The translations under genes were made by a program, and so were the position numbers. From Parvibaculum sp. (lineage in GTDB: Bacteria > Pseudomonadota > Alphaproteobacteria > Parvibaculales > Parvibaculaceae): a stretch of 64,000 nucleotides of DNA. A model generated the notes under the pieces. That model saw nothing but the letters and a program-made list of their open reading frames with translations. It was not told the origin of the DNA and made no database searches. Numbering within the stretch: position 1 is the first letter of the stretch; each line of letters opens with the position of its first letter. The DNA lies in NCBI RefSeq assembly GCF_030651915.1, contig NZ_JAUSBV010000002.1, positions 262,414 through 326,413 on the forward strand. Reading direction: 5' to 3'. This document shows, piece after piece, positions 1 to 64,000 of this stretch.

Positions 1-361
1 AGGCCTGGCTCACCAGTCCCCGCAGACGCCGGTGATCCGGTTCATCGGAAAAGAGCATAGACGGCTCGAAGGTGTTTTCGGCCTCCACCGACGCGCCGGT
101 GATCAGGCGGATATAGGCATCGGGCAGGGCATGGCGCGGATCGACATGCAGGGTTTTGTCGCGCAGAACGGCGCGAACGTCGTCGTGCCGGGTCAGAAAA
201 ATTCGGCCCAGTTCCCGATCGCGATGCACCGGGTCGCGGGTCCGCATTTCATCGAGCACCCGGTAGAGATCCTCGCGGTAGGCCTCGTCGAGGGCCGTCA
301 GGCCGATGCCCGTCCGTATCGGCGTGGCGCGATCTGCGGCCGCGGCGTCCTTGCCTGTCAT
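1..361 (-). CDS. Cytochrome P450, N-terminal part (runs off the window)
   Basis: A reading frame starts at an ATG at 361 and stays open to the window edge, giving about 120 residues. A GGGAG ribosome site lies a few bases upstream. The protein opens MTGKDAAAADRATPIRTGIG and carries P450 N-terminal signatures: DPVHRDRELG, LTRHDDVRAVLRDKTLHVDP, and SDEPDHRRLRGLVSQA, the last matching the 'D-P-x-H-x-R-L-R-x-L-V' motif before the B-C region. The heme-binding Cys lies outside the window, so integrity cannot be judged. The family carries out monooxygenation with ferredoxin-type partners; the substrate is unknown. It is divergent from the UbiH-like gene. Confidence 0.82.
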   Translation of the reverse strand, partial: MTGKDAAAADRATPIRTGIGLTALDEAYREDLYRVLDEMRTRDPVHRDRELGRIFLTRHDDVRAVLRDKTLHVDPRHALPDAYIRLITGASVEAENTFEPSMLFSDEPDHRRLRGLVSQA

Positions 362-466
362 TGGGCCTCTCCCTTTTCTTGTTGTTCGGGAAAGACTAGA
401 CGCCCCGGGGGCCCTGCGTCCATCCGGCGCTTGCCTTTGCGGGCGCGGCGGCCGATCTTGCCTTTC

Positions 467-1696
467 ATGGGTATGATGACTGACAGCGATGTGCTGATTG
501 TCGGCGGCGGGTTGACCGGCCTGCCGCTGGCGTTGGCCTGCGCGCAAGGCGGCTTGAGCGTCACTGTGGTCGACGTGCTCGACCCGGCGACGGCGACAGA
601 TGCGAAATTCGACGGCCGCGTTTCGGCGATTGCCTTCGCCTCCTGCCGCATGTTCGAGCGGCTCGGCGTGACGCAGCATCTTCAGGGCCAGATGCAGCCG
701 ATCAACGACATCATGGTGTCGGACGGGCGGGTGCGCGAGGGCGCCTCGCCTTTGTTCCTGCATTTCGATCACAAGGAAATCGGCGACGAACCGCTCGGGC
801 ACCTGATCGAGAACCGGCATACGCGCATCGCGCTGCAAAAGGCGGTGGCGGCCGAACCGGCGATCCGGCTGATTGCGCCGCAATCGGTCGCCCATGTCGA
901 CTACGGCGCCGGCGTCACCGCGACGCTCGCCAATGGCGAAAGCGTGACGGCGCGGCTTTGCTTTGCCGCCGATGGACGCGGCTCGCCGACGCGTGAGGCC
1001 GCCGGCATCCGCACCGTCGGCTGGGACTACGGGCAGACCGGCATTGTTTGCACCGTTGAGCACGAATTGCCGCATGAGGGCGTGGCGCAGGAATATTTCC
1101 TGCCCGGCGGGCCCTTCGCGATCCTGCCGATGGTCGGCAATCGCGCCTCGCTGGTCTGGACCGAAAAGACCGCCGACGCCAAAGCCATTCTCGCGCTTGG
1201 CGACGACGCTTTCGCCGAGGAGATGCGGGCGCGCTTCGGCGACTATCTCGGTGCGTGTGCACCTGTCGGACCGCGCTGGTCCTATCCCCTCACCCTGCAG
1301 CTGGCGCGCGACTATGTGCGCCCGCGTCTCGCGCTGGTCGGCGATGCGGCGCATGGCATTCACCCGATCGCGGGCCAAGGGCTCAATCTCGGGCTTCGGG
1401 ATGTCGCGGCCGCCGCCGAAGTCGCCGTCGATGCGGCGCGGCTCGGTCTCGATATCGGGGCGCTCGACGTGCTGGAGCGCTACCAGCGCTGGCGGCGCTT
1501 CGACAATGTGGCGCTGTCGCTGCTGATGGACGGGCTGAACCGCTTGTTTTCAAACGACATCGGCCCCTTGCGCCTTGCGCGCGATCTCGGGCTCGGGATC
1601 GTCAACGAGTTGCCGCCGCTCCGCCGTTTCTTCATGCGCCATGCAGGTGGTGCCGTCGGCGATCTGCCGCGCCTGCTCAAGGGCGAAGCGGTCTGA
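467..1696 (+). CDS. UbiH/UbiF/COQ6-family FAD-dependent hydroxylase
   Basis: This is a flavoprotein monooxygenase of the ubiquinone-ring hydroxylase family, about 409 residues. The N-terminus carries the FAD dinucleotide fold (VLIVGGGLTGLPLALA), the middle has the DG motif (CFAADGRGSPTREAAG) and the C-terminal half has the GD motif (LVGDAAHGIHPIAGQGLNLG), all in family order. The frame is open further upstream, but that part overlaps the divergent P450. The homologous region begins at the ATG cluster 467/473/476, none with a strong ribosome site. The likely role is aerobic hydroxylation in ubiquinone synthesis; which ring position cannot be told from sequence. The gene ends flush against the convergent DUF971 gene. 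Confidence 0.88.
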   Translation: MGMMTDSDVLIVGGGLTGLPLALACAQGGLSVTVVDVLDPATATDAKFDGRVSAIAFASCRMFERLGVTQHLQGQMQPINDIMVSDGRVREGASPLFLHFDHKEIGDEPLGHLIENRHTRIALQKAVAAEPAIRLIAPQSVAHVDYGAGVTATLANGESVTARLCFAADGRGSPTREAAGIRTVGWDYGQTGIVCTVEHELPHEGVAQEYFLPGGPFAILPMVGNRASLVWTEKTADAKAILALGDDAFAEEMRARFGDYLGACAPVGPRWSYPLTLQLARDYVRPRLALVGDAAHGIHPIAGQGLNLGLRDVAAAAEVAVDAARLGLDIGALDVLERYQRWRRFDNVALSLLMDGLNRLFSNDIGPLRLARDLGLGIVNELPPLRRFFMRHAGGAVGDLPRLLKGEAV

Positions 1697-2080
1697 TCAC
1701 TCCCGGCTGAGCCCTCCGCGTTCCAGCGCCGTCAGATAGTCGGTCCAGATCTTCTCGCGGTCGCGGCCGAGGCGATAAAGCGTCTCCCAGGTGAAGAGGC
1801 CGCTGTCGTGGCCGTCGTCGAAGAGAATGCGCAACGCATAGTTGCCGACCGGTTCAAGGCCGGTCATCGCAACGGCCGCCTTGCCTGGCACGGTCTTCTT
1901 CTGTCCGCTGCCATGTCCTTGTACCTCGGCCGACGGGCTTTCAACGCGCAGGAGCTCCGCCTCCAGCCGGAAGTGGGCGCCGTCGTCGAAGGCGATGTCG
2001 AGGCAGCGTTCCGATTTCCTGAGTTTGATTTCCGTCGGCCAAGGCGCGGCGCCGGGCTTCGGGACATCAGGCATCGTCAA
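1697..2080 (-). CDS. DUF971 (GBBH-like N-terminal domain) protein
   Basis: This 127-residue protein is a single DUF971 domain, the small fold also found at the N-terminus of gamma-butyrobetaine hydroxylases. Recognisable parts are [22 protein letters not shown] at the start and [28 protein letters not shown] near the end. The start overlaps the 3' end of the Trm112 gene by 14 bp (a second ATG at 2074 is possible), so it is probably translationally coupled as the last gene of a four-gene minus-strand run. In other bacteria such proteins lie near iron-sulfur carrier genes; no specific role can be given. Confidence 0.82.
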
Positions 2081-2279
2081 GCGACCGGGCCTCGTCCACC
2101 AGCATGATCGGAATGCCGTCGCGGATCGGAAAGGCGAGGCGAGCCTTTTCGGAAATCAGCTCCTGCTTCGTGCGATCGTAGCGCAGCGTCGTCTTGGTCA
2201 CCGGGCAGACCAGAATTTCGAGCAGCTTCGGGTCGACTTCCATGCGCGCGCCGCGCGTATTTTCCTCGTTGTCGCTCAT
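2067..2279 (-). CDS. Trm112 family protein (YcaR/UPF0434-like)
   Basis: This 70-residue protein has the Trm112 core [41 protein letters not shown]. Bacterial versions usually carry only part of the zinc-binding cysteine set, and one CPVT cysteine is present here. The chosen ATG at 2279 follows an AAGAGA ribosome site; a longer frame exists but has no homologous sequence. In eukaryotes Trm112 activates methyltransferases, while the bacterial function is unsettled. It lies between the LON-domain gene and DUF971, with which it overlaps. Confidence 0.88.
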
Positions 2280-2310
2280 GTCTCTTTCTCGTCTTTCCAA
2301 TGTCGGCCGG

Positions 2311-2994
2311 TTATTGCACGGTGGCATCGCCCGGCGAAAGTTCGCGCAGTGCCTTTTCGGTCAGGGCGATCAGCATCTGGTTGCGGTCCTCGAGTGTCCG
2401 GGCTTCGAGCAGCGCCTGTTTCTCGCGTGGCCCGTAAGGGCTGATGGTGCAGAGCGCGTTGACCAGCGATTCGTTCGACGACAGCTTGATCGCCCGCCAG
2501 TCTGCCTGCAGCCCATGCGTGTCGAGATATTCCTTCAGGATTTCGAGCAGACGTTCGCGGGAAACCTCGTCTTCGCCATGACCCGGTATCAGGTCGTGCA
2601 CAAATTCGCTGCAGTCGATTTCGAATTGCCGGTAGGGCGTCAGCGCCGGCAGTTCCGTGCCGAGGCGGAAGCGGCAAATCCCGGTCAGCGTGATGATCAA
2701 GCGCCCGTCATCGGTTTCGGTGAAAGAGGTGATGCGCCCGGCGCAACCGGTGGCGCAGAGCCGCGGCTTCCGGCCTTCGACCTGCGCGGCGGCAATCGCT
2801 TCCTCGCCGTCGGGCTGGACCATGCCGATGATACGCTCGCCGCGAATGGCATCGTCGATCATCTTCAAATAGCGCGGTTCGAAAATATTGAGCGGCAATT
2901 GTCCGCGCGGAAGCAGGATCGCGCCGGCAAGCGGAAAGACCGGTATTGAACCCGGCAGGTCCGCCGTCGTCCGGTATCGATCCGCATACCCCAT
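2311..2994 (-). CDS. LON substrate-binding (PUA-like) domain protein
   Basis: This 227-residue protein consists of the N-terminal domain of Lon protease without ATPase or peptidase parts. The opening [30 protein letters not shown] is diagnostic, followed by the RIIGMVQ and [23 protein letters not shown] segments. Such stand-alone LON domains are common in alphaproteobacteria and presumably bind unfolded polypeptide. The gene starts 7 bp after the cnoX-like gene stops, so it is likely co-transcribed with it. That suggests a protein-quality-control unit, which is an inference from context. Confidence 0.9.
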
Positions 2995-3001
2995 ATTGAT
3001 C

Positions 3002-3913
3002 CTAGCTGAACAGAATGGAGGAAAGGCGGCGGCGTCCGCTCAGCGTCGCCTCGTCTTTCGGTCCATAGGCTTCGAAAAATTCGACCAGCTGCTTGCGCGC
3101 GGCTTCGTCGTTCCATTTGCGGTCGTATTCGACGATGATCAGAAGCTCTTCCACCGCGCGCTCCCGTTCGCCGGCCGCGTTCAGCGCCAGCGACAGGTCG
3201 AAACGAGCCTGGTGATCCTTCGGGTTCTTCTCGATGCGTTCGATGAGTTCCGAGACGTCGCCGAGTTCGGCCGCCTTTTCGGCCAGCGACAGCGCCGCTT
3301 CCGCAGCAGTGAAGGCGGGGTCGTTCTTGCCGTCGGGCCTGACCAGCGCCAGTGTCTGCCGCGCGCGGTCGAGATCGCCGGCCTCGATGTAGCAACGTGC
3401 GAGACCCGCGACGGCGGCCGGGTGGCCGGGCTCTTCCTGGACGGCCTGGGCGAAGGCTTGCGCGGCCTGCGACAGATCGCGGGCGTTAAACGCTTCCTGC
3501 GCGATTTCGATCAGTTCCTCGGCGGGGGAGGGGGCGAGGCCGCCGGCCAGCCGCTCGATGAAGGCCTTGACCTGGCTCTCGGGCATCGCACCCATGAAGC
3601 CGTCGACCGGCTGACCGTTCTTGAAGGCGAAGACGGCCGGGATCGACTGGACGCGCAATTGCTGCGCGACGGCGGGGTGGTCGTCGATATTCATCTTGAC
3701 CAGCTTCACCGCGCCCCGGGCCGCGAGGACCGCCTTTTCGAGGATCGGCGTCAATTGCTTGCAGGGCCCGCACCAGGGGGCCCAGAAATCGACGATCACC
3801 GGCACCTGACGCGAGGCTTCAATGACGTCATGGGCAAACGTCTGGGTGGTGGTGTCGACGATCAGGCCGTCCGCATTCGCGGTGGCGTTGCCTTGTCCGA
3901 TAATCGGTTCCAT
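3002..3913 (-). CDS. Thioredoxin-TPR co-chaperone, CnoX/YbbN-like
   Basis: The 303-residue protein has an N-terminal thioredoxin domain with the active-site motif WCGPC (VIVDFWAPWCGPCKQLTP) and the cis-Pro loop SIPAVFAFKNG, then a C-terminal region of TPR-type helices (for example HPAAVAGLARCYIEAGDLDRA). This matches YbbN/CnoX proteins, which bind GroEL/DnaK clients; unlike E. coli CnoX, this copy keeps both catalytic cysteines. The ATG at 3913 has a GGAGAG ribosome site; the open frame upstream is non-homologous. It is the first gene of the run with the LON-domain, Trm112 and DUF971 genes. Confidence 0.88.
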   Translation of the reverse strand: MEPIIGQGNATANADGLIVDTTTQTFAHDVIEASRQVPVIVDFWAPWCGPCKQLTPILEKAVLAARGAVKLVKMNIDDHPAVAQQLRVQSIPAVFAFKNGQPVDGFMGAMPESQVKAFIERLAGGLAPSPAEELIEIAQEAFNARDLSQAAQAFAQAVQEEPGHPAAVAGLARCYIEAGDLDRARQTLALVRPDGKNDPAFTAAEAALSLAEKAAELGDVSELIERIEKNPKDHQARFDLSLALNAAGERERAVEELLIIVEYDRKWNDEAARKQLVEFFEAYGPKDEATLSGRRRLSSILFS

Positions 3914-4093
3914 TTCTCTCCGGGCCCTTGTGTCCTGCCCCATAAGGTGGAGCGGCGGCGTTTGGAAACAATGGTTTAGCCCGGCCCATGCGGAGGGCGC
4001 AAGAAATCGGCGAAATCTTTGTGACCGGTCTGGCGGAAATGCCCGCGGGGCCTCACATATGGCCTTCGAAGACAACACAGGAGGGGGCTATCG

Positions 4094-4501
4094 ATGTCGG
4101 CTGCATTGTTCAGGATCGTGCTGGTGCTTTCGGGCGCGGCGGTCATTTTTCTGGCGCTCAACGTGGCGCTTGCGGGTATTCCGACCATGGGCTGGCTTGG
4201 CGAGCGGCCGTTCCTGGCGGTGACCGACGAGGCGCAATATGCGCTGATCGACAATCATGTGCGCTTTTTTGGTGGGCTGTTCGCCGGGCTCGGGTTGCTC
4301 CTTGTTTTTGCCGCCACCGACCCGGTCAAATACCGGCAAGCGATCCTGCTGGTCTTCGCGGCCATTTTCGTCGGCGGCGTCGCCCGTTTCTCAGCGCCGG
4401 ACCTGTCGGTCGTTTTCGATCCCGAAATCGTCAATTCGCTGGCCGCGGAATTGTTGCTGATGCCGCTGCTGGCTTTCTGGCTGTCGCGCCTCAAACGCTA
4501 G
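4094..4501 (+). CDS. DUF4345 membrane protein
   Basis: This 135-residue protein has four predicted membrane helices and the DUF4345 pattern: DNHVRFFGGLFAGLGLLLVF, then GGVARFSAPD and a final ELLLMPLLAFWL helix. It starts at an ATG preceded by a GGAGGGGG ribosome site. The function of the family is unknown. Its stop codon and that of the convergent deacylase gene are formed by a single CTAG tetranucleotide at 4498-4501. Confidence 0.85.
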   Translation: MSAALFRIVLVLSGAAVIFLALNVALAGIPTMGWLGERPFLAVTDEAQYALIDNHVRFFGGLFAGLGLLLVFAATDPVKYRQAILLVFAAIFVGGVARFSAPDLSVVFDPEIVNSLAAELLLMPLLAFWLSRLKR

Positions 4502-5037
4502 CCGGCTGCGGCCACCAGGTCGAGAATCATCGGCTGATGGCCGGTGAGCGCCAGAAAGGCCATGAAATCGTCGCGTGAAAGTGCCGTGGTCGCGGTGTTT
4601 TCGAGCGGGTGGTAGTTGAGGCGGCGGTGCGCGAGCATCGGTGCGTCGAGCACGACGGTGACGTGATGCGCGTGGTCGTTGACCAGCGCAAAGGGCGTTA
4701 CCGAACCCGGACGGACGCCGAGCACCTCGCCCATCAACTCGGCATTGCCAAAGGAGAGCCGGGCGCTGCCCAGCGGTTTTGCAAGGCTGTTGAGCTTCAG
4801 TTCCCGTTCCTCCAGCGTCACGATCAGCCAGAGGCGGCCCTTCTTGTCTTTCAGGAAGAGGTTCTTGCAGAAGGCACCGGCACGCGCCGCATCCGGCCAG
4901 TCCGCGCGGTGGGCCTGCGCCTCCTCCACCGTGTGCAGCGCCGGGTGCATCCGGGTTTCGTGGACGATGCCGTGTGCGTCGAGCCAGCCGAGAAAAGCGG
5001 CGCTGGTGGTCAGTTTCAGGGGCATGTCGTCGTTCAT
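4498..5037 (-). CDS. Prolyl-tRNA editing protein (YbaK/ProXp-ala-like deacylase)
   Basis: This 179-residue YbaK-fold protein resembles the stand-alone editing domains that hydrolyse mischarged aminoacyl-tRNA(Pro). Visible segments are HTVEEAQAHR near residue 40, GAFCKNLFLKDKKGRLWLIV around residue 58 with the conserved Lys, and FGNAELMGEVLGVRPGSVTPFAL around residue 100, the typical 'G-x-x-P-G-x-V-x-P' loop. The ATG at 5037 has an AGGAG ribosome site. Substrate specificity (Ala-tRNA(Pro) or other) is inferred from family resemblance. Confidence 0.87.
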   Translation of the reverse strand: MNDDMPLKLTTSAAFLGWLDAHGIVHETRMHPALHTVEEAQAHRADWPDAARAGAFCKNLFLKDKKGRLWLIVTLEERELKLNSLAKPLGSARLSFGNAELMGEVLGVRPGSVTPFALVNDHAHHVTVVLDAPMLAHRRLNYHPLENTATTALSRDDFMAFLALTGHQPMILDLVAAAG

Positions 5038-5192
5038 CGCTCCTGATTGGCATGGGCGCCGCGATGGCGCAAGCACGCGCGGAGGGCGAATTTCCGGCGG
5101 AAAACAAGGGCCTTGCATTGGTTCTGACGATAGGCGATAAAACCGCCCTCACAGGCGGGCGCCTTGTTTTCAGGCGCCCGGTTGATCCGGAT

Positions 5193-5267
5193 GCGGGCGT
5201 AGCTCAGGGGTAGAGCACAACCTTGCCAAGGTTGGGGTCGTGAGTTCGAATCTCATCGCCCGCTCCA
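5193..5267 (+). tRNA. tRNA-Gly (anticodon GCC)
   Basis: A full cloverleaf is visible. The acceptor stem GCGGGCG (5193-5199) pairs with CGCCCGC (5257-5263). The D-loop has AGCTCAGGGGTAGAGC, the anticodon loop CTTGCCAAG gives GCC, and the T-arm has GTTCGAATC. The discriminator is T, and CCA is encoded at 5265-5267. Confidence 0.97.
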
Positions 5268-5276
5268 GATTTACGA

Positions 5277-5300
5277 AGCCGCCGCAAGGCGGCTTTTTCT
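5277..5300 (+). terminator. Intrinsic terminator after tRNA-Gly
   Basis: AGCCGCC and GGCGGCT form a 7-bp stem with a GCAA loop, followed by a T-rich tract (TTTTTCT). It lies 10 bp downstream of the tRNA-Gly CCA end. Confidence 0.8.
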
Positions 5301-5334
5301 TTGGCCGCGTTCGACAGGAAGGGCGCAACTCCGC

Positions 5335-5832
5335 ATGATTTCCGGTTCTGATGCCTGCCCCTGCGGTTCGGGTCTCGGTTTTTCGGCCTGCTGCGAGCCC
5401 CACCTTTCGGGCGCCAAGCTGCCGCCGACGCCGGAAGCCTTGATGCGTTCGCGCTATTCGGCCTTCGCCACCGGCAATATCGACTATCTGGAAGAGACGC
5501 TGCTGCCGGGCACGCGCGAGGATTTCGACCGCAAGGGGGCGGCCGACTGGGCGGCGGCCAGCACGTGGACCGGCCTTGAAGTCCGCCATACGCAAGGCGG
5601 CGGGCCCGGCGAGGCGGAAGGCGTCGTCGAGTTTGTCGCCCATTACACGCAGGCCGGCGACAAGCGCCTTCACCACGAAACAAGCACGTTCCGCCGGCAG
5701 GATGGCCGCTGGTTCTATGTCGACGGCATCATGGGCGCCCGCCCGCGCCAGGTCGAAAAGATCGGCCGCAACGATCCCTGCAGCTGCGGCTCAGGCAAGA
5801 AATACAAGAAATGCTGCGGCGTGGCCGCCTGA
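5335..5832 (+). CDS. YchJ family protein with two SEC-C motifs
   Basis: The 165-residue protein has a zinc-binding SEC-C motif at each end ([19 protein letters not shown] and [17 protein letters not shown]) around an NTF2-like middle domain ([23 protein letters not shown]). This is the standard YchJ/UPF0225 arrangement. The function is unknown; the SEC-C motif in SecA binds zinc and SecB, so a protein-interaction role is possible. The gene stands alone after the tRNA-Gly terminator. Confidence 0.9.
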
Positions 5833-5924
5833 ACCGCCGCTTTCGCGATCCGGCCTTTCATGGTCCACTTGAGGAAACAAAATTCGGCCCCGTGCGATGA
5901 AGGGCCGGGCATGAGGGGCGAGAA

Positions 5925-7403
5925 TTGGATTCTGTAAACCGGCCGGCAGCGGATGACGAACCCATACGCGTTCAGGTGCCGGGTCAGGCAAGCGCGCAGC
6001 TTCTGTCGGCGACCGGCGCTCATGCGGCCAACGGGCTCGGCCAGTGGAGCTGGGCCGTCTTCGAATGGGCGCGCAACCCCTATGTCATCCTGATCACCAT
6101 CTATATTTTTTCGCCCTACTTCTCGAATGTCGTGGTCGGCGATCCGGTGCGCGGCCAAGCCATCTGGGGCAACATCAACGGCATTGCCGGTTTCTTCATC
6201 GCCTGTCTGGGGCCGGTGCTCGGCGCCATTGCCGATACCGGTGGACGGCGCAAACCGTGGATCGCTTTTTTCGTCGCGCTGATGGTGCCGGCGATATTCA
6301 TGCTGTGGTGGGCGATGCCGGGCGGCGAGGGGCTGTCGATCCTCACCATCGCCGTGTTGATCGTGCTGATCGCGGTTGCTTTTGAATTCTCGGCGGTCTT
6401 TCACAATTCGATGCTGCCTGCCGTCGCCCCGCATGAGCGCATCGGCTTTTTGTCGGGCCTCGGCCTGGCGCTCGGCAATGCCGGCGCGCTGCTGATCCTC
6501 TGCTTCATGCTCTGGGCCTTTGTGCTGCCGGGTGCCGTCGACTGGGGTTTCGTTCCGGACGCGCCGCTCTTCGGCATCGATGCAGCGGCGCATGAAAACA
6601 GCCGCATCTCGGGGCCGATCGTTGCGGTGTGGATGCTTGTCTTCGCCTTGCCGCTGCTGCTGTGGACGCCGGATGTGGCGGGCGCCGGCGTGCCGGTCGG
6701 CACGGCGATCCGGCGCGGCATCGGCTCGGTCGTCGGTACGGTGAAGAAGCTCAGGTCCTACCGCAACATCGCGATCTATCTGGTCGCGCGCATGTTCTAC
6801 AATGACGGCAAGACCGCGGTGCTGATTTTCGGCGGCGTCTATGCGGCCGGCGTCTTCGGGTGGGACGTGCTGACGCTGACCGTCTACGGCATCGTGCTTT
6901 CGGTCTTCGCGGTCGGCGGTGGCATTTTCGGCGGCTGGCTCGACGACCGGTTCGGTTCGAAGCGCGCCATCATCGTTTCGATCGGCGGCACCTGTGTCGG
7001 TCTGGTGCTGGCGATCTCAATGACGCCGACCGAGATGTTCTTCTTCATTCCGCACGATCCGGCAACCGCGCCGCCGGTCTGGAACCTGCCCTTCTTCGCC
7101 ACGCTGCCGGAGCTGATGTATCTGATCGTCGTGCTGATCGTTGCCATCTGCATCACGGCCGCCTATGCCAACAGCCGCACGATGCTGGCGCGGATCGCGC
7201 CGGTTTCGAAGATGTCGGAATTTTTCGGCATCTATGCGCTTTCGGGCACGGCGACGGCGTTTCTCGGGCCGCTGCTGGTCGGCGTTGCGACGCATGTGTT
7301 CCAGAGCCAGCGCATCGGTTTTGCCTCGATCCTGCTGCTGCTCGGGATCGGTCTTGTCGGCATGTTCTTCGTCAAGGAGGAACGGGCGGAGGCGGTGGAT
7401 TGA
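5925..7403 (+). CDS. UMF1-family major facilitator transporter (copy 1)
   Basis: This 492-residue polytopic protein with about 12 membrane helices belongs to the UMF1 (Atg22-like) branch of the MFS. It shows WAVFEWARNPYVILITIYIF in the first helix region, GGRRKPWIAFF in the loop after TM3, and WLDDRFGSKRA before the later helices. Translation probably begins at TTG 5925, which has a GAGGGG ribosome site; no in-frame ATG lies near. The substrate is unknown. It overlaps the next gene by 4 bp, and the two products are clearly homologous. Confidence 0.88.
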   Translation: MDSVNRPAADDEPIRVQVPGQASAQLLSATGAHAANGLGQWSWAVFEWARNPYVILITIYIFSPYFSNVVVGDPVRGQAIWGNINGIAGFFIACLGPVLGAIADTGGRRKPWIAFFVALMVPAIFMLWWAMPGGEGLSILTIAVLIVLIAVAFEFSAVFHNSMLPAVAPHERIGFLSGLGLALGNAGALLILCFMLWAFVLPGAVDWGFVPDAPLFGIDAAAHENSRISGPIVAVWMLVFALPLLLWTPDVAGAGVPVGTAIRRGIGSVVGTVKKLRSYRNIAIYLVARMFYNDGKTAVLIFGGVYAAGVFGWDVLTLTVYGIVLSVFAVGGGIFGGWLDDRFGSKRAIIVSIGGTCVGLVLAISMTPTEMFFFIPHDPATAPPVWNLPFFATLPELMYLIVVLIVAICITAAYANSRTMLARIAPVSKMSEFFGIYALSGTATAFLGPLLVGVATHVFQSQRIGFASILLLLGIGLVGMFFVKEERAEAVD

Positions 7404-8824
7404 GCGCGGTGATCGAGGGCGCGGTGCCGGGGCTCACGCCGCCCCACGATACGGGCGGGCGCGAACCCGCCTCCAATATCGCGCAGGGCGCCTGGGTTCT
7501 CTATGAATGGGCGAACCAGACCTACTTCTCGCTGATCACCATTTTCCTGTTTCCACCCTTCTTCACGCAGGTGCTGGCCGCCAACCCGATCGAGGGTCAG
7601 GCTTATTGGGGCTATGTGCAGGCGGTGGCCGGCATTTCGATTGCGCTTCTGAGCCCGCTGCTCGGCGCGATGGCGGATGCGGCGGGACCGCGCAAGCCCT
7701 GGATCGTCGTCACCACGCTAATTTGCGCGGCGGGCTGCTTCGCGCTCTGGTTTGCGGTGCCGGGGACGCCGCTGCTGCCGGTCATGATCGCGCTTGTCGT
7801 TGCCGCCATCGGCATGGAATTCACGATCATCTTCGCCAACGCCATGCTGCCGACCATCGCGTCGGACCGGCGGATCGGTTTGCTTTCGGGCATCGGTATC
7901 GGCGTCGGCCAGCTTGCCGCGATCGTCGCGCTGGTGCTGGTGCTGATCCTGCTGCAATTGCCGGGCGAGGTGGAGGCTTCCTTCATTCCTTCCGAGCCGA
8001 TATTCGGTCTCTCGAAGGAAGCGCATGAAACGGATCGCATCATCGGGCCGATCTCGGGCCTCTGGTTTGCCGTCTTCATGTTGCCGTTGCTGCTGCTTGT
8101 GCCGGACCAGAAGAGCCGCGGCCTCAGCCGTATGCAGGCGGCGCGCGAAGGATTGCAGCGCCTTGTTGCGACGCTGCGCGCCGTGCGCCATTTCCGCAAT
8201 GTCGCGCTCTATCTGTTCTCGCGCATGCTTTTCTATGACGGCATGACGGCGATCTTCGTTTTCGGCGGCATTCTCGCCGCCGGGATTTTCGGCTGGGGCG
8301 CGATGGAGATGGCCGTCTACGGTATCTGGGTGACGCTCTTTGCCGCTTTCGGCGCTTTTGTCGGCGGCTGGGTCGATCTCAAGATCGGTTCGAAGCGGAC
8401 GCTGGTCTGGGCGCTTCTCGGCGTGATCGGAACGTTCCTCATGCTGCTGTCCTTCGACCGGGACCGGATCTTCTATGTGGTCGAGGTGCAGGTGGCGGCG
8501 GATGCGGGCGCCTTCACCACGCTGCCGCAGCAGCTCTTCCTGCTCACTGTCGGTCTCTTCGGGCTATCCGTCGGGCCGGTGATCGCGTCGAGCCGGACGA
8601 TGATGGCGCGGATCAGTCCGCGTGAAATGATGACCGAGTTCTTCGGTCTCTTCGCGCTGGTCGGCAAGGCGACCGCCTGGGTCGCACCGCTCTTCATCGG
8701 CATCGTGACGACGATGACGCAGAACCAGCGCTTCGGGTTGATGGTCGTCGTGCCGCTGATCCTCGCCGGACTGATCGGCCTTCTCTTCGTGAAAGAAGAA
8801 CGGGCAAGCGCCGTGGTTCACTAA
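7400..8824 (+). CDS. UMF1-family major facilitator transporter (copy 2)
   Basis: This 474-residue paralogue of the preceding transporter has the same landmarks ([63 protein letters not shown]). The best start is TTG 7400, preceded by GGAGG at 7388-7392; it overlaps the TGA of copy 1 as TTGA, so the two are translationally coupled. The coupling suggests equimolar synthesis and possibly a heteromeric transporter, which is inference. The substrate is unknown. Confidence 0.88.
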
Positions 8825-8839
8825 CGGTTGTGTTCGGCC

Positions 8840-10453
8840 TCAGTGGCGGAAGTGGCGCATGCCCGTCATCACCATGGCGAGACCCTTTTCGTCGGCCGCC
8901 GCAATGACCTCTTCGTCGCGCATCGAGCCGCCGGGCTGGATCACCGCCGTGGCGCCGGCTTCGGCGGCCGACAGAAGCCCGTCGGCAAAGGGGAAAAAGG
9001 CGTCGGATGCAACGACCGAGCCGATGGTCGCCGGCGTCTTTTCGCCGGCCGCTTCGGCGGCGTCCTGGGCTTTCCGCGCCGCGATGCGGGCCGAGTCCAC
9101 GCGGCTCATCTGGCCGGCGCCGATGCCGACGGTGGCGCCGTTCTTGACATAGATGATTGCGTTCGACTTGACGTGCTTGCAGACGCGGAAGGCGAATTTG
9201 AGGTCGGCCATTTCCTGTGCCGTCGGTGCGCGCTTCGTCACCACCTTGAGGTCGAGCGTGTCGACGCGTCCGTTGTCGCGCGACTGCACCAGCATGCCGC
9301 CCGCCACCGCCTTGAAATTGAGGCCCGGTGTGCCCGCATCCGGCAAGCCACCGGTAATCAGCAGGCGCAAATTCTTTTTCGCGCCGATGATGCGGCGCGC
9401 ATCTTCGTCCGCATCGGGCGCGATGATCACTTCGGTGAAGATGCGGGCGATCTCTTCGGCCGTCTCGCCGTCAAGCGGCAGGTTCGACGCGATGATGCCG
9501 CCAAAGGCCGAGACCGGATCGCAGGCGAGCGCCTTCCTGTAGGCGTCAGCCAGCGTTGCGCCGGTCGCGACGCCGCAGGGATTTGCGTGCTTGATGATGG
9601 CGATGGCCGGTGCCAGCGCGGGGTCGAATTCGGCGACCAGTTCGAAGGCCGCGTCGGTGTCGTTGATGTTGTTGTAGGAAAGTTCCTTGCCCTGCAACTG
9701 CATGGCGTTGGAGACGCCGGGCCGGTTCTCGCCGGTCACATAGAAGCTTGCGATCTGGTGCGGGTTCTCGCCGTAGCGCAGCGTCTGTTTCAGCGTCCCG
9801 CCAAAGGCGCGGTAGGTGGGCGCGGTTTCGCCGAGCGCATCGGCGAACCAGTTCGAGATCGCCGCGTCATAGGCGGCGGTGCGCGCATAGGCTTTTTGTG
9901 CAAGGCGCCGGCGCAGTGCGAGGCTCGTTCCGCCTTTCGCGCCGAGTTCCTCGATCACGGCTGCGTAGTCGGCCGCATCGACGATGACGCCGACATAGGC
10001 ATGGTTCTTGGCCGCGGCGCGGATCATCGCCGGGCCGCCGATGTCGATATTCTCGATGCAGTCGTCGTAAGCGGCGCCCTTCGCCACCGTCGCCTCGAAG
10101 GGATAGAGATTGACGACGAGAAGGTCGATGCCGCCGATCCCGTGTTCCTTCATGGCGGCGGCGTGGTCGGCGTCGTCGCGCACGGCCAGCAGTCCACCAT
10201 GCACCTTCGGATGCAGCGTCTTCACCCGGCCGTCCATCATTTCGGGGAAACCCGTCAGGTCGGCCACGTCCTTCACCGGCAGCGCCGCTTCCTTGATCGC
10301 CTTTGCCGTGCCGCCGGTCGAGACCAGCTCGACGCCCGCCCCGTGCAGCGCCCGGGCGAATTCGACAAGGCCGGTCTTGTCGGAGACCGAAAGCAGGGCG
10401 CGGCGGACGCGCTGGATATCGGCGGCTTGCATGTGGGATTTGGCGGAGGTCAT
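8840..10453 (-). CDS. purH: Bifunctional AICAR formyltransferase / IMP cyclohydrolase PurH
   Basis: PurH catalyses the last two steps of IMP synthesis. The 537-residue protein opens with the MGS-like cyclohydrolase domain ([51 protein letters not shown]) and continues into the transformylase domain, which includes [25 protein letters not shown] and [11 protein letters not shown]. Length and domain order are normal. The ATG at 10453 is preferred over the longer frame because homology begins just after it. Confidence 0.97.
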
Positions 10454-10627
10454 GGGACTGTTCCGGTGCGGGCGAGGGATGGCCGGGGCGATAGCATGAA
10501 ACGCGGCAAGGGCCAAGGCGGCATCGGCAAAATGGCCCTTGAGTTTTTACCTCAAAGGTCATCGAAACGAGGTCCGGGCGCCGCTAGGCTTGTGGCCCCG
10601 AAATGCCGAAACCTCAAGAAAGCTGCC

Positions 10628-11035
10628 ATGAGCCAGCCCCTCGATATCTCCTACCTTCCCTTCGCCAACCTCCTCGGCATCGAGCTTGTCGAGGCGACGC
10701 CCGACCGGGTCGTCGCCAGGCTCACGGTCCGCAAGGAGCTCTGCACCATTCCCGACATTCTGCATGGCGGGGCGATCATGTCGTTTGCCGACACGGTGGG
10801 GGCAGTCGCGACCGTGCTCAACCTGCCCGAAGGGGCCTCGACCACGACGGTGGAGAGCAAGACCAATTTCCTCGCCCCCGTGCCGCTTGGCGACACCGCC
10901 ATCGCCACCTGCGAGCCCTTTCACAAGGGTGGGCGGCTGATGGTCTGGCAGACCAAAATCACGCGGAATGACGGCCGCCTCTGCGCGGTCGTTACCCAGA
11001 GCCAGATGGTGATGAAGCCGGCGAAGAAGGACTAA
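10628..11035 (+). CDS. PaaI-type hotdog-fold thioesterase
   Basis: This 135-residue hotdog protein has the PaaI pattern HGGAIMSFADTVGAVA (with the HGG loop and catalytic Asp region) and TVESKTNFLAPVPLGD. It probably hydrolyses an acyl- or aryl-CoA in the cytoplasm. Its stop overlaps that of the convergent heparinase-family gene by 3 bp. It interrupts the heparinase-purH order often seen in related bacteria and lies on the opposite strand, so it may be a later insertion. Confidence 0.88.
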   Translation: MSQPLDISYLPFANLLGIELVEATPDRVVARLTVRKELCTIPDILHGGAIMSFADTVGAVATVLNLPEGASTTTVESKTNFLAPVPLGDTAIATCEPFHKGGRLMVWQTKITRNDGRLCAVVTQSQMVMKPAKKD

Positions 11036-12912
11036 TAGAGGTCCGGCAGTTCCGGCACATCGGCGTCTTCGCGGCCGGTGCGGCCGGCATTGCGGGTCGA
11101 GAGCCGCCGCCAGGCCCAGTTGACCCGCGCCTCGCCGCGAAAGACCTTGCCGGTCACCACCACCTGTTCGGTGCGCCGTGTCGCGTCGCCCGAACCCAGA
11201 TAGACGCTTTCCTCGATCGAGATCTCGCATTGGCCGCCGGCGGTGCGGGCGCGGAATTGCCAGCCATCGCCATTCGACAGCATGACCAGCACATTGCTGC
11301 GGTCATGCGCCAGCGAGACGCGGGCGTCGGGATGGAGGTGAAAGCGGATGGCAAAGTCGGGATCGGTCGGCCGGCTTGTCCAGAAGCGCGCTTGCCAGGG
11401 CAGGGCGCGGATGGACGGCGCCGGCTCCAGCATGTCTTCGCCGCGCAGGTCTTCACCGGTCGCCGACAGAAAGAGGCGGCGGCGGTGAAGGAGGCCGAAA
11501 TTCTCGGCGTAGCCGTCATGGGCCATGTCGAGCCAGACGCCGGCCTCGTTTTCGTTGCGGCGGCTCTCGACGCGGCGCGGGCCGTCCATGATCCGGGCGC
11601 CGAGCAGCGCGCGCGAGATTTTCCCGCGCAGCATCCGCGCCGACGAAGTGTCGGCCAGCACCAATGTCGAATGGGCGGCGGTGGCGCGGCTGGCCGCTTC
11701 CCAGTCCGGCCCCAACACTTTCGTTGCGCCGCAATTGACGATCATGCGGGCGCGGCCAACGCTCATTTCGAAGGAGAGGCAGCCGGCATGCGCCTCGTGG
11801 CTGAAGGGCCCGGGCGGCGGTTTGCCGGCATCGACGACAAGGCCGGTCGGGCCGGCCGCGAGGCGCTGATAGCCCGAATGCGGCGCATAGCCGAAGGGGC
11901 GGCCCTTGGCGTCGTCGCGTTCAAGCGCGGCGTCGATCGCGCCTTCCGGTCCTTCGGTCGAACCGTTGAAGAGTGCGAGGCGCCCGTCGCCATGACGGAA
12001 GAAACGCAGCATCGGCGTCATCCGGTCGATGGCATCGCGGATCGGCTTGGGCACGTCGATGCGGCGCGAGACCAGGGCCTCGCGCAACGACAGAAGGTCG
12101 AGCAGGATCGACAATTGCGCCGAGGGATTGCGGCTGACATGGCCGCCATCGGGCAGGATTTGCCGGTTCAACTCGCGGCAGAGAAGCACGATACCCTTCT
12201 TCAGCCGCTTGTGGCCTTCCGAAAGACAGAGACCGGAGAAGGCGAGACCGATGGCCGCGACGATGCGCGGTTCGCCGGCCGGCGCCATGGCGGCGATGCG
12301 GGCGAGGTGACGCGCCTGACGGGCCATGTTGCGCAGAAGCATCGAGCGGTAGACCAGTTCGGTGCCGTCGATGATCAGCGCGCCGTTGGCCACCCACGAG
12401 GTCAGGCGGCGGCCGATGACCTGCGGCCGCCAGGCGATCGAATGCCACTCGCCTTCGGTTGCGATCCAGTCGGCGACAAGCTTCTGCGCATAGGCGCGCG
12501 CAGCATCGCCCGTGCCGGCTGCATGTGCCGTCGTGAAATGGCGCAACCACGAAAAGCCATGCAGTTCCTCCGCCCAGCGCTCGCTTGGCGGATCGGCGGC
12601 GAAGGGGGAGGAGGCGCCGGGGGCCCGCAACTGCCCGCCGGGCAGATGCCATCGTCCCTGAAAAAGCGCATCGGCCTTCGAGGCGCGGCCGGGCCGGAGG
12701 TCGGTCGGATAGAGCACCATGTGATCGGGCATCGGTCCGCGCAGCGTCTGGCTGTAGAGCCAGCTGCCAAAGGCGCGGGCAAGGCCGGCGTCGCGGATGC
12801 GGACGGCCGCCGCCGCGGCCAGGTCGATGGCGCGGTTGCCCGAGGCAGCGCCGGCGCGGGCCAGCGCTTGCGTCTTGCTCTCCCGGTCGGTTCTTGCACC
12901 TTCACCGGTCAT
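11032..12912 (-). CDS. Heparinase II/III family protein
   Basis: This 626-residue protein has an alpha/alpha-toroid N-terminal half (WLRHFTTAHAAGTGDAARAYAQ, SWVANGALIIDG) and a beta-rich C-terminal heparinase II/III domain (SGYQRLAAGPTGLVVDAGKPP, followed by SHEAHAGCLSFEMS). The His-containing HAG motif is typical of the lyase domain. No clear signal peptide is seen at the N-terminus. Members degrade uronic-acid polysaccharides, but those in this conserved Rhizobiales position have no known substrate. It lies 41 bp after rpe and is probably co-transcribed with it. Confidence 0.9.
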   Translation of the reverse strand: MTGEGARTDRESKTQALARAGAASGNRAIDLAAAAAVRIRDAGLARAFGSWLYSQTLRGPMPDHMVLYPTDLRPGRASKADALFQGRWHLPGGQLRAPGASSPFAADPPSERWAEELHGFSWLRHFTTAHAAGTGDAARAYAQKLVADWIATEGEWHSIAWRPQVIGRRLTSWVANGALIIDGTELVYRSMLLRNMARQARHLARIAAMAPAGEPRIVAAIGLAFSGLCLSEGHKRLKKGIVLLCRELNRQILPDGGHVSRNPSAQLSILLDLLSLREALVSRRIDVPKPIRDAIDRMTPMLRFFRHGDGRLALFNGSTEGPEGAIDAALERDDAKGRPFGYAPHSGYQRLAAGPTGLVVDAGKPPPGPFSHEAHAGCLSFEMSVGRARMIVNCGATKVLGPDWEAASRATAAHSTLVLADTSSARMLRGKISRALLGARIMDGPRRVESRRNENEAGVWLDMAHDGYAENFGLLHRRRLFLSATGEDLRGEDMLEPAPSIRALPWQARFWTSRPTDPDFAIRFHLHPDARVSLAHDRSNVLVMLSNGDGWQFRARTAGGQCEISIEESVYLGSGDATRRTEQVVVTGKVFRGEARVNWAWRRLSTRNAGRTGREDADVPELPDLY

Positions 12913-12953
12913 GGACCTGCGGCCGCCTCCGGACAGGGGTTTCAGCGCGCGCC

Positions 12954-13616
12954 TTACCGGGCGCCACGCAGTGTCGCGATGTTCTTTGCATAGGCGGTGG
13001 GCCCGCCCTTGAATGTCGCGGTGCCGGCCACCAGAACGTCGGCACCGGCGGCGATGGCGCGCGGCGCGGTTTCGAAATTGATGCCGCCATCGACTTCGAG
13101 ATCGACGGCGCGCCCGGATGCATCGATCCGCTTACGGATGGTTTCGATGCGCGGCAACTGGCTTTCGATGAAGCTCTGACCGCCGAAACCGGGATTGACC
13201 GACATCACCAGCACGAGGTCGATATCGCCGAGAAGCGGCCACAAGGCCTCGAGCGGCGTGCCCGGATTGAGCGAGAGGCCGGCCTTGCAGCCGGCCGCCT
13301 TGATCGCCTGGATCGTGCGGTGCGGATGGGCGCCGGCCTCCGGGTGAAAGGTAATGATGTCGGCGCCGGCGCCGGCGAAGGCGTCGATATAGGGATCGAC
13401 CGGCGCGATCATCAGATGGACGTCGAAGACCTTGTCGGAATGGGGCCTGAGCGCCTTCACGACATCGGGGCCGATGGTGATGTTGGGGACGAAATGCCCG
13501 TCCATCACATCGACATGGATGTAGTCGGCGCCCGCGTCGGAGACGGCGCGCACTTCCTCGCCCAGCCGGGCAAAGTCGGAGGCCAGAATCGAGGGGGCGA
13601 TCTTGATGCCGCTCAT
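12954..13616 (-). CDS. rpe: Ribulose-phosphate 3-epimerase
   Basis: This TIM-barrel enzyme interconverts ribulose 5-phosphate and xylulose 5-phosphate. All hallmarks are present in 220 residues: KIAPSILASDFARLGEEV, DYIHVDVMDGHFVPNITIG with the catalytic Asp and metal His, VFDVHLMI, VMSVNPGFGGQSFI and DGGIN followed by ADVLVAGTATF. The length is normal. The start ATG at 13616 has a GAGAG ribosome site. Confidence 0.97.
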   Translation of the reverse strand: MSGIKIAPSILASDFARLGEEVRAVSDAGADYIHVDVMDGHFVPNITIGPDVVKALRPHSDKVFDVHLMIAPVDPYIDAFAGAGADIITFHPEAGAHPHRTIQAIKAAGCKAGLSLNPGTPLEALWPLLGDIDLVLVMSVNPGFGGQSFIESQLPRIETIRKRIDASGRAVDLEVDGGINFETAPRAIAAGADVLVAGTATFKGGPTAYAKNIATLRGAR

Positions 13617-13763
13617 GAAGGGCTCTCTCGTGGTGGCATCCCCGGGAACAGGGCAGGCTGCGGGGTCGGAATCCTGAAATCAGTGATTAACAGGTAGATT
13701 CCCGGGGCGCAAGAATCGGCGCTTTTTGCCCCGGGCGCGGCAAGGGCACCAGCCGCCGCCTTC

Positions 13764-14513
13764 TCAGCGTTTGCGCGCCAGAAGCTTGAGATGATGCTTG
13801 AAGGGCGACCAGACGAATTTGATCACGTCGAAGCCGTGCCGGCCGAGGAAGTGGCGCATGGCGTCGCGGGTGAAGAACAGAAGGTGCTCCGGCGGATAGA
13901 CCGCGCTCCATTTCGCGAAGTCCTTCGGCACAAGCCAGTGGCCGGCATCCGGTGTCGTCAGATAGAGCAGGCCGCCGGCATTGATCCGTGGGCTGAGCGC
14001 TGAGAAATAGGCATGCGGATCGGGAAGATGCTCGATCACTTCCGCCGAATAGATGAAATCGAAATTGCCCCATTCCGGCGGCAGGCTCTCGATGGCGCCG
14101 GCATGATAGTGCCCGCCGGGGAAAATCTCGCGCGCGATGGCGATGCTCTGATCGCCGATATCGATGCCATAGGCCTCAAGCCCGCAGCGGCGCGCCGCCT
14201 CGACCGCCGTGCCGACACTGCAGCCGACATCGAGAAAGCGCTTTCCCGGCGCGTGGCGCATGTAGCGCCGGATGCGCTTTTGCGCGCGCACGACCTTGCG
14301 CTCGGCCTTGGCGGTGTATTTCCCGGCCTTGTTGTATTTTTCGTAGACCGCGGCGATCTCGGCTGCGCCCGGTATCGGATGGGTGAAGCGAAATCCGCAG
14401 CGCAGGCAATGATAGATGTCGTAGCCGCGATAATTGCCGGCCGGCTCGAAGACCGTTCCTTCGCAGGCGATGCAGATTTGCGGCGCTGCGGGTTTTTCCA
14501 GGCTGTCGGGCAC
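13764..14513 (-). CDS. Class I SAM-dependent methyltransferase with N-terminal zinc-ribbon-like segment
   Basis: This 249-residue protein begins with two cysteine pairs (CIAC and CLRCGFRFTHP) that resemble a small zinc ribbon, followed by a Rossmann methyltransferase domain with FLDVGCSVGTAVEAARRCG as the SAM-binding motif and FDFIYSAEVIEHLPDP as the next motif. This architecture (methyltransferase 23 type) is common near sugar or lipid modification genes. Translation starts at GTG 14513; no in-frame ATG is closer. The substrate is unknown. It lies between rsmB and rpe on the same strand. Confidence 0.88.
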   Translation of the reverse strand: MPDSLEKPAAPQICIACEGTVFEPAGNYRGYDIYHCLRCGFRFTHPIPGAAEIAAVYEKYNKAGKYTAKAERKVVRAQKRIRRYMRHAPGKRFLDVGCSVGTAVEAARRCGLEAYGIDIGDQSIAIAREIFPGGHYHAGAIESLPPEWGNFDFIYSAEVIEHLPDPHAYFSALSPRINAGGLLYLTTPDAGHWLVPKDFAKWSAVYPPEHLLFFTRDAMRHFLGRHGFDVIKFVWSPFKHHLKLLARKR

Positions 14514-14599
14514 GGTCTCGCATCCTCGGTGGTGACGGGGTCAGACTGCCAATGGCCGCCTGTGCCGTCAAATGGAAAGCCCCCGCTTGCCGGCTCGGG

Positions 14600-15937
14600 T
14601 CAGCCGCGGCGGACGAGGCGCGCGGCATAGAAGCCGTCGAGACCGCCGCGATCGCCGAAATGCGACGGCAGCGTTCTCAGATCGCCGGCCGGCGTCAACA
14701 ATTCGGCGAGGCCGGCCACGTCATCGGCGGCAATCGGCTGGCGCACGACATCGGGCTGCGCGGCCAGAAAGGCCTCGATGCGCTCGACGCCTTCTTCGGG
14801 TTCCAGCGAACAGGTGCAATAGACAAGCACGCCCCCCGGCGCCAGCAGCGCGGCGGCGCGCGCGATCAGGCGCGCCTGCAGCACGGTCAGCTTGTCGCGG
14901 TCGGCGGGCGATTTCAGATGCAGCACATCGGGATGGCGGCGCGCCGTGCCGGTCGCCGAACAGGGCGCATCGAGCAGGATCCGCTCCCATGTCCGCCCCG
15001 GCGCATAGTCGCCCGCATCGGCGACAATGGTTTCGGCTTCAAGGCCGAGCCGCGTCAGGTTTTCCTTCAGCCGTTCGAGCCGCGGGGCCGAGCGGTCGAG
15101 CGCCGTAACGCGCGCGCCAAGTGCGGCGAGTTCGGCCGTCTTGCCGCCCGGCGCCGCGCAGAGATCGAGCACCTCGCGCCCGGCGACATCGCCGAGCAGG
15201 CGAACGGGCAGCGCGGCGGCCGCATCCTGCACCCACCAGGCACCGTCGGCGAAACCCGGCAGCGCCTCGATGCGGCCGGCGCCGGCCAGACGCAGCGTCC
15301 CGGTCGGCAGCAGATCGGCGCCCAGCGTCTCGGCCCATTGCGCGCGCTCGCTGTCGCGTTTCACCGAGAGGTCGAGCGGCGGATCGGCATAATGGGCGCG
15401 GATGATTGCCCGTGTCGTCGCCTCGCCGTAAGCGGCCAGCCAGCTTTTCCACAGCCAGTCCGGCGTGTCGAGACGCTCCGTGTCAAGATGATCGAGCAGC
15501 GGTTTTCCCTCGCGCGCGATCCGGCGCAGCACCGCGTTGACCAGCGGTTTGAAATGCCGCGCGGCGCTGTCGCGGGCGGCCGTCTCGACGCCCATGTCGA
15601 CGGCCGCATGGGCGGCGACGCCGAGGAAGAGCATTTCGGCCGCACCGGCGCGCAGGATGTTCTGCGTCACCCCGGCGCGCTTCGGCAATTCCCTGTCGAG
15701 CATCGCCGCGATCACGTGATCGATGGTGCCGAGGCGGCGCAGCGTCGTTGCCGCGATCAGGCGGGCAAAGGCGCGGTCGCGCGGGCTTGCGGCGGCGAGA
15801 TGCCCGGTCGCCATTTCCACGGTGATGGCGTCGTCGAGCGGGCGGCGGCGCGTCAGCACCGCGCTCAGCAGTTCGGCGGCGCCGCGGCGCGCGGCAAGGC
15901 CCGGCGCGACGGTATTTTCAGGGGCAAAGTCGTTCAT
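14600..15937 (-). CDS. rsmB: 16S rRNA (cytosine-967-C5)-methyltransferase RsmB
   Basis: RsmB methylates C967 of 16S rRNA. The 445-residue protein has an N-terminal NusB-like RNA-binding domain (RGAAELLSAVL, PRDRAFARLIAATTLRRLG, VNAVLRRIAREGKPLL) and a C-terminal methyltransferase domain with VLDLCAAPGGKTAELA, LLDAPCSATGTARRHPDV and VYCTCSLEPEEG, the last two holding the two motif cysteines. Length and order are normal for the family. Confidence 0.95.
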   Translation of the reverse strand: MNDFAPENTVAPGLAARRGAAELLSAVLTRRRPLDDAITVEMATGHLAAASPRDRAFARLIAATTLRRLGTIDHVIAAMLDRELPKRAGVTQNILRAGAAEMLFLGVAAHAAVDMGVETAARDSAARHFKPLVNAVLRRIAREGKPLLDHLDTERLDTPDWLWKSWLAAYGEATTRAIIRAHYADPPLDLSVKRDSERAQWAETLGADLLPTGTLRLAGAGRIEALPGFADGAWWVQDAAAALPVRLLGDVAGREVLDLCAAPGGKTAELAALGARVTALDRSAPRLERLKENLTRLGLEAETIVADAGDYAPGRTWERILLDAPCSATGTARRHPDVLHLKSPADRDKLTVLQARLIARAAALLAPGGVLVYCTCSLEPEEGVERIEAFLAAQPDVVRQPIAADDVAGLAELLTPAGDLRTLPSHFGDRGGLDGFYAARLVRRG

Positions 15938-15993
15938 GGGCCGAGGTTAGAGCACAGGCCCCGCTTCAACACAAAGCGGCAGGCGCGGTGCGC

Positions 15994-16854
15994 TCAGCCC
16001 CGCACCCGGCCGGCGGCCATCGCCTGCGCCAGCTTGCGCAATTCGGCGACGCGGTTGCCGGTCGCCGGATGGGTCGAGAACAGATTGTCGCGGCCCTCGC
16101 CGTTCAGCGGATTGATGATGAACATATGCGCGGTCGCCGGGTTGCGCTCGGCGCCGGCATTGCGGGTCTGCCGCGCCGCGCCCTCGATGCGCTCCAGCGC
16201 CGAGGCGAGCCAGAGCGGATTGCCGGAAATTTCGGCGCCGCCCTTGTCGGCCGAATATTCGCGCGTGCGGCTGATCGCCATCTGCACGAGGCCCGCCGCC
16301 ATCGGCGCCAGGATCGCCAGCGCCAGTACGCCGATGAAACCGCCCGGCGCGTTGCGGTTGCCGCCGAAGAAGAGGGCGAAATTGGCCAGCATCGAAATCG
16401 CGCCGGCAATCGTTGCCGTCACCGTCATGGTCAGCGTGTCGCGGTTCTTGATATGGGAGAGCTCATGCGCCATCACGCCGGCGAGTTCCTCCGGCGTCAG
16501 CATTTCGATCAAGCCGCTGGTTGCCGCCACCGCCGCATGTTCGGGGTCGCGGCCGGTCGCGAAGGCGTTCGGCTGCGGCGAATCGACGATATAGGTCGCC
16601 GGCATCGGAATGCCGGCATTCTGCGCCAGGCGCCGGACGATGCGGAAATAATTGGGCGCCGTCGTCTCGTCGACGCGGCGCGCTTTATACATGCGCAGCA
16701 CCACCTTGTCGGAATTCCAGTAGGCGAAGAAATTCATCCCCGCCGCGACAATGAAAGCGATCGCCGCACCGCCGGCGCCGCCGATCAGATAGCCGATCCC
16801 CATGAAAAGCGCCGTCAGCGCGGCGAGCAGCATGAAGGTCCTGGCCGTATTCAT
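15994..16854 (-). CDS. htpX: M48 family membrane metalloprotease HtpX
   Basis: HtpX is an inner-membrane zinc protease that degrades damaged membrane proteins. In 286 residues it shows two N-terminal membrane helices (residues about 6-45), the zinc motif HELSH at 130-134, two more helices (about residues 141-185) and the third zinc ligand region [19 protein letters not shown]. The start chosen is ATG 16854; the upstream open frame is not conserved. It is divergent from the SDHAF4-like gene, a pairing seen in other Rhizobiales. Confidence 0.95.
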
Positions 16855-16962
16855 CGCGTTTCCCGTTTCCTTTCGGTGGCGGCCGCCGCTGGCGTCCGGA
16901 TTGTTCACGACCTATATGTAGTTTGGCTGCTGCCGCTTCAAGAAAAACCGGAACCGGTGCCG

Positions 16963-17166
16963 ATGACCGAGATGGACGATACGCCCGATGCGCCCCCGCC
17001 CGGCAAGCAGCTGACGCCGGCGGCCAGGCGCGCGCTGGCCGAGGCCGAAACGCGGCGCAAGGCGGCGAAAGCCGCCGAGGCCCCGCGCGAAATCGGCGGC
17101 CGCGACGGGCCGGAGCCGACACGTTATGGCGACTGGGAGAAGAAGGGCATTCTCAGCGACTTCTGA
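16963..17166 (+). CDS. DUF1674 protein (SDHAF4-like)
   Basis: This 67-residue protein ends in the family signature GGRDGPEPTRYGDWEKKGILSDF, the C-terminal motif of DUF1674/SDHAF4 proteins that help assemble flavinylated succinate dehydrogenase in eukaryotes and proteobacteria. The N-terminal part is charged and low complexity. The ATG at 16963 is the first in frame after the divergent promoter with htpX. The role here is inferred from the motif only. Confidence 0.85.
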   Translation: MTEMDDTPDAPPPGKQLTPAARRALAEAETRRKAAKAAEAPREIGGRDGPEPTRYGDWEKKGILSDF

Positions 17167-17223
17167 TCTTCTTGTCTTTCTTCCTTTCCACCGGGCCCCG
17201 GGGGGCATCGGCCAGGACCGTCT

Positions 17224-17970
17224 TTGACCGGATTTTTGAGCGGATTGCTGTCGCCCCGTCTGCGTCGCGCGCTGATCCGCATCGGCCGCATCGCCCGTTT
17301 GACGCTGATCACCGGCCTCGTCGTCGCGGCCGGCTGGTTTGCCTGGCTCAATTTCCCGGCCGCCTATCATCCCTTCAAGCCGCTCGACATCCGGGCGGCG
17401 CCGAACATGGTCACGCCGTTCAAGCTGCGCCGGCTCCACGGCGCCCATGGCGTCTGCATGGCGGCGGTCGGCGCCTCGGGCGCGACGGCGCGGGCCGACA
17501 GCATCGTCTCGCCGACGCCCGGCTGCGGCATGGAACAGGGCCTCTACCTGCAGCAATCGCTGATCCCCTGGGGCGGCGGCATCCGCCTGACCTGCCCGGC
17601 CGCGGTCGCGCTTTTGATGTGGGAGCGCCATGTCGTTGTGCCGGCCGCGGCCGCACATCTCGGCGCCGAGATCACCCGCTTCCATCACCTCGGCACCTAT
17701 GCCTGCCGCAATGTCAACAATGCGGCGGCGGGACGGATCAGCGGCCACGCCTCGGCCAATGCCATCGACGTTGCCGGTTTCGGCGTCGCCGACGGGCGGC
17801 GCATCATGGTCGAGGATCACTGGGGCGCCGACAGCGATGAAGGCCGCTTCCTCGCCGCCGTGCATCGCGGCGCTTGCGGCCTCTTCGCCACCGTGCTCGG
17901 CCCCGATTACAACAGGCAGCATGCCGACCATTTCCATTTCGAAATGGCCTCCTGGGGCATGTGCCGGTAA
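17224..17970 (+). CDS. Extensin family protein (periplasmic, membrane-anchored)
   Basis: This 248-residue protein has one N-terminal membrane helix (about residues 20-42) and an extensin-like C-terminal domain with family landmarks GVCMAAV, a Pro-Gly-Cys segment, LTCPAAVALLMWERHVV, GTYACRNV, GRISGHASANAIDVAGF and QHADHFHFEMASWG. The His/Asp arrangement (SGHASANAID, HADHFHFE) is related to D-Ala-D-Ala carboxypeptidase folds and may bind zinc. Cysteine pairs suggest an oxidised periplasmic domain. It starts at TTG 17224 with AGGA upstream. Confidence 0.9.
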   Translation: MTGFLSGLLSPRLRRALIRIGRIARLTLITGLVVAAGWFAWLNFPAAYHPFKPLDIRAAPNMVTPFKLRRLHGAHGVCMAAVGASGATARADSIVSPTPGCGMEQGLYLQQSLIPWGGGIRLTCPAAVALLMWERHVVVPAAAAHLGAEITRFHHLGTYACRNVNNAAAGRISGHASANAIDVAGFGVADGRRIMVEDHWGADSDEGRFLAAVHRGACGLFATVLGPDYNRQHADHFHFEMASWGMCR

Positions 17971-18011
17971 GGGCGCGGAAAACTAGAACCGCTTCGCGCT
18001 GCCGATATCCT

Positions 18012-18221
18012 TCATGATGCCGTTGGCGGTGTCGTGTTCGCCAGATCGGGCGCACTCAGATGGTTCGCCACGATCAGTTCGGCGGCGGCGTCCATCACAA
18101 CCTCGCGGAAAGCCTCGAGCGTTGCGGCTTCGACATGCAGCCCCTCGATGTCGCTTTCCGAATAGAAAACGCCTGCTTCCGCGTCCCAACATGGTTTGAC
18201 GTAGAACGTCCTGTTTTGCAT
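18012..18221 (-). CDS. DUF1902 (HicB/RelB-like) small protein
   Basis: This 69-residue protein has the DUF1902 beta-alpha pattern FYVKPCWDAEAGVFYSESDIEGLHVEAATLEAFREVV. The fold is shared with HicB antitoxins, but no HicA-like toxin lies next to it. Related proteins known to me often continue some 15-20 residues past the ELIVANHLSAPDL segment, whereas this one stops soon after, so the C-terminus may be shortened. The ATG at 18221 is the start of the conserved region. Confidence 0.75.
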   Translation of the reverse strand: MQNRTFYVKPCWDAEAGVFYSESDIEGLHVEAATLEAFREVVMDAAAELIVANHLSAPDLANTTPPTAS

Positions 18222-18403
18222 CTCTTTCCGCCCTTTGCCGCCGGCGCCCGCTATTAGGGGCATGATCGGCCTGGTCGAATCAATCGAATCTTGTCGGAGC
18301 CGCCGCGCGCCGGTCACCCCGTTATCTGCTGCGCTATGGCTTGCGTTGTTGGTCGAATGTGATTAAATTCCTAAATTCTTGAATTCAGTCTCTCAGGTGG
18401 CGT

Positions 18404-18877
18404 ATGCGTATCCTCGTTCCGGCTCTGGCGGCCCTGCTTTTCGCGCTCCCGGCCGAGGCCGCCGAGCGGCTGGCGGGCCCGGTCGAGGCCGAGGTGATCC
18501 GCGTCATCGACGGCGATTCGCTGGTGGTCAGGGCCCGCATCTGGCTCGGCCAGACGGTCGAGACGCATGTCAGGCTCTCGGGCATCGACACACCGGAACT
18601 CAGGGGCAAATGCAGCGAAGAAAAGGAGCGCGCCGTGGCGGCGCGGGCGGCGCTCATCGCGCTTGTCGGCGAGGGGCCCGTGGCGCTTCGCGAGATCGAG
18701 AACGACAAGTTCGGCGGCCGCGTGCGCGCCAGGCTTGCCAGCGCCACGCATCGGGATATCGCCGAAGCGCTGATCGCGAAGGGTCATGCGCGGGCCTATG
18801 AGGGCGGCGCCCGGGCCGGCTGGTGCCATGTGGCGGCGGTTCCGCTGCCGCCGCCGCCGGATCAGAACAGCAGATAG
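18404..18877 (+). CDS. Thermonuclease (SNase) family secreted nuclease
   Basis: This 157-residue protein has a signal peptide (residues 1-19, ending AEAA) and an SNase OB-fold: VIRVIDGDSLVV, THVRLSGIDTPELRGKCSEEKE with the catalytic Arg/Asp/Glu region, and ENDKFGGRVRARL. The domain is small but the core motifs are complete. The probable role is extracytoplasmic nucleic-acid hydrolysis. Its 3' end overlaps a convergent 23-residue peptide gene by 16 bp. Confidence 0.88.
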   Translation: MRILVPALAALLFALPAEAAERLAGPVEAEVIRVIDGDSLVVRARIWLGQTVETHVRLSGIDTPELRGKCSEEKERAVAARAALIALVGEGPVALREIENDKFGGRVRARLASATHRDIAEALIAKGHARAYEGGARAGWCHVAAVPLPPPPDQNSR

Positions 18878-18933
18878 ATCAGGATGATGATCGGGATCGG
18901 GACGCCGACCGCCCAGAGCAGAATGCCGCGCAT
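18862..18933 (-). CDS. Putative 23-residue single-helix membrane peptide
   Basis: An ATG at 18933 preceded by AGAGGAA opens a 23-codon frame encoding MRGILLWAVGVPIPIIILIY followed by LLF. The peptide is almost entirely one hydrophobic helix with a central Pro-Ile-Pro. Very similar tiny proteins (MR-x-I-L-L-W...G-x-P-I-P-I-I-I-L) recur in other proteobacterial genomes as far as I recall, which argues that it is translated. The function is unknown. It overlaps the 3' end of the nuclease gene. Confidence 0.55.
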   Translation of the reverse strand: MRGILLWAVGVPIPIIILIYLLF

Positions 18934-19040
18934 CTGAAGTTCCTCTCGCAACGCCCCGGCCCCGAAAAGAGATAGGGCGCGGGCGCGGCAAGTCCATAGG
19001 CGGTGTCGGGCATGGCGCTGGTGCTGCACGACGTAACGGA

Positions 19041-19120
19041 ACGTGTCGATAAATGGCGATTCGATCGACATATCCGGCGGACGTGTCGATTTTTTGCCCG
19101 TTTTTCGACATGTCGCTGCG
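19041..19120. repeat. 40-bp tandem repeat, each unit with TGTCGAT / TCGACA inverted arms
   Basis: Two consecutive 40-bp units start at 19041 and 19081, both with ACGTGTCGAT. In each unit the arm TGTCGAT (19044-19050; 19084-19090) is answered by TCGACA ending 27 bp after its first base (19070; 19110). Spacers and flanks differ, while arm geometry is identical, which is typical of paired regulatory binding sites. They lie upstream of the 23-residue peptide gene and downstream of the secreted orphan gene. Confidence 0.6.
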
Positions 19121-19160
19121 CGCGGCGGGTGAGGCGGTTCCCAAGCTGTGAAAGTACTGA

Positions 19161-19847
19161 TTATTGCCCTGCTATTGGGGGTGTTGTGCAGGGTCGGTCT
19201 GCCGCGGCGGTGTCGCAGGGCGTCGTGCCGCCAACACCGAAGTCGTGAATGGCGTCTCTCGCCGCGAGAACCTTGTCGACAACGTGCATCGGGACCAGGA
19301 ATTCACCCCGTTCATTTACTTTGAATTCGTCGCTGTGCCAGGCGCGCTGTACATGAAAAAGCCCGTGCTTTCCTTCAATTACGATTCCTCCGACCATTTC
19401 GTAGTTGCGGACGAGAACGCCGGCGGCGGCGGCTTTCGCCTCTGGTTTTGTAAAGCAATCGAACTGGTATACCGCTGATGGAAAATTGTTGCGCGGTCCG
19501 CCAATGACGGTGGGCGGATCAAATCTCCTGTCGCAATAACTGTTCTCGAAAGTCGTAATAAAAATTTGTGAATAGTTCTGTGCGAAGCCGGATGGTGCCG
19601 GTATCGGCGTTCGCAGAACGGTGACGGTGATCATGTCTTCCCAGCTCTTGAGCGATTGCTCTGCGGGAATATATTCGACGATCGTCTGACGCTCGTCAGT
19701 CTTCCTGTGTGCTTCCTTCCATCCGTCGGGAATTGCGACGAGCAGACGTTCAGTTGAATCCGGCACCTCGAATTCGATGGTCTCTGCGCGAGATGCAGAT
19801 GCCGCAAGGATGAATATTGCGGCGAGTGACAATGTCCTGAGTGTCAT
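19161..19847 (-). CDS. Secreted hypothetical protein, no recognised family
   Basis: This 228-residue protein starts MTLRTLSLAAIFILAASASRAE, a clear signal peptide with cleavage after Ser-Arg-Ala. The ATG at 19847 has a strong AGGGGGG ribosome site. The mature part is mixed alpha/beta with cysteines in SYCDRRFDPP and YQFDCFTKPE and a Cys pair near the C-terminus. It is reminiscent of small alphaproteobacterial periplasmic proteins but I cannot assign a family. Base composition is visibly less GC-rich than the flanking genes, suggesting recent acquisition or weak codon selection. Confidence 0.75.
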   Translation of the reverse strand: MTLRTLSLAAIFILAASASRAETIEFEVPDSTERLLVAIPDGWKEAHRKTDERQTIVEYIPAEQSLKSWEDMITVTVLRTPIPAPSGFAQNYSQIFITTFENSYCDRRFDPPTVIGGPRNNFPSAVYQFDCFTKPEAKAAAAGVLVRNYEMVGGIVIEGKHGLFHVQRAWHSDEFKVNERGEFLVPMHVVDKVLAARDAIHDFGVGGTTPCDTAAADRPCTTPPIAGQ

Positions 19848-19905
19848 GAAAACCCCCCTGTTCCCAAGAAGGATGATTTCACTCTGCTCGACCGCTGTCA
19901 CGAAA

Positions 19906-19931
19906 AAAGGCCGCCCCGGGGGGCGGCCTTT
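19906..19931 (-). terminator. Terminator of acs
   Basis: A near-perfect 12-bp stem (AAAGGCCGCCCC with GGGGCGGCCTTT) lies just beyond the acs stop. On the minus strand it is followed by a run of six T residues, so it terminates acs. It lies upstream of the secreted orphan gene and isolates the two. Confidence 0.85.
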
Positions 19932-19957
19932 CATCATTATACGGATGGGATCAAGCC

Positions 19958-21901
<1,944 letters not shown>

Positions 21902-22063
21902 GGCGGGCCTCCTTGATGACGCGGGCGTTCTTGGTTTCGCGCATTATGTCGGGCGCGGGGGGAGGGGACAAGGCGGGCGCGCTGCAAACATGGCCTGTGT
22001 TTGAGATCGACGTCCACGCGTTGCCAAAAATGCAGCGTCACCCCGGCGGTGCACGAAGCCGCC

Positions 22064-23116
22064 CTAGCGGTCGATCAGCCGCGCCATGAGCCAATCATGC
22101 ATTTCGGGGGACATGCGGACGCAATAGTAGGCCGAGCTGCTCGCCAGCGGCTCTTCGGCGCGCTCGCTGTCGAGCCCGACCAAAAGGGCCTCGGAGCCGA
22201 ATCGGGTGCCCCCGCGTCTTGCGTCCCTGGCGATCCAGACGCCCGCGTCCGCGCAATCGAACAGCGCAGGCTCGATCGCATAGGCGGCGGCCAGCGCGTC
22301 GAACGGATAGAAACCGTCGAGGCCGACGACAGTGACCCAAAAGCGCAACCAGCCATGCGCGCGCCGCGCGACCCATGCTGCGGCGCCGCCTGCCGTTTCG
22401 AGCCGGGCCAGATCGGCGGCCGTGAGGCGCAGGCGCCGAGCCACTTCGTAGGGAACGAGCGTGAGCGGGAGATGCATCGCCACGATTTCATGCCCGGCGG
22501 CGCGATCCTTTTCGAAATTGAAATCCCGGAACACCGGACCGTGGCCGAACAGAATGCCGGTGCCGCTTCCCTCGGACGGATGGAAAAGATGACCCGGCCG
22601 ACGGCCCATGACGGCGACGAGCCGGGCCACGTTGTGCCGGAGGTCGGGGCGTTCGCGCAGGCTGGCTGCGATGTTCGTCAGCGGACCCAGCGCGACGATC
22701 ACGAGCGGGCCTTCGGCGAGCGCCGCCTGGAGTGCGATGCGCGCGGCGGGGCCGTGATAGACCTGCGGCGCGGGCGCCACTTGTGCAATGAGATCGCGCG
22801 CGATCTGCGCCGCCGCGGCGGCGGGCGCGTTTCCCGCCACCGCGGAAATGCCGATGATGTCGATTTCGGCGGCGCGCAGCAGGACGAGAAGGGCGAAACA
22901 ATCGTCGGCATCGGCATCGAGGGCATGGCCGCAGGCGGCGTCGGTATCGACCCAGACACGGCGCGGCAGTTCGACCGGCGGCCCGCCGGAGACGACCGGC
23001 AGTGGCGGCGCGCCCTGTTCACCGGTCGACCAGTGCCTGGGCGTAACGATGAAACTCAAAAGGACGAGGACCGCCAGCAAGGCGAGCGTGAAGAGAAGAA
23101 GGACCCTTGCCGACAT
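22064..23116 (-). CDS. Membrane-anchored nucleoside hydrolase (IUNH family)
   Basis: The 350-residue protein has one N-terminal membrane helix (residues 4-24) and an IUNH domain. The calcium-binding N-terminal motif is stretched: WVDTDAACGHALDADADD instead of the usual compact D-T-D-P-G-x-D-D. Later landmarks are ISAVAGNAP, VIVALGPLTNIAASL and the C-terminal Asp segment YPFDALAAAYAI. It probably hydrolyses nucleosides or a related N-glycoside outside the cytoplasm. It begins 11 bp after the ICMT-like gene ends and is likely co-transcribed with it. Confidence 0.85.
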   Translation of the reverse strand: MSARVLLLFTLALLAVLVLLSFIVTPRHWSTGEQGAPPLPVVSGGPPVELPRRVWVDTDAACGHALDADADDCFALLVLLRAAEIDIIGISAVAGNAPAAAAAQIARDLIAQVAPAPQVYHGPAARIALQAALAEGPLVIVALGPLTNIAASLRERPDLRHNVARLVAVMGRRPGHLFHPSEGSGTGILFGHGPVFRDFNFEKDRAAGHEIVAMHLPLTLVPYEVARRLRLTAADLARLETAGGAAAWVARRAHGWLRFWVTVVGLDGFYPFDALAAAYAIEPALFDCADAGVWIARDARRGGTRFGSEALLVGLDSERAEEPLASSSAYYCVRMSPEMHDWLMARLIDR

Positions 23117-23127
23117 TTCCTGCCGCG

Positions 23128-23643
23128 CTAGAGCCAGCGGCGGACGCGGGCCTTGTAGTCGCGGAAGGCGTTGCCGAAGCGACGCTCGAGATAGGCCTCT
23201 TCGCGGGCGACGACGCCGTAGCGGATCAAGAGGGCGAGCGGCAGCACAAGGATGAGTATCCACGGGCTGCGCACGACAAGGCCGATGCCGATATAGATCA
23301 AAAACATGCCGAGATAGATCGGATTGCGGCTCAGCCCATGAATGCCGGTCGTCACCAGCGCCGTGACGGGCTTTGTGCCCTGAACAGGCGTTGCCGCCCC
23401 GGCGAAGTTGCGGATCGCGGCGGCGAAGATCGCGACGCCGCCAAGGATGAACGCGCCGGCGATGACGGCGCCGACCGTGTGGCCAAGGCCCACCCCCGGA
23501 ACGGGGCGCGGCAGGGGCAACAGGTGATCGACGGCGAAGCCGAGGAGGAGAGCGCCGAGGAAGAGAAGCGGCGGGCGCGCGACGGCGCCGGCGGTTTCGT
23601 TACCGGTTCCGGCGTCGGTCGACTGCGGTGCGGCGGGGTCCAT
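23128..23643 (-). CDS. Isoprenylcysteine carboxyl methyltransferase (ICMT)-family membrane protein
   Basis: This 171-residue membrane protein has about four helices and the ICMT/PEMT C-terminal signature GIHGLSRNPIYLGMF ... EEAYLERRFGNAFRDYKARV RRWL, which binds SAM. Bacterial members methylate small lipophilic or isoprenoid-like substrates; the substrate here is unknown. It is the first gene of a two-gene unit with the nucleoside hydrolase and is divergent from the MarR-type regulator, with two palindromic sites in the shared promoter. Confidence 0.87.
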   Translation of the reverse strand: MDPAAPQSTDAGTGNETAGAVARPPLLFLGALLLGFAVDHLLPLPRPVPGVGLGHTVGAVIAGAFILGGVAIFAAAIRNFAGAATPVQGTKPVTALVTTGIHGLSRNPIYLGMFLIYIGIGLVVRSPWILILVLPLALLIRYGVVAREEAYLERRFGNAFRDYKARVRRWL

Positions 23644-23661
23644 CGTCCTGTCCTCCCGAAT

Positions 23662-23707
23662 ATGACAACCAAGGTGTCATCCTAGAAATTGACAACTCCG
23701 GTGTCAA
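23662..23707. promoter_or_regulatory. Pair of 19-bp palindromic operators between ICMT and MarR genes
   Basis: Two related palindromes lie in the 100-bp divergent promoter: ATGACAACCAAGGTGTCAT (23662-23680) and TTGACAACTCCGGTGTCAA (23689-23707). Both fit W-TGACAAC-N3-GGTGTCA-W, with centres 27 bp apart. Length and symmetry are those of a MarR-family dimer site, so autoregulation and control of the divergent pair are likely. Confidence 0.7.
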
Positions 23708-23743
23708 TCGGGGAGATTGGCGGACAGCGGAGGAAGGAAAACG

Positions 23744-24274
23744 ATGGCATCGGCACGACACAAGGCGGAGACGGGCCGAAAGGCAGCGGCGGACCGAAAA
23801 ACGGCGGCGGGCGCTGACGGCAAGGGCGAGGCCGTGGCCGAGCTGATGCTCGAAGTGGCGCAGTGCTTCTTCCGGATACGGGCGCTCGGCCAGAAGACGG
23901 GGCTCGTCACGGACTGGGGCGGCGGCGCCTTCGGCTTCATGCGCAGCCTTGCGTTGCTCGGTCCGCTAACCGTGCCGCAGATTGCCCAGATGCGGCCCAC
24001 CAGCCGGCAGCGCATGCAGCGACTGGCCGACGAACTGGCGGCCGGGGGGCTCGTCGAATTCACCGACAATCCCAAGCACCGGCGCTCGAAGCTTGTGCGG
24101 CTGACGCGCAAGGGCGCGGCGTTCTACCGTGAACTCGATGCGCGGCTGCTTTTGATCGCGGCGAGTCTGGGCGGGTCTTTCGGCGATGCCGATATCCGCA
24201 AGGCGACCGGGATCGTGCGGCAGCTGAGCGACGATGTGAAAGCGCGCTCGGAGGGGTTGTCTCGGGACATCTAG
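23744..24274 (+). CDS. MarR-family transcriptional regulator
   Basis: This 176-residue protein has a basic, alanine-rich N-terminal tail (residues 1-28) and a winged helix-turn-helix domain: LGPLTVPQIAQMRPTSRQRMQRLADELAAGGLVEFTDNPKHRRSKLVRLTRKG, with the wing in the NPKHRRSKLV segment. The start is ATG 23744, preceded by GGAGGAAGG; a TTG further upstream would lengthen the tail and place it inside an operator. It probably senses a small ligand and represses the divergent ICMT-hydrolase unit. Confidence 0.87.
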   Translation: MASARHKAETGRKAAADRKTAAGADGKGEAVAELMLEVAQCFFRIRALGQKTGLVTDWGGGAFGFMRSLALLGPLTVPQIAQMRPTSRQRMQRLADELAAGGLVEFTDNPKHRRSKLVRLTRKGAAFYRELDARLLLIAASLGGSFGDADIRKATGIVRQLSDDVKARSEGLSRDI

Positions 24275-24309
24275 ATGGCGGTGTCGGCCCGCGTGGCCGC
24301 CGGGGAATT

Positions 24310-25581
24310 CTAGCTGATCTCTTTCGTCCTTGTCAGCGCCGCGATTTCCGCCTCGCTCATCCCCGCCTCGCGCAGCACTTCCGCCGTCTGCTGGCCGAGG
24401 CGCGGCGGATGGCGGCGAATGCTCGACGGGCTCTGGAAAAAACGCACCGGCGGTTTCAGCGCAAAATAGGGTCCGGCGTCCGGGTGGTCGTAGCGGGCGA
24501 AGAAACCGACCGCCTGCAAATGCGGATCGTCCTGCAGATCGTCCAGCCGGTTCATCTTCACGGCGGGAATGGAAAGCGGCTTCAACAGCGCCAGCCATTC
24601 CTCCGTCGTCTTCGTCTCGGTCGTTTCCTCGATCATCGCATAGAGGTCGCGGATATGGACGGTGCGCGCCTTGTAGGTGTTGAAGCGCGGATCGTTTTTG
24701 TAATCGTCGAGCCGGCCCGCCAGTTCGAAAAACTGTTCCCACTGCTTGTCGGAATAGGGCAGCAGACCGATATGGCCGTCGCGCGTCCTGTAGGGCCGGC
24801 GGTCGGGATTGGTGATGCGCCCATAGGTCCATTGCCCGGTCGGCGGATCGTAGACATGGTCGTAGAAATGTTCGGCCAGCACGAAGGAGGTCACCGCTTC
24901 CAGCATCGGCACTTCGACGAATTGCCCCTCGCCGGTGCGCTCCTTGTGGAAGAGCGCGGCGGTGATCGCCTGCACCATGAACAGGCCCGACACCTTGTCG
25001 GCCATGATGGTCGGGATATAGCGCGGCTTCGGGTCGCCATCCATGCGGCCCAGCAGATCGGCCGCGCCCGAGCCCGCCTGGATCAGATCGTCATAGGCCG
25101 GCAATCCCGCATAAGGCCCATCCGAGCCATAGCCCGCCGCATGGACAAATATAATGTCGGGCTTCACCGCCTTGATGTCTTCATATGAGAGGCCGAGCTT
25201 CTTCATCGCCGCATAGCGGATGTTCGAGGCCAGCACATCGGCACTCTCGACAATCTTCAACAGCGCCGCGCGGCCCTCGGCGCTGGCGAGGTCGAGCAGC
25301 ACCGAGCGCTTGTTGCGGTTGATGGTCATGAAAATCGGGCCGAGATCGGGCGCGGCGCCTTCCGGCAGGTGTCCCGGCCAGCGCATGATGTCGCCGCCCG
25401 CGCCGCCGCCGCCCGTCGGCGATGGCGCCTCGACCTTGATCACATCGGCGCCCATGTCGCCGAGGATCTGCGTCGCATAGGCGCCGAAAACCACCGCCGT
25501 CAGATCGACGATCTTGACGCCTTTCAGCGGGCCCTTGTTTTCGGTTTCGAGTTCTTTCGTTTCTTTCGGCGTCTGGCTCAA
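24310..25581 (-). CDS. CaiB/BaiF CoA-transferase family protein
   Basis: This class III CoA-transferase of about 423 residues moves CoA between carboxylic acids. It shows LKGVKIVDLTAVVFGAYATQILGDMGADVIKVEAP at the N-terminus, NRNKRSVLLDLASAEG, DVLASNIRYAAMKKLGL, the YDDLIQAGSG segment with an Asp at the usual catalytic place, and QFVEVPMLEAV. The likely start is TTG 25581, overlapping the GNAT stop as TTGA with GGGGA upstream; an ATG at 25608 would overlap GNAT by 31 bp. The substrate is unknown; the family handles 2-methylacyl, bile-acid or carnitine CoA esters. Confidence 0.88.
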   Translation of the reverse strand: MSQTPKETKELETENKGPLKGVKIVDLTAVVFGAYATQILGDMGADVIKVEAPSPTGGGGAGGDIMRWPGHLPEGAAPDLGPIFMTINRNKRSVLLDLASAEGRAALLKIVESADVLASNIRYAAMKKLGLSYEDIKAVKPDIIFVHAAGYGSDGPYAGLPAYDDLIQAGSGAADLLGRMDGDPKPRYIPTIMADKVSGLFMVQAITAALFHKERTGEGQFVEVPMLEAVTSFVLAEHFYDHVYDPPTGQWTYGRITNPDRRPYRTRDGHIGLLPYSDKQWEQFFELAGRLDDYKNDPRFNTYKARTVHIRDLYAMIEETTETKTTEEWLALLKPLSIPAVKMNRLDDLQDDPHLQAVGFFARYDHPDAGPYFALKPPVRFFQSPSSIRRHPPRLGQQTAEVLREAGMSEAEIAALTRTKEIS

Positions 25582-26030
25582 TGCGCGTCCCCGGCTTGTC
25601 CTGTCCATTCATAGAGAATGTCGGGCAGCCCCTCCTCGTTGTCGGCGCCGTTGGTCCGGCGCGTCTCTTTCAATCCATGCCGCTCATAGAAGCGGCGGGC
25701 GCCGAGATTGGCCTGAAACGTCCACAGCGAAAAGCCCCCCGGCAGCTCGGCCTTGGCCTTTTCGAGCAGGGCCGAGCCTGCCCCTGCGTTCTGCGCCGCC
25801 GGATCGACATAGAGATGATGCAGCCAGCCGGGTTCCAGCGCCGCGAAGCCCAGCAGCGCGTCCCCGCGCACCGCCAGCCAGACCGCGCTGCGCCTGACCA
25901 CGCGGTGGATGAAAAGCCGCGTATCGGCATCGCTGTGGAGCTTCGGCAGGTAAGCCATCCCCGCCCGCGCCGCGATGAACACGCGCGCCACCTCCTGCCA
26001 GTCGTCATCATCTGCGCGGCGGATCTGCAT
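25578..26030 (-). CDS. GNAT-family N-acetyltransferase
   Basis: This 150-residue GNAT-fold protein shows IRRADDDDWQEVARVFIAAR at the start and an acetyl-CoA binding segment LHHLYVDPAAQNAGAGSALLEKAK near residue 75, where the usual Q-x-x-G-x-G loop reads QNAGAG. It ends RRFYERHGLKETRRTNG, the standard beta-5/alpha-4 region. The substrate is unknown. It is coupled to the downstream CaiB gene by a TTGA overlap. Confidence 0.87.
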   Translation of the reverse strand: MQIRRADDDDWQEVARVFIAARAGMAYLPKLHSDADTRLFIHRVVRRSAVWLAVRGDALLGFAALEPGWLHHLYVDPAAQNAGAGSALLEKAKAELPGGFSLWTFQANLGARRFYERHGLKETRRTNGADNEEGLPDILYEWTGQAGDAH

Positions 26031-26142
26031 GGCCCCAATCTACAGCGTCATTGCGTGCGAAGCGATCTGTCCGCCGAAGCTCCGAAGGAGCGAAGGGGGA
26101 AGCCATCCATTCCTTTGCCGTTTCGACGCAGAAAGGGTTTTG

Positions 26143-26312
26143 CACGCAGAGGCGCAGAGACGCAGAGAGGAATGCAAGCGTGGCCGCATCCCGTTTCCAG
26201 TCGCCTGATTGTTCCTGCCGGGCGAAGCCCGGCAGAAAGGAAGCGGTGCTTGCGAGGGTCTGATGCCATTGCCCCGCGTCACGACACCTCTGCGTCTCTG
26301 CGCCTCTGCGTG
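26143..26312. repeat. 170-bp element with perfect 25-bp CAGAG-type terminal inverted repeats
   Basis: The sequence at 26143-26167 (CACGCAGAGGCGCAGAGACG plus CAGAG) recurs as an exact reverse complement at 26288-26312. Between them is a short hairpin (CTGCCGGGC, GAA loop, GCCCGGCAG) near 26216-26236. The arms consist of repeated CGCAGAG units, a sequence type I have seen as dispersed repeats in many environmental bacteria. Further left (26040-26105) the sequence GTCATTGCGTGCGAAGCGA resembles another common bacterial intergenic repeat. No gene is visible in 26031-26392. Confidence 0.6.
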
Positions 26313-26392
26313 AGTCCTTCCCTTTTCCTGCATTTGTCCTGCGGTGCCATCCCCGATTCCACATTCTCCCCCGCCTCCTCTATGCTCCCCCC

Positions 26393-27139
26393 ATGCTGCT
26401 GCATCTTTCCACCTGGCCCGAGATCGAGGCCTATCTGGCAAAGTCGAAAGGGATTGTGATCCCGATCGGCTCGACCGAGCAGCACGGGCCGAACGGGCTG
26501 ATCGGCACCGATGCGATCTGTCCGGAAGCGATCGCGCAGCGCGCGGCGGCCGAAGCCGGCTTTCTGGTCGGCCCGACTTTCAATGTCGGCGTCGCGCAGC
26601 ATCATCTCGGATTTCCGGGTTCGATGACGCTCAGACCCTCGACGATGATCGCCGCCATTCACGACTGGGTGTCGTCGCTGGCGCGCCACGGTTTCGAGCG
26701 CATCTATTTCTTCAACGGTCATGGCGGCAATGTCGCGACCATCGAGGCGGCCTTCGCCGAGATCTATGCCGACCGGTCGCTGAGTGCAGAGGCCTCCAAT
26801 CGCGGCCCGGTCAAATGCAAGCGCGCCAACTGGTGGGATTTCAAACCGGTCACCGATTTCTGCAAGACGCGCTACGGTTCGTCGCATGGCGCCCATGCGA
26901 CGCCATCGGAAGTCGCGGTGACGCAATTCGTTTATCCGGCCGCGATCAAGCAGGCAGAGATGAACCCCAAGGTCGCGCCTTGGGGCCGCTATACCGACGC
27001 CGAAAGCTACCGCGCGGCCTTCCCCGACGGCCGCATCGGCTCCGACCCCTCGCTCGCCGATCCTGAAGACGGCGAAAAACTGGTCGCGCTGTCGGTCAAG
27101 GGGCTGATCGAGGATTTCCGGAAATTCGAGGTGGCGTGA
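26393..27139 (+). CDS. Creatininase family protein (creatinine amidohydrolase-like)
   Basis: This 248-residue protein has the creatininase metal-site signature PIGSTEQHGPNGLIGTDA (Glu29, His31, Asp40), then HHLGFPGSMTLRP, the YFFNGHGGN motif with a metal His and Gly-rich turn, and SSHGAHATPSEVAVTQ with the last Glu ligand. The family includes creatininase, the mycofactocin peptidase MftE and riboflavin-pathway amidohydrolases; the actual amide substrate is unknown. The start ATG at 26393 follows a CCCCCC stretch without a clear ribosome site. Confidence 0.88.
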   Translation: MLLHLSTWPEIEAYLAKSKGIVIPIGSTEQHGPNGLIGTDAICPEAIAQRAAAEAGFLVGPTFNVGVAQHHLGFPGSMTLRPSTMIAAIHDWVSSLARHGFERIYFFNGHGGNVATIEAAFAEIYADRSLSAEASNRGPVKCKRANWWDFKPVTDFCKTRYGSSHGAHATPSEVAVTQFVYPAAIKQAEMNPKVAPWGRYTDAESYRAAFPDGRIGSDPSLADPEDGEKLVALSVKGLIEDFRKFEVA

Positions 27140-27222
27140 GGGCGCCCCTTCTCCGCTGTCACACAAACTCCACAGCGCAGCGCTGCGCTGCGTCCTTCCT
27201 GCCACAGCGGGGATAAATCGCG

Positions 27223-27249
27223 GACTTGTCCCCGCAGCGGGGACAAGTC
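27223..27249. other. Perfect 12-bp hairpin in the creatininase-EVE intergenic region
   Basis: GACTTGTCCCCG and CGGGGACAAGTC pair perfectly around a CAG loop. There is no T-run on either side, so it is not a classical intrinsic terminator. The 317-bp region 27140-27456 also holds an alternating GCGCAGCGCTGCGCTGCG stretch, a minus-strand terminator and the 11-bp repeat array, but no coding frame. Confidence 0.6.
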
Positions 27250-27274
27250 GATGCTGCATTGCGATGGCGCGACG

Positions 27275-27299
27275 AAAAGAGAGACGAATTCGTCTCTCT
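27275..27299 (-). terminator. Minus-strand intrinsic terminator
   Basis: A perfect 22-bp palindrome (27278-27299, arms AGAGAGACGAA and TTCGTCTCTCT) is followed on the minus strand by a TTTT run. It lies about 160 bp beyond the EVE stop and could end the gpsA-yciI-EVE transcript, or a short RNA begun at the repeat array just upstream of it. Confidence 0.65.
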
Positions 27300-27339
27300 G
27301 GTTGTCTCTCATCTCGGCACGGAGAAGCGCTCAAATTCC

Positions 27340-27372
27340 ATTTGTGACAGTTTTTTGACAGTTTTGTGACAG
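27340..27372 (-). repeat. Three tandem 11-bp repeats resembling Pho boxes
   Basis: On the minus strand the sequence reads CTGTCACAAAA, CTGTCAAAAAA, CTGTCACAAAT, three consecutive 11-bp units starting with CTGTCA. Spacing and sequence match the PhoB consensus of CTGTCAT units every 11 bp. It lies between the convergent creatininase and EVE genes, with no gene start directly downstream on its strand. A related array at 38438-38470 shares the flanking CCCCCT. Confidence 0.6.
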
Positions 27373-27456
27373 AGGGGGTGTTTTGGCCTGTTTTTGCTGC
27401 CAATCGGCTGTGCATTCCGGCCTTCATCCTCCGTCAACGGATCAAGTTATCCCCGG

Positions 27457-27882
27457 TCACGGCGCCTTCTTCAAGCCGCCCATGGCGCAGATCCGTTTCC
27501 ACTCCTCGGCGCGCACCGGCTGCACCGAGAGGCGCGACTGTTTCAGCAACGCCATCTCGGCCAGGCGCGGCTCGCCCTTGACGTCGGCCAGCGTTACCGG
27601 TTCGGGCATGTCGCACACCGCCTCGATGTCGACAAGACCGAAGCGGCCCGTCTCGTCGGTCGGGTCGGGGTGATGCTCGCCGATCACGCGGACGATGCCG
27701 ACGATGCGCTTCTCGTCGACCGAATGATAGAAGAAGCCGAGGTCGCCCTTTTTCATCGCCTTCATGTTGTTGTTGGCCTGATAGTTGCGCACGCCCGACC
27801 AGGGCTCGCCCTTGGCGCCTTTCTTCTTCTGGTCGTCCCACGACCAGGTCGAGGGTTCGGATTTGAAAAGCCAGTAGGCCAT
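27457..27882 (-). CDS. EVE domain protein
   Basis: The 141-residue protein is a single EVE domain, a PUA-like fold thought to bind modified bases. Landmarks are AYWLFKSEPSTWSWDDQ at the start, WSGVRNYQANNNMKAMKKGDLGFFYHS in the middle and VSVQPV-like LSVQPVRAEEWKRI near the end. The ATG at 27882 follows GAAGGAA. It is the third gene of a gpsA-yciI-EVE unit with gaps of 29 and 19 bp. Confidence 0.92.
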   Translation of the reverse strand: MAYWLFKSEPSTWSWDDQKKKGAKGEPWSGVRNYQANNNMKAMKKGDLGFFYHSVDEKRIVGIVRVIGEHHPDPTDETGRFGLVDIEAVCDMPEPVTLADVKGEPRLAEMALLKQSRLSVQPVRAEEWKRICAMGGLKKAP

Positions 27883-27901
27883 GTTCGCCGTTCCTTCGCG
27901 C

Positions 27902-28186
27902 TTATTCCTTGGGGCCGAGCAGCCATTTCCAGGCGCGCACATCCGTGTGCTGAAAGAGGCCGGCCTTGTTGTAGGGATCGTTCTCGACGAGCTTCTCGGC
28001 CGCGGCACGATCGGCGACATCGATCACCAGCAGCGAACCGTTCATCACGCTCTGATCGTCATTGGTGAAGGGCCCGCCGATCTTCACGCAAGCCGCCTCG
28101 CCCCAGTATTTCAGATGCGCCTCGCGATTGGCGAGGCGGAGTTCCAGCGCGTCCGGCTTGTCGGTGTAGATCAGGCAGAAAAGCAT
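27902..28186 (-). CDS. YciI family protein
   Basis: This 94-residue ferredoxin-like-fold protein matches YciI: MLFCLIYTDKPDALELRLANREAHLKYW, then NGSLLVIDVADRAAAEKLVENDPYNKAGLFQHTDVRAW. The conserved His of the REAHLKYW segment and the Asp of the ENDPY segment, proposed active-site residues in the family, are present. The function is unsettled. It sits between gpsA and the EVE gene in the usual alphaproteobacterial order. Confidence 0.9.
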   Translation of the reverse strand: MLFCLIYTDKPDALELRLANREAHLKYWGEAACVKIGGPFTNDDQSVMNGSLLVIDVADRAAAEKLVENDPYNKAGLFQHTDVRAWKWLLGPKE

Positions 28187-28215
28187 GGGCGGGGTTCCAT
28201 CTCGTTTTCGTTGCT

Positions 28216-29247
28216 TCAAATCTCGGCGCGGAAGGGGCGCGACAGCAGTGCCGCAATGGCTTCGTCGACGCTCGTCTTGCCGGTTACGAGGGCCGCGACC
28301 GCTTCGGCGATCGGCATTTCGACCTTGTGCTTCTTCGCCAGCGCCACGACGGCGGCGGCCGAAAAAACGCCTTCGCTGACCGAGTGGCGCGAACCCATGA
28401 TCTCCTCGAGTGTCTTTCCCTCGCCCAGCGCCATGCCGAGCGACATGTTGCGCGACTTGATCGAGTTGCAGGTCAGGATCAGATCGCCGAGACCGGAAAG
28501 TCCGGTCAGCGTTTCGGCGCGCGCGCCCATCGCAAGACCGAGCCGCGTCAGTTCGGCAAAGCCGCGCGTCGTCAGGGCGGCACGCGCGCTCTCGCCGAAT
28601 TTCTTTCCTTCGACAATGCCGCAGGCGATCGCCAGCACGTTCTTGACCGCGCCGCCGATTTCGGCGCCGATCAGGTCGGCGGAATAGTAAGGCCGGAATG
28701 TCGGCAGGCCGATCGCGGCGGCGAGCGCTTCGGCGGTCCGTTCGTCGGCGCAGGCCAGCGTCACCGCGGTCGGCTGGCCGCGCGCGACTTCGGCGGCAAA
28801 GCTCGGGCCGGACAACACGGCGGCTTGCGCCTGCGGCGCGGCTTCCGCCAGCACTTCGGTCAAGAGCTTGCCGGTCTCCTGTTCGATGCCCTTGGCGCAG
28901 AGGACGACAGGCGTCGCCGGCGCGAGCGCGGGGCCAAGTTCCGTCAGTACGCGGCGCATATGCTGGGCCGGCGTCACCATCAGCAGCGCGTCGGCCGCGC
29001 TCATCTCCGCCAGCGCCGTCGTCGCGCGGATGCCGGCATCGAGCGCGATGCCGGGCAGGAAGGTCGCGTTTTCGTGGCGGGCATTTATCCCGTCGGCAAC
29101 CTCCGCCTCGCGCGCCCACAGCGTCACCCGGCAACCGGCGCGCGCCGCGACCTGCGCCAGCGCCGTTCCCCAGGCGCCCGCGCCGACGACGCCGATGCTT
29201 TTGATGGCGGTCGTGATCTTCTTCTCTCCGGCAATTTTTTCGGCCAA
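28216..29247 (-). CDS. gpsA: NAD(P)H-dependent glycerol-3-phosphate dehydrogenase
   Basis: GpsA makes sn-glycerol 3-phosphate for phospholipid synthesis. The 343-residue protein has the NAD-binding motif [18 protein letters not shown] (residues 18-35), the [13 protein letters not shown] segment, [15 protein letters not shown], the catalytic Lys in [27 protein letters not shown], and [11 protein letters not shown]. The length is normal. It is followed by yciI and EVE; tsaD, which often precedes gpsA, is about 2.3 kb away here. Confidence 0.96.
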
Positions 29248-29281
29248 CAGGGCCCTCCGTCCCGCATGGTGCTGCAGGTGC

Positions 29282-29334
29282 TAACGATTGAACGGTTCGT
29301 TGATTATTTATTCCGCCGCATTACAATCATTTGT
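29282..29334 (+). promoter_or_regulatory. TetR-gene promoter with overlapping 25-bp palindromic operator
   Basis: The palindrome TAA-N2-A-N2-GAAC-N-GTTC-N2-T-N2-TTA spans 29282-29306. It overlaps a candidate -35 TTGATT (29300-29305), which is 16 bp from a -10 TACAAT (29322-29327). Transcription would start at about 29334, directly before the ATG at 29335, so the mRNA is probably leaderless. The arrangement fits autorepression by the TetR protein. Confidence 0.65.
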
Positions 29335-29961
29335 ATGACCGCTCACGACGCCACGCACCAGAAAATCATCGAAGCCGCCAAGCGGCGCTTCACGCATTAC
29401 GGCTATACCAAAACGACGATGGCGGAGCTCGCCGCCGATTGCGAGATGTCGCCGGGCAATCTCTATCGCTACTTTCCCGGCAAGCTCGACATCGCCGAGG
29501 AAATTTGCCGCGAGGCGTCGATGCAGACGGCCGAGGATCTGTCGCGCATCCTTACGACGGCTGGCCGGAGCGCCGCCGAGCGCCTCTACGACTTTCTCTT
29601 TATGGATCTGCGCGAGACTTTCCACAAACTCGAGGAAGACCGGAAGATCGTCGAGATGGCGCAGATCGTCACCGCCGAGCGTCCCGAGTTCCACAACGAA
29701 GGTCTGAAACGCGAACGCGAGGTTCTGGTCCGCATCATCGAGCTCGGCAATATGTCCGGCGAGTTCAAGGTACCCGAACCCGAATTCGCCGCTGAGATGA
29801 TCCAGGCCGCCACTCTGAAGTTCAGCTATCCGCAGCTTTTCACGCGCCTGCCGCTCGACAAACTCGAAAGAGAGCTTGAGGGCGTCTATCAGCTGATCGT
29901 CGCCGGGTTGAAAGGCGGCGCTGCCTGTTGCGACCCGCAAAAGCTGCTCGCGGAAGCTTGA
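29335..29961 (+). CDS. TetR-family transcriptional regulator
   Basis: This 208-residue protein has an N-terminal HTH (TKTTMAELAADCEMSPGNLYRYFPGK, about residues 25-50) and a variable helical ligand-binding domain. The start is ATG 29335, with no ribosome site because a promoter -10 ends 7 bp upstream. A Cys-Cys pair occurs near the C-terminus (GGAACCDPQK). The gene is divergent from gpsA and precedes the two mini-protein genes, which it may control. Confidence 0.9.
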   Translation: MTAHDATHQKIIEAAKRRFTHYGYTKTTMAELAADCEMSPGNLYRYFPGKLDIAEEICREASMQTAEDLSRILTTAGRSAAERLYDFLFMDLRETFHKLEEDRKIVEMAQIVTAERPEFHNEGLKREREVLVRIIELGNMSGEFKVPEPEFAAEMIQAATLKFSYPQLFTRLPLDKLERELEGVYQLIVAGLKGGAACCDPQKLLAEA

Positions 29962-29996
29962 ATCGCTCTAAAACTCCTCCCAACACATTAGTTCTA

Positions 29997-30139
29997 TTGC
30001 ACTGCATGGTTTGATTCAGCGTGGCAATGAATGGCTTAGTGCGCTGTTTTCGTTCATAAAACACAGGCTGTGACCGTGTTTTGTGTTGCAGTGCGGCAAC
30101 ATAAATCCTGATGATTGAACATTTTTTATTTTGTTCATT
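29997..30139. promoter_or_regulatory. AT-rich upstream region of the mini-proteins with several inverted repeats
   Basis: The region between the TetR stop and the first mini-protein has no convincing frame but contains TTGCACTGCA (29997-30006), AAAACAC / GTGTTTT arms (30058-30082), TTGC-N6-GCAA arms (30086-30099) and TGAACA / TGTTCA arms (30116-30137). Composition is clearly more AT-rich than the neighbours. I read it as a regulatory region with one or more operator-type sites; the regulators are unknown. Confidence 0.45.
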
Positions 30140-30224
30140 GTTTCTCACTCAGGGCCTCCTAAATCCCCTCTGTCGGCGGGACACCGGACCGAAACCGCCG
30201 CGAAGGAACACAGGAGAAAGAGCC

Positions 30225-30329
30225 ATGATCAACATCACCAGCAAGCTGACCAACCGCGTCATCACGGTCGTTGTCGCAGGTTACTCGCTCGCCTTCCTGG
30301 CTCAGATCGCCTCCCAGTACGCGGCCTGA
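30225..30329 (+). CDS. Mini-protein 1 (34 residues, one membrane helix)
   Basis: An ATG preceded by AGGAGAAAGAG encodes MINITSKLTNRVITVVVAGY followed by a hydrophobic tail SLAFLAQIASQYAA. It has an amphipathic/polar N-terminus and one helix of about 18 residues. The C-terminal half resembles that of the next mini-protein (GYSLAFLAQIAS versus AYTLALIVQTSG), so the two look like tandem paralogues. I recognise no family; a single-helix inner-membrane peptide is likely. Confidence 0.55.
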   Translation: MINITSKLTNRVITVVVAGYSLAFLAQIASQYAA

Positions 30330-30388
30330 GCGGGAACGGCACCCCATCAAGGGCGGCTCGGCCGCCCGCTATTCGAAAGACCATCGCC

Positions 30389-30514
30389 ATGACGCAGAAC
30401 CGGAAAGTTTCCCCCCTTGTGGAGCGCGTCGCCGCCAAAGCCATCGCCGCGCTGTTTGTGGCCTACACGCTCGCGCTGATCGTGCAGACCTCGGGCGTCG
30501 CCACCATCGTCTGA
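30389..30514 (+). CDS. Mini-protein 2 (41 residues, one membrane helix)
   Basis: The frame begins at ATG 30389 and encodes MTQNRKVSPLVERVAAKAIA followed by ALFVAYTLALIVQTSGVATIV. A short basic N-terminus precedes a hydrophobic helix whose sequence parallels mini-protein 1. It is 59 bp downstream of mini-protein 1, and a strong terminator follows at 30593, consistent with a two-gene transcript. The ribosome site is weak (GAAAGA). The function is unknown. Confidence 0.5.
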   Translation: MTQNRKVSPLVERVAAKAIAALFVAYTLALIVQTSGVATIV

Positions 30515-30592
30515 TTTCCCCGTCCGGGCTCCTCCCCCTCCCCCTCAGGGAGCCCGGCGATCCCAAGGCCCTTGCCCCCCAAGGGTCTCTTG

Positions 30593-30628
30593 ACCCCGCC
30601 GCTTTCCCCGCGGCGGGGTTCTTTTTTG
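30593..30628 (+). terminator. Intrinsic terminator after the mini-protein genes
   Basis: CCCCGCCGC (30594-30602) pairs with GCGGCGGGG (30610-30618), followed by TTCTTTTTT. It ends exactly at the 3' end of the convergent alpha/beta hydrolase gene. Confidence 0.88.
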
Positions 30629-31528
30629 TCAGTCGAGATGCTGGCAGGCAAAGCGCACGATATGCGTGATCGCTTCGCGCCCCTCGGGCAGCATGTCGGC
30701 GTTGAGCTGCCAGACATGCCAGACCTTCGGCCAGACCTCGAGCGTCGCCTCGGCGCCGGCGGCCTTGAGAGCTGCCGCCATGCTGACTGCATCGTCCCTC
30801 AGTATCTCGCGGTCGCCGACCTGAAAGAGCGTCGGCGGAAAACCGGACACGTCGCCGAATAACGGCGAGAGGTAGGGGTTTTTCGCATCGGCGCCCGGGC
30901 AGTAGGCCGGCATCAGGCTGGCCATGAGTTCGGGCACGAACATCGCGTCGGCCTCGGCATTCGACTGCATCGACGTACCGCCCCCGGTCATGTCGGTGGC
31001 CGGAGACAGGCAGATCAGCGCCGCCGGCAGCGGCAGATTTTCGGCCTTGAGGCGCAATGCGAGCGCAAGCGTCAGGTTTCCGCCGGCCGAATCGCCGCCG
31101 ACAAGGATGGATTTGGCAGGCAGCCCGCCTTCCAGCAGCGCCCGGTAGGCCGTCACGCAATCGTCGAGCCCCGCCGGGAAATGGTGTTCCGGCGCCAGCC
31201 GGTAGTCGACCGCATAGACCGGCACACCGACATCCTTGGCGAGCCGCCAGGTGAGCGGACGATGCGTGCGCGGCGATCCGGCAACGAAGCCGCCGCCGTG
31301 GATGTAGAGAATGGCGGCGTCGGTGCGGTTGTCTGCCGCCGAAAGTCTCTCGGCCAGAACACCGCCGAGATCCACGGCCTCGCAGACGATGCCGGCCGGC
31401 AGCTTCGACGATCTCGCTTCCATCTGCAGCATTAGCGGGCGCAGCAGGTTCACATCAGGGTTCTTGCGAAAGCGGCGCTTGATCTGCCAGCGGATCAACA
31501 GGTCGATCAAAGGTAGCTGCAGGCTCAT
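30629..31528 (-). CDS. Alpha/beta hydrolase of the hormone-sensitive-lipase family
   Basis: This 299-residue esterase-type protein has the HSL oxyanion motif HGGGF (residues 77-81), nucleophile motif GGDSAGG with Ser147, and the C-terminal catalytic His in KVWHVWQLN. The DYRLAPEHHFPAGLDD segment is also typical. It probably hydrolyses short- or medium-chain acyl esters in the cytoplasm. It follows tsaD by 11 bp and may be co-transcribed, although it is not part of the usual tsaD neighbourhood. Confidence 0.92.
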   Translation of the reverse strand: MSLQLPLIDLLIRWQIKRRFRKNPDVNLLRPLMLQMEARSSKLPAGIVCEAVDLGGVLAERLSAADNRTDAAILYIHGGGFVAGSPRTHRPLTWRLAKDVGVPVYAVDYRLAPEHHFPAGLDDCVTAYRALLEGGLPAKSILVGGDSAGGNLTLALALRLKAENLPLPAALICLSPATDMTGGGTSMQSNAEADAMFVPELMASLMPAYCPGADAKNPYLSPLFGDVSGFPPTLFQVGDREILRDDAVSMAAALKAAGAEATLEVWPKVWHVWQLNADMLPEGREAITHIVRFACQHLD

Positions 31529-31539
31529 GCGTATTCCTT

Positions 31540-32625
31540 TCAGGCTTTCACGCCGGCGCCGCGCGCCGGCATCGCGTCCGGGTCGAGCGGCCAGCGGGCG
31601 CGCGGGCTGACCGAGATCGGATCGATGAGACCCAGCGCCAGCCGTTCGGCACCCGCCCAGGCAATCATCGCGCCATTATCGGTGCAAAGCTTTAGCGGTG
31701 GGACGACGATTTCATAACCACAGGCATGGGCCGAAACCTTCAATCGCTCCCGCAGCATCATATTGGCGGCGACACCGCCGGCGACGACGAGGTGGCGATG
31801 GCCGGGCGGGATCGTGTCGGAAGCGAGCGCCATTGCATTTTCGGTGCGTTCGGCCAGCACATCGGCGACGGCGGCCTGAAACGAGGCGGCGATGTCGGCG
31901 CGGTCCTGATCGCCCAGTTGGCCGAGGCTTTCGGCTGTCTGCCGTACAGCGGTCTTGAGACCCGAGAACGAAAAGTCGCAGCCCGGGCGGCCCATCATTG
32001 GCCTGGGCAAGGCGAAGCGCGTCGCGTCGCCCTCATGTGCGGCGCGCTCGACCGCCGGCCCGCCGGGAAAACCGAGGCCAAGCAGCTTGGCGACCTTGTC
32101 GAAAGCTTCGCCCACGGCATCGTCGATCGTCGTGCCAAGGCGGCGATAGCGGCCGACGCCTTCGACGACCAGAAGCTGGCTGTGACCGCCCGAGACCAGC
32201 AGCAGCAGATAGGGGAAGGGCAGACCGTCGGTCAGGCGTGCCGTCAGTGCATGGCCTTCGAGATGATTGACGGCCAGCAAAGGCAGGCCGCGCGCCGCTG
32301 CGATGCCCTTGGCCGTCATCAGGCCGACGATGACGCCGCCGATCAGGCCCGGTCCGGCGGTCGCGGCGACGCCATCAATATCGTCCCAACCGATCCCGGC
32401 TTCTTTCAACGCGCGCGCAATCAGACCATCGAGATGCTCGACGTGGGCGCGGGCGGCGATTTCCGGCACCACGCCGCCAAAGGGCGCATGCTCGGCGATC
32501 TGGGAGAAAACGACATTGGAGAGAATTTCGCCCTTGGCCTCCGGGCCTGCGCCGCGGCGCACCACAGCAGCGGCCGTTTCGTCGCAGCTTGTCTCGATGC
32601 CGAGCAGGGTGAGCGGTTTCGTCAC
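31540..32625 (-). CDS. tsaD: tRNA N6-threonylcarbamoyladenosine transferase subunit TsaD
   Basis: TsaD transfers the threonylcarbamoyl group to A37 of ANN-decoding tRNAs. The 361-residue protein shows [15 protein letters not shown] at the N-terminus, the metal motif HLEGH (His121 and His125), [12 protein letters not shown], and [13 protein letters not shown] with the [12 protein letters not shown] segment near the C-terminus. The length is typical. It is divergent from hemC, the classical alphaproteobacterial arrangement. Confidence 0.97.
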
Positions 32626-32751
32626 GGGTTTTGCGCCTCAAAAGGTCAGCCTTTCCCTCTCGCAAGGGGGATAAACGGGCTATAAGAAGCCCGAACGGCA
32701 AACCCGCAGCCGGAGAATTTCCCGGCTGGCATACAACCTTAGAGACCCTGC

Positions 32752-33678
32752 ATGCAACGGCGCTATCGCATCGGCACCAGAGGATCGAAGCTGGCGCTCA
32801 TCCAGGCCAACGAAGTGGCGCGCCGGATCGCGCAGGCGCAGCATCTGTCGGTCGAACATGCGGCCGAGATCGTCGTCATCAGCACGGAAGGCGACCGGGT
32901 GCAGGATCGCGCCCTTTCCGAAATCGGCGGAAAAGGGCTTTTCACGCAAGAAATCGAAGAGCAGCTTGCCGATGCCCGTATCGACATCGCCGTTCATTCG
33001 ATGAAAGACATGCCGACCCAACTGCCCGACGGGCTGATCATCGATTGTCTGCTGGAGCGCGCCGATCCGCGCGATGCCTTTCTGTCGTCCAAAGCCGCGA
33101 CGCTTGGGGCCCTTCCGCAGGGCGCCATTGTCGGCACCTCGTCGCTCCGCCGCGCCGCACAGGTCCGGGCCCTCCGGCCCGATATTCGTGTGGTGCCGTT
33201 TCGCGGCAATGTCGACACGCGTCTCAGGAAGCTTGCCGAGGGTGTCGCCGACGCGACCCTGCTCGCAATGGCCGGTCTGATCCGCATGGGATTTCAGGAC
33301 AAGGCGACGGCGCCGCTGTCACCCGAAGACATGTTGCCTGCCGTGGCACAAGGAGCGATCGGCATTGAGCGCCGGGCAGGTGATGACGAGGCGGCGCATC
33401 TGCTCGCCAAGATCCATCACCGGGAAACCGGACTGCGCGTCGCCGCCGAGCGCGCGCTGCTTGCCGTTCTCGACGGTTCCTGTCGCACACCGATTGCCGC
33501 GCTTGCCGAAATTTCGGGTGAGCGACTGCATCTCCGCGCCATGATCCTGACGCCGGATGGTTCGGAAGTTCTCGAAACGACGCGTGAAGGTCTGGCAACG
33601 GATGGCATTGCGCTTGGGCGCGATGCCGGGCTCGAACTCAAATCCCGTGCGGGTCCGCATTTCTTCGACGGGGTTTGA
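32752..33678 (+). CDS. hemC: Porphobilinogen deaminase (hydroxymethylbilane synthase)
   Basis: HemC polymerises four porphobilinogens into hydroxymethylbilane. In 308 residues it has [25 protein letters not shown] with the catalytic Asp, [19 protein letters not shown], and the dipyrromethane-cofactor Cys244 in [11 protein letters not shown]. It starts at ATG 32752 and is followed by hemD after 6 bp. Confidence 0.97.
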
Positions 33679-33684
33679 GACGCC

Positions 33685-34398
33685 ATGCGGCTCCTCGTCA
33701 CCCGGCCTGAGGAGGATGCGATCGAGCTCGCGCGCGTCCTTGCCGCGCGCGGCCATGAGGTGGTGATGGCGCCCGTGATGTCGATCCGCTATCTCGATGC
33801 GGCAGAACTGTCCGAGCGCGCCTGGCAGGCATTGCTCGTGACCAGTGCCAATGGGGCACGGGCGCTGGCGCGTCATCGACAGGCGGCGGCGTTGAAGAAT
33901 GTGCGGGTTCTCGCGGTCGGTCCGGCCAGCGCCCAGGCTATGGCGGATGCCGGCTTCCGGTGGGTCGAGGCGGCGGATGGCGACGCCGATGCGCTCGCGG
34001 CGCTGGTCTGTCTGGAGCTTTCGCCCGATGGCGGGCCATTGCTTCACGTGGCCGGCAGCGTCGTGGCCGGCGACCTCAAGGCGGTTCTCGAGGTTCAGGG
34101 TTTCGAGGTCGAGCGGGTGGTTCTCTACGAGGCCGTGCCGGTTGCCGCGCTCCCCTCACCGGCGGTGCGGGTGATTGCCGAAGGTCGTATCGATGGCGTT
34201 CTCCTCTATTCGCCGCGAACGGCCCGCCTCTTTCTGTCGCTGGTGCACAATGCGGGCCTGGAATCCGAACTTGCTGCGATCACCGCTTATTGCCTGTCGC
34301 CCGCCGTCGCCGAGGCGCTGGGCGATGTGGCCGTTCTTACGGTGAAAATCGCGGAGCGGCCGGAGCAGAACGCAATGCTGGCCCTGATCGAGAGCTGA
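33685..34398 (+). CDS. hemD: Uroporphyrinogen-III synthase
   Basis: HemD closes and inverts ring D of hydroxymethylbilane. This family is poorly conserved; the 237-residue protein shows the two-lobe pattern with LLVTRPEEDAIELARVLAARGHEVVMAPV at the start, LVTSANGARAL, VLAVGPASAQAMADAGF, DGVLLYSPRTARLFL and ITAYCLSPAVAEAL. Position directly after hemC confirms the call. Confidence 0.93.
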   Translation: MRLLVTRPEEDAIELARVLAARGHEVVMAPVMSIRYLDAAELSERAWQALLVTSANGARALARHRQAAALKNVRVLAVGPASAQAMADAGFRWVEAADGDADALAALVCLELSPDGGPLLHVAGSVVAGDLKAVLEVQGFEVERVVLYEAVPVAALPSPAVRVIAEGRIDGVLLYSPRTARLFLSLVHNAGLESELAAITAYCLSPAVAEALGDVAVLTVKIAERPEQNAMLALIES

Positions 34399-34484
34399 AT
34401 TCATCTGAACTTCGTCCTGACCGGGCGCCTTTGAGCCTCTATAGTGTCGGCCGAACCGGCATGATCCCCCCAAGATGGTTCCTT

Positions 34485-35738
34485 ATGACTGATTCAAACG
34501 ATGCGGATGCGGGCAAGGGTCCTGAACCCGAAATTCTGAAGCCGGATGCGGAAGCACGGCGGCGCAATGAAAAGCCGCGCAAGGAGCCCCGCACGCTTGA
34601 GGGAACGGCAGAAGAGGTGCGTGGCGAAAGCTCGGCAGAGGCGCAAACGAGCGGGGCCGAAACACGCCGGCAAGCGCTCGATGGCGGGGCGTCGGCCGGT
34701 GGATTGGCGTTTGCCGCTGCCGCCGGTTTCGGCGGCGCCGCCGTCGCGCTTGTTGCGGCCTGGATTCTTGGCTTCGGCGCGCCTGCGATCGACACCGCGA
34801 CCGATGAAAGACTCGCCGATCTCACGGCGCGGATTGCCGCGACCGAGATCAGCAATGGCGACAGCGCAGACAGCATCGACGTGCGTGTGCAAGCACTGGC
34901 TGCGCGTCTCGATGCAACGGAGGCAAAGGTCATCGCTGCCGAAACGGCGGCGCCGGACGCACAACTGGGCCGGCTTGCCGAAGAGCAGCAATTGCTGAAA
35001 GAGGCGCTTGACGATACGCGCCGCATGGCGCGCGTCACGCAGGATCGGATCGATGCGCTGGCCGCGGGTCTTCCGCCCGCCGGCATTGCCGACCATGTTG
35101 GCAGCCTCGATGTGCTGGTGAAGGCGCTTGATGCGCGGCTTGCCACGCTCGCGCCGCAGATCGAAACGATGGAAGCGCGCGTCGTTCTCCTTGAGGAAAA
35201 GAAGGACGATCCGGATGCGGCGGCGCGTGCGGCGCTCGGACTTGCGCTTGCCAATCTTGCCCGCGTTGCCGAGACGGCAGGGCCATTCGCGGCGGAACTC
35301 GATGCGGTGGCCAGTTTCCTGCCCGATGAGCCGGGCCTGACCTCATTGTCCGACGCGGCGGCGAGCGGCGTTGCAACACGCGCTGCGCTCAAGGCGCGGT
35401 TTCCTTCGGTGGTCGAAGGCATTTTCGATGCCGAGCGCCGCGCCGGGGATGAAGGCCTCTGGTCGCGCTTTGTCGCCAACGCCAAATCGCTGGTGACGAT
35501 CCGACGCACAGGCGAGATTTCGGGCGAGACGACCGAGGCGATTGTCGCACGCATGGAAGAGCGTCTGAAAATCGACGATCTTGCGGCCGCGGCAGCTGAA
35601 GGCAATTTGCTTCAAGGTCCCGCGCGCGTCGCGGCGGCGGCGTGGCTTGAGGATGCACAGGCGCGACTCGAAACCGAAACCTTGCTGCGCGATCTTTCGG
35701 CACGCGTCGCGACGCAGCTCTCTCAGAGCGGGGGTTGA
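34485..35738 (+). CDS. Mitofilin/Mic60-like inner-membrane protein
   Basis: This 417-residue protein has a charged N-terminal region (residues 1-65), one membrane helix (about 72-98) and a long alpha-helical, coiled-coil periplasmic part followed by a conserved C-terminal mitofilin-like region (AALKARFPSVVEGIFDAERRAGDEGLWSRF, VTIRRTGEISGETTEAIVARME). Alphaproteobacterial homologues shape intracytoplasmic membranes like mitochondrial Mic60. An ATG at 34461 would add 8 residues. The order hemC-hemD-mitofilin-hemY is standard for the class. Confidence 0.9.
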   Translation: MTDSNDADAGKGPEPEILKPDAEARRRNEKPRKEPRTLEGTAEEVRGESSAEAQTSGAETRRQALDGGASAGGLAFAAAAGFGGAAVALVAAWILGFGAPAIDTATDERLADLTARIAATEISNGDSADSIDVRVQALAARLDATEAKVIAAETAAPDAQLGRLAEEQQLLKEALDDTRRMARVTQDRIDALAAGLPPAGIADHVGSLDVLVKALDARLATLAPQIETMEARVVLLEEKKDDPDAAARAALGLALANLARVAETAGPFAAELDAVASFLPDEPGLTSLSDAAASGVATRAALKARFPSVVEGIFDAERRAGDEGLWSRFVANAKSLVTIRRTGEISGETTEAIVARMEERLKIDDLAAAAAEGNLLQGPARVAAAAWLEDAQARLETETLLRDLSARVATQLSQSGG

Positions 35739-35745
35739 AGCCGCG

Positions 35746-37272
35746 ATGCTGCGCGCCCTGTTTATCTTTGTCGTTATCGCGCTTCTGAGCGCGCTCGCAA
35801 TCTGGCTCGCCGACAATCCCGGCGAGTTGACGATGCACTGGCGCGGCTATGAAATCCGCACCAGTTTTGTTGTTGGTGTCGGCGCGATGGCGCTCGCGGC
35901 CTTTCTGGTGCTGCTCGTCTATCGCGTCGTGTCGATCTTTGTCGATACGCCGGCCAGCGTCTCGGCATTTCTCGAAAAGCGCCGCCAGCAAAAAGGCTTC
36001 CTGGCACTTTCGCGCGGCATGGTCGCCGTTGCCGCGGGCGATGCGGCAGATGCAAAGCGCTATGCGGCGCAGGCGCACAAGCTGCTCGATGCGCCGCCGC
36101 TGACACTGCTGCTTGCCGCGCAGGCTGCCCAACTCGAAGGCGACGAGACCTCTGCGACCGGTTACTTCGAACGGATGCTCGAAGCGCCGGAGACCGAGTT
36201 TCTGGGTTTGCGCGGGCTGTTCATCCAGGCGCGGCGGGCCGGCGATCGGGATCTGGCGCTTGCTCACGCGCGACGTGCCTTCGAACTTCGGCCGCAAACG
36301 CCCTGGGCGGCACAGGCGGTGTTCGAAATCGAAGCCGCCGAGGAGGACTGGGACGCGGCGCTGAAGACGCTTGATCGCGAAGTGTCGGCACGGGTCATTT
36401 CACGCGACATGGCGCGCCGCCGCCGCGCGGTTCTCCTGACCGGCAAGGCGATGACGGCCGTCGAGGCTGCGCGTGGACAGACAGGCGAGGCGCGAAGCGC
36501 AGCACTTGAAAAAGCCGTCGCCCTGGCGCTCGACGCGGTGGCGCTCGCGCCAACATTTCCGCCGACGGTAGCGCTTGCGGCGCGGCTCTGTGCCGAGACC
36601 GGACGTACGCGCAAGTCGGCGCGGCTGCTCGAGGCGGCCTGGAGCGCCGCGCCGCATCCCGAGCTCGCCGATGTCTGGCTCGACATGATCGAAGGCGAAA
36701 GCGGTTATGACCGTGCGGTTCGCGCGCGTGTACTGGCGGCGCACCATCCGGATCATATCGAGAGCCGCATTCTTGTCGCACGCGGCGCGATCGGTGCGCG
36801 CGACTGGCCGGCAGCGCGCGAAGCGCTCGGCGCCTATGTCGGACCCGACGCACATGAAGTGCCGACGCAGCGTATCTGCGAGCTGATGGCTGAAATCGAA
36901 GAAGGTGCGTTTGGCGACAGAGGCGCGGCGCGGGGCTGGCTTGCCCGCGCGCTTCATGCACCGGAAGACCCGCTCTGGACTGGCGAAGGCTATCGGTCGT
37001 CGCGCTGGTCGCCGATCAATCCGATGACGGGCGCCTTCGATCAGCTGGTCTGGACGGCGCCCGTCATCGGCCTTGCGCGCGAGGTGCAACGGCCTGTCGC
37101 GTTCGAGGCGGAGGCGGCGAGAGCGGAAACGCCGGCACCGGCGGCTGTGGGCGTTTCGTTGCCGGCGCGGGTGGCGACCAAGGAGACGGTCGTCTTTCAA
37201 CCGCCCTTGCCTGACGATCCGGGCCCGGACGGTGCTGCCGAAGAGACGCAAGAGGGGGAACGGAAATGGTGA
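35746..37272 (+). CDS. HemY-like TPR membrane protein
   Basis: This 508-residue protein has two N-terminal membrane helices (about residues 2-22 and 38-64) separated by the HemY_N motif ADNPGELTMHWRGYEI, followed by TPR-type helices and a conserved end (WRCE-like region replaced by YRSSRWSPINPMTGAFDQLVWTAP). HemY_N proteins are linked genetically to late heme synthesis but their biochemical role is unknown; they are not protoporphyrinogen oxidase. It starts 7 bp after the mitofilin gene. Confidence 0.92.
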   Translation: MLRALFIFVVIALLSALAIWLADNPGELTMHWRGYEIRTSFVVGVGAMALAAFLVLLVYRVVSIFVDTPASVSAFLEKRRQQKGFLALSRGMVAVAAGDAADAKRYAAQAHKLLDAPPLTLLLAAQAAQLEGDETSATGYFERMLEAPETEFLGLRGLFIQARRAGDRDLALAHARRAFELRPQTPWAAQAVFEIEAAEEDWDAALKTLDREVSARVISRDMARRRRAVLLTGKAMTAVEAARGQTGEARSAALEKAVALALDAVALAPTFPPTVALAARLCAETGRTRKSARLLEAAWSAAPHPELADVWLDMIEGESGYDRAVRARVLAAHHPDHIESRILVARGAIGARDWPAAREALGAYVGPDAHEVPTQRICELMAEIEEGAFGDRGAARGWLARALHAPEDPLWTGEGYRSSRWSPINPMTGAFDQLVWTAPVIGLAREVQRPVAFEAEAARAETPAPAAVGVSLPARVATKETVVFQPPLPDDPGPDGAAEETQEGERKW

Positions 37273-38282
37273 AGCGGATACTGGTCGGAACGCTGACGCT
37301 GATCGTTCTGGCGTTTGTGGTGATTGTCATTTCGGTCATGCGGTTCGATGTGCCGCGTGAGGAACTGATCGGGAAATATGCTGGCGGTGCTTCGCAGTTC
37401 GTGACGCTGCCGTCGGGGGCCAGCGCGCATTTCCGCGATGAAGGCAATCGGGATGGCCCCGCTCTGGTGCTGGTTCACGGCTCCAATGCCTCGTTGCATA
37501 CATGGGAGCCCTGGGTTGCCGAACTCGGTGGCACTTACCGCATCATCAGCATGGACCTTCCGGGCCATGGCCTGACGGGTCGTGTCCCGGGTGACGACTA
37601 TAGCCGCGAAGGCATGGCGGCGTTCGTCCACGAACTGGCCGACGCGCTCGGCGTGACGCGGTTCGCGATCGGCGGAAATTCGATGGGCGGCGGCGTTTCG
37701 GCGCTTTATGCGATGGAGCATCCCGAGCGTGTCTCGGCGCTGATCCTGGTCGATTCTGCCGGTGTGCCGGTGGTGCGCGACGATACCGACCCGCCGCTTG
37801 CTTTCCGCCTCGCGCGGATGCCCGTTCTCAGCAAGGTCATGCGCTATGTCCTGCCGCGTTCGGTCGTCGAAGAGGGTGTGCGCAAGGTCTTTGTCGACCA
37901 GTCGAAGGTGACCGACGATATGGTGTCGCGCTATTTTGACTTGTCGTTGCACGAAGGCAATCGCGATGCGACGCGGATCCGTTTCGCAAGCTATGCCGGG
38001 CGCGATGAGGCGGCATTCGCGGAGCGTCTCGGGGCCATCGAGATGCCGACCCTGATCATCTGGGGCGACAAGGACCTGCTCATTCCGGTTGCCGCGGCCA
38101 ACACGTTCAAGGAGCGCATCCCGCATGCCGAACTCGTGATCTACGAGAATGTCGGCCATGTGCCGATGGAAGAGGTGCCGGTGGAGAGCGCGGCAGCAGT
38201 GGCGGCCTTTCTCGCGGTGGCGCTGGCCCCGCCGGCTTCAAGCGCTGTGGTGGTCGAGGAAGAACCGGAAGAGGTCGAATAG
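37266..38282 (+). CDS. Alpha/beta hydrolase with N-terminal membrane anchor
   Basis: The 338-residue protein has one membrane helix (residues about 5-25) and an alpha/beta hydrolase fold: VLVHGSNASLHTWEPWVAEL, the nucleophile in GGNSMGGG (Ser139), LIIWGDKDLLIP with the acid residue, and the catalytic His in ENVGHVPMEE. Substrate is unknown; the fold resembles the haloperoxidase/epoxide-hydrolase group. It overlaps the hemY-like gene by 7 bp and is therefore translationally coupled to the heme-gene run. Confidence 0.9.
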   Translation: MVKRILVGTLTLIVLAFVVIVISVMRFDVPREELIGKYAGGASQFVTLPSGASAHFRDEGNRDGPALVLVHGSNASLHTWEPWVAELGGTYRIISMDLPGHGLTGRVPGDDYSREGMAAFVHELADALGVTRFAIGGNSMGGGVSALYAMEHPERVSALILVDSAGVPVVRDDTDPPLAFRLARMPVLSKVMRYVLPRSVVEEGVRKVFVDQSKVTDDMVSRYFDLSLHEGNRDATRIRFASYAGRDEAAFAERLGAIEMPTLIIWGDKDLLIPVAAANTFKERIPHAELVIYENVGHVPMEEVPVESAAAVAAFLAVALAPPASSAVVVEEEPEEVE

Positions 38283-38351
38283 GGCGGTTGCCAAAGGGCG
38301 CGGGGCGGGGTATCTGAGGCCCTTGAGCGGCTGGGTTTCTGCCGCTCCGGC

Positions 38352-38427
38352 GCCGCTTTAGCTCAGTTGGTAGAGCACCTCATTCGTAATGAGGGGGTCG
38401 GGTGTTCGAGTCACCCAAGCGGCACCA
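38352..38427 (+). tRNA. tRNA-Thr (anticodon CGT)
   Basis: The acceptor stem GCCGCTT (38352-38358) pairs with AAGCGGC (38417-38423). The D-arm reads AGCTCAGTTGGTAGAGC, the anticodon loop TTCGTAA gives CGT, and the T-arm has TTCGAGT. Discriminator A is followed by encoded CCA (38425-38427). Confidence 0.97.
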
Positions 38428-38437
38428 TACCCCCCCT

Positions 38438-38470
38438 CTGTCACCGAACTGTCACAAAACTGTCATAAAT
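38438..38470 (+). promoter_or_regulatory. Triple 11-bp Pho-box-like array upstream of homospermidine synthase
   Basis: Three head-to-tail units CTGTCACCGAA, CTGTCACAAAA, CTGTCATAAAT start at 38438, 38449 and 38460. The 11-bp spacing and CTGTCA-y-AAA core equal the PhoB-binding consensus. The array begins 10 bp after the tRNA-Thr CCA and ends 46 bp before the synthase ATG on the same strand. No good -10 hexamer is visible, so regulation is a hypothesis. Confidence 0.55.
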
Positions 38471-38515
38471 CTTTCGCGGACGGAATTCCGACCGGGCACG
38501 AGATCGAGGCAAGTC

Positions 38516-39934
38516 ATGGCGTCCGACATCAAGCATGCCCGTTTCGAGGGCCGTATCGTCATTGTCGGCTTCGGCAGCATCGGGCAGGGCGTGCTGCCGC
38601 TGCTGCTCCGGCATATCGATGTCGCAGCGGAGCGGATTTCGATCCTGACCGCCGATGAGGGCGGGCGGGATGTCGCTGAAGCCTATGGTGTCGGGTTCGC
38701 AGTGACGCCGTTGCGCAAGGGTAATTACCTCTCGGTGCTCGATCCGCTGCTGTCGGCGGGCGACTTCCTGCTCAACGTCTCGGTCGATGTGTCGAGCCTG
38801 GCGCTGGTCGAATTCTGCCGCGCCAAGGGCGCGCTCTATCTCGACACCTGCATCGAGCCGTGGAGCGGTCAATATACCGATGCTTCGCGCTCGCCCTCGC
38901 AGCGTTCCAACTATGCGCTTCGCGAAAACGCCATGGCGCTGAAGGCGAAGCATGCGGGCGGACCGACAGCGATCCTGACGCATGGCGCCAATCCGGGCCT
39001 CGTCTCGCATTTCGTCAAACAGGCGCTTCTCGATATTGCCGCGGATACGAAGACGGCGGTCACAAAACCGCAAAGGCGCGAAGACTGGGCGCGGCTTTCG
39101 GCAAGGCTCGGCGTCAAGGTCATCCACATCGCCGAACGGGATACGCAAGTGTCGCCAACGCCCAAGCGCATCGGCGAGTTCGTCAATACCTGGTCGGTTG
39201 ACGGTTTTGTCAGCGAGGGCTGCCAACCGGCCGAGCTTGGCTGGGGCACCCATGAACGGCATTTCCCGGATGACGGGCATCGCCATGCCGGGGGGCCGGG
39301 CTGCGCGATCTATCTGGCGCGCCCGGGCGCCTCGACGCGGGTCCGGAGCTGGACGCCGAACGAAGGGCCTTATCACGGCTTTCTGATCACGCATGGCGAA
39401 GCGATTTCGCTGGCCGACTATTTCACGGTGCATGAAAACGGCGCCGCGCAATACCGGCCGACCGTTCACTATGCCTATCACCCTTGCGACGATGCCGTTT
39501 TGTCGGTGCATGAATTCGCCGGCAAGAACTGGCAGGTCCAGAAAGCCAGGCGGCTGATGATGGAGGAGATCAGCGCCGGCATCGACGAGCTGGGCGTGCT
39601 GCTGATGGGCCATGCGCGCGGCGCCTACTGGTATGGCTCACAGCTTTCGATCGAAGAGGCGCGCCGCCTTGTGCCGCATAACAACGCGACCAGCCTGCAG
39701 GTGACGGTGGCGGTGCTGGCCGGCGTCATCTGGGCGATCGAAAACGCCGGGCGCTGGATCGTCGAGCCGGAGGAAATGGATTTCGAGCGGATTCTCGAAA
39801 TCTGCCGGCCCTATCTCGGGAAGATGGTCGGCGCCTATAGCGACTGGACGCCGCTGCTCGACCGGGGCCTCCTTTTCGAGGAAGAACTCGACGAAGGCGA
39901 TCCCTGGCAATTCCGGAATTTCCGCGTCGTCTGA
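38516..39934 (+). CDS. hss: Homospermidine synthase
   Basis: This 472-residue NAD-dependent enzyme condenses putrescine-derived units to sym-homospermidine, the main polyamine of many Rhizobiales. It has an N-terminal Rossmann motif VIVGFGSIGQGVLPLLLRH, LLNVSVDVSSLALVEFC, DTCIEPWSGQY, HGANPGLVSHFVKQAL, and FLITHGEAISLADYF. Homology begins at ATG 38516 with GAGG upstream; an open frame starting inside the tRNA gene is excluded. It stands between tRNA-Thr and the kinase gene. Confidence 0.95.
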   Translation: MASDIKHARFEGRIVIVGFGSIGQGVLPLLLRHIDVAAERISILTADEGGRDVAEAYGVGFAVTPLRKGNYLSVLDPLLSAGDFLLNVSVDVSSLALVEFCRAKGALYLDTCIEPWSGQYTDASRSPSQRSNYALRENAMALKAKHAGGPTAILTHGANPGLVSHFVKQALLDIAADTKTAVTKPQRREDWARLSARLGVKVIHIAERDTQVSPTPKRIGEFVNTWSVDGFVSEGCQPAELGWGTHERHFPDDGHRHAGGPGCAIYLARPGASTRVRSWTPNEGPYHGFLITHGEAISLADYFTVHENGAAQYRPTVHYAYHPCDDAVLSVHEFAGKNWQVQKARRLMMEEISAGIDELGVLLMGHARGAYWYGSQLSIEEARRLVPHNNATSLQVTVAVLAGVIWAIENAGRWIVEPEEMDFERILEICRPYLGKMVGAYSDWTPLLDRGLLFEEELDEGDPWQFRNFRVV

Positions 39935-40169
39935 CCCGGAGGCGGCTGCCTCTTTCCGGCGCGGCCAGAAGCCAGAGCGCGGCGACGGCTCCGAGGGGCC
40001 GCCAGAGCCAAGCCGGTTTGCCGCATGATTTCCTCCCCGATCTGTCCTTGCCGGTCCGATATGCGGCAAATTTAGCGATTTTCTCAAGGGCCCGTTTACC
40101 TCCGGGCAAGGTGGCGGCGCGTATGCTGAGAGCCGGTCTCCTCCCAGGGGCAGGGCTCTGAAAACAGCA

Positions 40170-41042
40170 ATGTACGGCCAGAAAAACATATCGCAGGCGC
40201 GCCGCAAATCGCTGCTGGCGGACTACTCGACCGACCTTGGACAGTTGATGTCACGCCGGCGGTCGGAAGCGGCGTTGCGTACGGCCAAGATCGAGTCCGA
40301 TGCCGCGAGCCGTACCAAGTCCGAATTTCTCGCCAATATGAGCCATGAGCTGCGTACGCCGCTCAATGCGATCATCGGTTTTTCGGAGTTCATCCAGCAC
40401 ATTGCCGCGACCGGCAAGCCATCCGAAAAGACCGCCGAATATGCCGAGCATATCGCCGGCGCCGGACGGCATCTGCTCAACATCATTTCCGACATTCTCG
40501 ATATCTCGAAAATCGAAAGCGGCACATTCACGCTGTCGACCGAGCTCTACGGCCTGCGCGAACTGATCGACGCCTGTACGGTGCTGATCGAACCGCGTGT
40601 GCGCGAAAAAGGTCAGACGCTCGAAATCAGGGCCGACAAGGATCTACCGCAAGTGCCGGTCGATGTCCGGCGCATCAAGCAGGTGCTGATCAATCTGTTG
40701 TCGAATGCGCACAAGTTCACGCCCGAGGGCGGGCGCATCGTGCTGGTCGCGACGCGCGCCCCGGATGGCGGCGCCACGGTTGCCGTCGCCGATAGCGGTA
40801 TCGGCATGAACGAGAAGCAGCTCGCCTATGCGATGACACCGTTCGGCCAGGTGCAATCGAGCTATGCGCGCGGCCATGAGGGAACCGGCCTCGGTCTGCC
40901 GATCGCGGCGGCGCTGGCGCGCCTGCATGGCGGCGAGTTTCACGTTCATAGCGAACCGAACAAGGGGACGACCGTCTTCTTCACGCTGCCGCCGCAGCGT
41001 TCCGATCGGCACCCCCCCCTCTCACAAGGCCTGTTGCAATGA
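40170..41042 (+). CDS. Soluble sensor histidine kinase without a recognisable sensor domain
   Basis: The 290-residue protein contains only a short N-terminal helix region, a HisKA dimerisation domain with the phospho-acceptor His59 in MSHELRTPLNAIIGFSEF, and a HATPase domain with Asn179 (LINLLSNAHKF), Asp208 (VADSGIGM) and the GTGLGLPIA box (238-246). There is no membrane helix or PAS domain. It resembles the catalytic part of PdhS/PleC-type kinases. No response regulator is adjacent. Its TGA overlaps the next ATG as ATGA. Confidence 0.92.
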   Translation: MYGQKNISQARRKSLLADYSTDLGQLMSRRRSEAALRTAKIESDAASRTKSEFLANMSHELRTPLNAIIGFSEFIQHIAATGKPSEKTAEYAEHIAGAGRHLLNIISDILDISKIESGTFTLSTELYGLRELIDACTVLIEPRVREKGQTLEIRADKDLPQVPVDVRRIKQVLINLLSNAHKFTPEGGRIVLVATRAPDGGATVAVADSGIGMNEKQLAYAMTPFGQVQSSYARGHEGTGLGLPIAAALARLHGGEFHVHSEPNKGTTVFFTLPPQRSDRHPPLSQGLLQ

Positions 41043-42763
41043 GTGTCGCCGTACCGCCGCCTGCGCCGCAGGCCGATGTCGCGCCCGGCGGCCCGCCCGA
41101 ACCGGAGGCGCCGCCCTTTGTCGAGCGCCGTGGCGTCCCCGCCGCGCCGCCTCGCCGCATCGCGCATATCGTGTCGGTGTCGGGCTCGCAGGCGATCGCC
41201 GTACTCGAGCGCGACAAGACGCCGGGTGCGGAGCCGACGCGCGTCGAAATCGGCCAGCTGGTCAAGATGCCGACGCCGGCCGCGACCGTTGTCGGTCTTG
41301 TGTCGGCCGTCAGCGCGCCGTCACCCGCGATGGGCGGCGGCGAGGATATCGGTCTGATCGAAATCAATCTCGCCGGCGAAGTTGCCCTCGATCCCAAGGA
41401 CGGGCGGCTGAGCTTTCGCCGCGGTGTCGCCCATCTGCCGACGCTTGGCGATGCGGTGCTGCTGGCCGATCGTCACGATCTGACGCGTGTCTACACGCAG
41501 CCGAATGTCGCGACCATCGAAGTCGGTACGCTCTATCAGGACCCGGCGGTGCCGGCGCGTTTCCTGACCGACGATCTGCTGGCCAAACATTTTATCGTGG
41601 TCGGCACGACCGGCTGCGGCAAATCCTGCGCATTGACGGCGATCCTGCAACGCGTGCTGATGCAGCACGACCATGCCCATATCGTCGTTCTCGACGTACA
41701 CAACGAATATCCGGCGGCGTTCGGCGAACGCGCCGAGTTGATCGATCCGACCAATCTGCACCTGCCGTTCTGGCTGCTGAATTTCCAGGAACTGGCCGCG
41801 GCGCTGACCAGCGGCGACGCCGATCACGACGCCGAGGTCGAGATTCTCAGCGACGCCGTGCTGACCGCGAAGCGGCGCTATTCGGATGCTTCGTCGAGCC
41901 GCCAGCTGGCGCGCCGGCCTGGCGATCTCAGCGGCATGACGGTCGATGCGCCGACGCCGTTCCGTCTGTCCGATGTGCTGTCGGTGATCGACGAACAGCT
42001 TGGCAAGCTCGAACGGACGCAGAAGACGATGCCCTACCGGCGCCTGAAGAGCCGCATCGAAACGCTGGCGAGCGACCAGCGCTACAGCTTCATGTTCGGC
42101 AGCCTGACGGTGCAGGACACGATGACCGATATTCTCGGCCGGTTGTTCCGTGTACCGAATGACGGCCGGCCGATCACGGTGATCGACCTTTCGACCGTGC
42201 CGCCTGAAATTCTCGACGTGGTGATTTCGGTGATCGCGCGGCTCGCCTTCGACCTCGCCGTGTGGAGCAAGGGCGGATTGCCGATGCTGCTCGTTTGCGA
42301 AGAGGCGCATCGCTATGCGCCGGCAACGACCGGGAAAGGTTTCGAGCCGACGCGCCAGGCGCTGTCGCGCATCGCCAAGGAAGGACGCAAATACGGGTTG
42401 TCGCTGGCACTGGTGACGCAGCGTCCGTCGGAACTCGACGCGACCATTCTTTCCCAATGCAGCACCGCGGTGGCGATGCGGCTGTCGACCGAGCGCGACC
42501 AGCAGGTGATGCGCGCCAATACGCATGACGGGGCGCTCGACCTGCTCGATTTCCTGCCACTTCTGGGCGACCGCGAGGCGATCGTTCTGGGGCAGGGCGT
42601 TGCCATGCCGATGCGCATTCGCTTTCACGATGTCACCGCGAAGGGCCTGCCGCGCAACGTCAATACCGCCTTCTCCGATTCATGGAGCCGGCCCAATCTC
42701 GACCGCGCGGGCCTTGAGGCCATCGTCACGCGCTGGCGCCATGCGGGCCGCGAACGGCCCTGA
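41039..42763 (+). CDS. HerA/DUF87-type ATPase
   Basis: The 574-residue protein has a proline-rich N-terminus, a beta-barrel HAS-like region (about residues 40-150) and a RecA-like motor domain with Walker A GTTGCGKSC (189-197), Walker B MLLVCEEAHRYAP (Glu421/Glu422) and the downstream arginine-finger region RIAKEGRKYGLSLALVTQRPSELD. HerA-family motors translocate DNA, usually with the NurA nuclease, which is not visible here. It is translationally coupled to the histidine kinase gene by an ATGA overlap. Confidence 0.92.
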   Translation: MSVAVPPPAPQADVAPGGPPEPEAPPFVERRGVPAAPPRRIAHIVSVSGSQAIAVLERDKTPGAEPTRVEIGQLVKMPTPAATVVGLVSAVSAPSPAMGGGEDIGLIEINLAGEVALDPKDGRLSFRRGVAHLPTLGDAVLLADRHDLTRVYTQPNVATIEVGTLYQDPAVPARFLTDDLLAKHFIVVGTTGCGKSCALTAILQRVLMQHDHAHIVVLDVHNEYPAAFGERAELIDPTNLHLPFWLLNFQELAAALTSGDADHDAEVEILSDAVLTAKRRYSDASSSRQLARRPGDLSGMTVDAPTPFRLSDVLSVIDEQLGKLERTQKTMPYRRLKSRIETLASDQRYSFMFGSLTVQDTMTDILGRLFRVPNDGRPITVIDLSTVPPEILDVVISVIARLAFDLAVWSKGGLPMLLVCEEAHRYAPATTGKGFEPTRQALSRIAKEGRKYGLSLALVTQRPSELDATILSQCSTAVAMRLSTERDQQVMRANTHDGALDLLDFLPLLGDREAIVLGQGVAMPMRIRFHDVTAKGLPRNVNTAFSDSWSRPNLDRAGLEAIVTRWRHAGRERP

Positions 42764-42896
42764 GCTGCAAGCGCGGCGGCAGGGCCCATCGTCCGCGACC
42801 GAATGTCTCCCTGAATTGGCGGTCCGGGCGGGTGCGGCGGCGGCGATTTGGCGCTAGGTTGGTGCTCCTGTAGCCCTTTTGCCGAAAGTTTCCGCC

Positions 42897-43367
42897 ATGA
42901 CCTTCCCCATTGTCCGCGCCGCCCTGCTGCTGGTCTCGATTGCCGCTTTCGCCGCACCGGCAATGGCCGGCGACAAGGCCGGGATTGTGATCGCCGATGT
43001 CTGGGCGCGGGCCAGCGTGACGGCCACGAGCGCGGCCTATATGACCATCGAAAATGCCGGTGCGGACGACGATGTGCTGGTCGAGATGCGCTCGGATGCG
43101 GCGGAAAAGGTCGAAATTCACACCATGACGATGGATGGCATGGTGATGCGGATGCGCAAGCTGGACCGTCTGGCGCTTGCCGCCGGCGAGACCGCGCAGC
43201 TGGCGCCGGGCGGCTTGCATATCATGCTGATCCGCCTGCAGGCGCCGCTGGCCGAGGGCGATACCGTGCCGCTGACGCTGGTGTTCGAAAAGGCCGGCGA
43301 GATCGCGGTTGGCGCCGCGGTGCAGAAGGCCGGACATGGCGGGTCCGGTGGTCACCAGGGCCACTAG
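42897..43367 (+). CDS. Periplasmic copper chaperone PCu(A)C
   Basis: The 156-residue protein has a signal peptide (cleavage after Ala-Met-Ala, residue 24) and a PCu(A)C domain with the copper motif: His and Met residues in KVEIHTMTMDGMVMRMRKL and GGLHIMLIRL. A His/Gly-rich tail (GHGGSGGHQGH) may add metal affinity. PCu(A)C proteins deliver copper to cytochrome oxidase. The gene is followed directly by a strong hairpin. Confidence 0.93.
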   Translation: MTFPIVRAALLLVSIAAFAAPAMAGDKAGIVIADVWARASVTATSAAYMTIENAGADDDVLVEMRSDAAEKVEIHTMTMDGMVMRMRKLDRLALAAGETAQLAPGGLHIMLIRLQAPLAEGDTVPLTLVFEKAGEIAVGAAVQKAGHGGSGGHQGH

Positions 43368-43464
43368 AGTCTTTCAGTGTTTCGTGGAAACACTGAAAGA
43401 CTCCAGGTTGTTGTTTGGTCGCGCTTCTTTTCGGAAAACCGGATTCCACTTTTCCGAGAAGCGC
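43367..43464. repeat. Two adjacent Rhizobiales-type palindromic repeats
   Basis: The first hairpin (43367-43403) has 17-bp perfect arms GAGTCTTTCAGTGTTTC / GAAACACTGAAAGACTC with a GTG loop and starts at the last base of the chaperone stop codon. The second (43421-43464) pairs GCGCTTCT...TCGGAAAA with TTTTCCGA...AGAAGCGC around CCGGATTCCAC, the 'AACCGG-x-TTCCACTTTTCC' palindrome familiar from many Rhizobiales intergenic regions. Neither has a T-run. Confidence 0.7.
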
Positions 43465-43504
43465 TCTGGAGCCAACCGCCTGATTTGATTCGCGCATGGC
43501 TGAA

Positions 43505-43781
43505 ATGTTGCGCCGCATATAATCAGTGTGCGGTGCAACAAATTTAACGTTATCCGGCGTTATGCATTACAGCCGTGTCATTATTGCAATAGTGCGGCGC
43601 AATGTTGCATCGGGCCGCGCGCAAAGCCGCCGCCTGCCTTGACTCGAAGCTGCAATGAAGGTGGGCTAGCGCTTGAGGGATGCTGACTGGCCGGGGGGAC
43701 CAGTCGGAACTTGTTCCGCACCACCTCCCGATCCAGCCCGCAAAGTTAGTGAAGCAATCGAGGATCGAGGAGGATCGCTCC
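43505..43781 (+). promoter_or_regulatory. Upstream region of the DUF1302 gene with three TTGC-R-C-C-GCA sites
   Basis: The decamer TTGCRCCGCA occurs on the plus strand at 43508-43517 and on the minus strand at 43529-43538 and 43593-43602; the first two form an inverted repeat (43507-43539). The region is AT-richer than its surroundings. A TTGACT near 43638 is a weak -35 candidate. A GAGGAGGA ribosome site lies just before the ATG at 43782. No gene is visible between 43465 and 43781. Confidence 0.5.
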
Positions 43782-45767
43782 ATGAGAAAAGGTATTGCCC
43801 AAAAGCTGTTTTTGGGCGGCGCGACGGCAGCAGCCATGCTGCTGACCGTCGGAACGGCGCAGGCCGTCGAGTTCAAGTTCGGGGAAATGTCGCTCGTCAT
43901 CGACAACACCGCCTCGATCGGCGTTGGCGTCCGGACGTCGAAGCAGAACTGCAGCAATGTCAATTCGGCCAATGGCGGGTGTGGGACTCCTGGCCCGGCG
44001 GGTAGCATTGATTTCGGCGTCAACGACGATGATGGCAACGTCAACACCGACCAGTGGGACCTCTATTCGACGCCGGTCAAGCTGACCACCGACTTCGAAA
44101 TGAAGTGGCGGAACTACGGCGCGTTCGCCCGCACCAAGCTGTTCTACGATCATTGGGTCTATGAAGAGATCGGCACGCGGAACAACCGCTTCGGCGCCCG
44201 GCCGATCACCGACGCCGCGCGCGGCGACAAGGCCCGGCGTTTCGGCGGCCGCGGTGCCGATCTGCTCGACGCCTACGTCTACGGCAATTTCGACGTGGCC
44301 GGCAATCCGGTGACGCTGCGTGCCGGCAAGCAGGTCATCAACTTTGGTGAAAGCCTGTTCATACCGGGCGGCATCAGCTCCTACCTGCCGGTCGACATCT
44401 CGGCGCTTCGCACGCCGGGTTCGGAACTCAAGGAAGCCTTCCTGCCGGTTCCGGCGCTTTACGGCTCGATCGGCCTGCCCGGCAACATGCAGGTCGAGGC
44501 TTTCTGGCAGTTCGGCTGGGAACGCACCCGTCTCGACGCTTGCGGCACCTTCTTCTCCGGCACCGACGCCGTCTGCGAAGGCGGCAAGTATGTCATGAAC
44601 GCCGGCGAATATCCGGGCGCCGCCATCCTCATCCCCCGTCAGGCTTCCGAAGAAGGCGACGACACCGGCACGTTCGGCGTCGCCGTCAAGCATTATGCCG
44701 AGTGGCTGGGCGCCGGCACCGATCTCGGGCTCTATTTCGTTCGGCAGAGCCTGACGGCTCCGGTCGGCACCTTCACTCTCGGCGATTTTGCGGGAACCGT
44801 CGGCGCACCCAATCTGGCGACTTTCTGCGCAGCCACGGGTACGCCGGGTCCGGTCTGTCTATCCGATGCCGCCGGCACCATCGTGCCCGGCGTGTCGAAT
44901 TTCTTCGTCGCTTTCGTCGGCACGGCCAACACCAAGAACTACCTGACGCAGTATGTCAACGACGTCGAATCCTACGGCTTCAGCTTCAATACCTCGATCC
45001 CGCTGCTGGGCGGGTCGGCCTTTTCGGGCGAGCTCAACTACACGCCCGACATGCCCTTCGCGCTGAACGACGTCGACCAGAACTGTCACGATCTGAACGC
45101 CATCGATTTCGGTGCTATTCTGGGCGCGCCCGGTTTCGATAACTGCCGTCCGGGCGCCGTCGCTCCCACCGGTCCCGGCGCGACGATCCAGGGGTACGAT
45201 TTCCGGGAATCGATCACCGGTCAGGTCGGCACCATCAGCACGCTGAGCGGTTCGCAGCCGCTCGTCGAGATGATCGGTGGCGATATCCTGATCCTGGTGG
45301 CCAATGTCGGCTTCCAGTACATCCCGAACCTCGATTCGGCGACCAACCGGCTGTCGATTCCGCGGGCTGCGTCGTCCAATCCGAACCCCTTCACCAACCA
45401 GATACTCGCCAGCGCCGGTTGCGCCGGTGTTGTTCCTTTCGGGCCGACGCAGTGTACGCCTAAATATGCGGACAGCTTCTCCTGGGGTTACCGCCTGCTG
45501 ACGTCGGTTGACTACAACAACGCGCTTGGAACGCCGTGGACCTTGTCGCCCAGCATTGCCTGGTCGCATGATGTCAGCGGTTATTCGGCCGGTCCGGTCG
45601 GCCCGGGCTTCGTTCAGGGCAAAAAGGTTGTGTCGCTCGGTCTGACGGCAAACCTGCGGAGCGTGTGGCGTGCCAACGTGCAGTACACACACAACATGGG
45701 CAATGAATTCCGTAACTTCTCGAAGGACAAGGATTTCATGTCGATGACGGTCTCCTACGCCTTCTGA
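43782..45767 (+). CDS. DUF1302 outer-membrane protein
   Basis: The 661-residue protein has a signal peptide (cleavage after TAQA, about residue 28) and the DUF1302 pattern: FKFGEMSLVIDNTASIGVGVRTS, LTTDFEMKWRNYGAFARTKLFYD, TLRAGKQVINFGESLFIPGGIS, and a C-terminal aromatic strand (KDKDFMSMTVSYAF) as in outer-membrane beta barrels. The family is found with DUF1329 and RND genes in degraders of hydrophobic compounds and probably forms a substrate channel or receptor. It has its own terminator at 45795. Confidence 0.93.
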   Translation: MRKGIAQKLFLGGATAAAMLLTVGTAQAVEFKFGEMSLVIDNTASIGVGVRTSKQNCSNVNSANGGCGTPGPAGSIDFGVNDDDGNVNTDQWDLYSTPVKLTTDFEMKWRNYGAFARTKLFYDHWVYEEIGTRNNRFGARPITDAARGDKARRFGGRGADLLDAYVYGNFDVAGNPVTLRAGKQVINFGESLFIPGGISSYLPVDISALRTPGSELKEAFLPVPALYGSIGLPGNMQVEAFWQFGWERTRLDACGTFFSGTDAVCEGGKYVMNAGEYPGAAILIPRQASEEGDDTGTFGVAVKHYAEWLGAGTDLGLYFVRQSLTAPVGTFTLGDFAGTVGAPNLATFCAATGTPGPVCLSDAAGTIVPGVSNFFVAFVGTANTKNYLTQYVNDVESYGFSFNTSIPLLGGSAFSGELNYTPDMPFALNDVDQNCHDLNAIDFGAILGAPGFDNCRPGAVAPTGPGATIQGYDFRESITGQVGTISTLSGSQPLVEMIGGDILILVANVGFQYIPNLDSATNRLSIPRAASSNPNPFTNQILASAGCAGVVPFGPTQCTPKYADSFSWGYRLLTSVDYNNALGTPWTLSPSIAWSHDVSGYSAGPVGPGFVQGKKVVSLGLTANLRSVWRANVQYTHNMGNEFRNFSKDKDFMSMTVSYAF

Positions 45768-45794
45768 TCTTCTGAAACGCGTAACGCGAAACGG

Positions 45795-45830
45795 AACCCG
45801 GCGGTGGCAATACCGCCGGGTTTTGCTTTT
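45795..45830 (+). terminator. Intrinsic terminator after the DUF1302 gene
   Basis: AACCCGGCGGT pairs with ACCGCCGGGTT around GGCAAT and is followed by TTGCTTTT. It begins 27 bp after the DUF1302 stop. Confidence 0.85.
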
Positions 45831-45854
45831 GGGTGTGGAGGTGGCTTCTCCCCT

Positions 45855-45892
45855 TGTGGTCTTTGCCGGGCTCGACCCGGCAATCCAGTAGC
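45855..45892. repeat. Dispersed alphaproteobacterial repeat (GCCGGGCTCGACCCGGC type)
   Basis: TTGCCGGG (45863-45870) and CCCGGCAA (45876-45883) flank CTCGA, followed by TCCAGTAG. One frame of the reverse strand reads LDCRVEPGKD, the well-known spurious peptide of this repeat family, common in Rhizobiales and other alphaproteobacteria. It is non-coding. Confidence 0.7.
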
Positions 45893-46396
45893 CGCGTGAG
45901 CGGCGTCCCTCTTCGCAAGGAATCACTTCCTCGAGGCGACAAGTTTTGTGAAGAGGCACGCTGCCTTCGGCAGCTTCCGGGCCCCGGCCTCCTTAATTAC
46001 AAAGGAGGGTCTGGGGGAGACAAGTGTGGGGAAGGTCGCACACAAGCACAAATCCCCGCCATGTTGCGTTGCACAAATAGCGGTGCCGGTGGCGCGATTC
46101 ATCCGTAGACGGATCGACAGGCTTTTCACCGGCGCGGCGCGGCGCGCGGCGCACATTAAAAAGATTTAATGCGACCGGGGCAAAAAGACCCGGGAAACAG
46201 CCCGAAAAGCGGCGCGGAAGACACACAATCGCGAAGGTGGCGATTTGCGCGGACGGGGCAATTTGGTATCATTCCGCGAGAGTAAGGCGGGGAAACCGGC
46301 CTCGGTGCACAGCCGCAAAAGCCTTTTCAAACGCGAAAAGCTCCATTTGTTTCTGGCATCGAAAGCCCGATAAGAAATCCAGTGGAGGGAACGTAT
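45893..46396. other. About 500 bp without a gene, upstream of DUF1329
   Basis: No supportable coding frame is present. Small hairpins occur: GCTGCC-TTC-GGCAGC (about 45960), CTCCTT / AAGGAG around 45991-46008, and CATTAAA-AAGA-TTTAATG (about 46155-46172). The DUF1329 gene at 46397 has a GGAGGG ribosome site, and its promoter must lie within this stretch, but no clear -35/-10 pair was found. Confidence 0.5.
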
Positions 46397-47752
46397 ATGA
46401 AAAGGACGACCATGTTGGTGTCCGCCCTTGCGATCAGCGCACTCGCGACGAGCGCGCTGGCCAAGGTGCCGGATGCCCAGGTGAACCGTCTGGGTCAGGA
46501 TTTGACCCCGATGGGTTCGGAAAAGGCCGGCGATGGCGACATCCCCGCATGGACCGGCGGCCTGCCGACCGTGCCGGGCAATGTCACCTACACGCCCGGT
46601 CAGAAGCTGCAGAATCCGTTCGCCAGCGACCCGATCAAGTACACGGTCACCGGCGCGAATGCGGGTCAGTATGACGCCATCCTGACCGACGGCTACAAGG
46701 CCCTGCTGAAGGCCTATCCGACCTACAAGATGGACGTCTATGAGACGCGCCGTACCTGCGCGTTCCCGGACCGCTTCTACGAAGCCAACAAGCGCAACGC
46801 CGCGGTTGGCGAACTTGTCGGCGGCGGCGCCGGCATCAGCCAGTCGATCTTCGGCTCGCCGTTCCCGATCCCGAACAGTGCGCTCGAGATCATCTGGAAC
46901 CACACGCTGCGCTATCGTTCGTTCAAGGTGGTGCGGCAGTTCGCGGCGGCGCCGGTGACGCGCGGCGGCGACTACACGCTGCAGATCGTGCAGGACGAAG
47001 CCATTCTGCAGTGGTCCGATCCGTCGGCAACCAAAGCCGAGGATCTCCAGAACATCTCGATCTACTACATCGCCAACACGATCGCGCCCGCCCGCGCCGC
47101 CGGCAGCGTGATCCTGGTGTATGAAGCCCTGAACGCCCAGGTCCAGCCGCGTCAGGCCTGGCAGTACAGCCCCGGCACGCGCCGCGTGCGCCGCGCGCCG
47201 AACATCGCCTATGACAATCCGGGCACCAACTCGGACGGTCTGTCGACGTCGGATTCGTTCGACGGCTATAATGGCGCGCCGGACCGCTACGACTGGACCG
47301 TGCTCGGCAAGACCTCGAAGCTTGTCTCGGCCAACGCCTATGACGGCGAATCGACACCCTACAAGGACTATCTGCGGCCGTTGCATCTGAACCAGGACAA
47401 GGTTCGTTATGAGTTGCGCCGTGTCTGGGAAGTCGAAGCCAAGCTTCGTGCCGATACGCGTCACGTCTATTCCCGCCGCGTCTATGCGAACGAGGAAGAC
47501 GCCTACCAGATGTCGACCGTGGCGCTTTATGACGGCCGCGGCCAGCTCTGGCGCGTGCAGGAAATGCACCAGATCCAGCGTTACAACGTGCCGCTCTGCG
47601 GCTCGGCGGGCGAGATCGTCTATGACCTGCAGGCCGGCCGCTATCTGGCGCTGGCGCTGCAGAACGAAGAGCCGCCGGTGAACTACTTCGCCGACGAGAT
47701 CGACAAGAACCGCTACACGCCGAACTCGATCCGTCAGCTCGGCGTTCGCTAA
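46397..47752 (+). CDS. DUF1329 periplasmic protein
   Basis: The 451-residue protein has a signal peptide (MKRTTMLVSALAISALATSALA) and the DUF1329 domain: GEKA-like SEKAGDGDIPAWTGGLP near residue 35, ALEIIWNHTLRYRSF, QAWQYSPGTRRVRRAPNIAYDNPG, and SRRVYANEEDAYQMSTVALYDGRGQLWRVQEMHQIQ. The last half resembles the LolA/LolB-type half-barrel of outer-membrane lipoprotein-sorting proteins. It is the usual partner of DUF1302 and probably binds or passes on a hydrophobic molecule in the periplasm. Confidence 0.93.
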   Translation: MKRTTMLVSALAISALATSALAKVPDAQVNRLGQDLTPMGSEKAGDGDIPAWTGGLPTVPGNVTYTPGQKLQNPFASDPIKYTVTGANAGQYDAILTDGYKALLKAYPTYKMDVYETRRTCAFPDRFYEANKRNAAVGELVGGGAGISQSIFGSPFPIPNSALEIIWNHTLRYRSFKVVRQFAAAPVTRGGDYTLQIVQDEAILQWSDPSATKAEDLQNISIYYIANTIAPARAAGSVILVYEALNAQVQPRQAWQYSPGTRRVRRAPNIAYDNPGTNSDGLSTSDSFDGYNGAPDRYDWTVLGKTSKLVSANAYDGESTPYKDYLRPLHLNQDKVRYELRRVWEVEAKLRADTRHVYSRRVYANEEDAYQMSTVALYDGRGQLWRVQEMHQIQRYNVPLCGSAGEIVYDLQAGRYLALALQNEEPPVNYFADEIDKNRYTPNSIRQLGVR

Positions 47753-47776
47753 AAGGACTTCGTCGCAAGTTTGAGG

Positions 47777-47810
47777 GCAGGGCTCCGGGTAACCGGGGCC
47801 CTGCTTCTTT
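47777..47810 (+). terminator. Intrinsic terminator after the DUF1329 gene
   Basis: GCAGGGC-T-CCGG pairs with CCGG-G-GCCCTGC around GTAA, followed by TTCTTT. It lies 25 bp after the DUF1329 stop. Confidence 0.8.
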
Positions 47811-48109
47811 GTCCGGTCCCCCAGCCTCTCTCCTGCGGCCCCAGGGCCGGCAGAAGGGGGTGGCGGCGGGCCCGGCGCGCCGGCCTTGCGGTCCGTCCGG
47901 CGCCGCCTTAACCCTGATTTCGCGTCATCCGCGTTCCCGATCACGTAGGTCAAGACCGCGCTTGAAAAATACGCTATAAGGAAAAAAACGTTATAAAAGA
48001 CCATCAATACAGGGGGATCGCCGGGGCGACCTCTCGCGGCTTCGGCAGCCTGCCGGGCCCCGCGTTCCGTCCCGACGAACCGAACGCCCGAGTGCAGGAG
48101 CCCAAGGTA
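47811..48109. other. Intergenic region upstream of the YCF48-like gene
   Basis: About 300 bp without a credible gene. The left half is very GC-rich with short inverted stretches; the right half has an A-rich patch (TTGAAAAATACGCTATAAGG, 47962-47981, then AAAAAAACGTTATAAAAG) that probably contains the promoter, although the spacing of hexamers is not ideal. Confidence 0.4.
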
Positions 48110-49186
48110 ATGTCACCGTCGTTTATCGAGATCCTTTCCCGCAACATGCCGCGCCTCCGCCGCGCCGCAGCCGCCCTTATTGCGCTGAGCTTCGCCGTCG
48201 CCATGCCCGCCGTGGCGCAGGACGACGCGGATGGCCGGTCGCCGTCCTATGCGGTGCAATCGGAGCTGGCGCCGGAATCGCTGCTGCTGGATGCGACCTA
48301 TGCCAACGGACGCCTCGTCGCCGTCGGCGAATATGGACATGTCGTCTATTCCGACGATCGCGGCGTCACCTGGACGCAGGCCACTTCCGTGCCGACCCAG
48401 GCGACGCTGACCGGCGTCACCTTTGTCGATGCCCAGCTCGGCTTCGCGGTCGGCCACGATGCGACGATCATCCGCACGCGCGACGGCGGCGTGAACTGGG
48501 ATCTCGTCTATCACGATGCCGAATCCGAAATGGCCTTCATGGCCGTCTATTTCGAGAATGCCGAACGCGGCTTCGCGCTCGGCGCCTTTGCCTTCATGGT
48601 GGAGACGCAAGAGGGCGGCGAGCCCGACAGCTGGGAAGAGCGCTCGCTCAGCGACGGATTGCTCGACGACTACCACCTCAACAAGCTTTTCGCCGACAAG
48701 GATGGCGATCTCTACATCGCTGCCGAATTCGGTATCGTCTACCGCTCGGGCGACCAGGGCCGTAACTTCGACCGCATCCAGACGCAGTATGAAGGCTCCT
48801 TCTGGGGCGGCTTCGGCATGAGCGACGGTTCGGTGATGGTGTTCGGCATGCGCGGCAACGCCTTCCGCTCCTGGGACAAGGGCCAGACCTGGACCAAGGT
48901 CGACACGGGCACCGACAAATCGATCGCCGGCGGCGTTCAGCTCGGCGGCGGCAAGATCATTCTTGTCGGTCTTCAGGGCTATATCGGCTACAGCGACGAC
49001 AACGGCAAAAGCTTCGTCGAAGTCACGCGCGCCGACCGTCTTGGCTATGCGGCCGTCTCCGACGGACCCGATGGCCAGATCGTCGTCTTCGGCGAACCGG
49101 GCGCCAAGTTGATGCCCGACGATCCGGAAAAGGCGCGCGAAGCCGTTGGTGCGCGGATCACCGCCGCGACCGAGGGTGGCAGCTAG
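48110..49186 (+). CDS. YCF48/BNR-repeat periplasmic protein
   Basis: The 358-residue protein has a signal peptide (hydrophobic stretch AAAALIALSFAVAMPAVA, cleavage near residue 37) and a beta-propeller of YCF48/BNR repeats: VVYSDDRGVTWTQA, IIRTRDGGVNWDLV, FRSWDKGQTWTKV and IGYSDDNGKSFVEV, each with the S/T-x-D-x-G-x-x-W asp-box. In related clusters this gene accompanies DUF1302, DUF1329 and an RND transporter. Here the next gene is an enoyl-CoA hydratase instead. It ends in its own terminator. Confidence 0.9.
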   Translation: MSPSFIEILSRNMPRLRRAAAALIALSFAVAMPAVAQDDADGRSPSYAVQSELAPESLLLDATYANGRLVAVGEYGHVVYSDDRGVTWTQATSVPTQATLTGVTFVDAQLGFAVGHDATIIRTRDGGVNWDLVYHDAESEMAFMAVYFENAERGFALGAFAFMVETQEGGEPDSWEERSLSDGLLDDYHLNKLFADKDGDLYIAAEFGIVYRSGDQGRNFDRIQTQYEGSFWGGFGMSDGSVMVFGMRGNAFRSWDKGQTWTKVDTGTDKSIAGGVQLGGGKIILVGLQGYIGYSDDNGKSFVEVTRADRLGYAAVSDGPDGQIVVFGEPGAKLMPDDPEKAREAVGARITAATEGGS

Positions 49187-49217
49187 AGCGCCACCGATCC
49201 GGTTTACCGATCGAAGG

Positions 49218-49244
49218 ACCCCGGCCTCGCGGCCGGGGTTTTTC
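49218..49244 (+). terminator. Intrinsic terminator after the YCF48-like gene
   Basis: CCCCGGCC pairs with GGCCGGGG around TCGC, followed by TTTTTC. It separates the envelope genes from the acyl-CoA operon. Confidence 0.9.
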
Positions 49245-49349
49245 ATTGGGCGGCGACGGGCGGATCGCCGTTCTTTCATTGCCTCTTTTCATTGCCCGGG
49301 GCGCGGGCCACAATCCCGGAAACGAAAATAAAATGAGGGAGCGCGAAGC

Positions 49350-50153
49350 ATGACGGGGAGCGTCGATTTCGGCCGCTACAAGCGGATCAAGGCGAGCCGG
49401 CAGGGCCGCGTGCTGACATTGGCGCTCAGCAATCCGGCGCTGATGAACGCCGTCGACGGCGAGATGCATCGCGAACTCTCAAGCATCTTTCTCGACGCCG
49501 CCGACGATCGTCAATCCGATGTGATCGTGCTGACCGGCGAGGGCGCGGCCTTTTCGGCGGGCGGCGATCTCAACTGGATGAAGCGCAGTTTCGAGGCCGG
49601 CGACAAGGGCCCCGATGCCGCCGAGGCCAAGCGCATCGTCTTCTCGCTGCTCGATCTTGAAAAGCCGATCATCGCCAAGGTGCGCGGGCCGGCCGTCGGG
49701 CTCGGCGCCACCATCGCGCTGATGTGCGATGTGATTTTTGCGAGCGACAATGCGCGCTTTGCCGATCCGCATGTGCGGGCCGGCATCGTCGCCGGCGATG
49801 GCGGCGCGATCATCTGGCCGCAGCTTGTCGGCTATGCGCGGGCCAAGGAATATCTGATGACCGGAGATCCGGTGCCGGCGGCGGAGGCGGAGCGGATCGG
49901 CCTCGTCAATCATGTGGTGCCGGATGACGCGCTCGATGCGCGTGTCGATGCGTTTGCCGCGAAGCTTGCCGCGGGCGCCACCCAGGCGATCAAGTACAGC
50001 AAGGTCGCGGTCAATATCGGCTTGAAGCAGCTTGCGCATACGATCCTCGATACGTCGATCGGCTACGAGATGCTGACCTTCACGACCGAAGACCACAAGG
50101 AAGCGGTCAATGCGTTTCTCGAAAAGCGCAAGCCGGCCTTCACGGGGAAATGA
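49350..50153 (+). CDS. Enoyl-CoA hydratase/isomerase family protein
   Basis: This 267-residue crotonase-fold protein has the oxyanion segments AAFSAGGDLNWM (residues 67-77) and GPAVGLGATIALMCD (113-127). The position of the first catalytic Glu in classical hydratases (the PE-x motif) reads DPH here (His141), while the second Glu position (Glu167 in RAKEYLMTG) is kept, so the reaction may be a variant. It is first in a four-gene operon and overlaps the following acyl-CoA dehydrogenase as ATGA. Confidence 0.88.
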   Translation: MTGSVDFGRYKRIKASRQGRVLTLALSNPALMNAVDGEMHRELSSIFLDAADDRQSDVIVLTGEGAAFSAGGDLNWMKRSFEAGDKGPDAAEAKRIVFSLLDLEKPIIAKVRGPAVGLGATIALMCDVIFASDNARFADPHVRAGIVAGDGGAIIWPQLVGYARAKEYLMTGDPVPAAEAERIGLVNHVVPDDALDARVDAFAAKLAAGATQAIKYSKVAVNIGLKQLAHTILDTSIGYEMLTFTTEDHKEAVNAFLEKRKPAFTGK

Positions 50154-51346
50154 CCGGCATGGATGCGGCGATGGGCGAGATGCCTCTCAATTTCGACGAG
50201 CCGGAACATGTGCGGATGCTGCGCGACAGCATGCGGCGCTTCGTCGAGGCGGAGATGCCACGGGCGAAAGCGCGCGAATGGGACCGCGGCAATATCTATC
50301 CGGCCGAGGTGATGAAGAAGCTCGGCGCGATGGGGATGATGGGTCTCACCGTCGATGAGAAATATGGCGGCGCCGGCGTCGACATCTATGCGACGATGGC
50401 GGTGATCGAGGAAATCGCCAGGCGCTCGGTCGCGGTGGCCTGTCCCTATATCATGGCGGTCTGCTATGCCGGCATGAATCTCGGCGAGAGCGCCAGCGAG
50501 GCGCAGAAGCAGGAATTGCTGCCGAAAGTCGCCAGCGGCAATCTGCTCTTTGCCTATGGATTGTCGGAGCCCAATGTCGGCGGCGATCTGGCGACCGTCG
50601 AAACGACAGCGCGGCGCGAGGGCGACGCGGTCGTCATCAACGGCGCCAAGCGCTGGTGCACCGGGGCGCATATCGCCGATTATATCTTCTGCCTGCTGCG
50701 CTCGGGACCGAAGGAAGAGAAATACAAGAACCTGTCGATCGTGCTGGTGCCGCCGACATTGCCCGGCATCACCATCACGCCGCTCGGCCATCTCGGCATT
50801 CGCGGCGTCGAGACGAAAGACGTCACCTTCGACGATGTGCGGGTGCCGGCGGCCAATATTCTCGGCGGCGAGGCGATGTGGAACAAGGGCTGGCAACAGC
50901 TTGCGGGCCGCGCGCTCGAGGTCGAGAAGCTCGAGCTTTCGGCCTGCGCGCTGGGGCTCGCCGAAGCGGCGGTCGCCGATGCCTGGGGCTATGCCGAGGA
51001 ACGCGAACAGTTCGGCCGCGCCATTGCCGGCCATCAGGCGATCCGGCACATGCTGGCGGAGGCGCGCACGCGCGTGCGCGCGATGCGGCTGATGCTTTAC
51101 AGCGCCGCCTGGCTGGCCGACCGGGGGCGGCCCTGTTCGGTCGAAACCTCGATGGCCAAGCTGTTCTGCTGCGAAGGCGCGGCGGAAGTCACGCAGACCT
51201 GCATGCGCGTGACCGGCGCCTATGGGCTGTCGGATGAAATGGACATGGAGCGCTATGTGCGCGACGCGATCAGCCTGCCGATCGTCGGTGGTTCGTCGAA
51301 CATGCAGAAGAACAACATCGCCAACCGGCTGAAACTCGGCGCCTGA
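50150..51346 (+). CDS. Acyl-CoA dehydrogenase
   Basis: This 398-residue flavoprotein has the ACAD order: N-terminal helices with MKKLGAMGMMGLTVDEKYGGAGVD, the middle domain with LSEPNVGGDLATVETTARREGD and NGAKRWCTGAHIADYI, and the C-terminal domain with YAEEREQFGRAIAGHQAIRHMLAE and MRVTGAYGLSDEMDMERYVRDA. The Ser/Glu region of SEPNVGGD contacts FAD. It probably desaturates a CoA ester of the pathway served by this operon. It is coupled to the hydratase by an ATGA overlap. Confidence 0.92.
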   Translation: MTGMDAAMGEMPLNFDEPEHVRMLRDSMRRFVEAEMPRAKAREWDRGNIYPAEVMKKLGAMGMMGLTVDEKYGGAGVDIYATMAVIEEIARRSVAVACPYIMAVCYAGMNLGESASEAQKQELLPKVASGNLLFAYGLSEPNVGGDLATVETTARREGDAVVINGAKRWCTGAHIADYIFCLLRSGPKEEKYKNLSIVLVPPTLPGITITPLGHLGIRGVETKDVTFDDVRVPAANILGGEAMWNKGWQQLAGRALEVEKLELSACALGLAEAAVADAWGYAEEREQFGRAIAGHQAIRHMLAEARTRVRAMRLMLYSAAWLADRGRPCSVETSMAKLFCCEGAAEVTQTCMRVTGAYGLSDEMDMERYVRDAISLPIVGGSSNMQKNNIANRLKLGA

Positions 51347-51353
51347 GGGAGAG

Positions 51354-52550
51354 ATGATGAGCGAGATGCAGACGCGCAGCGGTGCGCAGATCGATCCGGT
51401 TTCCGTCGCCGATGGCTTTGCCGAAGAGATCGCGGCGCGCGCCGCCGAGATCGAGGCCAATCGCTTCCTGCCGCAGGATATCGCCCGGCGCTTTGCCGAA
51501 GCCGGTCTCTACCGGCTCTGCATTCCGGCCGCCTATGGCGGGCGCGAGGCGCATCCCTCCGTTCTCTTCGAGACGGTGGAGCGGATCGCGCGCGCCGACG
51601 GGTCGGCCGCCTGGTGCGTCTTCATCGGTGCGACGTCGGGCGTCGTTTCGGCCTTCCTCGCGCCCGAGGAAGCCCGCGCCGTGTTCGGCGATCCGTTGAC
51701 CGTCACGGCCGGCGTTTTTGCGCCGCGCGGCAAGGCCGTGCATGCGGTCGAGAAGGGCGTTCAGGGCTACCGCGTCAACGGGCGCTGGCAATGGGGCTCG
51801 GGCTCGCGCAATGCACAGTATATTTCCGGCGGTGCGATGATCCTGGGCGACGACGGGAAGCCGGAAATGGCCGCCGAGGGCATTCCGCAGAACCGGATGA
51901 TGATGTTCGAGGCGAAGGATGTGACGCTGCTCGACACATGGGATGTGTCGGGCCTGTGCGGCACCGGCAGCACCGATTTCGAGGTGAAGGATCTGTTTGT
52001 GCCGGCATCGCGCGCGGTCAGCCTGATCAGCGACAAGCCCCTTGCGCGGCCGCTCTACTGCTTCCCGACCTTCGGGTTGCTCGGCATCGGCATTGCGGCG
52101 GTGGCGCTGGGTCTGGCGCGCGGTTCGATCGAGACGCTGGTGGAGCTTGCCGGCGGCAAGACGCCGCAAGGCTCGTCGAAGCCGCTGGCGTTGCGCGCCA
52201 AGGCGCAGCTCGACGTTTCACAGGCCGAGGCGCTGACGCGCTCGGCGCGCGCCTGGCTGATGGAAACGGTCAATACTGCCTTCGAAGCGGCGGAGAAGAA
52301 TGGCGAGATGACGGTGGCGCATCGCCGCGACATTCGGCTGGCGACAACGCACGCGGTGCAGTCGGCGGCGCGGGCGGTCGATCTGATGTACACGCTGGCC
52401 GGCGGCAGTTCGGTCTATCGCGGCTCGCCCTTGCAGCGGCAGTTCCGCGACGTGCATGTGGCGACCCAGCACATGATGGTGTCGGATGCGACCTATGAGC
52501 TGACCGGACGGCTGCTGCTCGGCGTGCCGACCAACACGGCGATGCTCTAG
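51354..52550 (+). CDS. Acyl-CoA dehydrogenase-fold flavoprotein (group D monooxygenase-like)
   Basis: This 398-residue protein belongs to the Acyl-CoA_dh_2 branch (HsaA/DszC-like) rather than to true dehydrogenases. Evidence is an N-terminal helical domain with FAEAGLYRLCIPAAYGGREAHPSVLFETVERIARADGSAAW, a middle domain with VNGRWQWGSGSRNAQYI and CGTGSTDFEVKDLFVP, and a C-terminal domain with RDIRLATTHAVQSAARAVDLMYTLAGGSSVY followed by FRDVHVATQHMMV. Such enzymes use reduced flavin and O2. It lies 7 bp after the first ACAD gene. Confidence 0.88.
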   Translation: MMSEMQTRSGAQIDPVSVADGFAEEIAARAAEIEANRFLPQDIARRFAEAGLYRLCIPAAYGGREAHPSVLFETVERIARADGSAAWCVFIGATSGVVSAFLAPEEARAVFGDPLTVTAGVFAPRGKAVHAVEKGVQGYRVNGRWQWGSGSRNAQYISGGAMILGDDGKPEMAAEGIPQNRMMMFEAKDVTLLDTWDVSGLCGTGSTDFEVKDLFVPASRAVSLISDKPLARPLYCFPTFGLLGIGIAAVALGLARGSIETLVELAGGKTPQGSSKPLALRAKAQLDVSQAEALTRSARAWLMETVNTAFEAAEKNGEMTVAHRRDIRLATTHAVQSAARAVDLMYTLAGGSSVYRGSPLQRQFRDVHVATQHMMVSDATYELTGRLLLGVPTNTAML

Positions 52551-52590
52551 CACGTTGAATTTTTTGTACTTTCTCCGAGGATAGAACAGG

Positions 52591-53376
52591 ATGAGCGAAA
52601 TGAGAAAAGGCCGCGTCGAAGGCAAGATGGCGTTCGTCACCGGCGGCGCGCAGGGGCTTGGCAAGGCGTCGGCGATCATGCTGGCGCGCGAGGGCGCGAA
52701 AGTGACCCTTGCCGACATCAACGAGAAGGGCGCGCGCGCCGTTGCCGACGAGATCAATGCCGATCGTCCGGGTACAGCCTTTGCCGTGGGTCTCGACGTC
52801 ACGCGCGAGGATCAGTGGAAGGACGCGCTCGCCGAAGCCGACAAGGCGATGGGCGGCATCAATGTGCTGTTCAACAATGCCGGGATTGGCGGCGGCACGA
52901 CGGTCGAGGATACCGACTTCGAGACCTACAAAAAAGTCATGGCGGTCGATGTCGATTCGGTCTTCCTCGGCTGCAAATATGCGATCCCCTACATGGTGCG
53001 CCATGCGCCCGGCTCGATCGTCAACACCTCGTCGATCGCCGGCCTGATCGCCGGCCACAACATGGCGGCCTATAACGCGGCCAAGGCAGCGGTGTGGCTG
53101 CTGTCGAAGTCGGTGGCGCTTCACTGCGCCAAGCGCGGCTACCGCATTCGCTCGAATTCGATCCACCCGACCTTCATCGATACACCGATCCTTGATGGCA
53201 TGGCGCGCGGCATGTCGAAGGAGGAGCTGGTCAAGAAGCTTGCCAAGCAGGTGCCGCTCGGGATTGTCGGCGAACCGGACGATGTCGCCTATTGCGTGCT
53301 TTATCTGGCGTCCGACGAATCGAAGTTCATCACCGGCGCCGAGATCAAGATCGATGGCGGCATTAGCGCCATGTAA
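52591..53376 (+). CDS. SDR-family oxidoreductase, hydroxysteroid-dehydrogenase-like
   Basis: The 261-residue classical SDR has the cofactor motif TGGAQGLG (17-24), an acidic ADIN at the end of beta-2 that favours NAD, NNAG (95-98) and the catalytic Ser147/148, Tyr161 and Lys165 (NTSSIAG...YNAAKAA). The sequence resembles bacterial 3beta/17beta- and 7alpha-hydroxysteroid dehydrogenases, but substrate cannot be assigned from sequence. It is last in the acyl-CoA operon, 40 bp after the flavoprotein. Confidence 0.9.
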   Translation: MSEMRKGRVEGKMAFVTGGAQGLGKASAIMLAREGAKVTLADINEKGARAVADEINADRPGTAFAVGLDVTREDQWKDALAEADKAMGGINVLFNNAGIGGGTTVEDTDFETYKKVMAVDVDSVFLGCKYAIPYMVRHAPGSIVNTSSIAGLIAGHNMAAYNAAKAAVWLLSKSVALHCAKRGYRIRSNSIHPTFIDTPILDGMARGMSKEELVKKLAKQVPLGIVGEPDDVAYCVLYLASDESKFITGAEIKIDGGISAM

Positions 53377-53448
53377 GGGGATCGGCGCTTAAGCTTTCCC
53401 ATCGGGTCTTGCGGGGAGGCGGGACCGGTCCCATATCGGTCGGCAGTC

Positions 53449-54162
53449 ATGACCCAGCGCGTCCTCATCGTGCTCCACCAGGAGCGTTCCAGCCCCGGCC
53501 GGGTGGCGCAGGCGCTTCTGCGCCGCGGCTGCGAACTCGATATCCGCCGCCCGGCGCTGGGCGATCCGCTGCCCGCGACCATGGCGGCGCATGACGCGGC
53601 GATCATTTTCGGCGGGCCGATGAGCGCCAATGACGATCTTCCCTTCATCAAGGCCGAAATCGACTGGATCGGCGTGCCGCTGCGGGAGGAAAAACCCTAT
53701 CTCGGCATCTGTCTCGGCGGGCAGATGCTGGCGCGGCATCTCGGTGCCCGCGTCTGGAGCCATCCGGAAGCCCGGGTCGAGGCCGGCTATTATCCGATCC
53801 GGCCGACCGGTGCGGGCGGCCATCTCTTCGACGATCCGCAATACGTCTATCAATGGCATCGCGAGGGTTTCGACCTGCCGTCAGGGGCGGTTCAGCTAGC
53901 CGAAGGCGTTGGCGATTTTCCGGTCCAGGCGATGCGCTATGGCGACAAGGCCTATGGCATCCAGTTTCACCCCGAGCTGACGACGCCGATGATGGATGCC
54001 TGGCTGACGCTGGCGGCCGAGCGGCTGACGCAGCCGGGCGCCCAGCCCGCCGAGGCGCATCGCAGGGGCCGTGAGAGCCATGACGGGGCGCTGAGGGTCT
54101 GGTTGTCGCGTTTCCTCGACCATTGGCTGCCGGCCGAAAACGAGGCCCGCCAGAGCGCCTGA
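53449..54162 (+). CDS. Class I glutamine amidotransferase-like protein
   Basis: The 237-residue protein has the full triad of class I GATases: Cys88 in YLGICLGGQMLAR, and His174 and Glu176 in GIQFHPELT. The N-terminal GGPMSANDD segment is also typical. It is a stand-alone GATase with no synthetase domain, of the kind often annotated as GMP-synthase-like. The amide acceptor is unknown. It is followed by the minus-strand tRNA-Ala. Confidence 0.9.
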   Translation: MTQRVLIVLHQERSSPGRVAQALLRRGCELDIRRPALGDPLPATMAAHDAAIIFGGPMSANDDLPFIKAEIDWIGVPLREEKPYLGICLGGQMLARHLGARVWSHPEARVEAGYYPIRPTGAGGHLFDDPQYVYQWHREGFDLPSGAVQLAEGVGDFPVQAMRYGDKAYGIQFHPELTTPMMDAWLTLAAERLTQPGAQPAEAHRRGRESHDGALRVWLSRFLDHWLPAENEARQSA

Positions 54163-54206
54163 CCTTCGCTATGCGTGAAACAGAGGGGGGAGGGATGCTC
54201 CGGAAA

Positions 54207-54282
54207 TGGTGGAGCCGAGCGGGATCGAACCGCTGACCTCCTCATTGCGAACGAGGCGCTCTCCCAACTGAGCTACGGCCCC
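54207..54282 (-). tRNA. tRNA-Ala (anticodon CGC)
   Basis: On the minus strand the gene starts GGGGCCG (54282-54276) and pairs with CGGCTCC (54217-54211). The D-arm is TAGCTCAGTTGGGAGAGC, the anticodon loop TTCGCAA gives CGC, and the T-arm carries GTTCGATC. Discriminator A and an encoded CCA (54209-54207) complete it. Confidence 0.96.
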
Positions 54283-54503
54283 GGAGCCCGGCGCTTTTCC
54301 GGCACCGGAGCCGCTTCTTAGGCGGCGGCGGGCGAGGTGTCAAGTGAGCGGGAAAGCGCCCCGGACCCCGTACTGAAACCGGTCCTTGAACGGCGTCCCG
54401 CGCCCGTTTACACCTTGGACAACGGATTCGCCGTGGTGCAATTCGCGCCGCTTCCCGGGCGGCCGGTCTCCCGGCCCCGAACAATCAACAATGGCGAGGC
54501 CCC

Positions 54504-54803
54504 ATGATTGCCCTGCTGAACCTGATCGCCTCGGCCATCACCCTCTATGTCTGGATCATCGTGATCGGGGTGGTGCTGAGCTGGCTGGTCGCCTTCAACG
54601 TTATCAACACCCACAACCGTTTCGTCTACACGGTGGTTGACACGATCAACCGGCTGACCGAGCCGGCGCTGCGGCCGATCCGCAATCTGCTGCCCAATCT
54701 CGGCGGCATCGACATCTCGCCGGTCATCCTGATCCTGTTGCTCTTTTTCGTGCGCAACCTGATCGTCTACGATCTGCCGATCTGGCTCGGGCTCGGATAC
54801 TGA
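54504..54803 (+). CDS. YggT family membrane protein
   Basis: The 99-residue protein has two hydrophobic segments separated by the YggT signature: LYVWIIVIGVVLSWLVAFNVINTHN, then INRLTEPALRPIRNLLPNLGGIDISPVILILLLFFVRNLI. The family is needed for membrane or division-site functions in other bacteria and chloroplasts, with no known biochemistry. It is the first gene of a yggT-DUF167-folD run. Confidence 0.93.
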   Translation: MIALLNLIASAITLYVWIIVIGVVLSWLVAFNVINTHNRFVYTVVDTINRLTEPALRPIRNLLPNLGGIDISPVILILLLFFVRNLIVYDLPIWLGLGY

Positions 54804-54817
54804 GCGGAGAGGGCGCC

Positions 54818-55153
54818 GTGAAGGCGGTCAGCGGCGGCGTCTCGGTCCGGCTGCGCGTCACGCCGCGTGGCGGCAGCGACCGGATCGACGGGCTGGCGCG
54901 TGACGCCGAAGGCCGGAGCTTTCTCAGGTTGCGCGTTTCGGCCGTCGCCGAGAAAGGCAAGGCCAATGAGGCGGTGGTGAGGTTGCTGGCGAAGGCCTGG
55001 CGGCTGCCGCGCACGGCGCTGACGATCACCGCCGGAGAGAGCGGTCGCAACAAGGTGGTGACCGTCGCGGGCGATGCGGCGGTGCTTGAAGCGCAGATTT
55101 CGACCTGGCTCGAAGCATTGCCGGGTGCGAGCGAAAAGGGCGGGGCGGCATGA
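54818..55153 (+). CDS. DUF167 (YggU) family protein
   Basis: This 111-residue protein has the DUF167 core [62 protein letters not shown]. It starts at GTG 54818, 14 bp after yggT, and its stop overlaps the folD start as ATGA. The yggT-DUF167-folD order is widespread. The function is unknown. Confidence 0.92.
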
Positions 55154-56061
55154 GCGAGGCGCGGATCATCGATGGCAAGAGCATTGCCGACGCCTTGCGC
55201 GCCCGCGTCGCCACTGAAGTGGCACGACTCCGGAACGATCACGGGTTGACGCCGGGCCTTGCTGTCGTGCTGGTCGGCAGCGACCCCGCCAGCGAAATCT
55301 ATGTTCGCAACAAGGGCATGCAGACCAAAGAGGCCGGCATGAACTCATGGGAGTTCAAGCTGCCCGATACGACGACGCAGGATGCGCTGCTGGCGAAGGT
55401 TCGCGAGCTCAACGCCGATCCGGCCGTGCATGGTATTCTGGTTCAGTTTCCGGTACCGGCGCAGATTTCCCAGCAAGCCGTCATCGAAACGATCGATCCC
55501 GACAAGGATGTCGATGGGTTGCATCCGGTCAGTGCCGGGCGGCTGGCGAGCGGATTGCCGGGCCTCGTGCCGGCGACGCCGACCGGCTGCCTCGTTCTGG
55601 CGCGCGAAGCCTTCAAGGCGCGCGGCGAAACGCTGGCGGGCAAGCATGCCGTTGTGGTCGGCCGTTCCAATCTTGTCGGCAAGCCGGTGGCGCAATTGCT
55701 GCTCGGCGAAAACTGCACCGTCACCATCGCGCATAGCCGCACCATCGATCTTCCGTCGGTCTGCCGCATGGGCGACATTCTGGTCGCCGCAACCGGCCGC
55801 GCTGAGATGATCCGCGGCAGTTGGGTGAAGCCCGGCGCCGTCGTCATCGATGTTGGCACGACGCGCCTTCCGGCGCCCGAACGCGGCGCGGGCAAGATGA
55901 GGCTGGTCGGCGACGTCGCCTTTGCCGAAGCGAAAGAGGTTGCCGGCGACATCACGCCGGTTCCCGGCGGTGTCGGCCCCATGACCATTGCCTGCCTGTT
56001 GCGCAACACGCTTTTTGCCGCCTCGCGCATTCACGGCATCGCGCCGCCGCAAGACCTCTGA
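55150..56061 (+). CDS. folD: Methylenetetrahydrofolate dehydrogenase / methenyl-THF cyclohydrolase FolD
   Basis: FolD converts 5,10-methylene-THF to 10-formyl-THF. In 303 residues it has [21 protein letters not shown] with the catalytic Lys region, [55 protein letters not shown], and the C-terminal [20 protein letters not shown]. The ATGA overlap with the DUF167 gene suggests translational coupling. Confidence 0.97.
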
Positions 56062-56069
56062 GGCCGCTC

Positions 56070-57086
56070 ATGGAAATGCGCCAGCTCGGAAAATTGTGGC
56101 CGGTCAGCGCGCTGACGCTCGGCGGCGGCGGTCTCGGGCAGATATGGGGCGCGACGACACGTGATGAGGCGGTCGCCACGGTGCGTGCGGCGGCCGATGC
56201 CGGCATCACGCTTTTTGACATGGCACCGAGTTATGGACGTGGCGAGGCCGAGGCGGTGATGGGCGCGGCATTTGACGGGCACTGGCCCGAGGGTCTCCGC
56301 GTCACCACCAAATGCATGATCGGCGGGCGGCATTTTCCCGATGTCGCGGCGCGACTCGAAGCCTCGCTTGTGCGCAGCCTCGCCACGATGAAGCGCCAGC
56401 GGATCGACATCTTCTTTCTTCACTCAAACATTTGTCCCGACGGCTATGTCTATGGGCGCGATCCGGATTTTGCACATCATGCCGCGGTGACGCTATCCGC
56501 TTTCACGGACATCGTCGTTCCCGCCTTCGAGAAGTTAAAAAAGAAAGGTCTGATCGGCGCCTGGGGCATCACCGGAACGGGGTTGCCGCGCACGATCATG
56601 GAAGTGCTGCGGAGCGGGCCCCGGCCTGCTGTCGTGCAGGCGGTGACCAATCTGCTCGATTCGCCGGGTGGCATGCGGTTCTATGAAGAGCCTGCCGAAC
56701 CGCGCAACATCATCCGCACCGCGCAGAACAACGATGTCGGCGTGATGGGCATTCGCGCCGTACAGGCGGGCGCGCTGACGTTGGCCATCGACCGCAAGAT
56801 GGACGACAACGAGCCCGAGATGCGAGACTACGCCAGGGCCGAGCCCTTTCGCGCGCTCTGCCGCGAAATCGGCGAAGACCCGGCCATCGTCGCGCATCGC
56901 TATGCGCTGGCTATCCCCGGCGTCGACACGCTGGTGCTCGGCGTCAAGAACCGCGCCGAGCTCGCCAGCATCGTCGATGCGGCGGCGCAAGGACCGATCG
57001 AAGCCGACCTCGTCGGCCGCATCGATGCACTGCGCCTCAACTTCCAGATCCCGCGTATGCCGATCGACGGGGAGGACATGCTCTGA
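56070..57086 (+). CDS. Aldo/keto reductase family protein
   Basis: The 338-residue AKR has the catalytic tetrad in family positions: Asp50 and Tyr55 (FDMAPSYGRGEAE), Lys81 (VTTKCMIGG) and a His near residue 116 (IDIFFLHSN). The C-terminal part, with VAHRYALAIPGVDTLVLGVKNRAEL, matches the NADP-binding end. The substrate is unknown. It lies 8 bp after folD and may be part of that transcription unit. Confidence 0.9.
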   Translation: MEMRQLGKLWPVSALTLGGGGLGQIWGATTRDEAVATVRAAADAGITLFDMAPSYGRGEAEAVMGAAFDGHWPEGLRVTTKCMIGGRHFPDVAARLEASLVRSLATMKRQRIDIFFLHSNICPDGYVYGRDPDFAHHAAVTLSAFTDIVVPAFEKLKKKGLIGAWGITGTGLPRTIMEVLRSGPRPAVVQAVTNLLDSPGGMRFYEEPAEPRNIIRTAQNNDVGVMGIRAVQAGALTLAIDRKMDDNEPEMRDYARAEPFRALCREIGEDPAIVAHRYALAIPGVDTLVLGVKNRAELASIVDAAAQGPIEADLVGRIDALRLNFQIPRMPIDGEDML

Positions 57087-57106
57087 TGCCGCTCCCCGCC
57101 TCGCGC

Positions 57107-57364
57107 CTATCTGTTGTCGAGTTGAGCCCGGACCGCGTGCAGCCCGTCGCGGGTGATGCGATAGGGGCTGCCCTCGCGCGAGGCGATCAGGCCGCGCCGG
57201 CGCAAACGGCGGAAGGTTGCCAATGAGCAATCGCTCAAAACCCAGCCCTCGCGTGTGACGCAGATGGCGGTGCGGATTTTTCCTTTTTCATCTTTTTCGA
57301 CGCGGATCGTACCGCCGCGCGCCAGCGCATGGAGCGTGCGCTGCTCGAATTTCGAGACGTTCAT
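57107..57364 (-). CDS. YjhX family protein (toxin-like, UPF0386)
   Basis: The 85-residue length equals that of E. coli YjhX, and the sequence follows it: [44 protein letters not shown] and [25 protein letters not shown]. coli YjhX has been described as a toxin with YjhQ as partner; no YjhQ-like acetyltransferase is adjacent here. The fold is a winged-helix type, so a DNA-related role is equally possible. The ATG at 57364 is the family start; more upstream ATGs are not conserved. Confidence 0.9.
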
Positions 57365-57437
57365 CGGAAGATACCTGGAGAAAAGCCAAAGCGGAACGGG
57401 CGGCGCGACCGGCGCAGGCAAGCGCGCTGCGCGGGCG

Positions 57438-59045
57438 GTGGCCCGTCTTTTCAAATGGCCCGTCCGAGAGGGAAAACCCGTCTCAGCGGCCGCGCTTTTC
57501 TCCGGCTACAGACATCAACGCTCCATCGCGTGTGGTGCTTCATCTCTAACCGAAGGCCGCGCGGTCCGTCAATCCGCGCGGCTGCTGCCGGCGGCGGCAC
57601 TGTTCATTTTTGCCGCGCTGTTGCCGCCAGGCGACGCCCGCGCCGACGGTCACGACGTCGAGGGCGGCATGATCGCCTGGCCCGAACACGAGATGGAGCG
57701 CGCACTCGACTTCCTGATCGAGCGGCGGATGAACGATCTCGACATACGCGGTGCCGCGGTCGCCGTCGTCGTCGACGGCAAGCTCGTCTTCGAACGCGGC
57801 TACGGCGTCGGCGATATCGGTGGCGAAGTGCCCGTCACCGAGCACACGCTTTTCGAGGCCGCCTCGCTCGGCAAGCCCATTGTGGCGTTCGGGGCGCTGC
57901 TGCTGGCGCGGGAGCGGAAACTCGCGCTCGACGCACCGGTCACCGAGAGTTTCGATGCGCCCTGGCTCAAGGATGCACATGACCGTGCGACGGTGACGCC
58001 GCGCCATTTGCTGACGCACAGGTCCGGCCTCTCCAACAATCTGCGCTTCGGCTCGCGCAGCACGGGTTTCGAGCCCGGCTCGCAATTTTCCTATTCGGGT
58101 GTCGGCTACATGTATCTTGCCGAGGTGATGGCCGGGATCGAGGAAACCGGCTTCGACCGGTTGATGCGCGAGCGCGTTTTTGCGCCGCTCGGTATGCATT
58201 CGTCGGGCTACACGGTGCCCGAGGCGCTGGTCGACAGGGTGGCGCGGCCGCATGTGCCGCTGTGGATGCCGATCGTCGCGCTTGTCGGGCCGGCGCTTTG
58301 CTTCCTTGCGATCCTCGGATTTCTGACGCTGCTCATCGTCCGTTTCGGATTTGAGCGGTTGCGCGTCCGGCCGGTCGAGTTGCTGCCGGCGGTGGTGCTG
58401 TCGCCCTTGCTGGCGGGCGGCCTTGTTTTTCTGGGCTTCGGATTCTGGGCGCTGATTTTCAGTCTCGGCTATCTGCTGGTCTGGCTTGTCGCGCTGAGCG
58501 CTGTCGCCTTCTCGCTGCAATATCTGCGGGTCGTTCTCGATCAAGGGCGGAGCGACCGGGTGATCTCGCGCGGTCGCATGCGGCGTCACGGCCTCGATCC
58601 GGCGATGCTCGGCATCGCCTTTGTCGCCAGTCTGCTTTTCATGTTCTGGCAGGTGCCGGGGCCGATGCGGAACGGCGACGATCTCAATCCGGCGTCGTCG
58701 TTGCGGTCGAGCGCCCATGATCTCGGGCTCTTCATGGCGGGGTTCATCAACGGCGCGGTGATCGGGCCGGAATGGCGCGCCCGCATGGTCTCGGAGCGCG
58801 TCGAGATCGGCACGCGTGGCCGCAGCCGCGTCGGTTGGGGTCTCGGTTTCGGTACGCGCGAAACGGCCACAAGTTTCACGGCTTGGCAATGGGGCTCCAA
58901 TGTCGGTTCGAAAAGCCTGATGGTGATCGACCCGTCGCGCCGCGCCGGCGTCGTCGTACTGACCAACGCCGAAAGCGGCGACCGCCTTGTTCAGGAAGTT
59001 GCCGGGCATGTCCTGGGCATTGATGGGTCATGGCGTCTGCCCTGA
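57438..59045 (+). CDS. Serine hydrolase (beta-lactamase family) with internal four-helix membrane insert
   Basis: The protein (535 residues if GTG 57438 is used; the true start is uncertain, no ribosome site seen) has a signal-like segment ([23 protein letters not shown]) and a class C beta-lactamase/EstB-type domain with SLGK (Ser143, Lys146) and YSG (Tyr219) motifs. After GMHSSGY and VARPH the domain is interrupted by about 140 residues with four hydrophobic helices (roughly 275-302, 313-341, 342-366, 388-405), then resumes at [20 protein letters not shown]. The substrate is unknown; peptidoglycan peptides or esters are usual for the family. Confidence 0.85.
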
Positions 59046-59083
59046 TCGCGGGCCAAGGATTCGCAACGCGGGAGGTGGGCGTG

Positions 59084-59755
59084 ATGGAAAAATTCGAGAA
59101 GATTTTCACTCGGGCCGCCAAGCGCCATGGCGGTGCCAAGGCGGTTGAGGCGAACCTCTCCAAACCGAAAAGCGCGGCCGCACTCAGGAAGATTTCCGAC
59201 GACCGTTGGCTCGCCGGCATGACCCGTGCCGTTTTTCAGGCCGGCTTCGTCTGGAAGATCATCGAGAACAAATGGCCGGGCTTCGAGGAAGCCTTTGACG
59301 GCTTCGATCCGAATCGCATCGCCTTCTACACCGACGAGAAGATCGGACGCCTTGCCAGCGATGCGCGGATCGTGCGCAACGGGCAGAAAATCATGGCAAC
59401 GCGCGACAATGCACGCTTCGTCGTCGAACTGGCGAAGGAGCACGGCTCGGCCGGCGCCTTCTTCGCGGCTTCGAGGCCCGAACAATTTGCTGCGTTGCTC
59501 GATGTCCTGAAGAAGCGCGGCAACCGCCTGTCCGGCGCCTCGGCACAATTTTTCCTGCGCCAGATGGGCGTCGATAGCTGGATCCTGTCGCCGTCGGTTG
59601 TCGCCGCGCTTGTCAATGCCGGGGTCGTCGACAAGGCGCCGACTTCGCGCAAGGCGATGGAGGCTGTGCAGGCCGCCTTCACGCAATGGCGCAAGGAAAG
59701 CGGCCGCTCGCTGACCGAGATCAGCCGGGTGCTGGCGATGTCGGCGGATGCTTAG
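59084..59755 (+). CDS. DNA-3-methyladenine glycosylase I-family protein (Tag-like)
   Basis: The 223-residue protein has the adenine-glycosylase pattern MTRAVFQAGFVWKIIENKWPGFEEAFDGFDPNRIAFYTDEKIGRLASDARIVRNGQKI, with the typical Trp and Glu of the base pocket. The Cys/His zinc-site residues of E. coli Tag are not visible, so it belongs to the shorter Tag-like branch. The start is ATG 59084 (GTG 59081 is possible) with GGAGG upstream. It probably excises alkylated adenine. Confidence 0.85.
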   Translation: MEKFEKIFTRAAKRHGGAKAVEANLSKPKSAAALRKISDDRWLAGMTRAVFQAGFVWKIIENKWPGFEEAFDGFDPNRIAFYTDEKIGRLASDARIVRNGQKIMATRDNARFVVELAKEHGSAGAFFAASRPEQFAALLDVLKKRGNRLSGASAQFFLRQMGVDSWILSPSVVAALVNAGVVDKAPTSRKAMEAVQAAFTQWRKESGRSLTEISRVLAMSADA

Positions 59756-59757
59756 GG

Positions 59758-60291
59758 TCAGTCTGCCTTCTTCGCCGCGGCAATGGCCTTCACGATCAGA
59801 TCGCGCGCGACCTCGGGGCCTTCCCAGCCCGCGACCTTCACCCACTTGCCTTCCTCGAGATCCTTGTAGTGCTCGAAGAAATGGGTGATGCGCTTGATCA
59901 GAATGTCCGGCATGTCGGTATAGCTCTGGACGTTCTTGTAATAGGGATTGAGCTGTTCGACCGGTACGGCGAGGATCTTTTCATCCTGCCCCGCTTCGTC
60001 ATGCATCATCAGAACACCGATGGGGCGCGAGCGGATGACGGCACCCGGCACCACAGGAATGCGGCTGACGACCAGCACGTCGACGGGGTCGCCATCGTCG
60101 GACAGTGTGTGCGGCACGAAACCGTAATTGCAGGGATACTGCATCGCCGTATGCATGAAGCGGTCGACGAAGAGCGTGCCCGATTCCTTATCCATCTCGT
60201 ATTTCACCGGATGGCCGCCATGCGGCACCTCGACGATGACGTTTATGTCGTCGGGCGGGTTCCTGCCGATCGGGATGGCGTCTATACGCAT
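59758..60291 (-). CDS. ppa: Inorganic pyrophosphatase
   Basis: The 177-residue family I soluble pyrophosphatase has [53 protein letters not shown] with the Mg-binding aspartates (DDGDPVDVL), and [20 protein letters not shown]. Its ATG follows the argG stop directly (TAAATG), so the two are coupled; hydrolysis of the pyrophosphate made by argininosuccinate synthase is a sensible pairing. Confidence 0.97.
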
Positions 60292-61524
<1,233 letters not shown>

Positions 61525-61676
61525 CGCATTTCCCTCAAGCCGGTCGATTTTGCGGCGCATCATAGGGAAATCGGACAGGGCGGCAAGAGGCGTGGCGCGT
61601 GGCGTCATTCACCCGCGACGGACAGCCAATTGCCTGTCATAATTTCTCACGAAGCGCCATTTTCCGGGGGAATTCT

Positions 61677-62258
61677 ATGGATTCGTCGATCATCCTGCTC
61701 ATTGCACTGGGGCTCATTGTTGGCGGCGGCTATGGCTGGTATGTCAGCCTGATCACCAGGCGCAACGAGGTGCGCGAAGCGATGGGCTCGATCGATGTCC
61801 AGCTCCGGAAGCGCTTCGATCTCCTGCCCAACATTGTGGCGCTGGCGCAGAAATTCATGACGCATGAGAAGTCCCTGCTCGGCGAGTTGACGGCGCTCAG
61901 GGCGCAAGTCGAGACGCCCTATGCGAAGGACGATCCGGCCGCGGCCGGCGCGCATCTCGAGGCCTCGAAGAAGCTCGAGGCCGGCATGATCCGGTTTTTC
62001 GCGGTGGCCGAGAATTATCCGGAACTTCGCTCCGCCGAAACCATCACACGCGCGCAAGCGACATTCGAGGAGGTCGAGGGCAATATCGCCGCCGCCCGGC
62101 GTTTCTACAATTCGGCGGTCGCGCGGCTCAACAACGCCGTCGAGATTTTCCCGGGTTCGATTATCGCCAACATTGCCAATGTGCAAAGCTTCCCCTTCTA
62201 CGAGGTCGAGGACGCGGCAGCGCGCCAGCCCGTCGACGTCAACAAACTGATGTCGTAG
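61677..62258 (+). CDS. LemA family protein
   Basis: The 193-residue protein has one N-terminal membrane helix (residues about 4-24) and the LemA helical-bundle signature RRNEVREAMGSIDVQLRKRFDLLPNIVALAQKFMTHE, then FFAVAENYPELRSAETITRAQATFEEVEGNIAAARRFYNSAVARLNNAVEIFPGSIIA. It probably exposes a helical domain outside the cytoplasm; the role is unknown. It starts at ATG 61677 with GGGGGAA and is followed after 7 bp by the DUF3137 gene. Confidence 0.95.
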   Translation: MDSSIILLIALGLIVGGGYGWYVSLITRRNEVREAMGSIDVQLRKRFDLLPNIVALAQKFMTHEKSLLGELTALRAQVETPYAKDDPAAAGAHLEASKKLEAGMIRFFAVAENYPELRSAETITRAQATFEEVEGNIAAARRFYNSAVARLNNAVEIFPGSIIANIANVQSFPFYEVEDAAARQPVDVNKLMS

Positions 62259-62265
62259 AACGGCG

Positions 62266-63207
62266 ATGTCCGCTGCCGACGCCGCATCCGGGTTCGACGC
62301 GTTCTTCGCGCGCGAAATCGCGCCCTGGATTGCGGAGAAGGAGATCGAACGCCGCGCTGTCTTTCGCCGCACTCTTTGGCGCGCCGCTGCCGTCATCGGC
62401 GTCGGCCTTTTTGCGTTTGCCGTTTCCGCTCAGGTGATCGAAGGCGAGGATTTGCGCGGGTTCGCGCTTTTTGCCAGCGTTGCGATCATGGTGGCCGGCG
62501 CGGCGATGTTCGGATCGGTGCTGCTTTGGGGGCGCAAGTTCGCGGAAGAGCTCTCGGCGAAAATCTTCGGTCATTTCGGCTATGTCTATTCGCCGAATGT
62601 GCCGGAGGATTTTCTCGACCCCTTCAACCGCTGCCACCTGCTGCCCGGCTATAGCCGCAAGTCGCTGGAGGATCACGTGCGCGGTGAGGTACGCGGGGTT
62701 TCCTTCGAACTCGCCGAAGCCTTTCTCGAGCGCATGGTCCGGCGCGACAAGCGCGACGAATACGATCTCGTTTTTCGCGGTCTCATCGCACGCTACCAGT
62801 TCCCGAAGCGCTTTTCGGGCCGCACCATCCTTCGGGCCGACAGGGGCGTTCTCAATGCGCTCGGTCACGCCGGGGTCGAAGGTGAGCGGGTGCGCCTGGA
62901 GGACCCGCGTTTCGAGAAGTTGTTCGAGGTCTTTTCGAGCGACCAGGTCGAGGCGCGCTATCTGCTGACCCCGGCTTTCATGGAGCGGATGGCCGCCCTT
63001 GCCGAAACGACCGACGCGCCGCTGCAAGCGGCCTTCGACGGCGGCGACCTGCTGCTTGCGATTGACGGGCGGCGGGGCTATTTCGCGCAGCCCTCGCCGT
63101 GGCGCGATCTCGGCCGGAACGACCACATCCGCGCTTTTGTGGACGACATTGCGCTGATCGGCGAGATCGCCGCCACGCTCAAGCTCGACGCGCAGACGGC
63201 GGTGTGA
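62266..63207 (+). CDS. DUF3137 membrane protein
   Basis: The 313-residue protein has two adjacent membrane helices (about residues 38-58 and 66-88) and a soluble C-terminal domain with YSRKSLEDHVRGEVRGVSFELAEAFLER, RFSGRTILRADRG, FEKLFEVFSSDQVEARYLLTPAFMERM and DGGDLLLAIDGRRGYFAQPS, the DUF3137 pattern. LemA and DUF3137 genes commonly pair in proteobacteria. The function is unknown. Confidence 0.9.
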   Translation: MSAADAASGFDAFFAREIAPWIAEKEIERRAVFRRTLWRAAAVIGVGLFAFAVSAQVIEGEDLRGFALFASVAIMVAGAAMFGSVLLWGRKFAEELSAKIFGHFGYVYSPNVPEDFLDPFNRCHLLPGYSRKSLEDHVRGEVRGVSFELAEAFLERMVRRDKRDEYDLVFRGLIARYQFPKRFSGRTILRADRGVLNALGHAGVEGERVRLEDPRFEKLFEVFSSDQVEARYLLTPAFMERMAALAETTDAPLQAAFDGGDLLLAIDGRRGYFAQPSPWRDLGRNDHIRAFVDDIALIGEIAATLKLDAQTAV

Positions 63208-63290
63208 GTTTGCGCAAAGGGTCTTGCGCGGGGCCGGCTTTCGCCCCACCTGTCCCGGAGCAATAATCGCGCAGGGCACAAGGGGGCATC

Positions 63291-63887
63291 ATGCAGGTCG
63301 AGTTCTGGTACGAATTTGCGAGCACCTATTCATATCCGGCGGCCATGCGTGTCGAGCGGGCCGCCGCCGAGGCGGGCGTCGCGCTCGCCTGGCGGCCGTT
63401 TCTGCTGGGACCGATCTTCGGCGCGCAGGGCTGGAACGACAGCCCCTTCAACATCTATCCGGCCAAGGGAAAATATATGTGGCGCGACATGGCGCGCATC
63501 TGTGCGGCGGAGGGGCTGACGCTGAAAACACCGCCCGCGCGTTTCCCGCAGAACGGGTTGAAGGCGGCACGGTTGGCGCTGATCGGGCAGGACGAACCTT
63601 GGGGCCCCGAGTTCACGCGCCGCGTCTATCTGGCCAATTTCGCCGAACAGAAAGACATATCCGAGGAAGGCGTTCTCGCCGGAATCCTCGACGCGCTCGG
63701 TCTCGATGCGGCGGCGCTTGCCGCGCGCGCGAGCGAACCCGTCAACAAGGAGCGCCTCAAGACGCAAACCGCCGAGGCGATTGCGAAAGGCGTCTTCGGC
63801 GCGCCGTCATTCGTCGTTTCCGGGGGCGATGAACTCTTCTGGGGCAATGACCGGCTCGATGCGGCACTTCAATGGGCGAAGCGCTGA
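63291..63887 (+). CDS. 2-hydroxychromene-2-carboxylate isomerase family protein (DsbA fold)
   Basis: The 198-residue protein has the kappa-GST/HCCA isomerase pattern: VEFWYEFASTYSYPAAMRVERAA with the catalytic Ser of the FxS-x-YS type motif, WRPFLLGPIFGAQGWNDSPFNIYPAKGKYMWRDM, and GVFGAPSFVVSGGDELFWGNDRL with the cis-Pro loop. HCCA isomerases act in naphthalene degradation with glutathione, but most family members have unknown substrates. The gene stands alone here. Confidence 0.9.
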   Translation: MQVEFWYEFASTYSYPAAMRVERAAAEAGVALAWRPFLLGPIFGAQGWNDSPFNIYPAKGKYMWRDMARICAAEGLTLKTPPARFPQNGLKAARLALIGQDEPWGPEFTRRVYLANFAEQKDISEEGVLAGILDALGLDAAALAARASEPVNKERLKTQTAEAIAKGVFGAPSFVVSGGDELFWGNDRLDAALQWAKR

Positions 63888-63979
63888 CGGGGCCAATTCC
63901 GGAAAGCTTTCAGGGCCATGCACCGCTACAGCTTGTATGGCGCGGTCGCCGTCCCGATGTCGGCTCGAGTTCAATTTCA

Positions 63980-64000
63980 GCCGCAGGAGTTTGCCGATGA
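63980..64000 (+). promoter_or_regulatory. Ribosome site and probable start of the next gene at the window edge
   Basis: An AGGAG at 63984-63988 is placed 8 bases before an ATG at 63997-63999, good spacing for translation start. Only this start codon lies within the window, so the gene cannot be named. Confidence 0.35.

What the first reader, a model, noticed from the sequence alone, without database searches (positions are those of the whole stretch)
57438..59045. Beta-lactamase-fold serine hydrolase split by a four-helix membrane domain
The SxxK and YxG parts of the hydrolase lie before residue 272 and the late [19 protein letters not shown] segment after residue 412; the intervening ~140 residues form four hydrophobic helices. 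Class C-type hydrolases normally run straight through this region. An even number of helices returns the chain to the same side, so both halves could still form one active site next to the membrane, for example for a lipid-linked or peptidoglycan substrate. Architecture is read from the sequence; the mechanism is inference.
Basis: partly seen in the sequence, partly recalled or inferred. Interest (0 to 1): 0.6.

Follow-up and report, generated by a model that had tools for sequence, protein, structure and literature searches.

The report
Membrane domain splitting a serine hydrolase
A beta-lactamase-type enzyme in Parvibaculum carries four membrane helices inside its catalytic domain, which should press the active site against the membrane; the same layout recurs in distant phyla, and several close relatives kept the protein after losing its catalytic residues.

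Summary
The ORF (535 aa, 57438-59045 +) is one PF00144/S12 domain interrupted by four transmembrane helices. AlphaFold2 on a 39-sequence alignment (pLDDT 91, pTM 0.88) puts both halves in one class C fold (Z about 34, about 305 residues on AmpC) with the helices extruded. All 39 homologues have four TM segments, with positive loops placed as expected if both halves are periplasmic. The insert sits at the same site in Parvibaculaceae and in Chloroflexota, Acidobacteriota, KSB1, Rhodothermota, Spirochaetota and other Alphaproteobacteria; 17 of 17 distinct ordinary S12 controls lack it. By alignment it falls at the end of the loop that, in the colibactin peptidase ClbP, dips into the membrane and clasps a C-terminal TM domain. 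The likeliest reading is a membrane-facing serine hydrolase for a lipidic or membrane-held substrate; no substrate is shown.

Those copies remain under purifying selection (dN/dS 0.07-0.24), with damage concentrated in the active-site motifs. They look like maintained pseudoenzymes. This is a new variant of a known kind (membrane-tethered S12 hydrolases). The start codon is unresolved.

The parts
57438..59045 (+). whole ORF, S12 hydrolase with internal TM domain (535 aa; GTG start uncertain)
57570..57644 (+). signal-peptide-like hydrophobic segment ([24 protein letters not shown])
   Evidence: sequence; distant homologues have signal peptides or lipoboxes at the same place
57663..58259 (+). 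first half of the class C hydrolase fold (mature 1-199)
57864..57875 (+). SxxK motif (SLGK, mature 68-71)
58092..58100 (+). YxN-position motif, here YSG (mature 144-146)
58263..58349 (+). TM helix 1 (mature 201-229)
58371..58439 (+). TM helix 2 (mature 237-259); arginine-rich loop before it (cytoplasmic)
58443..58553 (+). TM helix 3 (mature 261-297); Gly260 in the tight periplasmic turn before it is nearly invariant across phyla
58590..58646 (+). TM helix 4 (mature 310-328); arginine-rich loop before it (cytoplasmic)
58650..59042 (+). second half of the class C hydrolase fold (mature 330-460)
58677..58733 (+). [19 protein letters not shown], first conserved segment after the insert (mature 339-357)
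58887..58895 (+). third catalytic motif position (HxG/KTG), here QWG (mature 409-411)

Best explanation
The protein is an inner-membrane S12 serine hydrolase whose catalytic domain lies in the periplasm. Its membrane anchor is a four-helix bundle inserted in the loop between the YxG part and the late SLRSSAHDL helix, the loop that in ClbP dips into the membrane under the active site. Shown computationally: one fold, the same insertion site across phyla, four TM segments, both halves on one side of the membrane. Inferred: the bundle holds the catalytic cleft against the bilayer, and SxxK/Y hydrolyses an amphiphilic or membrane-held amide or ester (lipopeptide, acylated D-amino-acid peptide or lipid ester) that reaches the cleft from the membrane. 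In at least three Parvibaculaceae lineages the catalytic residues were lost while the fold and the anchor stayed under selection, so the protein also has a use that needs no hydrolysis, most likely binding the same kind of ligand.
For: Single fold: pLDDT 91.1, pTM 0.88; VIA alignments span model residues 7-454 on AmpC, EstB and other S12 folds at Z 34-37 with 303-323 residues aligned. Topology: four TM segments in 39/39, K/R counts mostly 2-7 / 0-1 / 1-7 in loops 1-2 / 2-3 / 3-4. Same-site recurrence: full-length matches in Chloroflexota, KSB1, Rhodothermota, Acidobacteriota, Spirochaetota, Emcibacter and Sphingosinicella. Site next to the membrane face: HMM alignment places the insert between ClbP residues 242 and 257 (offset from S95); ClbP's beta3-beta4 loop (218-254) dips into the membrane and F243 touches TM1 (PMC9889268). 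Catalytic residues S68, K71, Y144 are 16/16 in the intact set. Pseudoenzyme lineages.
Against: No substrate, activity or experimental topology is available. The Asn of YxN is Gly in every intact member and the third motif is Q/H-x-G. Gene neighbours give no pathway clue. Many close orthologues lack catalytic residues, so catalysis may not be the conserved function of the clade.
Confidence: 0.6

Rival explanations
1. The four helices are only an anchor. The protein is an ordinary promiscuous family VIII-type periplasmic esterase/peptidase acting on soluble substrates, and the insert does not shape the cleft.
For: The closest solved folds include esterases IS11, EstB and EstCE1. Insert sequence is poorly conserved across phyla (mean column identity 34% in A3).
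Against: The insert site is invariant and replaces a cleft-side loop rather than lying at a terminus, where ordinary S12 anchors lie. Gly260 in the periplasmic TM2-TM3 turn, R227 and the P332/P334 exit are conserved across phyla.
Confidence: 0.22
2. The conserved role in Parvibaculum is not enzymatic: the protein is a ligand-binding receptor or scaffold, and the window protein only happens to keep the motif.
For: At least three losses of SxxK at the same locus with purifying selection; only one copy per genome at the threshold used.
Against: The window clade and all ten sequences outside the family keep S, K and Y exactly, which needs continuing selection for catalysis there. No cytoplasmic signalling domain is present.
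Confidence: 0.12
3. A peptidoglycan D,D-carboxypeptidase or low-molecular-mass PBP working close to the membrane on lipid II or nascent wall peptides.
For: The fold matches R61 DD-peptidase and Flp.
Against: Sporadic occurrence (6 of 289 alphaproteobacterial genomes), repeated catalytic loss, and no wall genes nearby.
Confidence: 0.06

Closest known systems
ClbP and the N-acyl-D-Asn prodrug-activating peptidases (XcnG, ZmaM, AmiB type), PMC9889268
   Same: S12 catalytic domain in the periplasm, helical TM domain in the inner membrane, catalytic cleft turned to the membrane; the same loop region (ClbP 218-254) contacts the TM domain; Asn331 has an equivalent in the window protein (WGSN).
   Different: ClbP's three helices are C-terminal; here four helices lie inside the catalytic domain. 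S188 of YxS is Gly here. No NRPS genes nearby.
AmpC / class C beta-lactamases
   Same: Same fold (Z about 34), SxxK, catalytic Tyr.
   Different: AmpC runs straight through the insertion site; YAN is YSG and KTG is QWG here; the class C NCBIfam model gives 56.5 bits against a cut-off of 415.
Family VIII esterases (EstB, IS11, EstCE1, Est-Y29)
   Same: Same fold and SxxK/Y; IS11 is the top VIA match (Z 36.8).
   Different: Soluble, with no membrane insert.
S12 hydrolases with C-terminal TM helices (for example L106, L107, L108)
   Same: PF00144 plus helical membrane bundle.
   Different: Helices follow the intact domain; no detectable profile similarity between the L107 and L108 bundles and the internal insert.

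Membership tests
Peptidase S12 / PF00144 | PF00144 above gathering score | tested here: met
   182.9 bits against 27; 39 of 39 homologues match PF00144
Peptidase S12 / PF00144 | SxxK catalytic motif | tested here: met
   SLGK in the window protein; lost in 20 of 42 homologues
Peptidase S12 / PF00144 | YxN motif | tested here: inconclusive
   The catalytic Tyr is present, but the Asn is Gly (YSG) in all intact members; the third position also varies in known members (Ser188 in ClbP, PMC9889268), so Gly alone does not exclude membership
Peptidase S12 / PF00144 | class C fold formed by the whole chain | tested here: met
ClbP-like prodrug-activating peptidases | C-terminal three-helix TM domain after the catalytic domain | tested here: not met
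   four helices inside the domain, none at the C-terminus
ClbP-like prodrug-activating peptidases | neighbouring NRPS/biosynthetic genes | tested here: not met
   locus is folD-akr-yjhX-hydrolase-tag-ppa-argG
ClbP-like prodrug-activating peptidases | Ser188 and Asn331 contacting D-Asn | tested here: not met
   Ser188 position is Gly; Asn331 position is Asn in the window protein
ClbP-like prodrug-activating peptidases | cleavage of N-acyl-D-Asn prodrugs | not testable with these tools
   needs an assay
Class C beta-lactamase | NCBIfam class C model above cut-off | tested here: not met
   56.5 bits against 415
Class C beta-lactamase | KTG third motif | tested here: not met
   QWG
Class C beta-lactamase | beta-lactam hydrolysis | not testable with these tools
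   needs an assay

The most novel reading that the evidence does not exclude
A cross-phylum S12 subfamily in which a TM bundle built into the cleft-side loop forms part of the substrate site for a membrane-embedded ligand, and which has been converted in place, at least three times in one bacterial family, from an enzyme into a selected non-catalytic membrane-ligand receptor.
Probability: 0.35. Interest if true: 0.68.

Novelty: new variant of a known kind. Interest (0 to 1): 0.52.

Why it matters
Membrane-tethered S12 hydrolases such as ClbP place their TM domain after the catalytic domain. Here the same geometry seems to be reached by putting the bundle inside the cleft-side loop, which suggests more than one route to a membrane-facing active site in this fold. 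The Parvibaculaceae series, with intact and catalytically dead orthologues at one locus, is a ready-made natural experiment on what such a protein does without catalysis.

Tried and rejected
Single-sequence folding gave a useless model (pLDDT 45) and was replaced by the alignment-based model. Pfam finds no family in the insert: scattered single-member matches at E 0.004 or weaker were treated as chance. Homology of the insert to C-terminal TM bundles of two other S12 proteins (L107, L108): none detected. Gene neighbourhoods of distant homologues: no shared genes. No plasmid copies at E 1e-30. Pseudogene decay of the SxxK-less copies was rejected because frames are open (one exception: L031 has an internal TGA), dN/dS is 0.07-0.24 and fold columns are kept. 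Paralogy as the source of the SxxK-less copies was rejected because the locus is identical in all 31 Parvibaculaceae loci, except where a contig ends early. Literature searches found no description of an internal TM domain in an S12 hydrolase, but only open-access text was searched. Searches were malformed requests.

Full report
What is there. The window belongs to a Parvibaculum genome (Parvibaculaceae, Alphaproteobacteria), judged by the 97-88% matches. The ORF 57438-59045 (+) gives 535 residues. Pfam reports PF00144 at 1.2e-53 in two stretches, the first ending at residue 272. Below, residue numbers are 'mature' numbers counted from 57663; add 75 for ORF numbers. The catalytic motifs are SLGK 68-71, YSG 144-146 and QWG 409-411. 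A signal-peptide-like segment precedes residue 1. The translation start is not settled: GTG 57438 is the nearest canonical start, there is none between it and the hydrophobic segment, and the DNA upstream is itself conserved.

One fold with an extra membrane domain. Folding the single sequence failed. With a 39-member alignment AlphaFold2 gave pLDDT 91.1 and pTM 0.88, with helices 201-229, 237-259, 261-297 and 313-326 and only one poor stretch (299-306, the loop between helices 3 and 4). Foldseek and VIA-align match the model to S12 folds over residues 7-454 with about 305 residues aligned at rmsd about 2.5 and Z about 34: AmpC, EstB, EstCE1 and others, with IS11 highest at 36.8. Both halves therefore make one class C fold. 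A sequence profile of the family against the PDB drops out near position 198-206 and resumes near 343-348 in the alignments shown. Ordinary S12 proteins, including paralogues in the window's own genome and relatives from other genomes (19 rows, 17 distinct proteins if the two loci of one 426-aa gene and the near-identical pair L081/L082 are counted once), run through this point without TM helices. Where they have TM segments these are near the N-terminus, weak and marginal within the first half, or at the C-terminus.

Topology. Four hydrophobic segments occur at the insert in 39 of 39 homologues. Lysine plus arginine counts in loops 1-2, 2-3 and 3-4 are mostly 2-7, 0-1 and 1-7. With an N-terminal signal peptide or lipobox (visible) this is the positive-inside pattern of a protein that starts and ends in the periplasm. 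This is a sequence-based prediction, not an experiment.

Recurrence. Every same-genus genome examined (27 of 27, own included) and 7 of 10 from other genera of the family carry the protein at E 1e-40 or better; none of 24 genomes from other families of the class does. A named-genome scan found full-length relatives with the insert at the same site in Anaerolineae and other Chloroflexota, KSB1, Rhodothermales, Acidobacteriota, Treponema, Emcibacter and, after extending the match, Sphingosinicella. In those genomes one protein matches the family profile full-length (about 410-560 bits; the Treponema member in two pieces, 240 and 148 bits), while other S12 proteins reach at most 123 bits and match mainly the first half. 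The family is sporadic: 6 of 289 alphaproteobacterial, 1 of 299 phylum-wide and 1 of 201 further genomes. These are lower bounds, since only 11-17 candidates per genome were scored in most genomes.

Where the insert sits. In the profile alignment to ClbP, the catalytic S95 is chain residue 55, an offset of 40; the insert then falls between ClbP residues 242 and 257. [quoted passage not shown] In the window protein the bundle grows out of the end of this loop, and the periplasmic TM2-TM3 turn carries a Gly (260) conserved in 15 of 16 intact and 13 of 13 degenerate members. My inference is that both proteins reach the same geometry by different routes.

Repeated loss of catalysis. SxxK is intact in the window clade, in some other Parvibaculaceae and in every member outside the family (22 rows), but lost in 20 of 42: GLGL, GIGL, SIGL, SLGM, AIGF, ELGE, ALGQ, ALGK and GFGA. 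A maximum-likelihood tree needs three changes of state, and well-supported branches force three; with intact outgroups on several phyla these read as losses. The locus folD-akr-X-ppa-argG is the same in all 31 Parvibaculaceae loci, apart from contigs that end early, so these are orthologues. Pairwise dN/dS among degenerate copies is 0.07-0.24 against 0.06-0.16 among intact ones. Of the columns conserved at 80% or more across phyla in the intact set, ten fall below 50% in the degenerate set: 67, 68, 71, 81, 85, 125, 144, 411, 413 and 418. Eight of these lie in or beside the SxxK, SGLSN, YxG and QxG-SN motifs; the two others, 81 and 85, lie in the helix after SxxK. Fold and insert columns are kept. 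That is the pattern of maintained pseudoenzymes rather than decaying genes.

Function. No substrate can be named from these data. The geometry, the ClbP precedent and the loss of Asn from YxN argue for a membrane-presented amide or ester substrate rather than beta-lactams; this is inference. Flanking genes (an aldo/keto-reductase-like ORF and FolD upstream, a YjhX-like gene on the other strand, a 3-methyladenine-glycosylase-like gene downstream) look unrelated, and neighbours of the distant homologues are not shared.

Verdict. It is a new variant of a known kind: membrane-tethered S12 hydrolases are known, and in the searched literature and in the S12 structures examined I found none with the TM domain inside the fold. 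That negative is limited to open-access text and to the structures listed.

Noticed in passing
L039-L050, L058-L061, L063-L065, L074 (orthologues of window 57663-59042): Catalytic SxxK and the third motif are lost at least three times in Parvibaculaceae orthologues that stay under purifying selection at the same locus.
   Followed up: yes
window 57107-57364 (-): YjhX-like protein (PF09857, annotated as a putative toxin of a toxin-antitoxin pair) divergently placed upstream of the hydrolase; no match to it in many family members outside the genus.
   Followed up: no
window 57440-57560: Intergenic stretch with a DNA block conserved across the genus (CAGCGGCCGCGCTTTTCTCC..CAGACATCAACGCTCC); possibly a promoter or leader of yjhX or of the hydrolase, and it complicates the choice of start codon.
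   Followed up: partly
window 59030-59755 (+): 3-methyladenine-DNA-glycosylase-like gene (PF03352 over residues 67-146 only) whose first listed start overlaps the hydrolase stop by 16 bases; no match at this locus in several relatives.
   Followed up: no
L108 (Sphingosinicella genome): A 701-residue S12 hydrolase with four TM helices at its C-terminus in a genome that also has the internal-insert form (L075): the two layouts coexist.
   Followed up: partly
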